Of a stretch of 64,000 nucleotides of DNA, positions 1 to 64,000 are shown in pieces; within the stretch, counting starts at the first letter, position 1, and each line of letters starts with the position of its first letter. The notes under the pieces are model-generated. The model was not told the origin of the DNA and searched no databases. It saw nothing but the letters and a program-made list of their open reading frames with translations. The stretch is from NCBI RefSeq assembly GCF_030034735.1, contig NZ_CP125370.1:186001-250000 (forward strand). Direction: 5' to 3'. The position numbers and the translations under genes are program-made. Source of the DNA: Paenibacillus sp. RC334. GTDB taxonomy: Bacteria; Bacillota; Bacilli; Paenibacillales; Paenibacillaceae.

Positions 1-1
1 T

Positions 2-811
2 GGTACCGATCCGACAGCCTACAATAGCTTGTTGGAAGGCGTGACGCCTGCCCGCTTTAAGGTAGGGCAAATGATCGGCGGAGCGGGAATCCTTATGGGA
101 CTGGCGGTGGCTATGTATCGCCGTGTAGACAAGGATAAGCGAAGCAAGTACAAGTCGATGATTTTTTCAGCCGCCGCTGCTGTCTTTTTGACAGGGGTAA
201 CGGAGCCGCTGGAATTTATGTTTATGTTCGTAGCGCCTGTACTGTACGTGGTTTATGCTATTCTTACCGGAATTGCGTTCGGAATGGCGGACATCATACA
301 TTTGCGTTTACATTCGTTTGGTATGATTGAGTTGCTGACTCGATTACCGTTGTCTATAAATGCGGGTTTGGTGCAGGACATTATCAATTTCGTGCTGACT
401 TGTGTTGTATTTGCGGTGGTGACTTACTTTATCGCTTATTTTATGATCGGCAAATTCCAAATGGCTACGCCGGGAAGACTGGGGAACTATACGGATGAGG
501 AGCCTCAGGAGGCTGGAGGGACTGGCAGCGCGGATTTGGATACAGGTCATGTAGCGGCCGTTTCCCCTCAGAATCAATTGGCGGCAGATATCATCAAAAC
601 GCTTGGGGGTGAGCAGAACATTGTCGAGGTCGATGCCTGCATGACCCGTCTGCGTGTGACGGTGAAGGATACAGATGCCGTCGGGGACGAAAAGACATGG
701 AAAGCGTTGGGCGCTCTGGGCTTAATTAAAGTAGATAATGGGGTACAGGCGGTTTACGGACCGAAGGCCGATGTGCTCAAATCAGATATACAAGACATAC
801 TCAACAGGTGA
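2..811 (+). CDS. PTS glucoside-family permease EIICB, 5' truncated
   Basis: The frame is open from base 2, so the start lies outside the window and only about 270 C-terminal residues are present. The protein would import and phosphorylate a sugar. Visible are the last membrane segments of EIIC with the family motif GVTEPLEF, a Gly/Glu-rich linker, and an EIIB domain beginning near NQLAADIIKTLGG with the phospho-acceptor Cys in VDACMTRLR. The stretch HLRLHSFGMIELLTR resembles the maltose/alpha-glucoside branch (MalP/MalX) more than glucose permeases, but the substrate is an inference. No EIIA is seen in the visible part. The stop overlaps the next start (GTGA), implying translational coupling. 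Confidence 0.85.
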   Translation, partial: GTDPTAYNSLLEGVTPARFKVGQMIGGAGILMGLAVAMYRRVDKDKRSKYKSMIFSAAAAVFLTGVTEPLEFMFMFVAPVLYVVYAILTGIAFGMADIIHLRLHSFGMIELLTRLPLSINAGLVQDIINFVLTCVVFAVVTYFIAYFMIGKFQMATPGRLGNYTDEEPQEAGGTGSADLDTGHVAAVSPQNQLAADIIKTLGGEQNIVEVDACMTRLRVTVKDTDAVGDEKTWKALGALGLIKVDNGVQAVYGPKADVLKSDIQDILNR

Positions 812-1638
812 TTACTTTGAAATTGTTAACCTTAAATGTACATGCTTGGATGGAAGAAAATCAGCTCGAAAAGCTAAAACAACTGGCCGCTTTTATTCAT
901 GAGCAGCAGTTCGATATCATTGCTTTGCAGGAAGTGAACCAGTCTATGGACGAGGCTCCTTTATCGCCGGACGATTTGGGCGCTTACTATAGCGCTGATC
1001 CTGAGGTGGTCATTAAGCGCGATAATTACGCTTATGTGCTGAATGGGTTATTGTCCGATACCTATTATTGGACGTGGGCCCCCGCACATATTGGCTTTGC
1101 CAAATACGATGAGGGCTTGGCGATTTTGTCCAAAACACCGATTACAGGCACGGTGAACGAATATGTTTCCTCGCTACGGGACTATGACAACTACCGATCC
1201 CGTAAAATTGTGGGCGTGCAAACTGCGGTGGATGGAGTATCGGCTTGGTTTGTGAGCGGGCACTACAACTGGTGGAATGATGAGGAATCCTTCCGTGGAC
1301 TATGGGACCGTACAACGGAGGTATTGAATCCTTTTGCGCCGACGCCTGTTTTTATGATGGGGGATTTCAACAATGCGGCTGAAGTGCGCGGGGAAGGGTA
1401 TGACTATGTGCTGCAATCCGGCTGGTCGGACACCTATCCGAACGCAACGGTACGTGATGAAGGCCATACGGTCATCAAAGCCATTGCAGGCTGGGAAAGT
1501 AACGCCGAACCGCTGCGGATTGACTATGTTTTTTCCAACAAACCCGTACAGGTTCAATCTTCAACTGTCGTGCTGAACGGAAAAACGGGATTAGTCGTAT
1601 CCGATCATTTCGGGGTTGCAGTTGAATTGGAGCTGTAA
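808..1638 (+). CDS. endonuclease/exonuclease/phosphatase-family hydrolase
   Basis: 276 residues starting at a GTG that overlaps the upstream PTS stop by four bases. It has the ordered signature of the metal-dependent DNase I-like/sphingomyelinase superfamily: LTLNVHAW at the N terminus, metal-binding Glu42 in LQEVN, a His in SGHYNWW, the Asp/Asn pair in MGDFNN, and the terminal SDHFGV. No signal peptide or membrane segment is visible, so it is probably cytosolic. Its coupling to a sugar PTS suggests action on a phosphorylated sugar or metabolite rather than DNA; that is inference. The exact substrate cannot be read from the sequence. Confidence 0.85.
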   Translation: MITLKLLTLNVHAWMEENQLEKLKQLAAFIHEQQFDIIALQEVNQSMDEAPLSPDDLGAYYSADPEVVIKRDNYAYVLNGLLSDTYYWTWAPAHIGFAKYDEGLAILSKTPITGTVNEYVSSLRDYDNYRSRKIVGVQTAVDGVSAWFVSGHYNWWNDEESFRGLWDRTTEVLNPFAPTPVFMMGDFNNAAEVRGEGYDYVLQSGWSDTYPNATVRDEGHTVIKAIAGWESNAEPLRIDYVFSNKPVQVQSSTVVLNGKTGLVVSDHFGVAVELEL

Positions 1639-1642
1639 TTAT

Positions 1643-1686
1643 AGGCCAAGGAACAGGCTGCCTGCTTATGCAAGTGGCCTTTTTCT
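1643..1686 (+). terminator. probable terminator after the PTS/hydrolase unit
   Basis: Arms aggcca (1643-1648) and tggcct (1675-1680) enclose a loop that can itself fold around caggctgcctg, and tttttcttg follows. It sits between convergent genes and overlaps the 3' end of the MFS gene on the other strand. Confidence 0.5.
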
Positions 1687-2865
1687 TGAGGATTTCAACT
1701 TTAACCGAATGAAGTATTGGATAACAATAGCCATAAGCACCAAAAGCATATTGTAATAAAAAGGGGCATTTATGTTAAAACGTTCAATGAGTACGCCTGC
1801 GATGATTGGAGAGACAATGGCCCCTAATTCCGAAAATGATACGACGTTGCCGATAAATGAACTTCTATTTTCCTCAGGAATGACATCCCCCAGTTGGGAG
1901 TAAAAAGAATCCAGATAACTGGCTCCGCCAATGCCTCCGATGAACATCCCCAAGTATACAATCCATGGTTCCTTGAACCAAAGAAACAAGGCTATTTCCA
2001 CCATGATCAGCAACAGGCCAATAATACTGAGGATTAAGCGATCTTTGAGCAGATCGGATACTTTGCCAATAAAGGGTGCTGATACAAACGTCGATACCCC
2101 GATGATTGTAAAAGCCAAGCTGATTTCTACAGGGCCCCAATGGAGCTTGTAGGTTGCATACACAGAGAAGTACGTTAAAAATATGGCGAATGCACTCATT
2201 TCAAGGAAATGAACGGTGGAATAGAGCAGTAGCTGTTTCGTTAGCATGGTTTTTCTTTTCGATTCATGAAGGGGTTCTTGCTGCTGCTGAGGTTTGGAAG
2301 AGAGACGGGGGAATGTCATTCTGGAGACGGCAACGAAGGATATACAGGAAAAAATAGCGACGAAATAGAACGGGACAGCTAAAGTAAAATAGGAAACAAT
2401 GATTCCACTCATGATAGGTCCCAAAATCGTACCTGCACCTTCGCTGCTGCTGATATATCCATTGAGGATACCTCTATTCTCCGTGGTACTGATCTGGTTA
2501 ATGGTGACTCTTACAAAGACGGTTAATCCTATCGCCACCAAGCCTTGAAGGAGTCTAAGGATGGATAGAATGAAGAAGCTTTCTGCAACCGGGAACAAGA
2601 GCATACAAATGATTTCAGCGAAGAGTAAGCTCAGCCCCAAGCGCTTTGCGCCAATCTTTTCATAAATTCGTCCTGCCAAGCCTCCACCCAGAAATCTTCC
2701 CACATAAAATAGAGAAAATAAAATACTCATATTGAGTGCGGATATGCCGAACTGTTCTACATAAATAGCAAAGAGCGGGAGGATCATACTCCCGCTCATA
2801 TTAGCAATAAGGCTAATGACAATCATACAGATGATATTATGGCTTAAATGTATACGCCTCTTCAT
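1666..2865 (-). CDS. MFS transporter, drug-efflux-like
   Basis: 399 residues with about 12 hydrophobic segments, a size typical of DHA1-type major facilitator exporters. The loop 2-3 region (GRFLGGGLAGRIYEKIGAKR) carries the family-style Gly-rich motif with a basic end. The central hydrophilic loop near residue 200 (KPQQQQEPLHESKRK) separates the two halves. The start ATG follows gagaggtttcgaggat. It is transcribed alone, convergent with the PTS/hydrolase pair. The substrate is unknown; multidrug or metabolite export is the family default. Confidence 0.85.
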   Translation of the reverse strand: MKRRIHLSHNIICMIVISLIANMSGSMILPLFAIYVEQFGISALNMSILFSLFYVGRFLGGGLAGRIYEKIGAKRLGLSLLFAEIICMLLFPVAESFFILSILRLLQGLVAIGLTVFVRVTINQISTTENRGILNGYISSSEGAGTILGPIMSGIIVSYFTLAVPFYFVAIFSCISFVAVSRMTFPRLSSKPQQQQEPLHESKRKTMLTKQLLLYSTVHFLEMSAFAIFLTYFSVYATYKLHWGPVEISLAFTIIGVSTFVSAPFIGKVSDLLKDRLILSIIGLLLIMVEIALFLWFKEPWIVYLGMFIGGIGGASYLDSFYSQLGDVIPEENRSSFIGNVVSFSELGAIVSPIIAGVLIERFNINAPFYYNMLLVLMAIVIQYFIRLKLKSSRKRPLA

Positions 2866-3055
2866 ATCCTCGAAACCTCTCTTTGATTATGCATAATGGG
2901 GGACCATTTTTCTGATTGCTCCTGATGACGCATAAAGGGCTCCAAATCAAGGTAGGATGAGTATAAGTAAGCAGGGCACAAGGGGAGTAATTCTCCCTAG
3001 GATACGCAGGTGTGCTCCTCATTGTGCCTGATTTCCCGAGGGCACAGTTTTCCCT

Positions 3056-3553
3056 TTAAGCGGGAAAGCCCCCTCCAGGCGGCGGCCAAGCTCCATAAAT
3101 ACGGCGCAGCAGCACGATTTCGCCCAAATGATATGAGTTGTGGGAAGCGATATTCCGCAGCAGTCCCGCTTTCGTTTCACCGGGGAAATGGGCCAGCGAA
3201 TCATCCAGCTGTGCGGTTTCGGCAATCTTTACAGCCTGATCTACGCCATGCAAAAATTCCTTAATAACTGCCTGCCATGCTTCTTCACTTTGCGGTCCGG
3301 TTTCTTCGGGCCAGCTTTCCATCACATTGCCCGGAAGTTGGGGCTTCCGACCTTCCAAATGCTCCAGCATAAATTGCTGCCAGTAGCTCATATGCTTCAA
3401 CAGTTGATAAATGCTGTAGGGCATTTCTACATTTTTTTTACCTGCCAGTTCAGCGTCGATATCCGGCAAAGCCCGAGCCACTCGAATATGTCCACGTTCA
3501 CCGACCAGCGATTTAACCAGTGCTTGACCGAATAATTGGTTTGCATCCGACAT
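3056..3553 (-). CDS. DinB/DfsB-family four-helix protein
   Basis: 165 residues, all-helical in composition. It shows the conserved His pattern of DinB-like metal-binding bundles: His54 in LLKHMSYWQQF and His138/His142 in ASHNSYHLGE. The family includes thiol-dependent transferases and stress proteins; which activity applies here is not visible. The start is preceded by aaagggatgatcttac. It diverges from the MarR gene across a 306-bp region holding a Fur-like box and two MarR-type operators, so it may share that regulation. Confidence 0.8.
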   Translation of the reverse strand: MSDANQLFGQALVKSLVGERGHIRVARALPDIDAELAGKKNVEMPYSIYQLLKHMSYWQQFMLEHLEGRKPQLPGNVMESWPEETGPQSEEAWQAVIKEFLHGVDQAVKIAETAQLDDSLAHFPGETKAGLLRNIASHNSYHLGEIVLLRRIYGAWPPPGGGFPA

Positions 3554-3669
3554 GTAAGATCATCCCTTTCATAAGAGCTTGTCTCATTTTACGATTATAC
3601 AATTAAATTTTTGGAAATGAAAATTAAAGCATGGTTTGCGAGAGAGAAGAATTTTCTGAAAAAAGTAGT

Positions 3670-3684
3670 TGATAATTATTCTCA
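3670..3684. promoter_or_regulatory. Fur-box-like 15-mer
   Basis: tgataattattctca matches the Bacillus 7-1-7 Fur consensus TGATAATNATTATCA at all but one defined position. It lies between the DinB-like gene and the MarR gene. Iron control of either is inferred. Confidence 0.5.
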
Positions 3685-3701
3685 ATATAATTACAATAAA
3701 A

Positions 3702-3820
3702 TTGTTTCATGAGAAACGAAAAATCATGAATCAGTATGATTTTTATTTAGATGCGAAAATGTTAAAGGGGAGCTTTTCGTATCTTATATTGTTTCTTTTG
3801 AAACAAATTTAAGCTATAAT
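3702..3820 (+). promoter_or_regulatory. two MarR-type operators and -10 box upstream of the MarR gene
   Basis: Two copies of the palindrome ttgtttc-N4-gaaacaa occur: 3702-3719 (right arm gaaacga, one mismatch) and 3789-3806 (perfect arms). The second ends 8 bases before a consensus tataat (3815-3820), so it covers the -35 region of the promoter reading into the MarR gene. This is the expected layout for autorepression. Confidence 0.6.
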
Positions 3821-3859
3821 GAACGGAGGGATACGCCAAAGGAGTGACTATCGGTTTGT

Positions 3860-4372
3860 ATGGAAAAAGCCACAATCATTCAGCACGTCTATGACCTGCT
3901 TATCAAAACTAACCATCAGCTGGAGCAGTATCAGCAGAGAGAGAGTATGTCTTTTCTCGAAGAAGTCCACGAGCATTTTGATGGGAATGCTTCGCTCAAA
4001 CTGACTGATGTTCACGTCATTGACTGTATCGGGAGGCATGAGCCGATTAATGTTACGACATTAGCGGATCGGATTGAGCTGAGCAAAGGTACGGTTTCGA
4101 AAGTCAGCACCAAACTGCTCAAGGAAGGCTGGATTCGCAGAACCCAGCTTAACGACAACAAAAAAGAGATTTATTTTCGTCTAACCCCGTTGGGTAAAAA
4201 GCTCTTTCTTGTGCATGAGCGGCTTCACAATAAAGTACAGCATCAGTTGCTTCAATTTTTAGATCGTTACAGTACGGAGGAATTAAATGTCTTGAAACGC
4301 TTGTTGTCCGATGGTGTCGGTTTTTTGGGTGCAATGGAACGCCAGGACAAGAGTGTGGAACCAAAAGACTAG
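3860..4372 (+). CDS. MarR-family transcriptional regulator
   Basis: 170 residues. The central winged helix runs from about residue 48 to 125: VTTLADRIELSKGTVSKVS is the recognition helix-turn-helix and NDNKKEIYFRLTPLG is the wing. Flanking helices would form the dimer interface. The chosen ATG has a somewhat distant ggag (15 bases); no better in-frame start is visible. Two inverted repeats directly upstream, one over the -35 region, suggest autorepression. The ligand is unknown. It is monocistronic and convergent with the response-regulator gene. Confidence 0.85.
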   Translation: MEKATIIQHVYDLLIKTNHQLEQYQQRESMSFLEEVHEHFDGNASLKLTDVHVIDCIGRHEPINVTTLADRIELSKGTVSKVSTKLLKEGWIRRTQLNDNKKEIYFRLTPLGKKLFLVHERLHNKVQHQLLQFLDRYSTEELNVLKRLLSDGVGFLGAMERQDKSVEPKD

Positions 4373-4456
4373 AAGATGATCAGCATTTTTTAACCAAATG
4401 GCATCTGCGTAACCCTTCTCATGTGGTGGCACATTAGGGGGTAAGCAGGTGCTTTT

Positions 4457-5386
4457 TTAATGTAGCAGCCTTTTGGCCTCCATATAGAACACCTGTACAA
4501 ATTTTTTTGTATTGATCCGGGCTTGAGACAGCGAGGGTTCCACATTGTTTTGCAGTTCCAGCATTTTTTTGCGGATTTCTGTAAAATCAAAAAATTTGGA
4601 CGCATAATTTTCAAATTTAGGGTGGGTGTAATCCGTCAATCCGAGCGACACGATATGGCTTAGTGTCTGGAAAATAGCGCGGCGGACGCGCTGCTCAGAT
4701 GCTTTGATTTCCTTACTCAGCTCTGTCGCAGAAGCCGAGCTTCCCAGCCGTTTCAAGGCTACATTCGCGAAGATATCCTTCAACGGTGGGAACAGATAGG
4801 GGGATAGGTTACCCGTATCTTCCTCATACTGGTCCAGATATTCCAGCATGTCCAGCAAATCCATACTGCCTGCTTCGCCGATCATTCCCATTTCGGAGAG
4901 CAGAAACTGCCCGGAAGTTGTGATGCTTTTGGTCGGTTCTACTGTTGTCGATGGTCCTCTCGATGTGAACATCGAGAGCCCCTGTAGCGTGCGCTGGATA
5001 TCCGTGATAGATTGCTGCATACGCAAACGTTCGGACACCTTATGAATCACCGCAATAATCTCCAGCCGATTCAAGGGCTTGGCAATGTAGTATTCAATAC
5101 CGAGCGAGTATGCCTCGCCGATCATGTTTTTGGATTCAATGCGGGAAATCATAATGATTTTGCCGCTGAATTGATCACTGAGTGCACGCACCGTCTGAAT
5201 GCCATCACGAATCGGCATCAGCAGATCAATGAGCAATACATCAATCCGGTTAAGCTCCAATAGATCGCTGTTCACATAGGAACCGTCCTCCGCTTCCCCG
5301 ATAACCTCACCGAGACCTTCATCTTCAATAATGTCTGCCAGCATAGAGCGAATTCCCTGATCGTCATCTACAATATAAAAACGCAT
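4457..5386 (-). CDS. glnL: response regulator, GlnL (YcbB)-like
   Basis: 309 residues. The receiver domain (1-120) has the acidic pocket VDDD, phospho-acceptor Asp54 in LLIDLLMP and Lys103 in IAKPLN. After a linker, residues ~195-300 match the YcbB-type DNA-binding region of B. subtilis GlnL (SASATELSKEIKASEQRVRR, then LTDYTHPKFENYASKFF). It starts five bases after the stop of the sensor kinase gene and forms an operon with it. By analogy with B. subtilis GlnK/GlnL it should activate the divergent symporter gene in response to an amino or dicarboxylic acid; ligand identity is inferred. Confidence 0.85.
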   Translation of the reverse strand: MRFYIVDDDQGIRSMLADIIEDEGLGEVIGEAEDGSYVNSDLLELNRIDVLLIDLLMPIRDGIQTVRALSDQFSGKIIMISRIESKNMIGEAYSLGIEYYIAKPLNRLEIIAVIHKVSERLRMQQSITDIQRTLQGLSMFTSRGPSTTVEPTKSITTSGQFLLSEMGMIGEAGSMDLLDMLEYLDQYEEDTGNLSPYLFPPLKDIFANVALKRLGSSASATELSKEIKASEQRVRRAIFQTLSHIVSLGLTDYTHPKFENYASKFFDFTEIRKKMLELQNNVEPSLSQARINTKKFVQVFYMEAKRLLH

Positions 5387-5391
5387 CCGGG

Positions 5392-6693
5392 CTATCTTCC
5401 TTTCTCCGTCAGTTTCCGTAAAGGCAATGTGACTGTAAAAGTGGTCCGTACCCTGTCTGTGTGTTCTTCTTCCTGTTGCAGCACAATCGTTCCTTCGAGG
5501 CTCTCCGCGACCTCGCGCACATAAAACAATCCCATGCCAGTCGAAGGCTGTCCTTCATCATCATACTTGGTTGTATACCCCGGTGTGAAGACCATTTCCC
5601 TTTTACGCTGAGGAATCCCCGGGCCGTTGTCCGTGACACTAAAGGTCACCGTGTCCTCTTTTCCTGGTAGAAACCGAATGGAAACGTCAATCCTTCCGCT
5701 GTCCTTCATCGCTTCAACCGCATTAGCTGTCAGGTTATTAATGAGTGTCAAAACCGTATAAACATGCAACTTGGACAGCAAAGGGTCAACATTCAGGCTG
5801 AAATGAATAGACTTGTCCAGCGCTTGTGCATATTTGTGGTTCGTTCGGACGATCAGCTCCCCAAGCTCCCGAGAAGGCATGTAATGCACTCCGCTTTCCG
5901 CATCAATCAGCTTGGACAGCCCGGCATAAATCCGCTGACTGTCTTTTTTGATCTCATGAACCTGTCCGGAAATACGGAGTGCCTGTCTGGCGTAACGGTC
6001 CCTGTCTTCCAGAGATTCAGCCTGCTGCAACTCCCGATATAGCTCGTAGCTTTCACGGGTGATCTGCTCTGTATGCGACAGGGTTTTGCCGAGCTGGACG
6101 GACTCCTCGTACAGATCCGATACCAGAAGCAGAATCCGTTCGGTCTGCTCTCTTTGCGCCTCTTCATGCTGAACGGACTGCTTCAGGCGAATGATATTGT
6201 AGAACCCGAGCACGAAGAAGCTGCGGATCATGGCCATGAGAGCCACTTTGCTGATCTTGACGATGTCCCAGAATTCCCCGTCAATGCTCCGCCGGACGCT
6301 AAGTTCCGCCACGCTTGCCGCAACCTCTATACCCACGGAGAGAATGCCTACCCGGAGAGCGCGGTAAGGCTCGGCATTAATGTTAAGGACCTGAAAGAGC
6401 AGGCCGTAGACCATGTAATAAAAAAAGGTAGGCCCGTGCAGGGTCACCAGCTCTTCGAAGGAAGGGCCGGGGTGAGTGAAATAACTGAGTGAGATGCGAA
6501 AGGCCACCACGGCTATGCCTGCAAGCAGTCCTGATAATGCAGGCAGAATATGACGAATAGATAGCAGAAAGAAAAAAAATACAGGCGTGCCGAAGCTGAG
6601 ACGAAATGTATTAGAGAAAGGGTGAATATTCAGCTCGCCCGCCAGTGGTACGACCACAAGCATAAGCAGGAAAAGGAGGATATTCAGCTTCAT
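5392..6693 (-). CDS. glnK: sensor histidine kinase, GlnK (YcbA)-like
   Basis: 433 residues. Several hydrophobic segments occupy residues ~1-170, a coiled-coil-like region 170-270 follows, and a GHKL ATPase domain ends the protein: N box LINNLTANAVEAM, G1 VTDNGPGIP, G2 STGMGLFYVREVAESLEG. The region before the N box (HYMPSRELGEL) lacks an obvious classical H-box; the phosphorylated His was not identified with certainty. A strong ribosome site (aggaggtgaataatt) precedes the ATG. Operon with the downstream regulator; divergent from a glutamate/dicarboxylate symporter, its probable target. Confidence 0.85.
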   Translation of the reverse strand: MKLNILLFLLMLVVVPLAGELNIHPFSNTFRLSFGTPVFFFFLLSIRHILPALSGLLAGIAVVAFRISLSYFTHPGPSFEELVTLHGPTFFYYMVYGLLFQVLNINAEPYRALRVGILSVGIEVAASVAELSVRRSIDGEFWDIVKISKVALMAMIRSFFVLGFYNIIRLKQSVQHEEAQREQTERILLLVSDLYEESVQLGKTLSHTEQITRESYELYRELQQAESLEDRDRYARQALRISGQVHEIKKDSQRIYAGLSKLIDAESGVHYMPSRELGELIVRTNHKYAQALDKSIHFSLNVDPLLSKLHVYTVLTLINNLTANAVEAMKDSGRIDVSIRFLPGKEDTVTFSVTDNGPGIPQRKREMVFTPGYTTKYDDEGQPSTGMGLFYVREVAESLEGTIVLQQEEEHTDRVRTTFTVTLPLRKLTEKGR

Positions 6694-6732
6694 AATTATT
6701 CACCTCCTGTGTTATTAGAAAGGCAATGTGAG

Positions 6733-6769
6733 ATAAATTCACAATTCAACATTAAAATGGTGAATTTAT
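6733..6769. promoter_or_regulatory. perfect 10-bp inverted repeat, candidate GlnL-like operator
   Basis: ataaattcac (6733-6742) and gtgaatttat (6760-6769) are exact reverse complements separated by 17 bases. They lie in the 206-bp divergent region between the kinase and symporter genes. An operator bound by the adjacent regulator is the natural inference. Confidence 0.5.
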
Positions 6770-6899
6770 TGAAAAAAAACAAATACAGGTGTAGATAATT
6801 GTCGGTTTTTATAGATCAGACTGTAGTATAAATAACACCATTTGAATATTAAGAACAGCATACTGCAAAAATATACAAATCAGCCAGGGGGGACACGAA

Positions 6900-8153
6900 G
6901 TGAAAAAGATTAATTTGACAATGCAAATCTTTATCGGTCTGGCTTTAGGTATTATTATTGGTGCCTTATTTTACGGCAATTCAGGGGTGGAAGTCTACTT
7001 AAAGCCGATCGGCGATATTTTTATCCGGTTGATTAAGATGATTGTCGTGCCTATTGTGATCTCAACTCTTATTATAGGCGTAGCCGGCGTCGGAGATATT
7101 AAAAAGCTGGGCAAGCTCGGCGGAAAGTCTATTGTGTACTTTGAAATTGTGACGACCATTGCCATCCTTTTCGGATTGCTGGTTGCGAATCTGGTTCGTC
7201 CCGGAGACGGTGTAGACATGTCCCACCTGGCCAAGAGTGATATCCATAGCTACGTGGAGACGGCTGAAAAGTCAGGCCACAGCTTTATGGATACGATTGT
7301 CCATATTGTTCCTACTAATATTTTTCAAGCGCTGGGCGAAGGGGATATGCTGGCTATTATCTTTTTCTCCGTCTTGTTCGGACTAGGGGTAGCGGCGATT
7401 GGTAACAAGGGCAAGCCTGTGCTGAATTTCTTCGAAGGCGTAGCCGACGCTATGTTCTGGGTAACCAATCAGGTGATGCGCTTGGCTCCGTTCGGTGTAT
7501 TTGCACTGATTGGAACGACAGTAGCCAAGTTTGGGCTGGCATCATTGTGGCCGTTATTGAAGCTTGTTTTGTCGGTGTACGGCTCCATGCTGCTATTCAT
7601 TGTGATTGTTTTTGGAATTATCGCCAAGCTCTGCGGTACTCGTCTCTGGACTATGGTCAAAATTTTGAAAAGTGAGCTGCTACTTGCCTACTCAACGGCC
7701 AGCTCGGAAAGTGTCCTGCCTAAGATCATGGAGAAAATGGAGAAGTTCGGATGTCCGAAAGGAATTACTTCCTTTGTCATTCCGATAGGATATTCCTTTA
7801 ATCAGGACGGTTCCACCTTGTATCAGGCGCTGGCTGCGATCTTCATCGCCCAGATGTATGGTATTGATCTGCCGATCACTACACAGATCACGCTGATGCT
7901 AGTGCTGATTATTTCTTCCAAAGGTATGGCAGGTGTGCCGGGCGCTTCCTTTGTAGTTTTGCTCGCTACACTGGGATCAGTGAACCTTCCGCTGGAAGGC
8001 TTGGCCTTTATCGCTGGTATTGATCGTATTCTCGATATGGCGCGTACGGTAGTCAATGTATTAGGCAACTCGCTTGCCGCCGTGGTCATGTCCAAATGGG
8101 AAGGCGAATACGATAAGGAAAAAGGCGAGGAATATGCTGCTTCTTTGAAATAA
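6900..8153 (+). CDS. cation:dicarboxylate/glutamate symporter (DAACS family)
   Basis: 417 residues with GTG start behind aggggggacacgaa. Family hallmarks are visible: the serine-rich reentrant loop AYSTASSESVLPKIMEKME, the motif GYSFNQDGSTLYQ, and SKGMAGVPGASFVVL near the substrate site. The N-terminal half has about six hydrophobic helices. It imports C4-dicarboxylates, glutamate or aspartate with Na+ or H+. The adjacent GlnK/GlnL-like pair and the perfect inverted repeat upstream suggest inducible expression. A strong terminator follows the stop. Confidence 0.9.
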   Translation: MKKINLTMQIFIGLALGIIIGALFYGNSGVEVYLKPIGDIFIRLIKMIVVPIVISTLIIGVAGVGDIKKLGKLGGKSIVYFEIVTTIAILFGLLVANLVRPGDGVDMSHLAKSDIHSYVETAEKSGHSFMDTIVHIVPTNIFQALGEGDMLAIIFFSVLFGLGVAAIGNKGKPVLNFFEGVADAMFWVTNQVMRLAPFGVFALIGTTVAKFGLASLWPLLKLVLSVYGSMLLFIVIVFGIIAKLCGTRLWTMVKILKSELLLAYSTASSESVLPKIMEKMEKFGCPKGITSFVIPIGYSFNQDGSTLYQALAAIFIAQMYGIDLPITTQITLMLVLIISSKGMAGVPGASFVVLLATLGSVNLPLEGLAFIAGIDRILDMARTVVNVLGNSLAAVVMSKWEGEYDKEKGEEYAASLK

Positions 8154-8177
8154 AATCGAATAAACCGAATATTTGCC

Positions 8178-8222
8178 GAAAAGAACACTCTTGCAGAGTA
8201 AGTGCGAGGGTGTTCTTTTCGT
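8178..8222 (+). terminator. terminator of symporter gene
   Basis: gaaaagaacac (8178-8188) pairs with gtgttcttttc (8210-8220). The long arm ends in a run of T. Confidence 0.75.
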
Positions 8223-8412
8223 TTCCAGACCTGTGAGGTTCCTCCCTAATTCGACATTTTTCGATATTTTATCTATGAATATTTGGGCATATGGTCTTAA
8301 AAAATGGTTCTTTTTACCTAATTAATTTCAATTTTATTTATAATGATTATTGATAATATTCCGATATAAAATATACCGTTTCAAACATTGGTTCAGAAGG
8401 GAAGATCATATC

Positions 8413-9924
8413 ATGTTTCTCAAAAAAAACGAGGCTCAATCACTTGCTCCTTTAGTGGAAGAAAGCCGCAAATTGTCGCAAAAAATACAGCAGAAGGACT
8501 ACTCTGCCGCAATACAACTATCCTCTGCATCTTCTGAGGTTCAGGAAATCGCAAACAATGTCAACCAAGCGCTTGAATCCATCAAAAATGAGGCTCGACA
8601 CACCGACATTCGTCTGAAGCTCGTCACCAAGGCGATTGAAGTCGGCTTATGGGATATGGAGGTCATTGCAGGTGATCCTGTGAATCCAAACAATACGTTC
8701 ACATGGACAGATGAATTCCGCTCCATGCTGGGGTATCAGAGCGAAAAGGATTTCCCAAATGTATTGGATAGCTGGGCATCCCGGTTACATCCGGAGGATT
8801 ATGACTGGGTATTGGCAGCGTTGGCGGATCATTTGCTGGATCATACCGGAAAAACTCCTTATGACATTCAGTATCGCTTAAAGCTGAAGCATGGCGAATA
8901 CCGTTGGTTCCGTGCGACTGGAACGACAATTCGAGATCAGCAAGGAGTGCCACTGCGAATCGCAGGCGCTTTGCTGGATGTGAATGACCAGAAAATCAAG
9001 TCTGAGGAATTGGAAGCAATGGTTACAAGGTATGACCTTGTTAACCGTGTATTAATCGAAGCTCCATACGACATCATCCTGGTTGACGGAGATGTAGAGA
9101 ATCCAAATAGTGAATTTTGGTGGTCACCGCAATTTCGCAAAACGCTGGGTTTTAGTGATGAGAAAGACTTTCCGAGTGCGCTTAGCAGCTGGGGTTCACG
9201 CTTGCATCCAGATGACGTTGAAATAGCGTTTAAAGCGTTGAACGACCATTTGAATGATTTTTCAGATCGCACTCCCTATGAAGTAACTTGCCGCTTGCAG
9301 AATAAAAATGGCGAATACCGCTGGTATTATAATAGTGGGGGAAGCATACGTGACAGTAAGGGAGTGCCAATTCGCATGGCAGGTACTATCCGTGATGTAA
9401 CGTTGGAAAAACAAAAGCAGTCCGTTGCGGACGAGCTCACGCTCAAAATACAGCATCTCTCCGATTCCATTACGGAAATGGTGAATGGTGTCAACTCGGT
9501 TAGTAATCAGGCGCAGGAGCTGGCTACGGCTCAAGAGCAATCGACTGAGGCGGCTAATCAGGCCAAAGTCAGCGCGGAAGAGACACAAAACATTTCCAAC
9601 TTCATTAAAGAGATTGCCAATCAAACGAATCTGCTTGGGCTGAATGCGGCGATCGAGGCATCCCGTGCGGGTGAACAGGGACGCGGCTTTGCCGTAGTTG
9701 CGGATGAAGTAAGGAAGCTTGCCATTCACAGCGCCGATGCGACCGGAAATATTGAAACCAGTCTGGACGAAATGAAGACACTCATCGAGCGGATTTTGCA
9801 TAACATCGGCAACATGTCTACATTGACGCAGACACAGGCCGCGCTCACGCAGCAGGTGAATGCATCTACGGACGAGATTAACAGCATGTCCAAAGCATTG
9901 CTGGATTTTGCGAGAACCATGTAA
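8413..9924 (+). CDS. soluble methyl-accepting chemotaxis protein with two PAS domains
   Basis: 503 residues from the ATG at 8413, chosen because agaagggaag lies just upstream; an earlier in-frame start lacks a site. There is no signal peptide or membrane helix. Two homologous PAS/PAC units occupy ~70-205 and ~210-345; both contain DEKDFP/SEKDFP, SRLHP and GEYRW motifs, pointing to internal duplication. The C terminus holds a shortened MCP signalling hairpin with the conserved tip [20 protein letters not shown]. It would relay cytoplasmic redox or small-molecule signals to CheA/CheW or a similar partner. Monocistronic. Confidence 0.9.
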
Positions 9925-10069
9925 GTAACATTCTTCTAAGCGCTATGCAAGAATTAGACTGGGCTTAGTCCCGGTCTCTTTACTGATTTTGGAAAATGGA
10001 TTATAATCCTCAAGAGTGAATCCGAAAGTTACAACTTACAACGATTTTGCGTGGAGAAGAGGAATATAC

Positions 10070-10432
10070 TTGAGCTTGATCAGTTCAATATTGGTTGGGA
10101 TTGTTGCTCTGGAGCACGTGTACATTTTAATATTGGAAATGTTTTTGTGGACGACTCCACGGGCGATTCGCACGTTCGGCACCTCCAAGGAGCTGGCGGG
10201 AGTGACCAAGTCACTGGCTGCGAATCAAGGGCTGTACAACGGGTTTCTGGCTGCCGGGCTGGTATGGGGGCTGCTGTACCCGGATGCTGCGGTAGGGCAA
10301 CAGATTCAGCTGTTCTTTGTGATTTGTGTTCTGGTGGCTGCGATTTATGGTGCATTGACGGCCAATAAATCCATTTTACTGAAACAAGGATTACCCGCCA
10401 TCCTGGCATTAATCAGTTTGCTGGTCTTCTAA
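10070..10432 (+). CDS. DUF1304 membrane protein
   Basis: 120 residues with a TTG start. It was chosen because gagaagagga precedes it and because the family begins with the same LVGIVALEHVYILILEMF pattern at its N terminus; a GTG 54 bases upstream would add an atypical extension. About four hydrophobic segments fill the protein, with FGTSKELAGVTKSLAANQGLYN between the first two. The function of the family is unknown. A compact terminator follows four bases after the stop. Confidence 0.8.
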   Translation: MSLISSILVGIVALEHVYILILEMFLWTTPRAIRTFGTSKELAGVTKSLAANQGLYNGFLAAGLVWGLLYPDAAVGQQIQLFFVICVLVAAIYGALTANKSILLKQGLPAILALISLLVF

Positions 10433-10435
10433 AAG

Positions 10436-10458
10436 ACACCCTAATCGGGTGTTTTTTT
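10436..10458 (+). terminator. terminator of DUF1304 gene
   Basis: acaccc (10436-10441), loop taatc, gggtgt (10447-10452), then six further T. Confidence 0.85.
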
Positions 10459-10522
10459 GCTAATTTCGATCACATAATGTCTGAACTTCTAATGAAAAGG
10501 GGAATAGGTAGTTTTTAATTGA

Positions 10523-10551
10523 TTGTAAATCCGATTATTCCGATTTATAAT
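10523..10551 (+). promoter_or_regulatory. sigma-A-like promoter of the peptide ABC operon
   Basis: ttgtaa (10523-10528), 17 bases, tataat (10546-10551), 40 bases before the start of the binding-protein gene. Confidence 0.55.
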
Positions 10552-10591
10552 ATTTTTTATTACACACTTAGAGAACTCGGAGGCTAGAGAC

Positions 10592-12211
10592 ATGCGTCGT
10601 AATTGGACTGGTGTATTTGTATTGATCATATTAATGTTGGTGGTAAGTGCCTGCTCTGGCGGGAATTCCGGTTCTTCGTCTGCGACAAACGAAAGTGCAG
10701 CGAATACGAATGCTACAACAGCTGATAACGGGCAACCCAAGGATGGCGGCAATCTGATCATCGGTGTACAAGCCGATCCGGTGGTGCTGAACCCGAACTA
10801 TGCGGGTGACCGGGTGAGTCTGACGATAGATCAGGCGATATTCGCACCTTTGTTTCAGGTGAACAACGGCAAGAAGACATTCTATCTGGCAGATAGCCTG
10901 ACTCCTTCGGCAGACAAGCTGACGTACACGCTGAAGCTGAAAAAGAATCTGACTTGGCATGATGGCGAGAAGCTGACAGCTGACGATGTGGTTTTCACGA
11001 TTAATAAAATTTTGGACGAGAAGCAGCATAGCTTTTTGAGAAGTAATTTCATGATTAACGGCAAGCCGGTTCAGGTGAGCAAGGTTGATGATACAACAGT
11101 GGATTTCAAGCTTCCGCAGGCAGCTCCTGCTTTTGAAGCGGCGCTGGTACAGGTATCCCCGATTCCGAAGCATATTTTCGAGAACGAAGCGGATATTGAG
11201 AAAAGCACGAAAAACAACACTCCAGTCGGTTCCGGCCCGTTCAAGTTTAAAGAATACAAAACTGGTGAGTACGTGACACTGGAACGGTTCGATAACTATT
11301 TTGGTGGCAAGCCGCATCTGGACTCTGTAACGTACCGAGTTGTGAAGGATTCGAATGCTGCGAGCTTGGCGCTCCAGAATGGCGAGATTAACGTCAACTA
11401 TGTAGACCCGCAAAACGTGGATACGATTAAAGCAACCGATAAGTTCGATATTTACCCTTACAGTGAAGGCCGCTTGGCTTACCTGATGTTTAATGAAAAC
11501 AGCGACACAAAGCAGTTGAACAAAAAAGAAGTGCGTCAGGCGCTCTCATACGCATTGAATCAGGATGAGTTGATTCAGGTATCTTATGGCTCCAAGGATT
11601 ATGCTGATACTGCGAAGTCTGCTTTGACACAGGACGTGCTGTATCACACGAACGATGTTCCATTTTTCAATAATGATGTGAACAAGGCGAAAGAACTGCT
11701 GAAATCGGCTGGAGCTGAAGGACTGAAGCTGCGCATTATTATTCCGGGCGGTAATAAGGTGCAAGAGGCACAAGCGCTGTACATTCAGCAGAAGTTGAAG
11801 GATATCGGCGTTCAGTTGGATGTAAACAGTATGGATTCCTCGGCTTGGTCGCAAAAATTCGTCGATACGAATGCCAAGGACTTCGATCTGGCGATCAGCG
11901 GCTATATCATGGGTTATGACCCGGATGCGTACCGTATCTTGTACAGCACCGGATCGTCCTCCAACTATTCGCGTTATTCCAACAAAGAAGTGGATAAGTT
12001 GATGGAAGAAGGCGCAGCGGAGTCGGATACGACCAAACGTGGAGAAATCTACAAAAAGGTACAAGAGATTTTGGCTGATGATGCAGTTATCTACCCGATT
12101 GCTTATACCAAAACGATTGTAGCATTCGACAAGCAGTATGGCGGCATTGATCAGGCTGTGCTGAAACCGGTCGTAATTTTCGAAGATTTGTCCAAAATTT
12201 ATCACAAATAA
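10592..12211 (+). CDS. peptide ABC transporter substrate-binding lipoprotein
   Basis: 539 residues. The type II signal peptide ends in the lipobox VSAC, with Cys at residue 21, followed by a Ser/Asn-rich linker. The rest matches the SBP_bac_5 family: GVQADPVVLNP, the YTLKLKKNLTWHDGEKLTADDV block, and TPVGSGPFKFKEY. It would bind oligo- or dipeptides outside the membrane and deliver them to the permeases encoded downstream. First gene of an operon SBP-permease-permease-ATPase-ATPase. A 12-bp hairpin after the stop may let this gene be expressed above the rest. Confidence 0.92.
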   Translation: MRRNWTGVFVLIILMLVVSACSGGNSGSSSATNESAANTNATTADNGQPKDGGNLIIGVQADPVVLNPNYAGDRVSLTIDQAIFAPLFQVNNGKKTFYLADSLTPSADKLTYTLKLKKNLTWHDGEKLTADDVVFTINKILDEKQHSFLRSNFMINGKPVQVSKVDDTTVDFKLPQAAPAFEAALVQVSPIPKHIFENEADIEKSTKNNTPVGSGPFKFKEYKTGEYVTLERFDNYFGGKPHLDSVTYRVVKDSNAASLALQNGEINVNYVDPQNVDTIKATDKFDIYPYSEGRLAYLMFNENSDTKQLNKKEVRQALSYALNQDELIQVSYGSKDYADTAKSALTQDVLYHTNDVPFFNNDVNKAKELLKSAGAEGLKLRIIIPGGNKVQEAQALYIQQKLKDIGVQLDVNSMDSSAWSQKFVDTNAKDFDLAISGYIMGYDPDAYRILYSTGSSSNYSRYSNKEVDKLMEEGAAESDTTKRGEIYKKVQEILADDAVIYPIAYTKTIVAFDKQYGGIDQAVLKPVVIFEDLSKIYHK

Positions 12212-12225
12212 GACAGGGTTTTCAA

Positions 12226-12257
12226 AAAATAAGCTGGGAGAACCAGCTTATTTTCTT
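12226..12257 (+). terminator. intra-operon hairpin between binding-protein and permease genes
   Basis: aaaataagctgg (12226-12237) and ccagcttatttt (12243-12254) form a perfect 12-bp stem with loop gagaa, followed by cttcg. As a partial terminator or RNA stabiliser it would raise binding protein over permease levels. Confidence 0.65.
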
Positions 12258-12284
12258 CGAGAACAGCAAGGGGAAGAGAAACGT

Positions 12285-13235
12285 ATGAGACAACTCATCG
12301 CCAGAAGATTGCTGCAAGTTATACCGATGCTATTTTTCGTATCCATCGTCTGCTTCGGCTTGATCAAGCTGGCTCCAGGTGATCCGGTTCTCTCTTTTGT
12401 TACACCGAATATGCATCTGGAAGATATCGAACGTATGAGGCACAGCTTGGGGCTGGATCAGCCTGCTTATGTGCAGTACATGTTATGGCTCAAAAAAAGT
12501 CTCACAGGTGATCTGGGTTACTCGCTGATTAATCACCAGCCTGTACTGGATCAAATTCTGGATCGCCTCCCGGCTACCGCCGGATTAATGGGCGCATCCA
12601 TAATACTGGCTGTCCTGATTGCCATTCCACTCGGCTTGACGGCTGCGGGCAATCGGAACCGCTGGATCGACAAGCTGATTAACCTGATGTCGTACATCGG
12701 GATTTCTGTACCGCTGTTTTGGCTCGGCATTTTACTTATTTATTTGTTTGCTATTTATCTGCATTGGCTTCCAAGTACGGGGATGCGGACCATTGGAACG
12801 GACTCGGCGCTTGATGTGATCAAGCATGGGATTTTACCGTGTTTTGTACTGGCCTTCGGATTTTTATCTGTGTATGTGAGGTATATCCGTTCCAGTACAA
12901 TAACGCAGCTCAAGGAAGAATACGTGCAGATTCAATATGCGTTCGGGTCTGGAAAACGACTGGTTTTATTTCGGCATGTGCTCAAGCATGTACTACTGCC
13001 TATCATTACGCTGCTCGGTATGTCGGTTGCGGATCTGGTAGCCGGAGCCATCGTGACCGAGACGGTATTTTCCTGGCCGGGCATTGGCTCGCTGGGTATG
13101 ACGGCGGTAAAAGGGATGGATTATCCCGTTATCATGGGCATTACACTGTTTTCCGCCCTGCTGCTGATCATAGGCAATCTGCTAGCGGATATTTTATACA
13201 GCATCGCGGACCCGAGAATTAAATCAACGAGGTGA
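12285..13235 (+). CDS. peptide ABC transporter permease, OppB/DppB type
   Basis: 316 residues, six hydrophobic segments. N-terminal IARRLLQVIPMLFFVSIVCF and the periplasmic-loop pattern LAPGDPV are typical of OppB-type subunits. The EAA loop lies in TQLKEEYVQIQYAFGSG, the site that contacts the ATPase. The C-terminal GAIVTETVFSWPGIG is a strong family signature. The start follows aggggaagagaaacgt. The stop is four bases before the next gene, so the two permeases are translationally linked. Confidence 0.93.
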   Translation: MRQLIARRLLQVIPMLFFVSIVCFGLIKLAPGDPVLSFVTPNMHLEDIERMRHSLGLDQPAYVQYMLWLKKSLTGDLGYSLINHQPVLDQILDRLPATAGLMGASIILAVLIAIPLGLTAAGNRNRWIDKLINLMSYIGISVPLFWLGILLIYLFAIYLHWLPSTGMRTIGTDSALDVIKHGILPCFVLAFGFLSVYVRYIRSSTITQLKEEYVQIQYAFGSGKRLVLFRHVLKHVLLPIITLLGMSVADLVAGAIVTETVFSWPGIGSLGMTAVKGMDYPVIMGITLFSALLLIIGNLLADILYSIADPRIKSTR

Positions 13236-13239
13236 ACTC

Positions 13240-14085
13240 ATGAATCGGAGCAAATGGCGCAACATCGGGATCGAGCTGATGACGAGCAAAACGGGCGCCG
13301 CCGCCCTCATACTATTGATCGTATTCTCGCTGGGGGCAATCTTCGCTTTTTTGTCACCGCAGGACCCGAACAAGCTGAACGTGCTGGAGCGTCTTCAACC
13401 GCCGGGAGCGGCACACTGGTTTGGAACGGATGACTACGGCCGAGACTATTTTACAAGGGCGCTGTACGGCGGTCGTGTATCTTTGCTGGTGGGCTTCGCG
13501 TCCATGATTATTGCGACCAGTATTGGCGCAGTAGTAGGCATTGTAAGCGGCTATTTCGGCGGATGGATCGATAATTTGCTCATGCGGATTTTGGAGCTGA
13601 TCATGTCGATTCCGTCTTTTTTGGTTATTTTGCTGTTGAGCGTGTTTTTGAAGCCGGGCGTCGGCAATATTATTGTCATTATCGCCCTGCTGATGTGGAT
13701 GAATATTGCCCGGGTGGTCCGGGCGGAGACGATGACGTTGCGGGAACGGGAATATGTGCTGTATGCCAAAGCTTCGGGACAAAGCACATTCGGGATCATT
13801 CTGAAGCATATCGTCCCGAACCTGATTCCGGTGATTATCGTGGGGGCGACGAACAATATCGCTTCAGCGATTATGATGGAATCGTCGCTGAGCTTCCTTG
13901 GTTTTGGTGTGCAACTGCCGAACGCTACATGGGGAAGCATGCTAAATAATGCCCAAGGATATATTGCACAGGCTCCATATATGGCGTTATTTCCGGGGCT
14001 GCTTATTTTACTGACCGTGCTGAGCTTTAATGTTTTGGGGGACGTGCTGCGTGTAGGCTTTGAACCCAAGCTGGTGAAACGATGA
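13240..14085 (+). CDS. peptide ABC transporter permease, OppC/DppC type
   Basis: 281 residues. It has the OppC N-terminal helix, then the signature HWFGTDDYGRDYFTRALYGG, and four to five further membrane segments. The EAA loop REREYVLYAKASGQSTFGII and the terminal SLSFLGFGVQLPNATWG block are diagnostic. It pairs with the upstream OppB-type subunit to make the membrane channel. ATG follows gaggtgaactc. Confidence 0.93.
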   Translation: MNRSKWRNIGIELMTSKTGAAALILLIVFSLGAIFAFLSPQDPNKLNVLERLQPPGAAHWFGTDDYGRDYFTRALYGGRVSLLVGFASMIIATSIGAVVGIVSGYFGGWIDNLLMRILELIMSIPSFLVILLLSVFLKPGVGNIIVIIALLMWMNIARVVRAETMTLREREYVLYAKASGQSTFGIILKHIVPNLIPVIIVGATNNIASAIMMESSLSFLGFGVQLPNATWGSMLNNAQGYIAQAPYMALFPGLLILLTVLSFNVLGDVLRVGFEPKLVKR

Positions 14086-14146
14086 TTCACAGCTACAAGA
14101 CCCATGACCAATGGCTCCAGGAGCGACAGAAAGGAGCGAAAACACT

Positions 14147-15175
14147 ATGACTGAACATCTGCTGTCCGTCGAACAGTTGGAGGTTTCCTTTTTCACACGT
14201 GAGGGGGAGAATCAGGCGGTTCGAGGGGTTAGCTTTCATATTGATGCTGGAGAAACGGTAGGAATCGTAGGAGAATCCGGTAGCGGTAAAAGCGTTACAG
14301 CCAAAGCCATCATGTCTATGATTGCCCCGCCGGGCAAGCGGCTGAATGGCGATATTCGTTACCGGGGAGAAAGTCTGACGGCTCTGACGGAAAAGCAATG
14401 GCGCAAAATACGCGGGAACCAGATTGCGATGGTCTTTCAGGACCCGATGACCTCGCTGAACCCGGTCAAGAAGGTCGGCTATCATCTAGTGGAGGTGATT
14501 CGCAGACACCGGGGACTGAGCAAGGAGGCGGCTACGAAAGCCGCTGTGGAGCTGCTGCGACAGGTGGGGATTACCGAGCCGGAGCGCCGTATGAACCAAT
14601 ACCCGCATCAATTCAGCGGGGGGATGCGTCAGCGGGTAATGATCGCGATGGCGCTCTCGTGCAGCCCGGAGCTGTTGATTGCTGACGAGCCGACCACAGC
14701 GCTGGACGTGACGATCCAGGCGCAAATTCTGGAGCTGCTCAAGACGTTGAAGCAGCAATCCGACATGGCGATTGCCCTGATCACCCATGATCTGGGTGTC
14801 GTCGCCCAGGTGTGCAGCCGTGTCATCGTGATGTACGGCGGCATGGTAATGGAGGAGGGGCGCGTGGACGATATCTTTTATCGTCCGGCCCACCCGTATA
14901 CGCAGGGCCTGCTGCGCTCTGTGCCGCAGCGCACGAACGGCTTCCGCGAGCGGCTGGTGCCGATCGAGGGCACGCCGCCGGACCTGCTGGACCCGCCGTC
15001 GGGCTGTCCGTTCATGGAACGGTGCCCGCACGCGTTTGCCCGCTGTGTAGAGCGGCCGCCGATGGTGGAGCTTCGCCCGGATCAGCGGGCGGCCTGCTGG
15101 CTGAACGAGCCGGACGCTGTGCCTGCCGGAGTCTACGAGACGCCCGAAGCGGGCCATGTGGAAGGGAGGGTTTAA
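14147..15175 (+). CDS. peptide ABC transporter ATP-binding protein, OppD/DppD type
   Basis: 342 residues from the ATG at 14147, preferred because aaaggag sits 10 bases upstream. An earlier in-frame ATG at 14111 would add 12 residues. Walker [16 protein letters not shown] loop [13 protein letters not shown], signature [12 protein letters not shown] and Walker [13 protein letters not shown] are intact. The C-terminal oligopeptide extension includes the Cys-rich [14 protein letters not shown] segment that in relatives binds an Fe-S cluster. Local GC content rises strongly at its 3' end. It energises the importer with the next gene product. Confidence 0.93.
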
Positions 15176-15176
15176 C

Positions 15177-16139
15177 GTGAGTGAAGTGAGCAATGCAATG
15201 GGCGAAAGTCAGCCCCTGGTGGAGGTACACCAGCTTAAGAAGCATTTTGTAACAGCCAAGGATCTGTTGGGACGCAGCTCGGAGGTGCTCAAGGCGGTTG
15301 ACGGCGTGAGCTTCCAGATCAAGCGTGGTGAGACGTTCGGATTGGTCGGCGAGTCGGGCAGCGGTAAATCGACGGTTGGACGCTGCCTGACGCGGTTATA
15401 CGATTATACGGAAGGAACGGTGCGCTTTGACGGTCAGGATATTTCCAAACTGAACGATAAGCAGCTCAAGCCGCTGCGTCGGCGCATTCAGAGCATTTTT
15501 CAGGACCCGTATTCCTCGCTTAACCCGGGTATGAACGTGCTCGACCTGATTGGCGAGCCGATGGATATTCACAGATTGCATCAGGGCAGTGAGCGTAAGG
15601 ATGCCGTCGTGGCTTTACTTGAAAAGGTCGGACTGAAGCGGGAGCACTTGTACCGCTACTCCCATGAATTCAGCGGCGGACAACGCCAGCGGATTTCTAT
15701 CGCGCGTGCTTTATCCGTGAAACCGGAGTTTATCGTATGCGACGAACCGATTTCGGCGCTGGACGTGTCTATTCAGGCACAGGTCATTAACACGCTGGAG
15801 GATCTCCAGCAGGAATTCGGGCTGACGTATCTGTTCATCGCCCATGATTTGTCGATGGTGCGGCATATTTCAGACCGGATCGGTGTGATGTACCATGGAC
15901 GATTGGTGGAGGTAGCCGATGCAGATGAGCTGTATGAGCAGCCAGCCCATCCATATACACAGGCGCTGCTGTCCTCTATCCCGGTGCCTGATCCGAGAGC
16001 AGCCGGAGAGCGGGACGGTTTTGGGGCGGGGTTTGCCCAACCAGACGGTTCTTTGGCATGGGACAAGGACGGTGAGAGTGCCGCTGAGCTGCGTGAAATC
16101 AGTCCTGGCCATTATGTAGCGTACCCGGTTAACCGTTAG
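15177..16139 (+). CDS. peptide ABC transporter ATP-binding protein, OppF/DppF type
   Basis: 320 residues from the GTG at 15177, placed six bases after gggaggg and one base after the preceding stop. An ATG at 15156 is an alternative that would overlap the upstream gene. Walker [16 protein letters not shown] loop [13 protein letters not shown], signature [12 protein letters not shown] and Walker [13 protein letters not shown] are complete. The N terminus [20 protein letters not shown] is typical of the F-type partner. It forms an asymmetric ATPase pair with the upstream D-type subunit. Confidence 0.93.
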
Positions 16140-16187
16140 GTTAAGGCTGGTGTACGATGTGCGTGATCAACAAGGAGGCGAGAAACA

Positions 16188-16643
16188 ATGACTGAATCGA
16201 CGAAAAGAGTACGTATTTCCCAATGGGACGCGCTCATGCTGGAATCTTTACGCGCATTAGGCTGGTCTGATGAGGAGCTAATCCGTCGGGTGCAGCACAA
16301 TGAACTGCCGTCGGACGGACAGTCCGATTTTGATTATGCAGAGCTTGCCACCGGGCTGGCGTCCAAAGAGCCGGAGATTTTTGCAAGCGCCGTAGCTGAC
16401 GGATATCAGATTAAGTACAACACGATACGGGGAATCCGTTCATGGATTGCCGCTGCATTTGGGCGGGAGCCTGAGCTGTCACTGGAGGAAGGAAGCGAAG
16501 CCGTTACATCCGAGCTGACGAAGGTTGAGTATGCTCGGCTGGAGCAGGTGCTGTCGTTCGGCTGGTCGATACAGGAAGATCGGCCCGCGACTGGTGATGT
16601 TGCGGGATTGTACCGAATTGTGCCTGCTGTGCAGACGGTGTAA
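16188..16643 (+). CDS. hypothetical protein, last gene of the peptide ABC operon
   Basis: 151 residues, not recognised. A strong site (aaggaggcgagaaaca) precedes the ATG and the gene follows the ATPase by 48 bases, with a terminator only after its own stop, so it is co-transcribed with the importer. Two repeated elements can be seen: SLRALGWSDEELIRR near residue 20 and VLSFGWSIQEDRP near 130. The composition is acidic and soluble, with no signal peptide. A role tied to peptide use is possible by position only. Confidence 0.7.
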   Translation: MTESTKRVRISQWDALMLESLRALGWSDEELIRRVQHNELPSDGQSDFDYAELATGLASKEPEIFASAVADGYQIKYNTIRGIRSWIAAAFGREPELSLEEGSEAVTSELTKVEYARLEQVLSFGWSIQEDRPATGDVAGLYRIVPAVQTV

Positions 16644-16685
16644 ATCATGGGTTCTGTTCTGAGTAAGACACTTTACCGGAATTGT

Positions 16686-16718
16686 AACGAGCTGACCAAT
16701 GAGGCCAGCTCGTTTTTT
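16686..16718 (+). terminator. terminator of the peptide ABC operon
   Basis: aacgagctg (16686-16694) and cagctcgtt (16706-16714) with 11-base loop, followed by tttt. Confidence 0.85.
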
Positions 16719-16731
16719 AATACAACCCTGT

Positions 16732-17448
16732 TCAAGTGTGGGAGGGCTCTTGGGAACCAGTTGCATTCGTGGGATGATCCATTTGTGGCACCGACACCTG
16801 TATTTCATTAGTAGTCTTTCGTGGTTCAGCTTCTGAATAGCTACCGTTTTCATCTTTTTCATACAGCACAACCAGACTATTGTGAATGATCCGTGTTATG
16901 AAGTAAAAGACAATCATTCTGGCAGGCTGCATGATGGCTTCGAACATCATAATCGTCGATTCCATATGAGGTAATTGACTGAGGAAAACCCGCTCCACGA
17001 TCCCTCCGGCAAACCAGACGAAATACAGCGGAATGATCAAGTGTCGGATGTAAGATGCTTTACGTTCTAGCCCTGAATGGCGGGATAAGTAGCTGTGGAT
17101 AGTGGAAAAAGTGTTTTTGATTCCCCAAAGGTTGAAAATCGGAATCATACGGACAACCGCCCCGAAGGCTCGAATCGGATAATCGGCATGCTTTTGTCGG
17201 ATGGCTTTATGTACTTGGACTAGCCAGATCAGATAAATCACAATACATATGTAGTAAAGAACAAAGCTAAAGACGGTAACTTTCTGCTCCAACTCGTATA
17301 GGTTCTCATAATAAGTCTCATTTGCAAAAACATAAACCACCGTAAAAATAAGAATATGCAATTCGCATATAACACCCACCGCTAACAAGGCTTGCAGCGC
17401 AATGCCAACCGTTTTCGATGGAAATGCTTTGGATTGTAAATCATTCAA
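16732..17448 (-). CDS. DUF4328-type membrane protein
   Basis: 238 residues with about six hydrophobic segments. The pattern LIWLVQVHKAIRQKHADYP followed by RMIPIFNLWGIKNTF resembles the DUF4328 family (hydrophobic helix, basic loop, then an Ile-Pro-Phe-Asn motif). The C-terminal 40 residues are hydrophilic. Site gggggaactg precedes the ATG. It begins 14 bases after the protease-like gene and is probably co-transcribed with it. Function unknown. Confidence 0.65.
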   Translation of the reverse strand: MNDLQSKAFPSKTVGIALQALLAVGVICELHILIFTVVYVFANETYYENLYELEQKVTVFSFVLYYICIVIYLIWLVQVHKAIRQKHADYPIRAFGAVVRMIPIFNLWGIKNTFSTIHSYLSRHSGLERKASYIRHLIIPLYFVWFAGGIVERVFLSQLPHMESTIMMFEAIMQPARMIVFYFITRIIHNSLVVLYEKDENGSYSEAEPRKTTNEIQVSVPQMDHPTNATGSQEPSHT

Positions 17449-17461
17449 GATACAGTTCCCC

Positions 17462-18298
17462 CTAGTCTAGTTGCTTCAAATACGCGATAGCTTCCTCCAG
17501 CGTCTCCACGGGGATAATGCGCAGCTTGAGTCCATGTTCCTTTTGAACACGGGCAGCTTCTGCTTCGTTGCCTTCCTCACCGAGCCAATCATAATCTGCG
17601 GGTACGAAAAACAGATCAACCTTCGCGGCCTCTGCCCCCAGCAGCTTTTGTTCCAGTCCACCGACCGACCCGACATACCCGTACTCTTCCATCGTGCCGG
17701 AGCCTGCGATTTTGTGACGTCCGCCATCCGAGAAGTCGATAGCATTGGTTTCCTCATACAGTCCGATGCCTGTCATCAGGCCCAAGGAGTTCCCCGAAAG
17801 TCCCCCCAAATGATTCAATAGCTCTGCATAGCGAGCATCTTCAAAACGGCTCAGATCGGATAAAGCTTCGGATTCCTCATTTGTTTCTGTGTCTGTACTT
17901 AATTCCGCCGCTGCATGAACAGCCTGCATGGCTGAATATTTTAGCGTATCCGTCTCTGTGAGGTCCTTTTGATAAGTATCCACCTCATCAGGGGGAAGGG
18001 GCTCAAACTTAATACCTCCCCCGGTTACCTTTTCACTGGAATAGATATTCCAACGCTCCACGAGATTGTTAGCTATCCCCGCTTGAACGGACGCAAAAAA
18101 CACACTTCCCTGAACGCCCAGCTCTTGGACCGAATGCATTTCTCCCTGCAAAATATACTGTGCGGGCATAGGCCGTGTCGCAACAAAGGCAGCGATAGCA
18201 GGGATTAACAATAGGGTGAAGATAAGTATACGTTCTTTGGTCATGCCGAATGACACTTCATTCACAACCTTTCCATCTTTTCTCATACGGTATATCAT
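17462..18298 (-). CDS. membrane-anchored Lon-like (S16) serine protease
   Basis: 278 residues. One N-terminal hydrophobic helix (about 24-40) anchors an extracytoplasmic domain. The C-terminal half matches the Lon proteolytic fold as in YlbL: LSGNSLGLMTGIGLYEE gives the candidate nucleophile Ser171, HKIAGSGTMEEYGYVGSVGG follows, and GLEQKLLGAEAA gives the candidate Lys218. The motif GNSLG departs from the usual GPSAG, so activity should be tested. No PDZ domain is obvious. The start is uncertain; GTG or ATG codons 10-20 residues inside are alternatives. Followed by the DUF4328 gene in the same direction. Confidence 0.65.
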   Translation of the reverse strand: MIYRMRKDGKVVNEVSFGMTKERILIFTLLLIPAIAAFVATRPMPAQYILQGEMHSVQELGVQGSVFFASVQAGIANNLVERWNIYSSEKVTGGGIKFEPLPPDEVDTYQKDLTETDTLKYSAMQAVHAAAELSTDTETNEESEALSDLSRFEDARYAELLNHLGGLSGNSLGLMTGIGLYEETNAIDFSDGGRHKIAGSGTMEEYGYVGSVGGLEQKLLGAEAAKVDLFFVPADYDWLGEEGNEAEAARVQKEHGLKLRIIPVETLEEAIAYLKQLD

Positions 18299-18422
18299 CG
18301 GTTGGAATAGTTAGAATGGTTACATTTTCCACCATAAATGAACCATGAAAGTATAAAATCAAACTCTCTTTTTTTATGATATAGTTTTCATACATACTGA
18401 CATAAGAGAGTTGAGGTGCAGC

Positions 18423-18977
18423 ATGGCAACACTACAAATTGCCGATCCATTCGTCAATCCGGAATTACGCGCGTTTCTGGCAGGCGCAGAGGATCAGGAG
18501 CAGGTGCAGGAGTTAATTTTACAGACTGCCAGATGGCTGCACAGCAAGGGTTCCACTCAATGGGGCAAGTTATTGAAAGGGAAGGATGATCATAATCTGG
18601 GAGGCGCTATTTCGCGCGGAGAGGTGATCATTTTTCGAACATCAGAGGGGCATACCTTGGCTGGCTCCATGATTCTGCAACAGCAGCCCAGTGCATGGGA
18701 TCGTAAGTTGTGGGGGCTAGATGATGCTGATTCCGACGGAGGAGCCTCAGTATATTTGCATCGCCTGGTTGTGGATCGGGATAGAACCGGGAAGGGACTA
18801 GGCCGCGAACTGGTGCAATGGGTTGAAAAGGGAATCCGTTTCACAGGCAAGGACCGAATCCGATTAGACTGTATTGCGGGGAATGACAAGCTTAGCCAGT
18901 TTTACAGACAATGCGGCTACACTTATATAGGTGAAACGGATGGCTTTAATATTTTTGAAAAGATGCTATCGAATTGA
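18423..18977 (+). CDS. GNAT-family N-acetyltransferase
   Basis: 184 residues from the ATG at 18423, chosen because gaggtg lies five bases upstream. The acetyl-CoA binding motif is seen in VYLHRLVVDRDRTGKGLGRE (V/I-x-x-x-x-R-x-x-G-x-G pattern), and the C-terminal NDKLSQFYRQCGYTYIGET is the typical motif B region. The acceptor substrate is unknown. Monocistronic, ending in a clear terminator. Confidence 0.85.
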   Translation: MATLQIADPFVNPELRAFLAGAEDQEQVQELILQTARWLHSKGSTQWGKLLKGKDDHNLGGAISRGEVIIFRTSEGHTLAGSMILQQQPSAWDRKLWGLDDADSDGGASVYLHRLVVDRDRTGKGLGRELVQWVEKGIRFTGKDRIRLDCIAGNDKLSQFYRQCGYTYIGETDGFNIFEKMLSN

Positions 18978-18985
18978 GCAAAAGG

Positions 18986-19017
18986 ACGTCTGTACAAACA
19001 GACGTTTTTTTGTTTTT
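18986..19017 (+). terminator. terminator of acetyltransferase gene
   Basis: acgtctgt (18986-18993), loop acaa, acagacgt (18998-19005), then ttttttgttttt. Confidence 0.9.
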
Positions 19018-19267
19018 GGAACCCGTCCTGAATTGCAGGATGGACAGGTAGGTTGGGATAGAATCACTCTATCCCAATATACGGCTAACCACGAATTAAA
19101 GTGTTTTATAAATGAGGTTTATCAATATTTAAAACGTCATAAACAAATATAATAAATATATATTACGTATTATATATTGAAATAACCACTTATTTTGTGT
19201 TACAACTTTAAGTAAACCTATAGATCAGTTCAGGCATGTATCTCGATAAGTGGAGGGAATGAATTCA
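19018..19267. other. structured, AT-rich leader region before ppdK
   Basis: Two small hairpins come first: tcctg/cagga (19026-19030, 19036-19040) and the perfect ttgggatag/ctatcccaa (19053-19061, 19069-19077). The remaining ~170 bases are very AT-rich and probably contain the promoter. No known riboswitch was recognised. Confidence 0.4.
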
Positions 19268-21940
19268 ATGTTGAAAAGAGTGTACTCATTTAACGAAGGT
19301 AAGTTGGGGATGAAAGCGCTACTAGGAGGAAAAGGCGCCAATCTAGCGGAAATGACGACACTGGGTCTCCCGATCCCTCCCGGCTTTACGGTGACTACCG
19401 AGGCGTGTCGAGCCTACTTTACTTCCGGCGGCAAGCTCCCGGAGGGTTTGTTGGGAGAAATCGTCATTGCCCTGCACGACGTTGAGGAAGCCCAGTCGGC
19501 TATATTCGGAGATACGGAGCGGCCTTTGCTGGTATCTGTCCGCTCAGGCTCGGTAGCCTCAATGCCCGGTATGATGGACACGATACTGAATCTGGGTCTG
19601 AATGATGAAACCGTGCGTGGATTGGCAGAGCAGACGGGAAATGAAACCTTCGCCTATGACTGTTACCGCAGATTTATTCAAATGTTTGGCGAAGTGGTGC
19701 TGGGTATCGAATCCAATTATTTTGACCAGCTTCAGGAGCAGAGCAAGCAGACCCATGGGCGTGGCACTGACCAGGAGGTTAGCGCGGAAGAATGGAAGGA
19801 ACTGATCGCACATTATAAAGAGCTTGTCGCGCAGCAGAGCGGACAGCCGTTCCCACAGGATGTGTATAAACAGCTGCAGCTGGCAGTAGAGGCTGTATTC
19901 CGCAGCTGGAACAATATGCGTGCCAAGGTGTACCGGAAGGCTTACGGCATTCCAGATGAACAAGGAACAGCAGTGAACATTCAGGCGATGGTGTTTGGCA
20001 ATCTCGGCAATGACAGTGGAACAGGTGTGTTATTTACCCGCAACCCATCCACAGGTGTGAATGAACTGTATGGTGAGTATATGGTAAATGCTCAGGGAGA
20101 GGACGTCGTGGCAGGGATAAGAACGCCCAACCCTATTCCTCAACTTTTGGAAGAGCAGCCGTTAGTCTATGGTCGTCTGGAAGAGCTGGCTTCCTTGTTA
20201 GAACGCCATTACCGGGATATGCAGGATATCGAATTTACGATTGAAAAAGGAAATCTGTATCTGCTACAGACGCGTAGCGGCAAAAGAACAGCGCAGGCGG
20301 CTGTAAAAATAGCTGTAGATCTGGTAGAGGAAGGGATTATCAGCCAAGAGGAGGCTATCCAACGGATCGAACCGTCCCACATGGAACAACTGCTACATCG
20401 CTCCATTGATGCTTCCACATCGCTGGTTGCGATTGCCCAAGGTCTGCCTGCATCGCCCGGCGCAGCAAGTGGACGGATTGTATTCGACGCAGATACGGCA
20501 GAGAACTGGACGAAGGATGGGCAGAAAGTCATCCTTGTCAGTGTAGAGACCTCACCCGACGATGTTCACGGAATTATCGCCGCCGAAGGCGTGCTGACGA
20601 GTCGAGGGGGAATGACCAGCCATGCCGCTGTGGTTGCGAGAGGCATGGGTAAACCCTGCATTTGCGGCTGCGACGCGTTGAGCATTGACCTGTACAGTCG
20701 GAGCGTTAGTATCGGTAACCTGACCTTTCAGGAAGGGGAAAATATTTCGATCGATTCGACCTCTGGGCAGGTGTACCAAGGCAGTTTGTTGCTCAACGAG
20801 CCAGTCATTACACCGGAGCTGCTGAAGCTGCTGGAGATTGCGGATGAAATTCGGACGTTGAAGGTCTACACCAATGCGGATACGCCACTCGACGCCGCCA
20901 AAGCTCGGGAATTTGGAGCTGAGGGCATCGGGCTGTGCCGGACAGAGCATATGTTTTTCTCGGGCCAACGGCTGCCTATCGTTCAGGCGATGATTTTGGC
21001 CGAGGATCAGGAGGAGCGGGTTCTGCATTTGAATCGTATACTCCAAATGCAACAATCCGACTTTGAGGCTATGTTCAGTGCGATGGACGGTTTACCGATG
21101 ACGATTCGCCTGCTGGACCCGCCATTACATGAGTTCCTGCCGAACCTGGAGCAGCTTCAGGAGCAACAGCGGGAGCTTGAGCTTTCCGGCGGCCATGTGG
21201 AGGAGCTTCAACGTCTTAAAAGCACCATCTCCAAGGTGCACGACCTGCGGGAGATTAACCCTATGCTGGGATTGCGCGGTGTTCGGCTGGGCATTCTGTT
21301 TCCGGAGATATACGATATGCAGGTTGAAGCGATCTTTAAGGCCGCGGAAGCAGCACTGCGCAGGGGCGTGGATGTGAGACCAGGGATTATGATTCCGCTG
21401 GTCGGTCATTCGAATGAACTCAAGCAGATGAGAGAACTGGTCGATGAGGTGGCAGCTCAAGTGCTTAGCGAAGAGTTTAAGTGGTTCAGGTATCGGGTGG
21501 GCACCATGATTGAGGTTCCAAGAGCCGCCCTGCTGGCAGACAGCGTGGCCCAGTACGCCGACTTTTTCTCCTTTGGAACCAATGATCTGACACAAATGAC
21601 CTTTGGTTACAGTCGGGATGATGCCGAAGGTAAATTCCTCGGCTCCTATATGGAAAAGAATATTCTGGATACGAACCCTTTTCAGGTGTTGGATCAGGAT
21701 GGCGTAGGCAAATTGATCGAATGGGCTGTTATCAAGGGTAAGGAGAAAAAGCCTTTTCTGGAGACAGGTATCTGTGGGGAGCATGGCGGGGATAGTGAGT
21801 CTATTCTCTTTTGTCACCGCAGCGGACTGGACTATGTCAGCTGCTCACCGTACCGGGTGCCATTTGCCCGCATTGCCGCCGCCCAAGCAGCTTTGCTTGT
21901 CAGAGCAGAGCAGCCTGAGGGAGCGTTGTCCGTTTTGTAG
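19268..21940 (+). CDS. ppdK: pyruvate, phosphate dikinase
   Basis: 890 residues from the ATG at 19268, ten bases after ggaggg; earlier in-frame starts fall on or before that site. It interconverts pyruvate + ATP + Pi and PEP + AMP + PPi. Domains in order: ATP-grasp (GGKGANLAEMT, GFTVTTEACR, RSGSVASMPGMMDTILNLGL), the phosphohistidine swivel domain with His near residue 452 in RGGMTSHAAVVARGMGKP, and the PEP/pyruvate TIM barrel (GIGLCRTEHMFF, FSFGTNDLTQMTFGYSRDD, catalytic Cys near 836 in ETGICGEHGGD). Full family length. No PPDK regulatory-protein gene is adjacent. It may serve gluconeogenesis or PPi-linked glycolysis. Confidence 0.97.
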   Translation: MLKRVYSFNEGKLGMKALLGGKGANLAEMTTLGLPIPPGFTVTTEACRAYFTSGGKLPEGLLGEIVIALHDVEEAQSAIFGDTERPLLVSVRSGSVASMPGMMDTILNLGLNDETVRGLAEQTGNETFAYDCYRRFIQMFGEVVLGIESNYFDQLQEQSKQTHGRGTDQEVSAEEWKELIAHYKELVAQQSGQPFPQDVYKQLQLAVEAVFRSWNNMRAKVYRKAYGIPDEQGTAVNIQAMVFGNLGNDSGTGVLFTRNPSTGVNELYGEYMVNAQGEDVVAGIRTPNPIPQLLEEQPLVYGRLEELASLLERHYRDMQDIEFTIEKGNLYLLQTRSGKRTAQAAVKIAVDLVEEGIISQEEAIQRIEPSHMEQLLHRSIDASTSLVAIAQGLPASPGAASGRIVFDADTAENWTKDGQKVILVSVETSPDDVHGIIAAEGVLTSRGGMTSHAAVVARGMGKPCICGCDALSIDLYSRSVSIGNLTFQEGENISIDSTSGQVYQGSLLLNEPVITPELLKLLEIADEIRTLKVYTNADTPLDAAKAREFGAEGIGLCRTEHMFFSGQRLPIVQAMILAEDQEERVLHLNRILQMQQSDFEAMFSAMDGLPMTIRLLDPPLHEFLPNLEQLQEQQRELELSGGHVEELQRLKSTISKVHDLREINPMLGLRGVRLGILFPEIYDMQVEAIFKAAEAALRRGVDVRPGIMIPLVGHSNELKQMRELVDEVAAQVLSEEFKWFRYRVGTMIEVPRAALLADSVAQYADFFSFGTNDLTQMTFGYSRDDAEGKFLGSYMEKNILDTNPFQVLDQDGVGKLIEWAVIKGKEKKPFLETGICGEHGGDSESILFCHRSGLDYVSCSPYRVPFARIAAAQAALLVRAEQPEGALSVL

Positions 21941-22117
21941 CTGAAAGTAGTCTCTACATTTCAATAACACATTTAAGGCTGCCTTGATCCAAAGGCTGCC
22001 TTCTTCGTTTTACACTATATAGGGGAAAGTTCCGTCAGGAAGTGAAAATTTTAGTTATACATGAAAAATGGGGATATCGCGTCTCCCTCTTTTACATATG
22101 ATGATAAGAGAAGTTTT

Positions 22118-22133
22118 TGTAAGCGCTTCAAAC
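22118..22133. promoter_or_regulatory. cre-like site upstream of the sugar-binding protein gene
   Basis: ttgtaagcgcttcaaa resembles the CcpA operator (core AAGCGCTT intact, outer half one base compressed). It is located 44 bases before the start, suggesting carbon catabolite control. Confidence 0.45.
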
Positions 22134-22176
22134 CAGGGTGACATACAACTATGCGAAGCTACAGGAGGCGGTTAAG

Positions 22177-23475
22177 ATGGACAATTACATGAGCTGGATA
22201 AAAATTGGTTTTTTTCTCAGTGTTCTGTTTTTACTTGCAGCGGCTTGCACTACCTCTCCCAAGCTGGAAAACACGGAAGGGAAAAAAGTCCGGCTGACCA
22301 TGCAAGTCTGGGGGAATCCTGCGGAGGTGAAGGTGTACCAGCGGGCACTGGATGCCTTTGAGAAGGAAAACCCGAATATTGAGGTTAAGCTGGTGCCTGT
22401 ACCGGGAGACCAATATGAGCAAAAGCTGCTGACCCAACTTCAGGGAAGCCGCGGGCCGGACGTGTTTTATTCGTATGAGCCGACCATTGCGCGTTTGATT
22501 GGGGCGAAGCAGGTACAGCCTTTGGGTGAATTTTTAAAAAGTGATGCCAGTAATGTAAAAGCCGAGGATTTTCCAGAAGGATTGTGGGGTCCGGCGAAGC
22601 GTGATGGGGAAATCTACGGGGTCACTCCCGACTCGAATCCGATGGTGATGTATTACAACAAAAAGGTCTTTAAGGATGCCGGTGTGAAGACACCGCAGCA
22701 ATATTATGACGAGGGCAAGTGGAACTGGGACGCTTTTGAGGAAGTCACATCGAAGCTGAAAGCTGCCGGAAAGCAGGGCTATATTGCAGAAAACTGGTGG
22801 GCTCACTGGTATTCATGGGTGTGGTCGAATGGTGGCCGGATTTTTGATGAACAAGGCAAGTATGTACTGGATCACAATGAAAAGGGCAAGGAAGCCTTCC
22901 GCTTCATGTACGATATGGTGAACAAGGGAAATGCGGTATATCTCGGTTCGCTTCCCAAGGGGCAGGGAGCAGATGCGATGTTCATGTCCAACCAGGTCGG
23001 TATGCTGGCGGCGGGAAGATGGCTGGAGCCCTTGTTCAGTCAAAATAAAAGTCTCGACTTTGATTATATTTACTGGCCTTCCAATACGGGCAAAAATGAA
23101 CCTGTCGCCATTCCGGTTGCTTACGTAGCCGTAAACAAAAACAGTCCGCATCTGCAAGAGGCCATGAAGTTGGCCGCATTCTACGTCTCGGTGAAGGGGC
23201 AGGAGGCGCGACTGGTTGAGGGTGGGAATGCCATGGGTACGCTTGCCGCAGCAGATGAGAGCATTATGAAAAAGGCGATGATTGAGCATTCAAGCTATTT
23301 GACCGAAGGACGTGACAAAGGGAATGCGCATGGTTCCGCATTAGCCTACGACGCTCAGGTACCGGGATTAAACTCGGATATCACGGAGACGATTGACCTG
23401 ATGTTCCTCGGCAAGCAGGATGCGGCGGCAACGATTGAGAAGCTGAATCAGATCATATCCAAGGCGGTCAAGTAG
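22177..23475 (+). CDS. sugar ABC transporter substrate-binding lipoprotein
   Basis: 432 residues from the ATG at 22177, eight bases after aggagg. A type II signal peptide ends in LAAAC. The mature part is a family 1 extracellular solute-binding protein: VRLTMQVWGNPAEVKVYQR, DVFYSYEPTIARLIG, and YGVTPDSNPMVMYYNKKVF. It would capture a mono- or oligosaccharide. Its cognate permease genes directly downstream are reduced to fragments, so this binding protein may now be orphaned or borrow another permease. Confidence 0.9.
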   Translation: MDNYMSWIKIGFFLSVLFLLAAACTTSPKLENTEGKKVRLTMQVWGNPAEVKVYQRALDAFEKENPNIEVKLVPVPGDQYEQKLLTQLQGSRGPDVFYSYEPTIARLIGAKQVQPLGEFLKSDASNVKAEDFPEGLWGPAKRDGEIYGVTPDSNPMVMYYNKKVFKDAGVKTPQQYYDEGKWNWDAFEEVTSKLKAAGKQGYIAENWWAHWYSWVWSNGGRIFDEQGKYVLDHNEKGKEAFRFMYDMVNKGNAVYLGSLPKGQGADAMFMSNQVGMLAAGRWLEPLFSQNKSLDFDYIYWPSNTGKNEPVAIPVAYVAVNKNSPHLQEAMKLAAFYVSVKGQEARLVEGGNAMGTLAAADESIMKKAMIEHSSYLTEGRDKGNAHGSALAYDAQVPGLNSDITETIDLMFLGKQDAAATIEKLNQIISKAVK

Positions 23476-23514
23476 GCACGGAATAAGGCCGTGACCGGGG
23501 AGGAAGGTGACAAG

Positions 23515-23736
23515 ATGCAGAAAAAGCATCAAGCGCTGTGGGGCTATCTATTCATTAGCCCCCAGTTTCTGGGTCTGTTATGTTTTTCGCTATTGCCGCT
23601 GCTGTATACGCTTTACTTAAGCTTTGTAAACTGGGATGGTTTTGGCATTACGGTGATCGTTGTGACAGCTATGCTGATTAGCGCGTTTATGACGGCGTAT
23701 GCTTTTGCTAAAATCCGTTTTCCAGGTTCTGATTAG
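23515..23736 (+). pseudogene. chimeric remnant of two sugar ABC permeases
   Basis: A 73-codon frame with a good site (aggaaggtgacaag). Codons 1-44 (ALWGYLFISPQFLGLLCFSL ... LSFVNWDGFG) are the N terminus of a MalF/UgpA-type permease. From codon ~45 the text switches to the middle of a MalG/UgpE-type permease (LISAFMTAYAFAKIRFPG), then stops. An in-frame deletion has therefore joined the first permease to the second, removing roughly 1 kb by family lengths. The missing C terminus of the second permease is found at 26115-26240. Confidence 0.8.
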
Positions 23737-23776
23737 TTACCCCTTAAAAAGTCAGAATTTTGCCTTAAAAACAAGC

Positions 23777-23853
23777 AAGGAATTCGAGTCGTCCATGTAG
23801 AAGTTGTTGTTGTCGAGGCGACAAAAGCTTCATCGAGGCGCTCTGAATTCCTT
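23777..23853. repeat. inverted repeat at the left edge of the inserted region
   Basis: aaggaattc (23777-23785) and gaattcctt (23845-23853) are exact inverted copies. The enclosed 59 bases hold a second imperfect pairing (gaagttgttgttgtcg with cgacaaaagcttc). It could be a transposon end, a hairpin RNA or a terminator-like structure. Confidence 0.4.
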
Positions 23854-23977
23854 AAATGTAACAATTCTACAAGGTACTTCGAAATCCTATTCTGAGGTGT
23901 CAAAGCACCGCAGGCTGTAGCGACCGTGGATTTTCAACACTTGTATCTTAACTGTACAAATGAAGGAGTGGTATGCC

Positions 23978-24706
23978 GTGAAAGTCGTAATTTGTGAAGA
24001 CGAATGTTATTGGGGCGATGCGTTAAAAGCGTCTATATCTCAGTGGGCTTTAAATAAAAATATAGAGCTGAAATGTGCTGATTTTTATTCGTCCCAGAAA
24101 TTAATTCAATATCTTAATGCTCACATAGATATAGACGTAGTTTTGCTCGATACTTCGCTAAGTAGTGAAGAAGATATTGATGGGATGACTACAGCAAAGC
24201 ATATCCGGAAAATGGGGAATCAGGTACCTATCATTTTTGTTACAGTTGATTCTGCTCGTGCTATTGACGGATATTTAGTTGAAGCAATGGGCTTCTTGAA
24301 AATACCTATTGACGAGAAGCGACTTTCGCTATTTTTGGATAGGGTAGTGAAGCGAAAAAAACCGGAACGAGTATTTACTATTATATCAGAGTCCACGATA
24401 AATATTGTTCGTCAAAGTGATATAGTTTTTGTGGAAGTGAATAATCATACAATAATCTATCATACAACAAAAGAGGGAATCTATCTTAGAGGAACATTAA
24501 ATAAAGTTATGCAGTTATTAGGCTGTGAGAATTTCATCCAGATACATAGGTCATATGTGATTGCAAAATCTAAAATCTACAGAGTAAAAATAACTTATCC
24601 ATATTCCGTCGATATTTTCAATGGTCATGAGATTACCCATCTTCCCGTGAGCAGAAATTATATTAATAACCTGCTTGAGGTATACTCAGATGATGTATTG
24701 CAGTGA
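23978..24706 (+). CDS. LytTR response regulator (AgrA/ComE type)
   Basis: 242 residues from the GTG at 23978, nine bases after aaggag. The receiver domain begins KVVICEDE, with candidate phospho-acceptor Asp58 in VVLLDTSLS and Lys108 in GFLKIPIDE. The LytTR DNA-binding domain spans ~137-238, including VEVNNHTIIYHTTKEG, FIQIHRSYVIAKSKI and LPVSRNYINNL. No histidine kinase gene is near. It overlaps the next small gene and precedes a secreted protein gene, which may be its target. It lies between permease fragments, so the segment looks acquired. Codon usage is more AT-rich than in flanking genes. Confidence 0.88.
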   Translation: MKVVICEDECYWGDALKASISQWALNKNIELKCADFYSSQKLIQYLNAHIDIDVVLLDTSLSSEEDIDGMTTAKHIRKMGNQVPIIFVTVDSARAIDGYLVEAMGFLKIPIDEKRLSLFLDRVVKRKKPERVFTIISESTINIVRQSDIVFVEVNNHTIIYHTTKEGIYLRGTLNKVMQLLGCENFIQIHRSYVIAKSKIYRVKITYPYSVDIFNGHEITHLPVSRNYINNLLEVYSDDVLQ

Positions 24707-24995
24707 ATATTATGAATACAGTATGCCTTCTTGTAAAACGGAAATTTACTCGTATTTCATGCTGTTTACGTCATCAACATACTATCTACGCCAGTCCATT
24801 GAAATTTCTTCTGTACTGTTTGATAATCTAGACACAACAGAAGAAACGATTGACTCATATTCAAAACTACGAAAGGAGAATGCGAGTGAAATAGACTTTT
24901 ACGTTATGCATTTTAGAGATTATCATGCTTCGTGGCTTGCCCAGAACGATGCTTATATGGCGGCAATTTTGAAAAATAAAGTATCTAAATCGTGA
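24690..24995 (+). CDS. small protein of unknown function
   Basis: 101 residues. The start at ATG 24690 has gagg nine bases upstream and overlaps the end of the LytTR gene by 17 bases, suggesting coupling. The sequence is rich in Tyr, Ser and acidic residues (EYYEYSMPSCKTEIYSYF), has no clear membrane segment, and matches no family I know. The stop is directly followed by the ribosome site of the secreted-protein gene. It could also be a remnant of a longer protein. Confidence 0.5.
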   Translation: MMYCSEYYEYSMPSCKTEIYSYFMLFTSSTYYLRQSIEISSVLFDNLDTTEETIDSYSKLRKENASEIDFYVMHFRDYHASWLAQNDAYMAAILKNKVSKS

Positions 24996-25007
24996 AAGGA
25001 GTACAAT

Positions 25008-26111
25008 ATGAAATTTGTCAAAAAAAGCGTTAGTTATATTTTGGCAGTACTGCTCATGTACGGTGTTTTAGTAGTTCCCTCTTTCGCGGCAAGTGAAACA
25101 ACACCGCAAGTGGCTAAGGAAGAGGCGAAGAATACAGAAATTCAATCCATGCCCTCGATACCGTATTCTGCAATGGATACTCAAAAATTTGATAATCTAG
25201 ATGAAATATCTCCGAACGAAGCGAAAAAGATTTCCACAGATTCTACCCAGAGCAGAACCGTTAAACCGCAAAGCGCATGGGGTATCTCCGAACCTGTATT
25301 TGTAGGAGATGGCACTCTCAGTGAATCATTTGATAGTTATGTGGTTTCTCTCACTGCAAAGCAGCTTTCATTTCTAAAGCTGGATTCCAGCAATACAAAT
25401 TTGTTGGCTATTCTGTACAATGTCAATGCCAACGGCTCATTAGGCAGTTCTACTGGATGGGGTGTTAAAGCAAACGGAGGTCACTCATACGTTAATATCC
25501 CGGCAGGTAAATATGCGATTGTAATTGGTTCTGCAACAGGTGAAGAAAGAGGTAACTATAAATTGATGTGGAATGCTTCAAATCCATCGGGTGCTTCTGC
25601 CATTATCAATTGTACAGCGGACCTTTCCAGAGTCGTCTTGTATTATAATCTTTCAACAATCCGCAGTAACGGAGATAATATCTTGACAGGACTCAAATGG
25701 GAAAATTCCGAAACATGGTATACCCCGAATGGGTATTCCGCTAGAGATATGAGCATGTCAGTAGCTGAAGTAAAGGGTGTATATTTGGGGTCATTCTCCA
25801 GTAGTGTACCCTATTCCGCTCCAAATGCCTTACTGATTGATATCAGTAAGGGATCATGGCTCTATATGAACAGCTATTATCGTAATGTAGAGGGAGATGT
25901 AACGCACATTATGGATTACTTCGATCTTTCTGGTCTTAAAACTCCGAGAACCTTTGGAACAGAGCATACCGATTTTTCGTATGGTCCTAATTACATCGTT
26001 ATTAATTTGGACACATTCCAAGTTTGTGAGTTCTTAAGTCCATTTAATTATCATTATACTTCAGACGGTGGCCGCACTTATTCGCTTACCAAGCTACAAA
26101 AAATTTCTTAA
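25008..26111 (+). CDS. secreted protein of unknown function with PPC-like domain
   Basis: 367 residues. The Sec signal peptide (basic MKFVKKS, hydrophobic core, likely cleavage after SFAA) is clear. A Ser/Thr-rich pro-region of ~75 residues follows. Residues ~95-190 look like a bacterial pre-peptidase C-terminal (PPC) beta-sandwich: SFDSYVVSLTAKQLSFLKLD, then YVNIPAGKYAIVIGSATGEE and YKLMWN. The last ~170 residues are of unknown type. Site aaaggagtacaat precedes ATG. Third gene of the LytTR cluster, a candidate exported effector of that regulator. Confidence 0.7.
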   Translation: MKFVKKSVSYILAVLLMYGVLVVPSFAASETTPQVAKEEAKNTEIQSMPSIPYSAMDTQKFDNLDEISPNEAKKISTDSTQSRTVKPQSAWGISEPVFVGDGTLSESFDSYVVSLTAKQLSFLKLDSSNTNLLAILYNVNANGSLGSSTGWGVKANGGHSYVNIPAGKYAIVIGSATGEERGNYKLMWNASNPSGASAIINCTADLSRVVLYYNLSTIRSNGDNILTGLKWENSETWYTPNGYSARDMSMSVAEVKGVYLGSFSSSVPYSAPNALLIDISKGSWLYMNSYYRNVEGDVTHIMDYFDLSGLKTPRTFGTEHTDFSYGPNYIVINLDTFQVCEFLSPFNYHYTSDGGRTYSLTKLQKIS

Positions 26112-26114
26112 AGC

Positions 26115-26240
26115 GAAAATAACCTACTGCTTATCTATCTCAATACACCGGAGAAATTCACGGTTCCGGTGCTGCTCGTCTATATGATTGCTCAAAAACA
26201 AATTATCGAAGGCATTACCTTGACAGGTATCAAGGGGTAG
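26115..26240 (+). pseudogene. C-terminal fragment of a MalG-type sugar ABC permease
   Basis: The forward frame ending at the TAG 26238-26240 encodes YLNTPEKFTVPVLLVYMIAQ followed by IIEGITLTGIKG and stop. This is the typical tail of MalG/AraQ-type permeases. It begins abruptly right after the secreted-protein gene and has no start. It is the missing end of the permease whose middle lies at ~23641-23736. It overlaps the convergent AraC gene end by 11 bases. Confidence 0.75.
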
Positions 26241-27087
26241 GGGCGTTTCCCTGCTCCTTTTTCTGTTCTTTTCGATACTGTAACGGGGTATGTCCAGTTA
26301 ATTGCTTGAACACACGACCAAAGTGAGCGATGCTGTCAAAGCCCGTTTTTTCAGCAATGGCGGTCACCTTCCAGCTCGTTTCTCTCAGATACGCTCGTGC
26401 TTGCTGAACCCGGACATCCTGAAGATACTCTACTAAGGTAAAGCCTGTGGTCTGCTTGAAAATCCGGCACAAATACGTACTGCTGATATAAAAATGCCGT
26501 GCCAGTTGATCCAGAGTCAGCCTCTCCGCATAATGGGCATGCAGGTATTCGATGACCGCATACACTCGCTGCTGCTTCTCGCTGCGTTCCGGCGCAATGG
26601 TGTCGGGGGTGGAGGATTGTATGCGGCCGATTCGGATAAGCAGCTGGAGCAGCAAGCTTTGGAGATACATATGGCGGTATGCATGGTCTTGATGATACTC
26701 ATCCAGCATTTGCTGGAACAGATGCTCCAGCTCGCGCTGTTCCTCCGCCGAAGGGCGAAGCAGAAAGCTTTTCTCCGGCAGGAGGGGCTGCTTCTGATCG
26801 CTGGACGGGGCGTCAGGCATCGACGTGGCAACAAACGCTTCATCAAAATTGATCAGAATCCGTTCATGGCTACCGTTGCCCTTGTTGCTCGTGCGATGAA
26901 AATCGTGTTTGCTGATCCAGATCAGATCGCCCTTCTGTAGAGCGTATACCCGCTGATTAATGTAATAGTAGCGCTCTCCTGCCAGCAGATAATAGATTTC
27001 ATGTGCTTGGTGAACATGGTCAGCGGACATGCTGAACGGCTCTGTCCGTAGCGCTTGCTCGATGGCAAAACGGGGTGTGGCGATCAC
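26230..27087 (-). CDS. AraC-family transcriptional regulator with cupin sensor
   Basis: 285 residues. The N-terminal cupin-like sensor includes HVHQAHEIYYLLAGERYYYI and GDLIWISKHDFHRT. The C-terminal double helix-turn-helix spans ~185-280: LTLDQLARHFYISSTYLCR with IFKQTTGFTLVEYL, then AIAEKTGFDSIAHFGRVFKQ. It diverges from the Gfo/Idh/MocA gene and lies next to the damaged sugar transporter, so it probably controls this sugar locus. The ligand is unknown. Confidence 0.9.
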   Translation of the reverse strand: MIATPRFAIEQALRTEPFSMSADHVHQAHEIYYLLAGERYYYINQRVYALQKGDLIWISKHDFHRTSNKGNGSHERILINFDEAFVATSMPDAPSSDQKQPLLPEKSFLLRPSAEEQRELEHLFQQMLDEYHQDHAYRHMYLQSLLLQLLIRIGRIQSSTPDTIAPERSEKQQRVYAVIEYLHAHYAERLTLDQLARHFYISSTYLCRIFKQTTGFTLVEYLQDVRVQQARAYLRETSWKVTAIAEKTGFDSIAHFGRVFKQLTGHTPLQYRKEQKKEQGNAPTP

Positions 27088-27225
27088 ATCAACGGTCTCC
27101 TTTACGAGAAAAATTCAAATGGATAATATATGTATACTTTAAGGACGAATTCACAATAAATGCGAAGAATTTGCTCTTTCTTATACTATAAAATAAAAGT
27201 AATTCATGCAAAGGGTGTGTGCCAA

Positions 27226-28512
27226 TTGGCTAAAATCAAATATGCACTTGTGGGTACTGGAGGAAGAGCCGAATTTTTTTACGGTGAAGTTGTTACCGTT
27301 TTCAAGGATACCTCGGAGCTGATCGCGTTCTGTGACGTCAATCAGACGAGAATGGACTATGCCAATCGGCTGTTGCAGGAGAAATATGAGCACGAGCCGA
27401 TTCAGACCTATAAAGCCCATGAATTTGAACGAATGATTGCAGAAACGAAGCCGGATATCGTGATCGTCACGACCATTGACCGTGTGCATCATCAGTATAT
27501 TATCCGGGCGATGGAGCTGGGCTGTGATGTTATTTCCGAGAAGCCGATGACGGTGGATGAGGATAAATGCCAGGATATTTTGGACGCCATAGATCGCACG
27601 GGACGCAAGCTACGCGTCACCTTTAACTACCGCTATGCGCCGCATAATACGAAAATCCGCGAGATTATTATGGACGGGACGCTTGGTGATATCTTGTCGG
27701 TCAATTTCGAATGGCTGCTGAACACACAGCATGGTGCGGATTATTTCCGTCGCTGGCACCGGGATAAGCGCAATAGCGGCGGTCTGCTGGTGCATAAATC
27801 GACGCATCATTTCGATCTGATGAACTTTTGGCTCGGCTCGAAGCCGGAGACGGTATATGCGATGGGCGATCTGAAATTTTATGGCCGGGAAAATGCGGAA
27901 CAACGTGGTGTGACTGAGTTCTATCAACGGGCTTACGGCAGCAAGGCGGCAGAAGATGATCCTTTTGCGTTGCATCTGGACCGTAACGAGCACCTGAAAA
28001 GCATGTATCTGGATGCCGAGCATGAGGATGGCTATGTGCGGGATCAAAGCGTATTTGGCGACAATATTAGCATTGAGGACACGCTTAGTGTCATGGTGAA
28101 GTACAAGAACAAGACAGTCATGAACTACTCGCTGAATGCTTACATGCCTTGGGAGGGCTTTATCATCGTGTTCAACGGCACCAAGGGACGAATGGAGGTT
28201 CGGGTATCCGAGCAATCCTACGTTAATTCCGGGGGCAGTAAGGCAGACGAGGGGGCGTTAAAAGAAAAAACCATTACGATCTATCCCCACTTTGCAGCAC
28301 CTTATGAGGTGGAGGTAGAGGAAGGCGTGGGTGGTCATGGCGGTGGTGATCCGGTCATGCTGCGGGATATTTTTGATAAGCCAGCAGATGATCGGTTTCA
28401 TCGCGCAGCCTCACATATCGACGGTGCATGGTCCATTTTGACCGGTATTGCCGCCAACCGTTCTATTCGTACAGGTCAGCCAGTAAAGGTGGAGGAACTG
28501 GTTCATTTGTAA
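27226..28512 (+). CDS. Gfo/Idh/MocA-family sugar dehydrogenase
   Basis: 428 residues from a TTG at 27226, preceded by aaaggg; earlier in-frame codons lack a site and would extend beyond the Rossmann start. NAD(P) binding is seen in KYALVGTGGRAEFFYG, the family EKP motif in VISEKPMTVDED, and the active-site-type His region in GGLLVHKSTHHFDLMNFWLG. It would oxidise or reduce a sugar or inositol-like substrate. It belongs with the divergent AraC regulator. A strong bidirectional terminator follows. Confidence 0.88.
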   Translation: MAKIKYALVGTGGRAEFFYGEVVTVFKDTSELIAFCDVNQTRMDYANRLLQEKYEHEPIQTYKAHEFERMIAETKPDIVIVTTIDRVHHQYIIRAMELGCDVISEKPMTVDEDKCQDILDAIDRTGRKLRVTFNYRYAPHNTKIREIIMDGTLGDILSVNFEWLLNTQHGADYFRRWHRDKRNSGGLLVHKSTHHFDLMNFWLGSKPETVYAMGDLKFYGRENAEQRGVTEFYQRAYGSKAAEDDPFALHLDRNEHLKSMYLDAEHEDGYVRDQSVFGDNISIEDTLSVMVKYKNKTVMNYSLNAYMPWEGFIIVFNGTKGRMEVRVSEQSYVNSGGSKADEGALKEKTITIYPHFAAPYEVEVEEGVGGHGGGDPVMLRDIFDKPADDRFHRAASHIDGAWSILTGIAANRSIRTGQPVKVEELVHL

Positions 28513-28533
28513 AGACTGGCAACCACTAAAATA

Positions 28534-28584
28534 ACCAAGAAGCCCCCCTGTTTATCTTATGGACAGAGGGGCTTCTTGGTATTT
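28534..28584. terminator. bidirectional terminator
   Basis: accaagaagcccc (28534-28546) pairs exactly with ggggcttcttggt (28568-28580), then atttt. It serves the dehydrogenase gene (+) and possibly the convergent carbonic anhydrase gene (-). Confidence 0.8.
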
Positions 28585-28636
28585 TACTGTCAGCGGCGGC
28601 AGAGTTTCTGTTAGTTGTCGTAGGGTACTTATTTCA

Positions 28637-29473
28637 TTATTTATCGGCAGTCAGTTCACGGGCTCCCAGTTGTTGTACAGGACGATGGTTATCGGGAAAA
28701 AGGGTGGCGAACTGACTGATTTGGTCGGCCGACATTTCAATGGGTTGTTCCAGCACTGTCCAGTTCACATGCTCTGTGCAAGGCGGAGTGGTCAGAGATC
28801 CGTTATAGCGAATCGAGTGCAGGTCCTTCGGCAGAAGAGTAGCGAGATTCAGTTCTCCCTCCAGAGCCTCTTCCTGGGAAACATCTTTTGGCAGTTTGGA
28901 CCAAATACGGCTGAAAGCCTCATTCTCCTTGCCGCCTTGAATGAGTACGCCTAAGACGGCGGTGCTGCCGTTGTCACCCTGATGAACAAAATGAAGCTCC
29001 ATATCGGCATTTTTACCATCTATTTGGTGTTCACTGGGATGATGGAAGTGAAACTGCTTTAAAGTGAATTTAGTACCGTCCAGTACAATATTATTACCGG
29101 GGCTGGCTGCATTGATTTGAACGGTGTGTCCATTATTCAGAATGGATACTTTCGTATTGGTGTAGTGAACCTGTATCGGCTGCTGCGTTTGCGAAGCTTC
29201 CATTCGAGTATGTTCTATGTTGACAGGGGATTGTTCGTGGCCGCTACCACAAGCGGCGAAATCCTTTTCCAGCTCTCCCCAATGCTCCGGTCCCTCCTCT
29301 CCCTCATAGGACCAGTGTGGATTTTTCTGAACAACCGCATGGGCGTCGCTAGTCGGTGAAGACGAAGTGTTCGTAGATTTGGAAGTGGCGGGCTGAGCAT
29401 TACATCCGGTTGCCGACACAACCAGGAAAATAGCAAACATGCTGGACAAGCAAACTCTCCAGTTTTTTTTCAT
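28637..29473 (-). CDS. alpha-type carbonic anhydrase, lipoprotein
   Basis: 278 residues. The signal peptide ends in the lipobox SATGC (Cys24), so the enzyme is anchored outside the membrane. It hydrates CO2 to bicarbonate. Zinc ligands are His142 and His144 in QFHFHHPSEH and His161 in ELHFVH. The N-terminal SYEGEEGPEHWGEL and QSPVNI and the C-terminal GSLTTPPCTEHVNWTVL are classic alpha-class motifs. Length is normal. Monocistronic. Confidence 0.95.
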   Translation of the reverse strand: MKKNWRVCLSSMFAIFLVVSATGCNAQPATSKSTNTSSSPTSDAHAVVQKNPHWSYEGEEGPEHWGELEKDFAACGSGHEQSPVNIEHTRMEASQTQQPIQVHYTNTKVSILNNGHTVQINAASPGNNIVLDGTKFTLKQFHFHHPSEHQIDGKNADMELHFVHQGDNGSTAVLGVLIQGGKENEAFSRIWSKLPKDVSQEEALEGELNLATLLPKDLHSIRYNGSLTTPPCTEHVNWTVLEQPIEMSADQISQFATLFPDNHRPVQQLGARELTADK

Positions 29474-29590
29474 TGTGCATGATCCTTCTTCCCAAAGTAG
29501 AGTATGTGAAACTTTTTACATTGTAAATTATTGTACAAAGCTTCATCAAGGGTACAAGGACTTAGGAAGAAGGAAAGGGTGTACTCTTTT

Positions 29591-29956
29591 TTACAGCTTG
29601 TTAAGAATGTTATCCTCCAGTACAGCGGATTTATCCCCGTACTCTTTAATAATATGCTTTTCTCCCCAGGCGCACAGAGAATCCAAAATGCCCTTCAGAC
29701 TACATCCGTATTCACTAAGCTCGTACTCCACTTTGGGAGGCACCTGATTGTAGCTAATTCGATTGACGATGCCGTCTTCCTCTAATTCCCGGAGCTGCTG
29801 CGTCAGCATTTTTTGTGTAATCGAAGGCATGATGCGTTTCAATTCGCTTGTCCGCATTTTCCCATGTGTCAAATGACACAGGATTACACACTTCCATTTC
29901 CCACCGATAACCTCTAAAGTCGCCTCAACCGAGATATTGTATTTTTTCTGACCCAA
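29591..29956 (-). CDS. HxlR-family transcriptional regulator
   Basis: 121 residues from a TTG with ggaggg seven bases upstream; the frame stays open much further but no site supports a longer protein. Typical HxlR order: EVIGGKWKCVILCHL, RTSELKRIMPSITQKMLTQQ (recognition region), LEEDGIVNRISYNQVPPKVE (wing), and the C-terminal dimer helix. There is no Cys near the N terminus of the redox-sensing kind other than Cys in KWKCVILC. It is divergent from an MFS exporter, its likely target, across an inverted repeat. Confidence 0.88.
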   Translation of the reverse strand: MGQKKYNISVEATLEVIGGKWKCVILCHLTHGKMRTSELKRIMPSITQKMLTQQLRELEEDGIVNRISYNQVPPKVEYELSEYGCSLKGILDSLCAWGEKHIIKEYGDKSAVLEDNILNKL

Positions 29957-29992
29957 TGTCGATCCCTCCGTGTGTTTCACCTTTTGTTTAGG

Positions 29993-30025
29993 GTACTTTT
30001 TGGTACCTATATCACTAAAAAGTAC
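29993..30025. promoter_or_regulatory. inverted repeat, candidate HxlR operator
   Basis: gtacttttt (29993-30001) and aaaaagtac (30017-30025) are exact inverted copies, with a central ggtacc palindrome in the 15-base spacer. Positioned between the divergent HxlR and MFS genes. Confidence 0.55.
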
Positions 30026-30113
30026 GTACTGTTCATACTTGCCTGAATAACTCATAATAACATCTGCTGGTCGAAGATTTCTACAGGCAGAAATAAAGAT
30101 AGGAGTGAAAGAC

Positions 30114-31304
30114 ATGTCGTCAGACTCAAAACGAAGTATTTGGCCATTACTGGCTTTAGCCGTAAGCGCCTTTGCCATTGGGACAACCGAGTTCATCAGC
30201 GTGGGACTGCTTCCCCTGATCGCTGAGGACTTGCACATATCCGTAACCATGTCCGCCTTAACCGTCACGTTGTATGCCTTAGGGGTAACCATCGGGGCTC
30301 CCGTTTTGACCTCGTTAACATCAAGTGTTCCCCGTAAAACGCTGCTGCTGTGGATCATGATTGTATTTATTGCAGGCAACAGCCTCGCAGCGTTCTCCGG
30401 TGGAATTGTCATGCTGCTGATTGCGCGCGTGGTCTCGGCGTTCTCCCACGGGGTGTTCATGTCCATTGGCTCCACCATCGCAGCCGATCTTGTACCCAAT
30501 GACCGCCGAGCCAGTGCCATTTCCATTATGTTCTCCGGGCTGACCGTAGCCACGGTCACGGGTGTACCCTTGGGAACCTTTATCGGGCAGCAATGGGGCT
30601 GGCGAGCGGCCTTCATGGCGATTGTGATCGTCGGTGTGGTGGCACTCATTGCGAATCTGATTTTGCTGCCATCCACTCTGCGAAAGGGGAACAGAACCCC
30701 TTTCCGCGAGCAAGTCAAACTGGTTACCAATGGCCGCTTGCTGCTTGCATTTATCATTACAGCCTTGGGGTATGGAGGCACGTTTGTGGTGTTTACTTAT
30801 TTATCTCCATTGCTTCACGACATAACCGGATTTAAGCAGAGTACGGTAACGTTTATTCTTTTGCTGTATGGAATTGCGATTGCTATTGGGAATGTTATGG
30901 GTGGAAAAGCTGCAAACCGCAAGCCGCTTTCAGCTTTATTTTACATGTTCCTGATTCAAGCAATTGTCCTGCTCGTTCTGTTGTTCACAGCTCCTTTTAA
31001 AACCGCTGGACTGATTACGATCTTTTTTATGGGATTGCTTGCGTTCATGAACGTGCCCGGCCTACAGGTATATGTGGTGATGTTGGCTGAACGTTTTGCC
31101 CCCAAAGCCGTAGATGTCGCTTCCGCCGTCAATATTGCAGCCTTCAACGCCGGGATAGCCATTGGAGCATACGTGGGTGGAAGGGTGACTGATTCCTTGG
31201 GTCTTATTCATACGACCTGGATCGGGGCGATTATGGTTTTCGCTGCGGTTCTTCTCACAGGCTGGAGTCGCACGCTAGAAAAAAGGGATACGGCTGCTGC
31301 TTAA
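30114..31304 (+). CDS. MFS exporter, AraJ/chloramphenicol-resistance type
   Basis: 396 residues from the ATG at 30114, ten bases after aggag (a GTG nine bases earlier is too close). About 12 membrane helices. The start LLALAVSAFAIGTTEFISVG, followed by PLIAEDLHISVTMSALTVT, is the DHA1 sugar/drug exporter pattern (motif with Thr-Glu-Phe). Motif A-like and motif C-like Gly/Pro segments occur (VATVTGVPLGTFIGQQWGWR). Controlled in all likelihood by the divergent HxlR regulator. Substrate unknown. Confidence 0.88.
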   Translation: MSSDSKRSIWPLLALAVSAFAIGTTEFISVGLLPLIAEDLHISVTMSALTVTLYALGVTIGAPVLTSLTSSVPRKTLLLWIMIVFIAGNSLAAFSGGIVMLLIARVVSAFSHGVFMSIGSTIAADLVPNDRRASAISIMFSGLTVATVTGVPLGTFIGQQWGWRAAFMAIVIVGVVALIANLILLPSTLRKGNRTPFREQVKLVTNGRLLLAFIITALGYGGTFVVFTYLSPLLHDITGFKQSTVTFILLLYGIAIAIGNVMGGKAANRKPLSALFYMFLIQAIVLLVLLFTAPFKTAGLITIFFMGLLAFMNVPGLQVYVVMLAERFAPKAVDVASAVNIAAFNAGIAIGAYVGGRVTDSLGLIHTTWIGAIMVFAAVLLTGWSRTLEKRDTAAA

Positions 31305-31371
31305 ATGGAATATTTATGAAAGATACAGAGGATATAAGTTGAACTGGAAAAATGAAACACAAAAACGGAGT

Positions 31372-31488
31372 AGTCGGAATGGTGGCTGTACAAGCGAAGC
31401 GATCGCTTTTGTCCCCGGATTTCTACCTTAAACCTAGGCTTCATTTAAGAAATCCGGGGGCGGTGGCGATGGGAAGCACCATCCGACT
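31372..31488. repeat. nested palindromic element of ~117 bp
   Basis: The outer arms agtcggaatggtg (31372-31384) and caccatccgact (31477-31488) pair with one bulge. The inner arms ccccggatttct (31413-31424) and agaaatccgggg (31448-31459) pair exactly. It fills the space between the MFS and aldo/keto reductase genes. It could be a MITE-like repeat or a structured RNA; no coding potential was seen. Confidence 0.6.
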
Positions 31489-31557
31489 GCGTAGTGGCAC
31501 GATAAGAAACTTTTAGTTCAGCTTATATAGTAGATAATTTAGGAAGGAAGATAAACA

Positions 31558-32400
31558 ATGACTCAAAACTTACAAAGCACAACAACATTGCACAACGGAG
31601 TTCACATGCCTTGGTTCGGAATCGGGGTATTTAAGGTGGAGGAAGGCTCAGAGCTGGTCGATGCCATCAAGGCGGCTGTGAAGCATGGTTATCGCAGTAT
31701 AGATACAGCCGCAGCCTATGCTAACGAAAGTAGTGTAGGACAAGCCATCCGGGAAGCTCTTCGGGAAAATAACCTGTCCAGAGAAGACCTTTTCGTAACG
31801 TCCAAAGTGTGGAATGCCGATCTGGGGTATGAAGAGACACGGGCAGCCTATGAAGCAAGCCTGGACAAGCTGGGTCTGGACTATCTGGATCTGTATCTGA
31901 TTCATTGGCCGGTTCAAGGGAAGTATAAAGAAGCCTGGAGAACTTTAGAGTCCTTATATAAAGAAGGGCGGATCAAGGCTATCGGAGTCAGCAACTTCCA
32001 GATTCATCATTTGGAAGACCTTATGAAGGATGCTGAAATCACGCCAATGGTGAATCAGGTGGAATTTCATCCACAATTAACACAAACCGAGCTACTGCAA
32101 TTCTGTCAAAAGAACAATATTCAAATGGAAGCCTGGTCCCCGTTAATGCAAGGCCAATTGCTTGATCATGCGGTACTGCAAGACATAGCGACCAAGTATG
32201 AAAAATCGGTGGCGCAAGTGATTTTGCGCTGGGATGTGCAGCAGGGAGTTGTCACCATTCCCAAGTCTACCAAGGCGCATCGGATTGTCGAAAATGCCGA
32301 CATTTTTGATTTTGAATTGACGCAAGAGGATATGGACCGAATTCAGGCGTTAAATGCGAATCATCGTGTAGGTCCCGATCCGGATAACTTTGATTTTTAA
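31558..32400 (+). CDS. aldo/keto reductase
   Basis: 280 residues. NADPH-dependent carbonyl reduction is indicated by the catalytic tetrad Asp49, Tyr54, Lys83 and His116, in YRSIDTAAAYANE, FVTSKVW and YLIHWPV. The cofactor region is in GVSNFQIHHLEDL, WSPLMQG and VTIPKSTKAHRIVEN. It resembles B. subtilis YtbE/YvgN enzymes that detoxify aldehydes and methylglyoxal. Site aggaaggaagataaaca precedes ATG. Terminator directly after. Confidence 0.93.
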   Translation: MTQNLQSTTTLHNGVHMPWFGIGVFKVEEGSELVDAIKAAVKHGYRSIDTAAAYANESSVGQAIREALRENNLSREDLFVTSKVWNADLGYEETRAAYEASLDKLGLDYLDLYLIHWPVQGKYKEAWRTLESLYKEGRIKAIGVSNFQIHHLEDLMKDAEITPMVNQVEFHPQLTQTELLQFCQKNNIQMEAWSPLMQGQLLDHAVLQDIATKYEKSVAQVILRWDVQQGVVTIPKSTKAHRIVENADIFDFELTQEDMDRIQALNANHRVGPDPDNFDF

Positions 32401-32416
32401 ACTCTATTTCCAAGAT

Positions 32417-32456
32417 ACGCCGTTCCTTTCTTTAATGAAAGGAGCGGTGTTTTTTG
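32417..32456 (+). terminator. terminator of aldo/keto reductase gene
   Basis: acgccgttcctttc (32417-32430) pairs with gaaaggagcggtgt (32437-32450) apart from one mismatch, loop tttaat, then tttttt. Confidence 0.85.
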
Positions 32457-32568
32457 TCCTTGATGGGTCTGGAGCCACAGCATTCCAACCCCGCCATATG
32501 GTATTATAGGGTATGATAAAAGAGACGTTTTGGAAGCTTGTGAAAATGAAGACAATCCGGGGGACCTC

Positions 32569-33600
32569 ATGAATAAGACGATTGCAGATATAGCCCAAAT
32601 GGCTGGCGTGGCCAAGAGCACGGTATCCCGTTTTTTGAACGGCGGGGCTGTCAGCGTGGATACGAGACGTAAAATTGAAAAGGTGGTCAAGGCCACGGGT
32701 TATGTGCCTAATACCTTTGCCCAGAGCCTGAAAGCAAAGCGAACTAACATTATCGGAACCGTTGTGCCGCGTCTGGATTCCTTTGCCACATCCCATACGC
32801 TGATGGGTATAGATGAAGAACTTCGGGCCCAGCATTATCAGATGCTGATCTCGAATACGAGCCAGGATGTGAAACGTGAAATCGAAGCCATTTACGAGTT
32901 GGGTCGGCAAAAGATTTCCGGCATTATTTTACTGGCTGCTGAAATTACTGACGAGCATCTGACCGCGATCCGCGACATTGCGATTCCGGTTTTGCTGGTG
33001 GGGCAGCAGCACACGCAGCTTCACAGCCTTATCCATGATGACTACCGGGCGGGATATGATATCGGCGCATATGTTCTGTCACAGGGCCACCGTGAAATTG
33101 CCTACGTCGGCGTTACGGAAAAGGATGTCGCTGTCGGTGTGCGGCGCAAGGAGGGCTTTAAGCAGGCTGTTCGGGATGCATTGCCCAATCAAGCTCATAG
33201 GGACGATGTGAAGCAACTGGAGCGATCCGCCGGGTACGATATCAGATACTATGAAACCGGTTTTAAAATGTCCGATGCACGGGTGGCTGCGTCTGCGATT
33301 TTAGATGGATTTAAGCCGTCGTTAATGGTGTGTGCTACGGATAATATTGCGCTTGGCGTGATCAACGCGGCATATTCCAGAGGGATTGCCATTCCGTCGG
33401 AATTGTCGGTGACTGGCTTCGGGGGATACGATATTACGGAGGTGATTCATCCTGCGCTAACAACCGTGCAATATCCTTACATGGAAGCAGGACGCGTAGC
33501 GGCGCAAAATATTGTACGGCTGGTAGAACACAAACCGGTAGAGAAAGTGACTGTTATGAATTATTCTCTTATAGAGAGAGAAAGCGTTGACAAACGCTGA
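32569..33600 (+). CDS. scrR: LacI-family repressor of the sucrose operon
   Basis: 343 residues from the ATG at 32569, behind ggggga. The N-terminal LacI helix-turn-helix reads TIADIAQMAGVAKSTVSRFL and the hinge helix reads YVPNTFAQSLKAKRT. The remainder is a periplasmic-binding-protein-like ligand domain (GFGGYDITEVIHPALTTVQ near the end). It precedes sucrose hydrolase and PTS genes. Their promoter lies in the 3' end of this gene, and three copies of a LacI-type palindrome follow, so it is the likely local repressor, probably responding to sucrose-6-phosphate or fructose. Confidence 0.88.
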   Translation: MNKTIADIAQMAGVAKSTVSRFLNGGAVSVDTRRKIEKVVKATGYVPNTFAQSLKAKRTNIIGTVVPRLDSFATSHTLMGIDEELRAQHYQMLISNTSQDVKREIEAIYELGRQKISGIILLAAEITDEHLTAIRDIAIPVLLVGQQHTQLHSLIHDDYRAGYDIGAYVLSQGHREIAYVGVTEKDVAVGVRRKEGFKQAVRDALPNQAHRDDVKQLERSAGYDIRYYETGFKMSDARVAASAILDGFKPSLMVCATDNIALGVINAAYSRGIAIPSELSVTGFGGYDITEVIHPALTTVQYPYMEAGRVAAQNIVRLVEHKPVEKVTVMNYSLIERESVDKR

Positions 33601-33616
33601 ACAGGTGGATTATAAT
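33587..33616 (+). promoter_or_regulatory. sigma-A promoter of scrBA inside the end of scrR
   Basis: Consensus ttgaca (33587-33592), 18 bases, consensus tataat (33611-33616). An operator starts seven bases downstream of the -10 box. Confidence 0.75.
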
Positions 33617-33622
33617 TTCTAC

Positions 33623-33748
33623 GAAACCGGTTCCATAGCCTCGGGCACAAGTGGAATCGGTTGCAAATCCATGGATGAGTATATTTTTTTAATCGTACAG
33701 GAACCGGTTCCTATACATTATTTTTTTCATCAAATTGGAACCGGTTCC
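33623..33748. promoter_or_regulatory. three LacI/ScrR operators
   Basis: gaaaccggttcc (33623-33634), ggaaccggttcc (33700-33711) and ggaaccggttcc (33737-33748); the last two are perfect 12-bp palindromes. A weaker copy ggaatcggttgc lies at 33653-33664. Spacing of 77 and 37 bases would allow looping or cooperative binding. Confidence 0.8.
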
Positions 33749-33783
33749 CGAGACGGAAGTTTTAATAAGAATGAGGTACACCT

Positions 33784-35259
33784 ATGAAAATGACAAAAGA
33801 ACAAAAGTATCGACTGATTGAGCAGGCAGAGCCCGGTGAAATAGCCAGCTTGGAGAAAAAGGTGGAGCAATGTCACTGGCGGCAGGAGTTTCATATTCAG
33901 CCATCGACAGGCTTGCTCAATGATCCCAATGGCTTTTCTTATTATCAGGGTGAATACCATTTGTTCTATCAGTGGTTCCCGTTTGGAACCGATCATGGAA
34001 TGAAATACTGGTATCATTTGAAGTCCAGAGATTTGGTCACATGGGACGACGCAGGCATCGGTATCGCACCGGGAGATTATTTTGATTCACATGGTGCTTA
34101 TTCAGGTAGCGCGATGGAGCATGAGGGCAAGCTGTATATGCTATATACGGGAAATACACGTGACGGGGACTGGATCAGACATCCTTATCAATGTATTGCC
34201 GTTATGGATGAGAGCGGTCTCATTACAAAATGGGAGCATCCCGTTATTCCGAACGTGCCGGAAGGATATACGGATCATTTTCGTGATCCCAAGCTGTGGA
34301 AGGACGGAGACAGCTTTTACTGTGTGATCGGTGCCCAGAGAGCGAATTTAACAGGCTGCGCCGTCCTTTATCGGTCAACCGACCTCCATACGTGGCGATT
34401 TGAGGGGGAACTGCACACAGGGCTGGAGACGTTTGGCTACATGTGGGAATGCCCCGATTATTTTGAACTGGACGGCTCGGGTGTATTGGTATTTTCTCCT
34501 CAGGGCCTGGAGCCTTCCGGGGATGAGAATCACAATATTTATCAGTCGGGTTACGTGATCGGCAAGCCGCTGGATACCGGGACCAGAATATTGGAGCATG
34601 GGGCATTCCGCGAGCTGGACCGTGGCTTTGACTTTTATGCACCGCAGACGATGATCGACCCGCAGGGGCGGCGTATCATGGTGGCATGGATGGGATTACC
34701 GGATATCGATTGTCCGACAGATCCGAACGGATGGGCGCATTGCCTGACGCTGCCGAGGGAGCTTACGCTTCATGAGGGCAAACTCATACAAAGGCCGATT
34801 CCTGAGCTGACTACGCTGCGTAAAAAGCGTGAGGAACGGGTAGCCGACACATTAACGTCGGAGAGCAAAACCTATACGGGCTTCAAGGGTACGGCTTATG
34901 AGCTGATTTGTGAGTATGATCTTTTGAGCGCCAAGGCATGCGGTATTGAATTCCGCGCAAGTGCGACCGAGAAAACGGTGATCCGATATGATGCCGTTAG
35001 CCGCAAGCTTGTGTTGGACCGTTCGCAATCGGGTGAGCCTGTCGCTGCTTCGTATGGTGAGATAAGACAGTGCGCCATGAATGGGAACCGTATCAAGCTT
35101 CATCTGTTCGTGGATACGTCTTCGGTGGAAATTTTCGTCAATGATGGGGAAGAGGTGTTCACCAGTCGTATTTTTCCGCACCCAGAGAGTGACGAAATAC
35201 GCTTTTTTGCCGACAAGGGAGAGGCTCTCTTCCAAGCGGTAAAATGGGATTTTACATGA
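33784..35259 (+). CDS. scrB: sucrose-6-phosphate hydrolase (GH32)
   Basis: 491 residues. It cleaves sucrose-6-phosphate, made by the PTS, into glucose-6-phosphate and fructose. GH32 motifs are intact: nucleophile Asp in STGLLNDPNGFSYYQGEYH, the Arg-Asp-Pro of DHFRDPKLW, and the acid/base Glu in MWECPDYFEL. The C-terminal beta-sandwich holds SVEIFVNDGEEVFTSRIFP. No signal peptide, so cytosolic. The start follows gaggtacacct. Co-transcribed with the PTS gene downstream from an operator-controlled promoter. Confidence 0.94.
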   Translation: MKMTKEQKYRLIEQAEPGEIASLEKKVEQCHWRQEFHIQPSTGLLNDPNGFSYYQGEYHLFYQWFPFGTDHGMKYWYHLKSRDLVTWDDAGIGIAPGDYFDSHGAYSGSAMEHEGKLYMLYTGNTRDGDWIRHPYQCIAVMDESGLITKWEHPVIPNVPEGYTDHFRDPKLWKDGDSFYCVIGAQRANLTGCAVLYRSTDLHTWRFEGELHTGLETFGYMWECPDYFELDGSGVLVFSPQGLEPSGDENHNIYQSGYVIGKPLDTGTRILEHGAFRELDRGFDFYAPQTMIDPQGRRIMVAWMGLPDIDCPTDPNGWAHCLTLPRELTLHEGKLIQRPIPELTTLRKKREERVADTLTSESKTYTGFKGTAYELICEYDLLSAKACGIEFRASATEKTVIRYDAVSRKLVLDRSQSGEPVAASYGEIRQCAMNGNRIKLHLFVDTSSVEIFVNDGEEVFTSRIFPHPESDEIRFFADKGEALFQAVKWDFT

Positions 35260-35328
35260 ATATTCAAAATCATCAAGTGGATCGTTAATCATCAATAACA
35301 TAACGGAATGAACGAGAGGATGAACATC

Positions 35329-36747
35329 ATGGCGGAGAACCGGGAAATAGCCAAAGAAGTGATCCAAGCAATCGGTGGGAAGGATAATATTGAGTCCTTT
35401 GCTCACTGCGCGACACGCCTGCGGATTATGGTGCATGACAAGGAGAAGATTGATCAGAAAAAGGTCGAAGAAATCGACAAGGTCAAAGGAGCTTTTTTTA
35501 ACTCGGGACAGTATCAGATTATTTTTGGTACAGGTACGGTCAATCGGATTTTCGAAGAAGTCGAGAAGCTCGGATTAACCGGAACATCTAAAGAAGAAGT
35601 GAAGAGTCAGGCGAAAAAGGAAGGCAACGTCTTCCAACGCTCCATTCGTACCTTTGGCGACGTATTTGTACCGATCATTCCGGTGCTGGTTGCTACGGGG
35701 CTGTTCATGGGATTGCGCGGTTTGCTTACCCAGCCGCAAATTCTGGCCCTGTTTGGCATGACGCCGCAGGATATTTCACCGAATTTCCTATTGTTTACCC
35801 AAGTATTGACGGATACGGCTTTTGCTTTTCTACCTGCGCTGGTCGCGTGGTCAGCCTTTAGAGTATTCGGCGGCAGCCCAGTGCTCGGTATCGTTCTCGG
35901 TTTGATGCTGGTGAACCCGGCCTTGCCCAACGCCTATGCTGTTGCGGACGGCTCAGCTCATCCCTTGACTATGTTCGGCTTCATCCCTGTAGTCGGTTAT
36001 CAGGGCTCGGTATTGCCAGCGTTCTTCGTGGGTCTGATCGGAGCCAAGCTGGAACGGGGGCTGCGCAAACGGGTACCCGAAGCGCTGGATCTGATTCTTA
36101 CGCCATTTTTAACACTGTTGATCATGATTATACTGGGGCTGTTTGCCATCGGTCCGGTTTTCCATTCTCTCGAAGAGTGGGTACTGCAAGGAACGACGTT
36201 TGTACTGGATTTGCCTTTCGGTATCGCAGGGATTGTCATCGGTTTTCTGCATCAGATTATCGTAGTTACGGGTGTGCATCATATATTTAATTTTCTGGAA
36301 ATTCAACTGCTCGAAAAGAATGGCGTAAATGCCTTCAACGCGATCATTACTTGCGCTATGGCTGCCCAAGGTGCGGCTTGTCTGGCAGTTGGGCTGAAAA
36401 CGAAGAACAGCAAGCTGAAGGCGTTAGCGCTTCCTTCCTCGTTGTCCGCTTTTCTGGGGATTACGGAGCCGGCTATTTTCGGTGTTAACCTGAGATATAT
36501 GAAGCCTTTTGTCATGGGGCTGATCGGTGGGGCGGTCGGTGGGTTTATCGCTTCGCTCTTCCATTTGGCGGCTACAGGTATGGCCATCACGGTCATTCCG
36601 GGTACATTGCTCTACATGAACCACCAGCTTCCGCTTTATATCTTGGCGAACGTGGCTGCTATGGCAGTAGCTTTTGTCCTGACCTGGATTTTTGGCTATA
36701 ATGATAAAATGCTGGAGGAAGTCAAAACAGCAGGTTCCTCCAATTAA
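35329..36747 (+). CDS. scrA: sucrose-family PTS permease EIIBC
   Basis: 472 residues from the ATG at 35329, eight bases after gagagga; ATGs at 35308 and 35320 are less well placed. The EIIB domain comes first (VIQAIGGKDNIESFAHCATR, phospho-Cys in AHCATRLRI), then the EIIC membrane domain of the sucrose branch with FGDVFVPIIPVLVATGLFMG and FLGITEPAIFGVNLRYM. No EIIA is fused, so a shared glucose-type EIIA must be used. A 542-bp stretch of its 3' half (36043-36584) recurs at 38251-38792. The operon ends at a long terminator. Confidence 0.92.
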   Translation: MAENREIAKEVIQAIGGKDNIESFAHCATRLRIMVHDKEKIDQKKVEEIDKVKGAFFNSGQYQIIFGTGTVNRIFEEVEKLGLTGTSKEEVKSQAKKEGNVFQRSIRTFGDVFVPIIPVLVATGLFMGLRGLLTQPQILALFGMTPQDISPNFLLFTQVLTDTAFAFLPALVAWSAFRVFGGSPVLGIVLGLMLVNPALPNAYAVADGSAHPLTMFGFIPVVGYQGSVLPAFFVGLIGAKLERGLRKRVPEALDLILTPFLTLLIMIILGLFAIGPVFHSLEEWVLQGTTFVLDLPFGIAGIVIGFLHQIIVVTGVHHIFNFLEIQLLEKNGVNAFNAIITCAMAAQGAACLAVGLKTKNSKLKALALPSSLSAFLGITEPAIFGVNLRYMKPFVMGLIGGAVGGFIASLFHLAATGMAITVIPGTLLYMNHQLPLYILANVAAMAVAFVLTWIFGYNDKMLEEVKTAGSSN

Positions 36748-36798
36748 CACCACCCTGGTGGTAGGAATAAGAAAGCACACGCCTAGGAATTAAATGTA

Positions 36799-36884
36799 AC
36801 GGTCGTTCTACTTTGGAGCGCTCTCGCCCCTTGTTAAAAAGGGCTGCTAGAGAAAGTATCCAAGTGGGGCGGCCGTTTTTTTTT
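36799..36884 (+). terminator. long multi-helix terminator of the sucrose operon
   Basis: acggtcgttctactt (36799-36813) pairs over 15 bp, including G-U pairs, with aagtggggcggccgt (36862-36876), followed by eight T. A second hairpin around gcccctt/aagggc sits inside. Size and branching exceed a simple terminator. Confidence 0.65.
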
Positions 36885-37171
36885 GAAATTTAGTATTTCG
36901 TACCCGGTTACGCATCATGACTTTGATTGCCAGTCAGTTCGGAAGCGCAACGGGTTGCCAGAGTATTTACAATGACATGGACTTGGGTCGTAGAATAGTT
37001 TCCTTCCTTTAATGCGGTATTCCTTGACAAACTGTAGCGATTTTTATCAAATCCCGAAAAACAAAATTTTATGTCAATTATGTAAAAATTTCAAAAAATA
37101 TATATACGATGGTTATTTTGTGTGTTATCATATAGAAGTTGTTAAAATTTAGTATTTGGAGGCAATTATCT
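36885..37171. other. AT-rich region without recognised genes
   Basis: No convincing coding sequence. It must contain the promoter of the following secreted-protein gene, but no clear consensus stands out. Confidence 0.4.
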
Positions 37172-37756
37172 GTGAAAAAACTTCTTGTAACAATGCTAGT
37201 TATTATGTTGGTGGCCATTGGGCTGAATCCTGCAAGCTCTTATGCAGATTCATCTTCATCGGCTAAAGACGCTTCTAACCAGTCCCTATTCCCACCCTAC
37301 TCCTCAATTGTTAATTCGGATACGCTCTTGAGCGGCTTGACGCTCGAGGAGTATAATGAAGCTATAGCCAATGCAGTTCCACTGGAGTCAGTAATTGTAA
37401 AAAGTGATAAAACTCAATCTATTGAAAAAATTTCCCCTATGGCTGTGCCATCTTGGTCATTTAGCCACCTAGGTCGTAACGATGGATTTTGGTCAGATAA
37501 GTTTTCAATTGGTTATGCAGGGTATGTACCTGTAAGTGTGGTGCAGTGGGGAGATGATAGTTCTTGGTCTCAACCTGATGTTGGTTATACACTCGTGAGT
37601 AGAGATTATTTGGGCAAGGTTCGCATGGTTTCTGGAAGATATACAGGCACGAATACAAAATTTGAAATCAAGGTACCAGAAGCTGGACAATACCAAATGT
37701 TAGTAAATAATTTTAATGACTACACTATTTCAGGGAACGGATTCATGGGTTATTAA
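37172..37756 (+). CDS. small secreted protein of unknown function
   Basis: 194 residues from a GTG nine bases after ggagg. Sec signal peptide KKLLVTMLVIMLVAIG, with likely cleavage after SSYA. Following a Ser/Asp-rich stretch, the C-terminal ~95 residues are Trp/Gly/Tyr-rich (WSFSHLGRNDGFWSDKFSIG, then VSVVQWGDDSSW) and look like a compact beta-sandwich. Not recognised. Forms a pair with the next anchored protein, between two copies of a PTS gene segment. Confidence 0.65.
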   Translation: MKKLLVTMLVIMLVAIGLNPASSYADSSSSAKDASNQSLFPPYSSIVNSDTLLSGLTLEEYNEAIANAVPLESVIVKSDKTQSIEKISPMAVPSWSFSHLGRNDGFWSDKFSIGYAGYVPVSVVQWGDDSSWSQPDVGYTLVSRDYLGKVRMVSGRYTGTNTKFEIKVPEAGQYQMLVNNFNDYTISGNGFMGY

Positions 37757-37797
37757 ATTTTGTTAATTGGATTATTTTTGGAAGGGAGGAAGTGAGT

Positions 37798-38145
37798 GTG
37801 AACAAGCGACTCAGACCAGTAGTTATTATTTTAAGTCTAATTGTCGTTGTCGGAGGGGCGGTGGCTGTTATCAAAAGTCAGACCTTTGCGAACAGCAGTA
37901 AGCCTCAAACCCAAACTACCAATGATCCTGACTGGCTCACACCTGAGAAAAAGAAGGAGATAAACGAGAAAGTGTTATCTTCACAAGCAGAAATTATACA
38001 CTCAAAATATGGAGATTTTTTCCCTGTTGAAGTTCCGAATGAGTATCCAAGCGATCAGGTTGCAAATCGGGACAATCAAGAGGAGATAACAGCTCAGACA
38101 AAGCAAATTATCAAGAATAATTTTGTTTACGAAAAAAAAGAGTGA
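37798..38145 (+). CDS. small membrane-anchored extracytoplasmic protein
   Basis: 115 residues from a GTG seven bases after gggagga. One N-terminal hydrophobic segment (PVVIILSLIVVVGGAVAVI, about residues 6-24) acts as anchor or uncleaved signal. The rest is hydrophilic and charged (DWLTPEKKKEINEKVLSSQ). No family recognised. It lies 41 bases after the secreted-protein gene with a terminator 16 bases after its stop, so the two form one unit. Confidence 0.6.
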   Translation: MNKRLRPVVIILSLIVVVGGAVAVIKSQTFANSSKPQTQTTNDPDWLTPEKKKEINEKVLSSQAEIIHSKYGDFFPVEVPNEYPSDQVANRDNQEEITAQTKQIIKNNFVYEKKE

Positions 38146-38161
38146 AAAAATTATTTTTTCT

Positions 38162-38192
38162 AGAACGCTCGTAAAAATGAGCGTTCTTTTTT
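38162..38192 (+). terminator. terminator of the small secreted-protein unit
   Basis: agaacgctc (38162-38170), loop gtaaaaat, gagcgttct (38179-38187), then T to 38192. The intron-like stub starts at the next base. Confidence 0.9.
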
Positions 38193-38252
38193 GTGCGCCA
38201 TGCATGGCGGGTAACTAGGCGGTGAAAGTCCGCTATGGGGGCTGACAGTTGC
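38193..38252 (+). mobile_element. 5' stub of a group IIC intron
   Basis: Immediately after the terminator T-run the sequence opens with GTGCGCC, as group II introns do (GTGYG), then gcatggcgggtaactaggc and ggtgaaagtccgctatggg. This order (GUGYGCC, GCAUGG, GGGUGAAAGUCC) matches domain I of the group IIC class, such as the Oceanobacillus intron. Class IIC introns insert just 3' of terminator hairpins, which is the case here. Only ~60 bases remain; no reverse transcriptase or domain V is present. It runs into PTS coding sequence. Confidence 0.7.
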
Positions 38253-38862
38253 CAAGCTGGAGTGGGCGCTTTGCAAACGGGTACCCGAAGCGCTGGATCT
38301 GATTCTTACGCCATTTTTAACACTGTTGATCATGATTATACTGGGGCTGTTTGCTATCGGTCCGGTTTTCCATTCTCTTGAAGAGTGGGTACTGCAAGGA
38401 ACGACGTTTGTACTGGATTTGCCTTTCGGTATTGCAGGGATTGTCATCGGCTTCCTGCATCAGATTGTCGTCGTTACGGGTGTGCATCATATATTTAATT
38501 TTCTGGAAATTCAACTGCTCGAAAAGAATGGCGTAAACGCCTTCAACGTGATCATTACTTGCGCTATGGCTGCCCAGGGTGCGGCTTGTCTGGCGGTTGG
38601 ACTGAAAACGAAGAACAGCAAGCTGAAGGCGTTAGCGCTTCCTTCCTCGTTGTCCGCTTTTCTGGGGATTCCGGAGCCGGCTATTTTCGGGGTCAACCTG
38701 AGATATATGAAACCATTTGTCATGGGCCTCATCGGTGGGGCGGTCGGCGGCTTTATCGCTTCGCTCTTCCATTTGGCGGCTACAGGTATGGCATCTACTG
38801 TTGGCGAAGCTCCATATGTAGCATCAACTGATGAAGTCTTTGCATGTAAGGGGAATTTATAA
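38251..38862 (+). pseudogene. duplicated internal fragment of the sucrose-type EIIC gene
   Basis: 38251-38792 matches 36043-36584 of the sucrose permease gene without indels, with roughly 27 differences by eye (about 95 percent identity). There is no start, and after GMA the sequence diverges into an unrelated tail ending at 38862. Both junctions are abrupt; the left one joins intron sequence. It is non-functional as a permease. Confidence 0.85.
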
Positions 38863-39011
38863 AAATGGAATAAACAGTAATAAAGTCCCGTCGTAAAACT
38901 CTATAAAATTCTAACTATAAGACCAATAGAACAAATAAATTGAGAACTATCATTTCTCGTAACTTAATATTTTTTTACTATTAAATATAAATATGTATAA
39001 TAAAAACAAAA

Positions 39012-39047
39012 AAATCCACGCCGACCAGTTAAGGTTAGCGGGGATTT
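39012..39047 (-). terminator. terminator of the receptor/propeptide unit
   Basis: On the minus strand aaatccccgctaacc pairs with ggtcggcgtggattt with two mismatches, and T residues follow. It comes 18 bases after the propeptide stop. Confidence 0.7.
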
Positions 39048-39064
39048 CTTTTGTTCCTATCCGT

Positions 39065-39187
39065 TTAAGCACCTCCAATGGTAACGTAAGGCTGAATACT
39101 ATGGTGGTGGTTAAGTGCTTGATCCGGCACAGTGACAATAAACAAAAAGCTAGCCGCGATGATCAGCAGTACCATTTTTTTCAACAT
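39065..39187 (-). CDS. exported propeptide of an RRNPP-type quorum-sensing pair
   Basis: A 40-residue frame. It begins MLKKMVLLIIAASFLFIVTV, a basic tip plus a hydrophobic core as in Phr/PapR-type pre-propeptides, and ends in a polar tail finishing HHHSIQPYVTIGGA. Its ATG follows ggtgtgg by seven bases and overlaps the 3' end of the receptor gene by 38 bases in another frame, then a terminator closes the unit. In the known family, the tail is released outside, trimmed to 5-10 residues, re-imported by an oligopeptide permease and bound by the cytosolic receptor. The mature form cannot be fixed from sequence. Confidence 0.75.
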   Translation of the reverse strand: MLKKMVLLIIAASFLFIVTVPDQALNHHHSIQPYVTIGGA

Positions 39188-40568
39188 TGTTCATCCACAC
39201 CTTTTCAATAAGATTTAAAAATGCTGCTTTAGTTTCTGGAACCGAATAATCCTGAAAGTGTAGAAATAGGCCCATACAATTTATAAAATAAGTCTCATTA
39301 TTTAGTTTATGATAACTGATCATTGAATACATCAAATGTTTAAAGCCATCAATGTAAGAACCTCGATGTAAATCATAATAAGCTAATTCGTAACCAAACC
39401 ACGCGATATAGTCCGGTATCACCTGTTGAGTATACATATCATCGGATGGAGGCTGTTCAGAAAGAGAACTAATCTCCGTTTCAAACCGTTGAAGTATATC
39501 ATCCACGTCCAATTCAAATCGGTTTGCTGCAATTATAACATTCAACAATTTGGAGATTTCCTCTTGTTCATTAGAGCCTGATGTCGCTGCAATATATTCA
39601 ACATAATCTTGAAGCACGCTTATATCTCCAGACAAAAGCTTATATACGTGAGTATTACCTTCCGCCCAATGTTGAAACAAACCGATCCAGTGTCGGGTAT
39701 CCTCGTCCTTCTCTTCGACCCAATCTAAATTAGCGTAGGCATATGTATAATCTAGAGCTTGTTGAAAATCGCCTTGGGCTTCACAGACACTTGCACACAA
39801 CAGGTCAGCATAGGTGATGTACACAAACATAGGACGACTTAGCTTTTTTTCGGACTCCTTATGCTCTCGTTTCTTCTGTTGATGTTTCATCGAATATTGA
39901 ATTTCCGCTTTCACCTTCATTTTTCGAGCTATTTCATCAAGCCTATCCCATTGACGCAAAGACCTGTACACGTTAGCCAAGTCCTTCAATGCGTCAAGCT
40001 GATCTATTTCATCCAAGCGCTCAACAAAAGCTTCAAATATCGTTGCTGCCCTGAGATTTCGGTTTTGATCGTCTCCAATCTGGATCGTGAATATACGATA
40101 TTGACAGACTGCCAAGCGTTCAGAATGTTGGTACTTCTCCACTTCTGCTACATTCTCATAGAGCACCAGCGCAGCAGCATGTCGTCCTTGTGCCAATAGC
40201 GCTTCTGCAATTTCAAATAGTTTAGGTGAATAGAGTAGATTGTCCATGATTTGTCCAACGATTCGACTGATCGCATCCAGCTTGTCCAGCTCTGCACAAC
40301 GATATAGCAACCGCTCAATTCGACGCATATTGGGAGAGTGTTCGATGATGTAGTCATCTATGAATCGTTCGTAAAAAAAGCCTTCCGGTAAATCCATAGC
40401 CTCAGTGATTAGATCAAGCTGGTTAACAGATATAGGACTATTACCAGTTACAATGCCACTTACTATTCCTCTGTTAATGCCTGCAATATTCCCGAATTGC
40501 GTTAGGCTCAAACCCTCTTGTTTTAGGTATTTGTCTAATTCCGCCCGAATCGTAGGTGTATGCTTCAA
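39150..40568 (-). CDS. HTH-TPR-like peptide receptor, RRNPP family
   Basis: 472 residues from a TTG seven bases after aagggtgg; a GTG 18 bases earlier has no site. The N-terminal helix-turn-helix (IRAELDKYLKQEGLSLTQFG, INRGIVSGIVTG) is of the Xre type. The remaining ~400 residues are helical TPR-like repeats, for example LLAQGRHAAALVLYENVAEV, DALKDLANVYRSLRQWDRLD and CEAQGDFQQALDYTYAYANL. This architecture is that of PlcR, NprR and related peptide-responsive regulators. A short exported peptide gene overlaps its end. Targets are unknown; the secreted proteins nearby are candidates. Confidence 0.82.
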   Translation of the reverse strand: MKHTPTIRAELDKYLKQEGLSLTQFGNIAGINRGIVSGIVTGNSPISVNQLDLITEAMDLPEGFFYERFIDDYIIEHSPNMRRIERLLYRCAELDKLDAISRIVGQIMDNLLYSPKLFEIAEALLAQGRHAAALVLYENVAEVEKYQHSERLAVCQYRIFTIQIGDDQNRNLRAATIFEAFVERLDEIDQLDALKDLANVYRSLRQWDRLDEIARKMKVKAEIQYSMKHQQKKREHKESEKKLSRPMFVYITYADLLCASVCEAQGDFQQALDYTYAYANLDWVEEKDEDTRHWIGLFQHWAEGNTHVYKLLSGDISVLQDYVEYIAATSGSNEQEEISKLLNVIIAANRFELDVDDILQRFETEISSLSEQPPSDDMYTQQVIPDYIAWFGYELAYYDLHRGSYIDGFKHLMYSMISYHKLNNETYFINCMGLFLHFQDYSVPETKAAFLNLIEKVWMNNVEKNGTADHRG

Positions 40569-40738
40569 GTCATAACCACCCTTCACATAAAAATTCCATA
40601 ATTTTATATTCTTTCATTCTATTTTTCTCCAAAATTAACCATATGTCAATATATTTTTTACTAATGTATAAAGGCGAATTTTGGCATATTAATGCATATG
40701 GAAATGGAAAGGACGAGTGATGGAAGCGGAAGTAAGAG

Positions 40739-40834
40739 GGTGAAAAAGCGCACTCCATAAAGAGCGCGACTTGTGAGCGAAGCGCTGGGGCATCGGTAAA
40801 TGATTTCAATCCACGCACTCACATGTAGTGCGAC
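40739..40834 (-). CRISPR. one-spacer type I-C-like CRISPR remnant
   Basis: 40803-40834 on the minus strand is a 32-base repeat, GTCGCACTACATGTGAGTGC then GTGGATTGAAAT, matching the Firmicute type I-C repeat class. A 32-base spacer (40771-40802) follows, then a degenerate terminal repeat (40739-40770) keeping GTCGCGCTC, AGTGCGC and the hairpin. Degeneration of the leader-distal repeat is typical. No cas gene is in the window, so the array is orphaned or a relic. Confidence 0.65.
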
Positions 40835-40835
40835 A

Positions 40836-40887
40836 GCGAAAATGCAGTGATTGATACCCTATTGGTATCAATATCATACATTTTCGC
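40836..40887. repeat. 52-bp near-perfect palindrome abutting the CRISPR repeat
   Basis: Outer arms gcgaaaatg (40836-40844) and cattttcgc (40879-40887) and inner arms ttgatacc (40851-40858) and ggtatcaa (40864-40871) are exact; the stem has few mismatches. It begins two bases from the repeat, on its leader side. Confidence 0.65.
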
Positions 40888-41119
40888 AATAAACGATGCC
40901 GAAAAGGCTTGAATCAAGCATTGACATTCACCCATTACAACCCATCTAAGTCCTTTTCGACAAATTTCGAGGTGTGAAGGAACCGGGGTTTTTATGTGAG
41001 ATTCACATTCGCACTTTATAAAATGAGGTATTTGTTGTCTATCCAGTTGAATCCAACATACATTTAAATACGGAGTTCCGCAAACTTTTCCGCCTTCTCT
41101 TTCCACTGTACAAGACAAG
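40888..41119. other. intergenic stretch, nothing identified
   Basis: No gene, terminator or repeat is convincing here. A Cys-rich minus-strand frame crosses it but has no support (see rejected items). Confidence 0.3.
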
Positions 41120-42011
41120 CTAAACGATCGAAGACCGTTCATCCAGAAATTCGGATGGGGAGCAGCCTGTCAGCCGTTTGAATATCCGATGAAAATAGGA
41201 AACATCACTATACCCCACATACTCTGAAATTTCACGAATCGTCAGTCGGGACTCGGTCAGCATGTAGATGGCGGTTTTAATACGTTGCGTATGTACATGC
41301 TCGCTGATCGTTTGGCGTGTTACCTCGCGCAGCAGTGTGGCTGCGTAGTTGGGCGTTTTACGGATCGCGTCGCCAAGCTCCTCCTTCGTCACCTTTTCCC
41401 GATAATGATTCTGAATATACTGCTTCATATGCTCTACATGCTTCTCTTTATCGCAAGAAACGGCACCCTTGTCCCACTCCTGATTGATATAAATCATCGC
41501 TTCGGTCAGCAAGCAGTCAGCCATCATTGCATAGTAGCTCGGACGCTCCGTCCATTGGTAGTACACCGACTTGATCCGTTCATGCAGCATATCGTAGCAT
41601 CCCAGCTTGATCAGCAACGGCTGGTCTGTATTCAGTAGGGGGGAGTGCGTGGTTCGTACATGTTTTGCGGCAATGTATCACATACTTGGTATGAAAAAGT
41701 GTAGGAATGCTCTTGCCGTAGTAAGGCAAATGTCCGGGCAGAATCAGCGCTTCTCCCTTGCCGAGAATAAACTTGCAACCGTTCACCCAATATACACATT
41801 TTCCAAAGGTAACCAAAATGAACAGTAAGTCATCGTCGCTGCTATTCGGGCCAGCCTTTTCGTACCAGTCTATACCATGGTCCTGTCGCATGTCCGTCAT
41901 TGTAATCACGAGGCCCACTCTCCGATGTCTTAAAAAATTATTGTACTGTAGTACATTCATCATACTATAGTTCATAGTCTTGGCGCACGGGTACAAGTAA
42001 AATAGAACCAT
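41120..42011 (-). pseudogene. AraC-family regulator, frameshifted
   Basis: Two overlapping frames together make one AraC protein of ~290 residues. The N-terminal part (FGKCVYWVNGCKFILGKGEA, LILPGHLPYYGKSIPTLFHT) is the cupin sensor. The C-terminal part (VTKEELGDAIRKTPNYAATL, LTIREISEYVGYSDVSYFHR) is the double helix-turn-helix. The switch is needed at a run of six G (41638-41643 on the plus strand), where a one-base change restores HALP-LLNTDQPLLIKLG. It may be a true mutation, a phase-variable tract or a sequencing error. Divergent from pyruvate kinase. Confidence 0.8.
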
Positions 42012-42110
42012 AGAAGTTTAATAGATAGAGAACTGAGGATTTTGCAAAAATCCTGAAGTGAAAGTGGATAGAAACCAAACAGTAAAGACATTCAGGAGGA
42101 TGACATTACT

Positions 42111-43526
42111 ATGCTTAAAACGAAAATTATCTGTACTATGGGACCTGCCTGCGACTCCATTCATTTGTTAAAAGAAATGATCCAGGCTGGTATGACAGTA
42201 GCCCGCTTGAACATGGCTCACGGGGAGCTGGAAGATCACGTTAAACGTATTGAAAATGTGCGACAGGCTGCGAAGGAACTGAACACCTTTATTCCCGTCA
42301 TGATGGATATCAAAGGACCGGAAATACGGATTGGCAAGCTGAAAGAAGCGTCCTGTCTGCTGAAGCCAGGTAGCCAGCTTATTTTGACCACGGAAGAAAT
42401 TTTGGGGGACGAGCACCGCATTTCGGTCAACTACCCGGATATGCCGAAGGATATCAAAGCAGGCGACCGTATTCTCATTGATGATGGCTTGGTCGATCTG
42501 ACTGTAACCTCTATTGAGGGAACCGAAATGATCTGTACCATTGTAAGCGGCGGTATTTTGAAGCCAAGAAAAGGTGTGAACCTGCCAGGGATTCATACGA
42601 CCCTTCCGGGCGTGACAGAGCGCGATGTGAAGCACATCCAATTCGGGGTGGAGCAGCGCATTGAGCTTATTGCGGCTTCTTTTGTGCGTAAAGGCGACGA
42701 TATTCGCGAAATTCGCGAGATTTTGAAGGGACATAACGCTGAGCATGTACAAATTTATTCTAAAATTGAAAATGCCGAAGGTATGGAAAACCTCGATGAT
42801 ATTATCAAGGCTTCGGACGGTATTATGGTAGCCCGTGGTGATCTGGGCGTGGAAGTGCCGATTCAGGACGTACCTGTGATGCAAAAGGAAATGATCGACA
42901 AGTGTAATCTGGTCGGCAAGCCGGTAATCGTGGCTACACACATGCTGGAGTCCATGCAGGTCAACCCGCGTCCGACGAGAGCCGAAGTTAGTGACGTGTT
43001 TAACGCCGTTATGCAAGGAGCCGATGTGGTTATGCTGTCGGGCGAATCTGCTGCGGGTAAATACCCTGTTGAATCCGTACGGACAATGGCTGCTGTAGCT
43101 GCCAGAGCTGAATCGCAATTTGATTATCAGGAGCAGTTCGATAAGCGCAGAGCACGCCAAAGCACGAACATTACCGAGGTCATCAGTCAAGGTGCGGTTA
43201 GTTCGTCCCTGGAGCTGGATGCCAAAGCAATCATTACGTCTACGGCCAGCGGCTTCACGGCCCGTATGGTGTCCAAATATCGTCCGAAGGCTCCAATTAT
43301 TGCAGTTACCCCGAACAATACGGTGTTCGCTAAAATTTGTCTGTTATCCGGGGTATTCCCGGTCAAAGGCGATAAGGTAGTGACGACGGATGAAATGTTC
43401 GAATCCTCCATCCGCAACGCCCTGAATGCAGGGTATATTCAAAAAGGAGACACCGTTGTCGTGTCGGCAGGCGTTCCTGTCGCAGAGGCCGGTGCCACCA
43501 ACCTGATTCGAGTACATCAAGTGTAA
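42111..43526 (+). CDS. pyk: pyruvate kinase
   Basis: 471 residues, strong site aggagg. It converts PEP and ADP to pyruvate and ATP. Motifs: KIICTMGPACDS at the N terminus, MDIKGPEIRIG, catalytic Lys in YSKIENAEG, metal/signature block DGIMVARGDLGVEVP, and HMLESMQVNPRPTRAEVSDV. It lacks the extra C-terminal PEP-utiliser domain of the main Bacillus enzyme (585 residues), so it is the short type and perhaps a second isozyme. Regulation by the divergent AraC remnant is possible. Confidence 0.96.
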   Translation: MLKTKIICTMGPACDSIHLLKEMIQAGMTVARLNMAHGELEDHVKRIENVRQAAKELNTFIPVMMDIKGPEIRIGKLKEASCLLKPGSQLILTTEEILGDEHRISVNYPDMPKDIKAGDRILIDDGLVDLTVTSIEGTEMICTIVSGGILKPRKGVNLPGIHTTLPGVTERDVKHIQFGVEQRIELIAASFVRKGDDIREIREILKGHNAEHVQIYSKIENAEGMENLDDIIKASDGIMVARGDLGVEVPIQDVPVMQKEMIDKCNLVGKPVIVATHMLESMQVNPRPTRAEVSDVFNAVMQGADVVMLSGESAAGKYPVESVRTMAAVAARAESQFDYQEQFDKRRARQSTNITEVISQGAVSSSLELDAKAIITSTASGFTARMVSKYRPKAPIIAVTPNNTVFAKICLLSGVFPVKGDKVVTTDEMFESSIRNALNAGYIQKGDTVVVSAGVPVAEAGATNLIRVHQV

Positions 43527-43545
43527 GCGTAGATACAGACAGCAG

Positions 43546-43583
43546 AAAGGCGCTGATCCCCAACGGGCTCAGCGCCTTTTTTA
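43546..43583 (+). terminator. terminator of pyruvate kinase gene
   Basis: aaaggcgctga (43546-43556) and tcagcgccttt (43569-43579), followed by ttt. Confidence 0.9.
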
Positions 43584-43603
43584 CATACTATTGTGTTGCA
43601 GGC

Positions 43604-44002
43604 TTACAGTCCAAACACACTCTTGGCAACGACCTGCGTCAACTCTGCCTTATGGGCTTGGTACTGTTCAGGCGTAATGCTCTTGCTGGCCAGCCGTTGA
43701 TCCAGCTGCTCTGTCAACTGAGCCACCTGCAAATCAACGACAGCCTGAGCGTCCCGTTCATTATATTGTGCAATATCTGCCAAGGTTTGACCGTTATACA
43801 ACGCATCATACAATTGCTCATCCGAGGATACACCCAGTGTTTCCAGCAGCTCATCATCCTTGGAAGCCTCACTATCCTGTAGCTGAAGGGCTCTTTCTGG
43901 AGCCAGTGCAGAAGCATTGGCCCGACTTCCCCATGTAGAGGACTGCCCAATAGACAACGCCAGCAACAAGGTGCAGATAACCATGATTCGTTTTCGATTC
44001 AT
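43604..44002 (-). CDS. small secreted helical protein
   Basis: 132 residues from the ATG at 44002, with aaggag upstream. Signal peptide RKRIMVICTLLLALSIGQSS. The mature part has one helical module, LYDALYNGQTLADIAQYNER ... VAQLTEQLDQRLASKSITPE, which also occurs twice in the protein at 60140-60910 (LNTQLKAGKTLAAIAKAQSV). The module is common in Bacillales exported proteins of unknown role. Convergent with pyruvate kinase. Confidence 0.7.
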   Translation of the reverse strand: MNRKRIMVICTLLLALSIGQSSTWGSRANASALAPERALQLQDSEASKDDELLETLGVSSDEQLYDALYNGQTLADIAQYNERDAQAVVDLQVAQLTEQLDQRLASKSITPEQYQAHKAELTQVVAKSVFGL

Positions 44003-44260
44003 AAGAGTAAAGTCTCCTTTTGATTTCTTTGAAATTCTGACAAGGTGGAGCGGTATATGGATATCCAACGGGAGTAATATTCATGCTTTTAGCCCATCTG
44101 GCTTTTATGTAGTTACCAGATTCTTAAATACATCATACACGCCCAATCTTAGCGCCAGCTTAATACTCGTTTAAAATAAACTAAAAGTTCGCATTGTAAA
44201 CAGGTAACAGCAAAAAAATTTCACCGATGCTTGTAGGATGGCTCGTACGATGGATGTGAT

Positions 44261-45382
44261 CTATCCTTCGGTCCCTGTTTTTTTCTTTGACCAGATTTTT
44301 CGTATCCCATGCATACAGAGCAGCAGCAGAGGCAGAAAAAGGCCCATAGATAAGGAAAAAGGTGTCCATATTTTTGCATCCCAGGATTGCTGGTATGGGA
44401 CATTTGGGTATATGATCACCGACATGACGATCAGGATCATTCCGATAGGGAAGATCAGCGGACGATCATCTTTTAGATTAAAGATTTGGCTAATGGCTAT
44501 CATAATCGATTGCATATACAGAGCCAGCCTGAAAAAGAGCGAAATAAACCACATGGCAGCCATGATCGCTTCAATACGCTGAAGAAAATTTCCAATGTTT
44601 ATTTTTTTGGCTAATGAATAGCTCGGATATATATTTCTTGCTGTTAAATCAGGGCCAAAAACCAAAACGGCCAATACAATGAGTACAACCAGAACCAACC
44701 CGCCAATCAGGCCTCCTGTTAAAAAAGCCCTGCGCGCTTGATCAGGCTGATCTACAAACGGAAAAATCATGAGAAAAACAATATGGGTCAGAAACGCAAT
44801 ACTAATAAAGGACAAGGCGGCAGACCAAATGGGTCCAACTCCCTTCTCCAGCATCGGTTGGATGTTCTCCAGCTTGATATTGGATACGATTAAAACGACA
44901 AAAGCTGTATACAGCAAAATGAACAAGGGAAACAATAGTTCAGCAGAACGGGCTACCGTTTCCAGTCCCAGGCGCACGCCCATCAATACAATGAGCGCAA
45001 AGAGGATGTTGACCGCTTGCATCGGCGTTTCCGGCATCATTTGAGTAGTCAAAAAATTCCCCAAATCATACAACACCGCAGCAGGACCCCCCAGAAAAAA
45101 CATAACCATAAACAGTAGAGCAATGGATTTCCCCAACCACTTGCCCAAAAGGGTCTCCATGATTTCGATCAGGGTCATCTGCGGATACAGGATGGTGATC
45201 GTGTTGTACAGCCATATCAACAGCAGCCCGGCGCCCACTCCGACGAGTGCAGCGATCCATGCATCCTGTTTAGCTGTAGCGGCCATAACAGAAGGGATGA
45301 CGAGAATTGCAGTGCCGATTGTAAATAATATCGTTAAGATCAACAATTGACGTGTGGAGATTTTGACTTGCTTATGCACCAT
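44261..45382 (-). CDS. spore germinant receptor B subunit (GerAB type), copy 1
   Basis: 373 residues, about ten membrane helices, APC-superfamily germination permease. N-terminal ISTRQLLILTILFTIGTAIL and the block FGPDLTARNIYPSYSLAKKI are typical. It is a close tandem paralogue of the upstream copy, sharing most motifs. The ATG at 45382 or the GTG at 45379 are both possible; the latter keeps the same gaggtg spacing as copy 2. Its start overlaps the end of copy 2 by 11 bases. It would sit in the inner spore membrane and bind germinants. Confidence 0.88.
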   Translation of the reverse strand: MVHKQVKISTRQLLILTILFTIGTAILVIPSVMAATAKQDAWIAALVGVGAGLLLIWLYNTITILYPQMTLIEIMETLLGKWLGKSIALLFMVMFFLGGPAAVLYDLGNFLTTQMMPETPMQAVNILFALIVLMGVRLGLETVARSAELLFPLFILLYTAFVVLIVSNIKLENIQPMLEKGVGPIWSAALSFISIAFLTHIVFLMIFPFVDQPDQARRAFLTGGLIGGLVLVVLIVLAVLVFGPDLTARNIYPSYSLAKKINIGNFLQRIEAIMAAMWFISLFFRLALYMQSIMIAISQIFNLKDDRPLIFPIGMILIVMSVIIYPNVPYQQSWDAKIWTPFSLSMGLFLPLLLLCMHGIRKIWSKKKTGTEG

Positions 45383-46523
45383 CCTCACCTCTATTTTCAC
45401 GTTTATCATCCGGCTTGTTATTCTTGTTTGTCCCCAGCCTTTTCAGGGCATGTATACTGAGCAGCAGTAAGGGTAAAAACACCCCGAACGATAGTGCATA
45501 GGGAATCCACGTCTTGGTATCATAAGCTTGTTGATAAGGCACATTGGGATATACGATGGTCGACAAGGCGACTAAAAGAATGCCGAGAGGAAGCACTAGC
45601 TGGCGGTCATTTTTCAAGCGAAAGATTTGGGCTATGGCTGTCACAATGGAGTGCATATACAACGTGATCCTGAAAAAGAGCGAAATAAACCACATCGTAG
45701 CCATGATCGCTTCGATACGTTGTAGAAAATTGCCGATGCTAATTTTTTTGGCTAACGCATAGCTTGGATATATATTTCTTGCGGTTAGATCAGGACCTAG
45801 TACCAAAATAGCCAATGAAACGACCACGACCAACATTAATCCGCCAATCAGGCTTCCTGTGAAAATAGCTTTACGGGCTTGGTCGAAACGATTGACAGAA
45901 GCCGGGAAGATCATGAGCAGAATGATGTGAGGCAGGAACGCTGTGCTGACAAAGGACAGGGCAGCAGACCCAATAGGCCCGACTCCAGCCTCCAGTACAG
46001 GTTGAACATTTTCCAATTTAATATTGGACACTATCAAACCCGTAAAAGAAATATAAAGCAGAATAAATAACGGAAACATCAATTCGGCAGAACGAGCTAT
46101 CACTTCCAGTCCCAGCCGGACAGCCAACAATATAATAAGCGCAAAAAGAATGTTTACCGCTTGAATCGGTGTTTCCGGGATCATTTGAGTGGTCATAAAA
46201 TTCCCCAGGTAGAATAAAACGGGAATAGGAGCATTGATGAAAAATGTGGCGAAAAACAGAAGACCGACAGCTTTGCCTAGCCACTTTCCGAGCAGGGCTT
46301 CCATAATTCCAATCAGGGTCTTCTGCGGATACAGCGACGCAAGCTTGATGTACAAATACAAGACGAGAAGCCCGGCCACGACCCCGACAAGCGCGGCCAT
46401 CCACGCATCCTGCTTGGCTACCTCCGCCATGCCTGACGGGATGATGAGGATTGCGCTCCCGACCGTATATAAAGTCGTCAAGATCATAAGTTGACGTGCT
46501 GAGATTTTGATCTGCCCGGGCAC
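45372..46523 (-). CDS. spore germinant receptor B subunit (GerAB type), copy 2
   Basis: 383 residues from a GTG six bases after gaggtg; a GTG nine bases earlier overlaps that site. Begins PGQIKISARQLMILTTLYTV; shares LGPDLTARNIYPSYALAKKI and YPNVPYQQAYDTKTWIPYAL with copy 1. Two B subunits in one ger operon point to alternative germinant specificities. It follows the small D-like gene by 16 bases. Confidence 0.88.
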   Translation of the reverse strand: MPGQIKISARQLMILTTLYTVGSAILIIPSGMAEVAKQDAWMAALVGVVAGLLVLYLYIKLASLYPQKTLIGIMEALLGKWLGKAVGLLFFATFFINAPIPVLFYLGNFMTTQMIPETPIQAVNILFALIILLAVRLGLEVIARSAELMFPLFILLYISFTGLIVSNIKLENVQPVLEAGVGPIGSAALSFVSTAFLPHIILLMIFPASVNRFDQARKAIFTGSLIGGLMLVVVVSLAILVLGPDLTARNIYPSYALAKKISIGNFLQRIEAIMATMWFISLFFRITLYMHSIVTAIAQIFRLKNDRQLVLPLGILLVALSTIVYPNVPYQQAYDTKTWIPYALSFGVFLPLLLLSIHALKRLGTNKNNKPDDKRENRGEDGA

Positions 46524-46538
46524 TAATTTCACCTCGTC

Positions 46539-46789
46539 TTATTTTATTAGACCGATATGGGTCAGGAAATCGCTGAATGGTCTATACACGGCTGCGATCC
46601 AATCCAGAGGAGTAGGAATAAACCCACTTAATACCTTGGCACTGCTGATCCCGACCCCAAGAAATAGCAGGATGTAAAACAGCCAAAGTTCTTTTTTAAA
46701 CCCTTTTTCCGCATGTACGGGACCTCAAACATGCTGATTGCAACAGCGACCAGCAGTATGCCCAGCACGTTCATTATTTTAGGCAGCAT
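46539..46789 (-). pseudogene. small ger-operon membrane protein (D-like), frameshifted
   Basis: Starts at ATG 46789 behind aaggtg. The first frame gives MLPKIMNVLGILLVAVAISM ... PYMRKKG, then must shift at an A5/G3 run (46702-46708) to continue FKKELWLFYILLFLGVGISS ... FLTHIGLIK and stop. Read together it is ~83 residues with two membrane helices, the size and position of GerD/GerUD-type accessory proteins between C and B subunits. As given, it terminates early. Confidence 0.65.
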
Positions 46790-46812
46790 CTTTTAACACC
46801 TTCTTTGGTAGG

Positions 46813-48018
46813 TTACTCCTTCATATCATTCAGGAATGAGCTGCCAATCGTGCCCAAGCGTCGAATTTTGAAATCGACCTTGATATCTACAGGCAATTCT
46901 GCGAAATGCTCACGATCCCAATTTTTTTTCAGTGCACTCCAGGTCTTCGGATCAGCACGGTGAATGGCTTCGCCGAATCCGAAAATGTCAGCTTTGTACG
47001 ATTTTTGAGCTTTTCTGACGGCTGATTTCATAATCCCTTCGACCTTTTCTTCCTCTTTCTTCTCCAGCTCATAAATCGTGCTCACTTTAGTTAAATCCAG
47101 GCCCTGACATTCGACTTCTCCCACATTGGCCTCAACATGCATTTTAATATTGATCCGGGGCTCCCCCCTATGCACGTTTCCTTTTATGGCAGTTTGGGTC
47201 CGAATGATCTCCGTGACGACTTTTCCGCCTTCGGGGCAGGCCACAAAGCCGACAGAGCTTTGCACTTTGCCGAGAATGAAGTTGTAGCCCCTGCTTTCCG
47301 TTTCGTCTAACCATCCGATTAATTTGTCTTTTTTGAACACTGCAAGTCCCGAGTACTGTAAACGGACAGGTGGGTCGATCTGTTGGACATTGCTGTTCGA
47401 TTCTCCCATTTCGGTATTGCCAACGATCCGAAGTCCTGTCAAGACAGGCTGCATTCCTTCGCTGGTGAGAGCTGCAATCAATTCATCCAGGGTTACCGTC
47501 ATACTGGGCGACCAGTTTTTCTCTGATGTTTCCAGGGCGGAGAAAAGATCATTCGCCGGAATCGGGTCCAGGGGTGTCATAATTTTCAATGTGTCCTCCG
47601 CACTGGTGCCCTTTGACACCACAATATAAAAGTCGGTGCGAAACTGATGATCCCTGGAGAGTAAATCGAGAGCTTTCGCCATCCCTTCCGTTGCTATCGA
47701 CTCACCGATTACGCATATGCGCAGGTGAGAAAAATACATTTTTCGGGGACTGAGCGTCGTAATTTTCCGGATGGCTTCAAACACAGTATCCGCTTCCGTG
47801 GTGTACAACGTGGCTGGAGCCCTACTGCCTGATCCTTTTTTGGATGCTGCTTCTCCGGGGTCCACAACCTGGACGGAGACACGGAATTGATCTCCATGTT
47901 TATCGATCCCCATCCCGACGGCGATAGCAAGCTCATTCAGCTCCCTGCGGTTCCAACAGCCCGTCAGAAGCAAGACGAGTGTAAGCATCAGGAACAGAAA
48001 TGCCGTCTTCTGTTTCAT
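46813..48018 (-). CDS. spore germinant receptor C subunit (GerAC type) lipoprotein
   Basis: 401 residues. Lipobox LLTGCWNRREL is the hallmark of GerAC proteins, followed by AIAVGMGIDK. Further blocks: FEAIRKITTLSPRKMYFSHL, FYIVVSKGTSAEDTL, SGLAVFKKDKLIGWLDETES and the C-terminal KSYKADIFGFGEAIHRADPK. Intact. It is the peripheral lipoprotein of the receptor complex encoded with the A and B subunits. Confidence 0.93.
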   Translation of the reverse strand: MKQKTAFLFLMLTLVLLLTGCWNRRELNELAIAVGMGIDKHGDQFRVSVQVVDPGEAASKKGSGSRAPATLYTTEADTVFEAIRKITTLSPRKMYFSHLRICVIGESIATEGMAKALDLLSRDHQFRTDFYIVVSKGTSAEDTLKIMTPLDPIPANDLFSALETSEKNWSPSMTVTLDELIAALTSEGMQPVLTGLRIVGNTEMGESNSNVQQIDPPVRLQYSGLAVFKKDKLIGWLDETESRGYNFILGKVQSSVGFVACPEGGKVVTEIIRTQTAIKGNVHRGEPRINIKMHVEANVGEVECQGLDLTKVSTIYELEKKEEEKVEGIMKSAVRKAQKSYKADIFGFGEAIHRADPKTWSALKKNWDREHFAELPVDIKVDFKIRRLGTIGSSFLNDMKE

Positions 48019-48058
48019 GCTTGTCTACTCCTTTCCGTCTGTTCCTGTCTTCTTCGCT

Positions 48059-49655
48059 TTATTCCCGTGGTTTCCGAGGCGGGGTGCTGTTTCGGCGATT
48101 CACATTTTTCTGATTTATCAGCCGGGGACGTGTAATCATCATCCAGTGAGGAAGCCGAAAGATGGTATCCTTGGTGTCCGACGGTATTAAAGGGGCAAAA
48201 GGAGCCATATAGGGAATGCCAAACGAACGAAGGCTGCACATATGCAGGATGAGGGCAATGCCGCCGACGATAATCCCGAATAGTCCAAATGAAGCGGCAA
48301 GCCCCATCAAGGGGAAGCGCAGCATACGAAAAGCGATGGACATATTATAGGCAGGCAGGACGAAGCTGGAAATCGCAGTAATGGATACGACAATAACCAT
48401 CGCCGCTGATATGATCCCGGCCTGGACAGCCGCTTGTCCGATGACGAGCGTGCCTACGATAGAGACGGCTGCCCCGATATACTTTGGCATGCGGACGCCG
48501 GCTTCCCGTAATATTTCAAAAGTCAATTCCATCATGAGCGCTTCGATAAAGGCGGGAAAAGGAACGGACTCCCGCTGTGCCGCCAGACCGATCAGCAGTG
48601 AGGTTGGCAGCATTTCCTGATGAAACGTAGTGATGCTAACATATAAGGACGGACCAAGCAGGGAAATGAAGACCCCGGTGTAACGAAGAACCCGGATGAA
48701 ACTGCTGATGTCCGCACGCTGATAATAATCCTCCGCCGCATGTAGAAAGGAAACAAACAGCGCAGGTACGACAAGCACAAACGGGGTTCCATCTATCAGG
48801 ATCGCGATCTTGCCTTCCAGCAGCTCGGCGGCGATGACGTCCGGGCGTTCGGAGTTGTATACTGTCGGAAAAGGGGTAAATGTTTCGTCCTGAATTAACT
48901 CCTCGATATATCCGCTTTCAAGAATGCCGTCTACATCAATGCGATTCAGCCGTTCATGTACTTCTTCGACCAATTTATGGTCCACGATTCCCTTGATATA
49001 CATGACTGCGACATCGGTTTGGGTCACGCGGCCCAATTTGTTTTGTTTCCAGCCACAGGTTCGGATCTTTAATCTTACGTCGGATCAAGGCTGTATTCGT
49101 GCGCAGTGTTTCCGAAAATCCTTCTCGCGGCCCACGGACGACATTTTCCGAGGCGGGCTCGGTGACCCCGCGATCCTTCCATCCTCGTGCGCTGGCCACG
49201 ATTCCCTGCGTCTCACCGTCAACCAAAATGATTGCATCTCCGGATAACAGAGCGTTATATAAGGTTTCAAAGTCGGTAACATCCCGGATGTCCCCGATGG
49301 TCAGGGCGTAATCTTTTAAAATCTGCAATACATGGGAGGAGGTTTGGATGCTACGCTCCACGTCGCTGGACAAGCTGCTATCCAGCATCATCGACTCCAT
49401 AATGAAGTCAGAGACTATATTTTTATCCGCCAAACCGTCGGTATAGAGGATCGCAATGATTTGTTCACCATCCTTGCCGATACGAACCTCTCTTATGATG
49501 ATGTCGGTGCTGTTACCGAGTGCTTGTCTGATCCGCTGAAGATTTGACCCGATATTTGGACTGAGCTGCGCCTCTGAATGTGCAGGCTTACTCTCGGTGT
49601 GCTGGACAGGTGGCTTTTTAAACTTGTTGTGGATGCTTCTATTCCGAAAACGCAT
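48059..49655 (-). pseudogene. spore germinant receptor A subunit (GerAA type), frameshifted
   Basis: Two frames together give a normal ~530-residue GerAA. The N-terminal domain (QRIRQALGNSTDIIIREVRI, LYNALLSGDAIILVDGETQG) lies in the first frame. The rest, from GRVTQTDVAVMYIKGIVDHK through the membrane helices, is in the second. One extra base in the gggcc run near 49030-49034 separates them; without it LWLETKQIG-RVTQTDV reads through. A weak sigma-G-like pair (gttta, 18 bases, catactg, minus strand 49721-49692) precedes the start. First gene of the operon. Confidence 0.85.
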
Positions 49656-49761
49656 GAATGTTCGCCCTCTCCTTGCGGATGTTTTTTAATCCAGTATGGA
49701 CGCAGTGGGCTTCTCATAAACTTACTATTGGAATTTCGATGGGTAGAAGGGGAATATGAAA

Positions 49762-49793
49762 AGAACCTCTTTCACAAGAATGAAAGAGGTTCT
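49762..49793 (-). terminator. terminator of the DUF805 gene
   Basis: agaacctctttca (49762-49774) and tgaaagaggttct (49781-49793) form a perfect 13-bp stem 17 bases after the DUF805 stop on the minus strand; tttt follows on that strand. Confidence 0.8.
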
Positions 49794-49809
49794 CAGGCAT
49801 TTGCACCAA

Positions 49810-50154
49810 TTACAATTTAGGATTTTTCCCATATTTGTTCTCAGCGGGTTGACTGTCTTGGCATAAGAATACAATCAGGATAATAGTACCAACAAGAGGG
49901 ATTAAACTGATCAAAATCCACCATCCGGTTCTGCCTGTGTCGTGCAGTCTACGGGCTATAACGGCCAGAGACGGCAACAGGACAGCCAAAGAATAAAGGT
50001 ACGTCAAGATCGGAGTTAAGCCCACAAGACCATCGATCAAACCGATTATAAAAGCCGCGATCACATTGAACAGAGCAAACATCCAGTATTCTGTACGTCG
50101 TGCTCTACCTTGGAATCCTACATAGTTTTTTAATCCATTTAAATACCATTGCAT
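49810..50154 (-). CDS. DUF805 membrane protein
   Basis: 114 residues, three to four membrane helices. The family opening YLNGLKNYVGFQGRARRTEY and the ending RRLHDTGRTGWWILISLIPL are both clear. Strong site gaggaggtgaaaatat. Function unknown; common in bacteria. Monocistronic with its own terminator. Confidence 0.9.
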   Translation of the reverse strand: MQWYLNGLKNYVGFQGRARRTEYWMFALFNVIAAFIIGLIDGLVGLTPILTYLYSLAVLLPSLAVIARRLHDTGRTGWWILISLIPLVGTIILIVFLCQDSQPAENKYGKNPKL

Positions 50155-50590
50155 ATATTTTCACCTCCTCAAAAAAATTTAAAGGTTTACTTTAAGGTAA
50201 TTCAAAATTGTTCTTTTAGGTATATCGGCAGGAAGGAAATAGAATTTTACTTGTAAAATTATGGTTCTAAAATGGGCGTATACACAACTAATTTATTAAT
50301 GTTAATAATTTAATGAATAATTTATAAAAATATAAAATTATATATTGAATTTTCCACATTCATTGAATAATATAGAGGTACGGTTAACCGTCAGGTTTGA
50401 ATCCGCCTTCTTAACAGAAGATACTTTTATTTTCCGAATGAATTGAAAGCGCTTTAATTCAAGATGGGGGGATGAGCGACATTTAATTCGAGGGTGAAGA
50501 AGCTAATACAAACATAATCCTGACCGCCTTACTTAATATCGTCTTATGTTTAACAATCAGGTATGTTCAAAAACGAGAGGAGATTAGTTT
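50155..50590. other. AT-rich upstream region of the GH43 gene
   Basis: 436 bases without a gene. The left half is extremely AT-rich; the right half contains a cre-like site and must hold the promoter of the secreted glycosidase gene. Confidence 0.4.
50443..50457. promoter_or_regulatory. cre site (CcpA) upstream of GH43 gene
   Basis: ttgaaagcgctttaa is a strong match to the catabolite-responsive element (core GAAAGCGCTTT). Located 134 bases before the start, consistent with glucose repression of a polysaccharide-degrading enzyme. Confidence 0.65.
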
Positions 50591-53026
50591 ATGAAGCCAT
50601 TATTTTTTCGCAAGGTAACGGCAGCTTCTCTGGCGGGTGCGCTGCTGCTGCCTGCCTCTTATGCAGGCGCCGAACAAATGCTCAATCCGGATACAGATGG
50701 GATTCAAGCTGCAGGGCAGATTACCCTTCAAGATCAAAACCAAGAGAACATTTCCATTCAAAGCAAAAAGACCGTTTCTTTCAAGGAAACTTCCGTACAT
50801 GATCCATCCATTCTGAAAGTGAAAGATACATTTTACATTTTTGGTTCCCATCTTGCTGCTGCCAAGTCCAAGGACCTCATGAATTGGGATACGATTGCCA
50901 CAGGAGTAGCGAATGGTAATGTATTGATTCCCAACGTCAAAGAGGAATTAAAAGAAGCGCTGGATTGGGCCCAGACAGACACGCTGTGGGCAGCGGATGT
51001 CATTCAACTGGCCAATGGAAAGTTTTACATGTACTATAACGCCTGCAAGGGTGACTCCCCGCGTTCAGCAATGGGTCTAGCAGTTGCCGATAAAATTGAA
51101 GGGCCTTATAAGAATAAAGGCATTTTCCTGAAATCTGGCATGTGGGGTCAACTGGGTGAGGATGGGACGATCTATGACGCAACCAAGCATCCGAATGTCG
51201 TGGACCCGGACACTTTTTACGATAAGAGCGGCAAGCTCTGGATGGTATACGGCTCCTACTCAGGAGGCATTTTCATTCTGGAAATGGATGAAAAAACAGG
51301 GAAGCCGCTGCCCGGACAAGGCTACGGGAAAAAGCTGACAGGCGGTAACCATGCCCGTATGGAAGGGTCGTACATACAGTACAGTCCGCAAACGGACTAT
51401 TATTACTTGTTCCTGTCTTATGGGGGCTTATCGGCAGATGGAGGATACAACCTTCGTGTGGCTCGATCCAAAACACCGGATGGTCCTTTTTACGATGCTG
51501 AGGGCAACGATATGATCAAGGTCAAGGCGAATCCTGACAAGCCTCTTTTTGATGACGCTTCCATTGAGCCGTACGGTGTCAAGCTGATAGGGAACTATCT
51601 GATTCCAAGAGAAATTGGGGACTCGGGTACTGGACTGGGTACAGGCTATGTTTCACCCGGACATAACTCGGCTTATTACGATCCCAAAACGAAAAAGCAT
51701 TTTCTGATTTTTCACTCCCGTTTCCCGGGCAGAGGCGAACAGTTTGAAGTGCGGGTGCATGAAATGTTTATGAACGCTGACGGTTGGCCTGTAGTTGCTC
51801 CTTATCGTTATTCTGGGGATGAGGATTCACTGAAGAAGTTGTCGGAAAAGGATGTCCTCGGTCAATACTCGTATGTAAATCACGGGAAAGAAATCTCGGC
51901 CAATATTAAGCAAGCCGTGACCGTCAGTTTGGAAAGCGGCGGCAAACTGTCCGGCGGCGCGAGCGGTACATGGAAGCTTGGTACAGGTAATCAGCTGGAG
52001 ATTACGGCGGATGGCACGAAGTACAAAGGTGTATTCCTGCGGCATCTTGATCCAGATACGGGCACCAAGACGCTTGCCTTCACTGCCCTGTCCTCCAAGG
52101 GTGTTGCGGTCTGGGGTACGTTGAAGCCTGAGCAGAAGGCCAGCAAAATTGTAGCCGCGGTGCAGAAGGATTTGAGCTTGGGCGATACGAGCAACGTTTT
52201 TTATAATCTGACGCTTCCTACTCAGGGAACACAAGATACCACCATTTCGTGGGAGTCCTCACGTCCCGAGAACATTTCCGTGACAGGTGAAGTGTACCGT
52301 CCAGAAGCGGGCTCCCAGCCTGCAACGGTCACATTGACCGCGACCATAAAAAAAGACAAAGCAACAGCGAAGAAAAGCTTTATAGCCACGGTTCCCGAGC
52401 AGGCTCAGGGTCCGCAGCTCGCGCACTATTCATGGAGTGAGGATCAAGGGACAACGGTCGTGGATAGCACATACAACAACTATGATGGCAAGGCATTTGG
52501 GGGAGCCACATGGGACAAGGAAGGGAAGTCCGGCGGAGCTCTTGTTTTGAACGGCAAGGATGGTTACGTGCAGCTGCCGGGCATGGTAACGGATGCCGAG
52601 GACTTTACTTTTTCCGCGTGGGTAAACTGGAAGGGCGGCGCAGCCTGGCAGCGGATTTTTGACTTTGGAAATGGACAGAGCCGCCATATGTTCCTGACTT
52701 CATCCCAAGGAAGCGGAGTGCTACAGTTTACGATCCATGAAGGTACGGATCAAAGCTTGCTTTCGAAAGCACCGCTGCCATTGAACCAATGGACGCATGT
52801 AGCGGTTACACTGGAGGGGAACACTGGAAAGCTGTATGTAAACGGTGAAGAGGTAGCTGTTAATGATAGCGTTACCTTTAACCCGAGAGAACTGCTGACG
52901 AGCGAGGCTTATCTCGGCAAAAGCCGCTTTGCTGCCGATGCCAACTTTAATGGCAGTCTGGATGAGGTTCAATTGTATAACAAAGCGCTTACAACAGATG
53001 AAATTAAGGCATTGGCAGGTCTTTGA
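50591..53026 (+). CDS. secreted GH43 arabinanase-like glycosidase with LamG domain
   Basis: 811 residues. Signal peptide ending ASYAGA. GH43 five-blade catalytic domain (~60-410): Asp near residue 71 in SVHDPSILK, a second Asp near 205 in HPNVVDPDTFYD, and acid Glu near 258 in RMEGSYIQYSP. Next comes a small domain with GQYSYVNHGKEIS, an atrophied Ig-like domain (~530-605, DTTISWESSRPENISVTGEV) and a C-terminal LamG/concanavalin-like carbohydrate-binding domain (~615-811, WVNWKGGAAWQRIFDFGNGQ). It would cut arabinan or arabinose-containing polysaccharide outside the cell. A cre site lies upstream. Confidence 0.92.
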   Translation: MKPLFFRKVTAASLAGALLLPASYAGAEQMLNPDTDGIQAAGQITLQDQNQENISIQSKKTVSFKETSVHDPSILKVKDTFYIFGSHLAAAKSKDLMNWDTIATGVANGNVLIPNVKEELKEALDWAQTDTLWAADVIQLANGKFYMYYNACKGDSPRSAMGLAVADKIEGPYKNKGIFLKSGMWGQLGEDGTIYDATKHPNVVDPDTFYDKSGKLWMVYGSYSGGIFILEMDEKTGKPLPGQGYGKKLTGGNHARMEGSYIQYSPQTDYYYLFLSYGGLSADGGYNLRVARSKTPDGPFYDAEGNDMIKVKANPDKPLFDDASIEPYGVKLIGNYLIPREIGDSGTGLGTGYVSPGHNSAYYDPKTKKHFLIFHSRFPGRGEQFEVRVHEMFMNADGWPVVAPYRYSGDEDSLKKLSEKDVLGQYSYVNHGKEISANIKQAVTVSLESGGKLSGGASGTWKLGTGNQLEITADGTKYKGVFLRHLDPDTGTKTLAFTALSSKGVAVWGTLKPEQKASKIVAAVQKDLSLGDTSNVFYNLTLPTQGTQDTTISWESSRPENISVTGEVYRPEAGSQPATVTLTATIKKDKATAKKSFIATVPEQAQGPQLAHYSWSEDQGTTVVDSTYNNYDGKAFGGATWDKEGKSGGALVLNGKDGYVQLPGMVTDAEDFTFSAWVNWKGGAAWQRIFDFGNGQSRHMFLTSSQGSGVLQFTIHEGTDQSLLSKAPLPLNQWTHVAVTLEGNTGKLYVNGEEVAVNDSVTFNPRELLTSEAYLGKSRFAADANFNGSLDEVQLYNKALTTDEIKALAGL

Positions 53027-53056
53027 TGCTGGTAAAACAATAACGTAACCGAGTAG

Positions 53057-53108
53057 ATGCAGGAGACGGGCTTATTATAAAAAAAGTTCGTTTCCTGCAT
53101 AAGTTTTA
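53057..53108 (+). terminator. terminator of GH43 gene
   Basis: atgcaggagacgggctt (53057-53073) pairs over 17 bp, with three G-U pairs, with aagttcgtttcctgcat (53084-53100); aagtttt follows. Confidence 0.7.
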
Positions 53109-53425
53109 TATATTTATTTTTCTTTTGCTGGTATAATAATAAGCAGTCGTGGATATACTGTTTTAAGTAGGCGTTGATGAATGACTTTCGCCTCATGAAT
53201 ACGGCCTAGAAACGTAAATAGATGACAAGAGCACTCTGCATAATTTAAATTCCCCAGTGCTTGCGTTTTCAATACACTTATGGTAATATGAGTATATTGA
53301 AATTGTGACCTGAGATTCGCATATTGTAGAGGGTTATTGTTTTAGGTTGAAATAACCTTGTACAATATGTGAATTTTTATTTGTAAAAAATAAAGGTCAT
53401 ATAAATATATTTTGGAGGTAATTCC
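53109..53425. other. long leader region of the cold-shock gene
   Basis: About 315 bases without a gene. A possible promoter is ttgaaa-N17-catatt ~125 bases before the start. A long 5' leader is usual for cold-shock mRNAs and may contribute to cold control. Confidence 0.4.
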
Positions 53426-53626
53426 ATGCAAACAGGTACAGTTAAATGGTTTAACGCAGAAAAAGGTTTTGGTTTCATCGAGGTTGAAGGTGGAAGCGAC
53501 GTATTCGTACATTTCTCCGCAATCCAAGGCGACGGCTTCAAATCTTTGGACGAAGGCCAACGCGTAGAATTCAACGTAGTTGAAGGAAACCGTGGACCAC
53601 AAGCTGAGAACGTTGTAAAACTGTAA
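53426..53626 (+). CDS. cspB: cold-shock protein (CspA/CspB family)
   Basis: 66 residues. Single OB-fold with RNP1 KGFGFIEV and RNP2 DVFVHFSAI, the nucleic-acid-binding aromatic patches. N-terminal [15 protein letters not shown] is diagnostic. It acts as an RNA chaperone. Strong site ggaggtaattcc. Short unit ended by a strong terminator; the YdjO-like gene follows, as in many Bacillales. Confidence 0.96.
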
Positions 53627-53647
53627 TTTAAAATTACAGCCTACTTC

Positions 53648-53686
53648 AAATGCCCCGAACATAGCGTTTGGGGCATTTGTTTTTAT
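53648..53686 (+). terminator. terminator of cold-shock gene
   Basis: caaatgcccc (53648-53657) pairs exactly with ggggcatttg (53671-53680), then ttttta. Confidence 0.9.
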
Positions 53687-53757
53687 CTGTTCACAGGGCC
53701 GTTTTTGAACTGATTACATCTTATCGCTTTATAAATCATGAAGAAAGAGGGATGTTT

Positions 53758-53973
53758 ATGTACAATTCACGGAAAAAGCCAATGGATGAGATTCCTGAGG
53801 AAATTACAACTGTCTGGAATTGCGCCAGTGATACGTGCAACGGATGGATGCGGGATAATTTCGCTTTTTCTGTCGAGCCGACATGCCCCATTTGCGGTTC
53901 TGCCATGGTGAAGGGCGAGAAAAAGCTGGCCGTTTTGAATAATACGAGCTTTAATCATACCAAACAATCCTAA
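53758..53973 (+). CDS. ydjO: cold-inducible YdjO-like zinc-ribbon protein
   Basis: 71 residues from the ATG at 53758, seven bases after agagg; an ATG six bases earlier is too close. Four cysteines in VWNCASDTCNGWMRDNF and PTCPICGSAMV form a likely zinc ribbon. It matches the size and pattern of B. subtilis YdjO, which is induced by cold together with Csp proteins. Function otherwise unknown. Confidence 0.85.
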   Translation: MYNSRKKPMDEIPEEITTVWNCASDTCNGWMRDNFAFSVEPTCPICGSAMVKGEKKLAVLNNTSFNHTKQS

Positions 53974-53996
53974 TTGGATATATGTTTGTAGTAAAG

Positions 53997-54036
53997 GATG
54001 CCCCATAGCCGCTAACGGCGCTGAGGCGTCTTTTTT
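53997..54036 (+). terminator. terminator of ydjO-like gene
   Basis: gatgcccca (53997-54005) pairs with tgaggcgtc (54022-54030) around an inner gccg/cggc stem; six T follow. Confidence 0.75.
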
Positions 54037-54124
54037 GTTTTTTGGAGAATGCACCGCAAGGTGCTATTTTTTTGTACATCAGGATTTTGCAAAATCCTCA
54101 CGTATGAATGTCTTGGTTCTCCGA

Positions 54125-54946
54125 TTATGGCATGGGGGAAGGTTGAGATAGTATGCTCAGTAAGGTGGAATTAAATTCGGGGAGCGCGTCGTAGAATACA
54201 GCATGACCGCTTCGTTCAAAAGGAATAAGCCTCGATCCGGCAATTCCTTTTTGGGTTTCGATTGCCAGCGGGAAAGGGCAGACCTGATCCAGCTTCCCGT
54301 GTAAAATCCAGGTAGGTACACGGATATATGGCAGATCCGGACGTAAATCAGAATCACGCAGTGAATATAAAGTGAAGGCCATGCTGTTGACAGAGGATGC
54401 AAAGCCTTGGTCACGTATCCAATCGCGTAAGCTCTGGCTGACGGGGTTGGCAAACAATAGTTCGCCAAATGAAGTGACCAGTTGCGGTCGATCTGTATAG
54501 GCTTGCTTGATGAGCTTATCCACCTCCGTGACCGGAGTGCCTTGAGGAAAGTCGCTGGATTGAGTGAAACGGGGCGTAGCTGCTCCAAGAAGAATAAGCT
54601 GAGTGACTCCAAATCCCCGGTGCCTGCTCATATAGCGTACGACAACAGCCCCTCCCATGGAAAAACCAATCAGCCGCACCTGTCTTAGCTGGAGCGACTG
54701 AATGACAGCTAGCAGATCGTCCGCAAGCCGATCATAGTTATAGCTTTGCCACGGTCGATCTGACCTGCCGAATCCCCGAAGATCCACCTGAATACAGCGA
54801 TACCCGTAAGAAGGCAGCAGAGCCGCCTGATATTCGTACATTCGATGATCCAGCGGCCATCCGTGCACCATCAGAATGGGGATGCCATCTCCTGTATCTT
54901 CTACATACAGCTTGACGCCGCGTTCTACCTCAACATAATATCCCAT
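54125..54946 (-). CDS. alpha/beta hydrolase
   Basis: 273 residues from the ATG at 54946, behind aagggg; the GTG nine bases before lies in the site. The fold is shown by oxyanion motif HGWPLD, DLRGFGRSDRP, nucleophile Ser near residue 96 in IGFSMGGAVV, Asp in LHGKLDQVCPF and catalytic His in RSGHAVFY. Soluble and cytosolic. It resembles non-heme haloperoxidase/esterase-type enzymes; the substrate is open. Monocistronic. Confidence 0.9.
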   Translation of the reverse strand: MGYYVEVERGVKLYVEDTGDGIPILMVHGWPLDHRMYEYQAALLPSYGYRCIQVDLRGFGRSDRPWQSYNYDRLADDLLAVIQSLQLRQVRLIGFSMGGAVVVRYMSRHRGFGVTQLILLGAATPRFTQSSDFPQGTPVTEVDKLIKQAYTDRPQLVTSFGELLFANPVSQSLRDWIRDQGFASSVNSMAFTLYSLRDSDLRPDLPYIRVPTWILHGKLDQVCPFPLAIETQKGIAGSRLIPFERSGHAVFYDALPEFNSTLLSILSQPSPMP

Positions 54947-55133
54947 TGCTTTCACCCCTTTAGAGTCACGAAAATTCGTTCTTTTTCACATATATGTACC
55001 CGGGGCTTAGCTCATTCGAAAAAGGGATGGCAGCAGTCACGATTTGAACGTATTGATTGTTAAAAAATGTATGTCATCCCGTATAGCGATAAGATATAAT
55101 GATGGGATGAAATAGCAACGGGAGAGTGGAACC

Positions 55134-55463
55134 ATGGCACCATCAAAAACTTTAAAATGGATTACAGGCGGTCTAGAGCTATTTTTAGCTATTCCTGTTT
55201 TGGGTGGATTCATCGTCTTAAACTCTGCGTATACCGTATTGTTTTTTATGATGATTTTCCATATTGTTACATTAGTGCTCTCGGTGGTAAACAAGGAGGC
55301 CTATTATGGATCTATCTTAGGGATCGTGACCTCTGTTGTCGGATGGATTCCGTTCGTGGGATGGTTAATGCATTTGTTTTCAGGTATATTTTTGATGATT
55401 ACCGCAGCACAGCAGCCGCGTTATCAAGATCGCAACTCCTACGATGATTATTATCGTTACTAA
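55134..55463 (+). CDS. small membrane protein of unknown function
   Basis: 109 residues with three to four hydrophobic helices (ITGGLELFLAIPVLGGFIVL, then TVLFFMMIFHIVTLVLSVVN and a third around residues 60-90) and a Tyr/Asp/Arg-rich tail ending DDYYRY. It resembles DUF4064-like small membrane proteins but the match is loose. Site cgggagagtggaacc. It diverges from the hydrolase gene. Confidence 0.65.
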   Translation: MAPSKTLKWITGGLELFLAIPVLGGFIVLNSAYTVLFFMMIFHIVTLVLSVVNKEAYYGSILGIVTSVVGWIPFVGWLMHLFSGIFLMITAAQQPRYQDRNSYDDYYRY

Positions 55464-55648
55464 AGTACAGACAGTTGAATCAGCAACCTGCTCTGTGGGA
55501 TTACGCCGCTTGTGAACATTTTGTGTGAAGTGAGAAGAAGGCTCTGTTGTTAAGAGAGCTTTGCGAAACGAATACAGTATCTGTAAAATGAAAATATAGT
55601 TACTCGTTGTTGCATAAAGCTAGACAAGTAACTACATCATTTCATACA

Positions 55649-55947
55649 GAGTTGTACAAGCTCGTGCCGGAAGATCCGGTATCGGACGTTTCGCAGTTGT
55701 CACGTTTCCGAAATCATCGGTTGGGAAGTACGTATTGAAACATGTGGTCCGTCAGTGCATTGAGCAGGGCCTGGAGATAAGCAAAACCATTCTCATGGAC
55801 GCGACATACGCGTATGTAGGCAGCCAAAAACAGAGGCCGCTCAACGTACTGGGAGTGCAGCTAAGCGCTGTTTTGCTTCGTCGCCAAACAGCAGTCAAAG
55901 CTGGTAAGAAACTGCCCAAGTTGCCGTACGTCAAAAGCAACAAGTAA
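55649..55947 (+). pseudogene. IS1182-like transposase remnant
   Basis: Frame one gives ELYKLVPEDPVSDVSQLSRF then RNHRLG. After a frame change near 55725, frame two gives KYVLKHVVRQCIEQGLEISK and TILMDATYAYVGS, where the Asp belongs to the DDE-type core. Then a short tail and stop. This is the N-proximal part of an IS1182/IS5-like transposase, decayed by a frameshift and deletion. No terminal inverted repeats were found. Confidence 0.65.
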
Positions 55948-55966
55948 AGAAAAAATCGAGCAGAGC

Positions 55967-56007
55967 AAAAGTAGCCCCTCCTCGGTAGAGGATGGACTAC
56001 TTTTTTT
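55967..56007. terminator. terminator between transposase remnant and collagen-like gene
   Basis: aaaagtag (55967-55974) and ctactttt (55997-56004) flank inner cctc/gagg pairing with loop ggta; T runs lie on the plus side and a short one on the minus side, so it can serve the collagen-like gene. Confidence 0.7.
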
Positions 56008-56044
56008 GTATTACATTAGCTTTAATTCCGGTTCTGAGTCTCGT

Positions 56045-59875
<3,831 letters not shown>

Positions 59876-59933
59876 CTATCACTAATGCCACCTCTTCTAT
59901 AACTAGTATTGAGATTCGAATGTTCACGATTTA

Positions 59934-59960
59934 TATAATATGTAACATCTATATATACGT
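59934..59960 (-). promoter_or_regulatory. sigma-K-like promoter of the collagen-like gene
   Basis: On the minus strand AC (59960-59959), 16 bases, catattata (59942-59934) fits the sigma-K pattern AC-N16/17-CATANNNTA at every defined position. Confidence 0.65.
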
Positions 59961-60020
59961 GTGGACATTTCCTATGTGATAAAAACCCCTTTTGATAAGG
60001 GAGCCTTTTTTGTGGGGCAC

Positions 60021-60068
60021 AAAAAATACCGCTCCGCCTGCCGAAAAAGCAGGGGAGCGGTATTTTTT
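60021..60068. terminator. strong bidirectional terminator
   Basis: aaaaaataccgctcc (60021-60035) pairs exactly with ggagcggtatttttt (60054-60068), inner ctgc/gcag also pairs. It closes the minus-strand secreted-protein gene. Confidence 0.85.
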
Positions 60069-60139
60069 TAATTCGTATGCTTTTGTATGGGAAAGCCGGA
60101 TCATGAGAAACGTTACGGGTAGCTGTATGTGATGACAGG

Positions 60140-60910
60140 TTACTTCGTTGCCGCTGACTTAGCTGGAGCTTTACTTGTTCCTACTGGCGGTTGGGACGGT
60201 TTAACGCCGTTTACTAAATCCGTAACTATTTTCTCTAGGTTAGAGATTCGATTGTTGTATTCGGTGTCAGTAACTTTACCGTTTTTCTTTTCTTCAGCCA
60301 TCCTCGATTTCGTGTCGGAAACGAGCAAACTAATGACTTCTTTCACGTTCACGCTTTGTGCCTTTGCGATCGCAGCGAGCGTTTTACCGGCTTTCAATTG
60401 TGTGTTCAGTTCGCTGGAAGATAGACCTAGCAGCTTCAAAAGGGCTTTATTCTCCGCATAATTACCGCCCGCCGCTTTCGGGCCGTTGGCATCGCCAGGA
60501 AGTACATTCCCTTTGGCGGCGAGCAGTTTCTCGGCCATAGCGGAATAGTCCGTTGTATTGGATGCGTTAGCTCCGGCAGGAGGATTTTCCTTCAGCCATG
60601 TGGAGAGATTCGTTTTCAGCTTTTCTTTGGACACGCCTTGCTTCTCAGCCACTTCACCCAAGGTGTTTTGTTTAAGTTGGGTTCTAAGCGCATCGTTATC
60701 AAGGGACAATAGCTTGCCCAGCTTGTCCTGAAATTGACCGATTTGTCCAAATTGTCCTTGTGCATCCGTAGGCGGCTTTTGTGAAGCATTAGCAGATTTG
60801 TCAGCTGTAGCGGCAGCAGCGTGAACCGCGCCCGCAGAATAAAGTGCTCCACCTCCTAGAAATGCCAATGCCATCGTTCCAGCCAAAATTGCTTTCCTGG
60901 TGTTCTTCAT
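60140..60910 (-). CDS. secreted helical repeat protein
   Basis: 256 residues from the ATG at 60910, nine bases after aaggtgg; an ATG six bases earlier is too close. Signal peptide ends near AVHAAAA. Two copies of a helical module follow: LRTQLKQNTLGEVAEKQGVS and LNTQLKAGKTLAAIAKAQSV, with Gln/Gly- and Ala/Pro-rich linkers. The same module is in the secreted protein at 43604-44002. The tail is rich in Pro, Lys and Ala. Role unknown, probably extracellular or cell-wall associated. Confidence 0.75.
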   Translation of the reverse strand: MKNTRKAILAGTMALAFLGGGALYSAGAVHAAAATADKSANASQKPPTDAQGQFGQIGQFQDKLGKLLSLDNDALRTQLKQNTLGEVAEKQGVSKEKLKTNLSTWLKENPPAGANASNTTDYSAMAEKLLAAKGNVLPGDANGPKAAGGNYAENKALLKLLGLSSSELNTQLKAGKTLAAIAKAQSVNVKEVISLLVSDTKSRMAEEKKNGKVTDTEYNNRISNLEKIVTDLVNGVKPSQPPVGTSKAPAKSAATK

Positions 60911-61128
60911 CTTCATTTTCCACCTTTCGGTTAGGGTGTGTTTGGTACGAGATTTATCATAAGATATGAACTTGAATGCTGTCTGAGTGCAAGCTGAGCA
61001 TTTGCTGAATAGGTTTTTTTTGGGCGGCATGACTAAAATTTTAACTGAACATTTACTTGTATTATGTGTATTAAGTGATATAATACACTATATGCACGAT
61101 AGATGCAGCGGATTAGGGGGAAAAACCC

Positions 61129-61542
61129 ATGGAAGAGCAAAGGGTTGGCTCGCTTCGGTTTTTAATTGATTTTAGCCAGCCATTATATGAACAAATATTA
61201 AATCAGGTACGAAGCTCCATTGCCAAAGGGGAGATTGAAATGGGAAGCAAAATGCCGTCCGTTCGTGATCTGGCACAGGAATTGCGTATGAATCCGAATA
61301 CTGTGATGCGGGCGTATCAGGAGCTGGAGCGGGACGGACTGACTGAGAAGCGGCGCGGCTTGGGAACCTATGTTACGTCGTCCAGTGAGCGGGTAGACAG
61401 CTTTCGGGAACAACTGGCCCTGACGTATATAGATCAGTTCCTGGGACAGATGAGCAGTCTGGGGCTGTCATGGGAGGATGTACAGCGGTATATAGGAAGC
61501 AAACAGAACGGGAAAGATGACGAAGGAGGCGAAGGGGCATGA
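61129..61542 (+). CDS. GntR-family regulator, YtrA subfamily
   Basis: 137 residues. Winged helix: PLYEQILNQVRSSIAKGEIE, KMPSVRDLAQELRMNPNTVM, RAYQELERDGLTEKRRGLGT. The short C-terminal dimer region is the YtrA type found next to ABC exporters. Site aggggg lies 10-12 bases upstream. It overlaps the ATPase start (ATGA), so it is the first gene of an autoregulated ABC operon, usually responsive to cell-wall-active antibiotics. Confidence 0.9.
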   Translation: MEEQRVGSLRFLIDFSQPLYEQILNQVRSSIAKGEIEMGSKMPSVRDLAQELRMNPNTVMRAYQELERDGLTEKRRGLGTYVTSSSERVDSFREQLALTYIDQFLGQMSSLGLSWEDVQRYIGSKQNGKDDEGGEGA

Positions 61543-62252
61543 CGGAATCTATTGTGGTTGCGAGTCATCTGACGAAGCAATATGAAAGTAAAAAAGCGCT
61601 GGACCACTTGGATGTCGTCATTCCGGCGGGACGCATTGTAGGGGTGCTTGGACCCAATGGTTGCGGGAAGTCAAGCTTGTTTCGGGCGATCACCGGATTG
61701 ATTCGGCCGGACGGAGGCGAGCTTTACGTGTTGGGGCAAAAGCCCGGTTGGGAAACCAACCGTGGCATATCCTACCTGCCTGACCGGGCCCGCTGGTACC
61801 CCAATCATACGGTGCAGCAGACACTGGAGTGGGGACAGTCCTTTTTGCCCGGCTTTAATATGAAGGATGCGCATAAGCTGGCTGATCATATGGACGTAGA
61901 GTTGGAGTTGAAAATGACCGGGTTGAGCCGCGGGCAGGAGGCCCGTGTGCTGCTGATTCTGTGTCTGGCGCGTGAGGTTCCGCTTATGATCCTGGATGAA
62001 CCCTTTGCTGGCATTGATGTCCTTTCCAGAGAAGCAATCGTGGCCGGTATTATTGATTATTTGGAGGATCGGCAGCAATCCATACTCATGAGTACACATG
62101 ATATTCAGGAAGTGGAAGGTTTATTTGATTACACGATTATGATGGACCGCGGACGGGTGATATGGTCCGGTGATTCGGATGATCTACGTGGAGAGCATGG
62201 ATCACTGAATCAGGTGTTCCGCAATTTGTACAAAAAGGAGTGGAAGGCGTGA
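61539..62252 (+). CDS. ABC transporter ATP-binding protein
   Basis: 237 residues. Walker A GPNGCGKSSLFRAITG, signature-like GLSRGQEARVLLILC (Gly-Gln-Glu in place of the usual Gly-Gly-Gln), Walker B LMILDEPFAGIDVLS, H loop STHDIQEVEG. It overlaps the GntR gene by four bases and the permease start by four. The pair is a YtrB-like exporter or resistance ATPase. Confidence 0.92.
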   Translation: MTESIVVASHLTKQYESKKALDHLDVVIPAGRIVGVLGPNGCGKSSLFRAITGLIRPDGGELYVLGQKPGWETNRGISYLPDRARWYPNHTVQQTLEWGQSFLPGFNMKDAHKLADHMDVELELKMTGLSRGQEARVLLILCLAREVPLMILDEPFAGIDVLSREAIVAGIIDYLEDRQQSILMSTHDIQEVEGLFDYTIMMDRGRVIWSGDSDDLRGEHGSLNQVFRNLYKKEWKA

Positions 62253-63016
62253 ATTCATCAGGGCTGTTCAAAGATTTGATACGCCATGAATTTCGAAATA
62301 AAGGAAGCTGGAGAAAGCAGAGCCGCAATCGACTGCCCAGAACGTGGAGACTTGTATATTTCTCACTATTTCTAATTGCGGCGTTCGTTATTTCCTTGTA
62401 TTTCGCGCTTCACAACCAACTCGAATTGACAAGGCTGTGGTATGTCACCCTAGGCTTGCCGTACATGATCATTTTCATGGGTGTGGGAAGTCTGAGAAGA
62501 GAATGGGAGAATGACACCTACGGATGGTGGCTGACCCTGCCCTATCCGCGCATGTGGCTGATTAGCGCCAAATGGATTGCTGCTATTTTACAAGCCATGG
62601 TCGTGACATTGTTCCTGTTTGTGGTAGGTTCTCTGTACGCGCTGTTCATCTCATCAACCATCCAGCCTTATACGTTTGCGGATGCAGCGTCCTTTATTAT
62701 AGCTGGATTGAACTGGTTTGTGATGATTATCGCTTTCACACCGTTTGTTATTGCGCTGGGTCTGCTGACGGCCAGTACCAAATACAGCACTTTGCGGCCG
62801 ATTAGCCCGATACTGTGGATTCTTTTGATGGGTGGTGGGAGTGTCTTTTATTGGTCAGGCGATCAGGGGCTTTATGAGCAGTTTGACCATGTTCAGACAG
62901 GACAATGGTTTCCTTTTACTTGGCATTTCCCGGTTGCGGTGTTGATCAGTTGGGTTGCTGCATACGCATTAATCCGCTTGAACGCTTATTTGCTGGAGAA
63001 AAGGCTGTCAATTTAG
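62249..63016 (+). CDS. ABC transporter permease
   Basis: 255 residues from a GTG seven bases after aaggag. About six membrane helices after a basic N terminus (LIRHEFRNKGSWRKQSRNRL). The motif REWENDTYGWWLTLPYPR resembles ABC-2-type permeases associated with GntR regulators. Partner of the preceding ATPase; substrate unknown. Confidence 0.85.
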   Translation: MNSSGLFKDLIRHEFRNKGSWRKQSRNRLPRTWRLVYFSLFLIAAFVISLYFALHNQLELTRLWYVTLGLPYMIIFMGVGSLRREWENDTYGWWLTLPYPRMWLISAKWIAAILQAMVVTLFLFVVGSLYALFISSTIQPYTFADAASFIIAGLNWFVMIIAFTPFVIALGLLTASTKYSTLRPISPILWILLMGGGSVFYWSGDQGLYEQFDHVQTGQWFPFTWHFPVAVLISWVAAYALIRLNAYLLEKRLSI

Positions 63017-63057
63017 CAAACGATCCAATGACATATATATAGGAAGGGAGTTTCACT

Positions 63058-63543
63058 ATGGCGACGATATTCATCTATGCATTGTTGGCTGTTTTGGTGG
63101 GGCTGATGATCTGGTTGAGAACCAAAAGACGAGGGGGGCCGGTCAAAGGAAACGGAGTGCGTCTTTTGCTTCCCTTGTTTATAGCATTCCCACTCATGAT
63201 GATGTCTGTGTACCAATTGATGCATATTCCCGGCCAAACGCATGCGCTTCCCGCCTTTTGGGAGCTGCTGGCTGCCGGGCTGTTAGGTGCGGTGTTTGGT
63301 TACGTCATTCTGCTGCATACGGCATATGAGAGACGGGACGACGGACACATTTATCCCAAGCCGAACCAATATTTTAAATACATTATTATCTCCATTATTT
63401 TGCTTCGCGTCGTTTTGACCCAGTATCTTAGTAGCTTGGGTACGACCGAGATTAGTCTACTGGCGATTACGATGGCGGTCGTCTACATCTCCATCTGGCG
63501 GATTGGGAGCTTCGTTAAGTTTCGGAGAACGTTATCGGTATAA
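63058..63543 (+). CDS. CcdC-like (DUF1453) membrane protein
   Basis: 161 residues with four to five hydrophobic helices. The segment YERRDDGHIYPKPNQYFKYI is characteristic of the DUF1453/CcdC family; in B. subtilis CcdC neighbours cytochrome c maturation genes. Site ggaagggagtttcact. Probably last gene of the GntR/ABC operon, 41 bases after the permease, though a separate promoter cannot be excluded. Confidence 0.8.
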   Translation: MATIFIYALLAVLVGLMIWLRTKRRGGPVKGNGVRLLLPLFIAFPLMMMSVYQLMHIPGQTHALPAFWELLAAGLLGAVFGYVILLHTAYERRDDGHIYPKPNQYFKYIIISIILLRVVLTQYLSSLGTTEISLLAITMAVVYISIWRIGSFVKFRRTLSV

Positions 63544-63824
63544 ATGGTATAAATCGTGTAAAGAAGCGGGTTTTCTGTTCAAAAGCGTTCATTCGCTTGG
63601 TGATAGAACCTGTTTCTTTGTGGCTTCATCATAAATTCAACGGGCCACAAGTATAAAAATTTGAAAGGAGGGAGCATTGAGGTTTCAAAAGAATCGATTG
63701 GGGTTTAAAGGATAGGAGAGGATGTTGTAAATTATTTTTTTTCGTGGTAAGCTGTAACCATATTAGTTACATAAAAGGGAATCGTTTTCCATATTATTTT
63801 ATAAGATGAGAGGGGCTTACATTC

Positions 63825-64000
63825 ATGAAAAAACATACGGTTACCGCTGCACTCGCGGGCTTGCTTGTGCTATCTTCTGCTGTACCGGCCTTAGCTGCCG
63901 AGGTAAAACCCGCTACAGGTATTCAGGTTTGGGTAGATGGCAAGAAAGAGGCTTATCAGATCGCTCCTATTGTGAGAAATAAGCAGGTCTTAATTCCTTT
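63825..64000 (+). CDS. secreted stalk-domain-like protein, 3' truncated
   Basis: 58 codons before the window ends. Signal peptide KKHTVTAALAGLLVLSSAVP with likely cleavage after LAA. The mature start TGIQVWVDGKKEAYQIAPIV then QVLIPF resembles the copper amine oxidase N-terminal (stalk) domain common in Paenibacillus exported proteins. Site gagagggg. The rest lies outside the window. Confidence 0.7.
   Translation, partial: MKKHTVTAALAGLLVLSSAVPALAAEVKPATGIQVWVDGKKEAYQIAPIVRNKQVLIP

Follow-up and report, generated by a model that had tools for sequence, protein, structure and literature searches.

What kind of system is encoded where the gene for an HTH protein is overlapped at its 3' end by a frame of only 40 codons? 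Such a pair lies in the 64,000-nucleotide stretch of the genome of Paenibacillus sp. RC334 analysed here (the window). A preliminary description took it for a receptor and propeptide of the RRNPP type and called the pair undescribed. The first statement is well supported, both by the TPR-like model of the receptor and by the small frame that accompanies its relatives in 27 of 32 loci. The second does not stand: the Alo family has been published, with a count for a strain of the same species (PMC7425212), and the window's receptor is 34% identical to one of the AloR13 type.

Alo (AloR-AloP) systems were described in a report of 2020. According to it, P. polymyxa ATCC 842 has 16 Alo loci, identified first through a TPR domain with a short frame downstream and subsequently through homology. 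The homologues are described as essentially confined to the Paenibacillaceae, and P. terrae NRRL B-30644 is credited with 40 AloR, 27 of them with an AloP. The traits given are an HTH, a TPR domain and a downstream frame of 32-50 amino acids that may overlap aloR; for one precursor, AloP13, the final six residues were inferred to make up the mature form (PMC7425212). AloR is listed among the RRNPP receptor families (PMC10075063, PMC9765709), and a review table enters the function of AloP/AloR of P. polymyxa as still to be elucidated (PMC13220807).

We conclude that the locus is an uncharacterised new member of the published Alo family and not a new system. The probability that the pair is an Alo autoinducer locus, AloR-AloP, within the RRNPP superfamily is in our estimate about 0.93. 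Counted in favour are homology to the AloR13-type receptor, the set of paralogues, selection on aloP and the edges of a conserved cassette at promoter and terminator. Counted against are Pfam HTH and TPR matches below gathering score, eukaryotic proteins among the Foldseek matches and the 4 of 15 aloR genes in this genome that have no overlapping frame.

The receptor gene and the frame that overlaps it

The receptor gene, aloR (39150-40568, minus strand), encodes 472 amino acids counted from a TTG start at 40568, or 478 if translation began at the in-frame GTG at 40586. The HTH is placed at about residues 7-60. In Pfam the protein matches TPR_7 (E 1.2e-5) and HTH_3 (E 0.0013), neither attaining the gathering score. 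Its PHROGs matches are generic transcriptional regulators (best E 3.3e-7), and NCBIfam yields no convincing match (best E 0.031). A profile built from 77 AloR sequences matches, among PDB chains, the HTH of C proteins and SinR at residues ~8-76. The AlphaFold2 model is all-helical, with a mean pLDDT of 88.5 and a pTM of 0.84. By Foldseek it aligns with TPR proteins, the top PDB matches being eukaryotic, and RRNPP receptors tie with unrelated TPR proteins. On the Pfam matches, the profile and the model, AloR has an N-terminal HTH and a C-terminal TPR or TPR-like domain. The preliminary description had proposed just such a protein of 472 residues and suggested predicting its TPR repeats; the coordinates agree, and the C-terminal region is indeed modelled as TPR-like repeats forming a helical superhelix.

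The small gene, aloP (39065-39187, minus strand), starts with ATG and encodes the putative pheromone precursor MLKKMVLLIIAASFLFIVTVPDQALNHHHSIQPYVTIGGA. Its 40 residues fall within the range published for Alo frames. The two genes share exactly 38 bases (39150-39187) in differing frames. By composition the first 25 residues of AloP are 72% hydrophobic, and the tail reads SIQPYVTIGGA. Within aloR, ten bases 5' of the ATG, lies a ribosome-binding site (AAAAGGTG, 39198-39205, minus strand) that is identical in all eight aligned loci, the window included. After aloP comes a terminator hairpin (39012-39047, minus strand; -16.1 kcal/mol, z -2.5) at the 3' edge of the conserved cassette. It is absent from the list of a consensus scanner; in the alignment, read by eye, the stem is kept in relatives with letters changed on both arms. 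The 40-residue frame, its 38-base overlap in another frame, the signal-peptide-like start, the tail, the ribosome site and the terminator had all been noted beforehand, and all were borne out; the strand, minus for both frames, had not been given. Matches of the 40-residue frame to DUF, photosystem and unknown models in Pfam, PHROGs and NCBIfam (E 0.015-0.29) were judged to be chance.

A short frame with a hydrophobic start might also suggest a membrane-active or toxin-like peptide, with the receptor as its regulator. This is extremely unlikely. Variation between paralogues is greatest in the polar C-terminal tail, which tracks the receptor clade, and for nine of 14 related AloP peptides C-terminal fragments are reported to have been detected in the medium (PMC7425212).

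Kinship with Alo13 and distance from other receptors

How close is the pair to an Alo system already described? The published AloP13 precursor was searched in 75 genomes of the genus. Five genomes, the window's own not among them, matched at E up to 1, and the best match (L079) is exact. The receptor directly upstream of that exact copy is 34% identical to the window's AloR over 435 amino acids (E 3e-77). The window pair thus resembles Alo13 of Paenibacillus polymyxa in its homologous receptor, the HTH and TPR layout, the small frame overlapping the 3' end, the hydrophobic start and the short C-terminal tail. It differs in the mature peptide, SHGRGG in Alo13 and predicted to be VTIGGA here. 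It also lacks a spo0E-like gene, which in Alo13 lies directly downstream and is reported to be controlled by AloR13 (PMC7425212).

The host, too, is one of the Paenibacillaceae. Judged by its sequence, the window genome is P. terrae or very near, the same species as the genome of P. terrae NRRL B-30644. On contig NZ_JTHP01000005.1 of that strain lies an orthologue whose AloR is 96% identical to the window's and whose AloP differs at 1 of 40 residues and also ends in VTIGGA; it is very probably included in Table S3 of the Alo report (PMC7425212). A receptor search of the window's 5.98-Mb one-contig genome returned 25 match rows, among them 15 full-length, stop-free AloR genes (L001-L011 and L013-L016), the window copy included. 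The other 14 are 32-72% identical to it. Every one of the 75 genomes of the genus gave a match.

That the pair represents a wholly new RRNPP family is scarcely credible. No model in Pfam, NCBIfam or PHROGs labels AloR a quorum-sensing receptor, and the strings VTIGGA and SIQPYVTIGGA occur in none of the papers searched by text; but the near full-length homology to the AloR13-type receptor refutes the idea, the species has already been counted for Alo (PMC7425212), and with its paralogues and orthologues the receptor forms a series that runs from 32 to 96% identity.

Does the pair instead belong with one of the named RRNPP systems? It had been likened to PlcR-PapR and NprR-NprX, and a receptor search against PlcR, NprR, AimR and Rap had been proposed. 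The likeness goes no further than architecture and a broadly TPR-like fold, and fails for sequence. Searches of PDB chains with an E limit of 1, by phmmer with the window's AloR and with the 77-sequence profile, list HTH proteins, antibodies and designed or unrelated proteins, and no RRNPP receptor (PlcR/NprR/Rap/AimR). Membership in the PlcR or NprR families was rejected for want of any sequence match; structure does not separate the candidates, since RRNPP and unrelated TPR proteins tie. In one classification AloR, with nine TPRs, is placed in clan C with AimR, and NprR apart in clan B (PMC12700828). The AimR-AimP (arbitrium) system is phage-borne, whereas nothing phage-like was recognised on reading the frames that neighbour the window locus, and the window's AloR has no sequence match to solved AimR at E up to 1.

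Conservation of aloP and its predicted product

Is the small frame a gene? The preliminary description had proposed looking for a conserved short frame downstream of receptor homologues. One with a hydrophobic start overlaps aloR in those 27 of the 32 loci with a usable receptor (fragments or interrupted copies, L012 and L017-L020, left out): in 21 at exactly -38, in six at other offsets. Five loci have no overlapping frame; one of these, L029, carries a frame 3 bases past a shortened receptor, as seen in a listing of ATG frames with a hydrophobic start. Within the window genome the overlapping frame accompanies 11 of the 15 full-length aloR genes (L016 being doubtful). Three small frames (L006, L008 and L010) are without a GGA-like tail, which we counted against the Alo reading.

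Changes in aloP between orthologues are mostly synonymous. Over the whole frame pS is 0.150 and pN 0.014, a ratio of 0.09, in 15 pairs of six orthologues (L098, a near-copy of L097, and L101, with an indel, left out). The part beyond the receptor stop gives the fairer figure because the overlapping codons are under double constraint; there pS is 0.108 and pN 0.015. The last 11 codons have no replacement in the same 15 pairs. The substitution pattern indicates that aloP is a real gene under purifying selection.

The ending of the precursor follows the receptor. Eleven distinct loci have a receptor sharing at least 77.5% identity with the window's, and in 10 of them the precursor ends in VTIGGA. 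The exception is L055 (receptor 78%), which is a second copy in P. farraposensis and has VTIGGF. Below 77.5% identity VTIGGA occurs in none of 22 loci (four without an overlapping frame) and in none of a further 23 from the named set L050-L078 (several without a frame), in which L050-L054 are the same places as L021, L022, L025, L028 and L029 and were counted once. Endings in these less similar loci include VQHGGA, DQIGGS, AQHGGS and EHIGGA. A protein search with the 40-residue frame gave 17 matches: nine with VTIGGA, one with DTIGGA, one with VTIGGF, one incomplete and five with other endings; the sources that name an organism are Paenibacillus.

By analogy with AloP13, from which its length is taken, the mature pheromone would be encoded by 39068-39085 (minus strand), and AloP is probably trimmed to VTIGGA. 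Near variants in close precursors (DTIGGA in P0002, VTIGGF in P0009 and L055) were counted against this exact cut.

Partial or stop-bearing aloR copies occur in the window genome (L012, L017, L018, L019 and L020), two of them (L018 and L020) still beside an intact-looking aloP; their sequences point to ongoing birth and death of Alo loci. Might the window pair itself be an orphaned, decaying Alo pair, intact by chance and with its signalling lost? No spo0E-like target gene adjoins it, and elsewhere in the genome several copies have been disrupted or come without the peptide. We nevertheless hold this very unlikely, since aloP is under purifying selection with a C-terminus nearly invariant across species, and promoter-like element, ribosome site and terminator have all been kept.

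The conserved cassette, its surroundings and its targets

A promoter-like element of aloR, TTGACA-17-AAAAAT, was located by alignment and scanner at 40621-40649 (minus strand), near the 5' edge of the conserved cassette; by the scanner, promoter-like sites are no commoner in the region than in shuffles. When the eight orthologous loci are aligned, similarity begins shortly before this element and ends past the terminator hairpin. Outside these edges, four relatives (L096-L099) retain parts of the window's neighbourhood, and three (L100-L102) have, within their 14 kb, none of 10 neighbouring frames tested. Relatives of aloP are also found on Paenibacillus plasmids (8 records). Given the different flanks and the plasmid records, the promoter-aloR-aloP-terminator unit appears to move about as one cassette; no mobile element was found to carry it.

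Just upstream of aloR lies a shrunken CRISPR array (40740-41027, minus strand) that consists of a single complete repeat (GTCGCACTACATGTGAGTGCGTGGATTGAAA...), a single spacer and, at its end, a degenerate repeat. It sits beside a leader-like stretch, and 40803-41027 shares 82% identity with the beginning of one of the genome's main arrays. Repeats stand at the same place in L096 (five, ending at the contig end) and L099 (nine), the degenerate last repeat included; the window genome has its main arrays (30 pattern matches), together with a Cas5d gene, at 2.296-2.319 Mb. Further on, an AraC-type regulator (41120-42011, minus strand) reads in the window as two overlapping frames, 41580-42011 and 41120-41617. 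By match coordinates both parts are in one frame in L097-L099, so the window copy looks frameshifted. On the other side, 555 bases of a PTS transporter gene occur twice in direct orientation (36030-36584 and 38238-38792, 94.4% identical). Between the two copies lie two uncharacterised genes, 37139-37756, whose product has a signal-like start, and 37792-38145, neither with an NCBIfam match. The second PTS copy and both genes are present in L096, the two genes only in L097 and L098, and neither in L099. Elsewhere in the window a frame of 1262 residues (56045-59833, minus strand) consists mostly of collagen-like G-x-T triplets.

What might AloR control? An adjacent spo0E-like gene, a feature of a subset of Alo loci and not a defining one, is absent here. 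A PF09388 search of the window genome gave no match inside the window, and tblastn at E up to 0.01 found no spo0E-like gene in the window or in the seven orthologous stretches while recovering the copy at L003. Spo0E as local target was therefore rejected. The genome as a whole has 15 Spo0E-like matches, 14 of them over the cut-off, and six full-length aloR loci (L003, L005, L006, L009, L010 and L013) have a spo0E-like gene at most 400 bases downstream. With no such gene adjacent and with differing neighbours around the cassette, AloR probably acts on the promoter of its own pair or on genes located elsewhere.

Two dyads were considered as operators. The first, ATTGAC-N5-GTYAAT, lies over the -35 of the window clade. 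It is exact at only one place in its own genome and has one more place with one mismatch; a backward control gave one match. As an AloR operator it was set aside as a weak lead, overlapping a -35 box that is conserved anyway and having its core absent from the other own-genome loci tested. The second, CCA-N5-TGG, adjoins the -10 of other aloR copies and is a candidate AloR operator by its frequency: 11 of 33 loci carry it, against a shuffle mean of 1.4 and a maximum of 4. That set includes close orthologues and counts L011, where the dyad lies further off. The other carriers are L002, L004-L007, L009 and L010 in the window genome and L033, L035 and L036 among relatives; the window clade lacks it. 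In the seven aloR-spo0E gaps examined it is exact only once, inside an aloP.

How would the Alo pair work? From Alo13 and RRNPP systems in general we infer secretion, trimming, re-import and peptide-controlled transcription. On this model a single transcript made from the promoter-like element (40621-40649) would cover both genes, and the ribosome site that lies within aloR would serve for the translation of aloP. AloP would be exported via its hydrophobic N-terminal signal and then cleaved extracellularly, most likely leaving the hexapeptide VTIGGA from its C-terminus. The trimmed peptide would re-enter through an Opp-class importer (oligopeptide permease) and bind the TPR superhelix of AloR, altering DNA binding by the HTH domain. 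As context, the window holds a five-gene ABC importer of the Opp/Dpp/Nik class (10592-16139, plus strand). It had been called complete, and all five parts are there; none of its proteins attains a curated cut-off among the NCBIfam models listed (best 25 for the two ATPases). Its proposed part in re-importing the signal is not supported: because the genome has 19 SBP_bac_5 matches, two being adjoining pieces, it is one candidate among many.

A bolder suggestion, which we regard as doubtful, is that the pheromone cassette of this Alo clade is mobile and self-contained, with no target gene of its own. VTIGGA, common to P. terrae, P. brasilensis, P. farraposensis and others, would then act in trans on the cell's other Alo and Spo0E circuits as an interspecies input to the network.

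For the family, the predicted VTIGGA offers a concrete, testable pheromone for one of many uncharacterised Alo loci. The change in the last six residues as receptor identity falls below ~77% offers a natural series for the evolution of peptide specificity.
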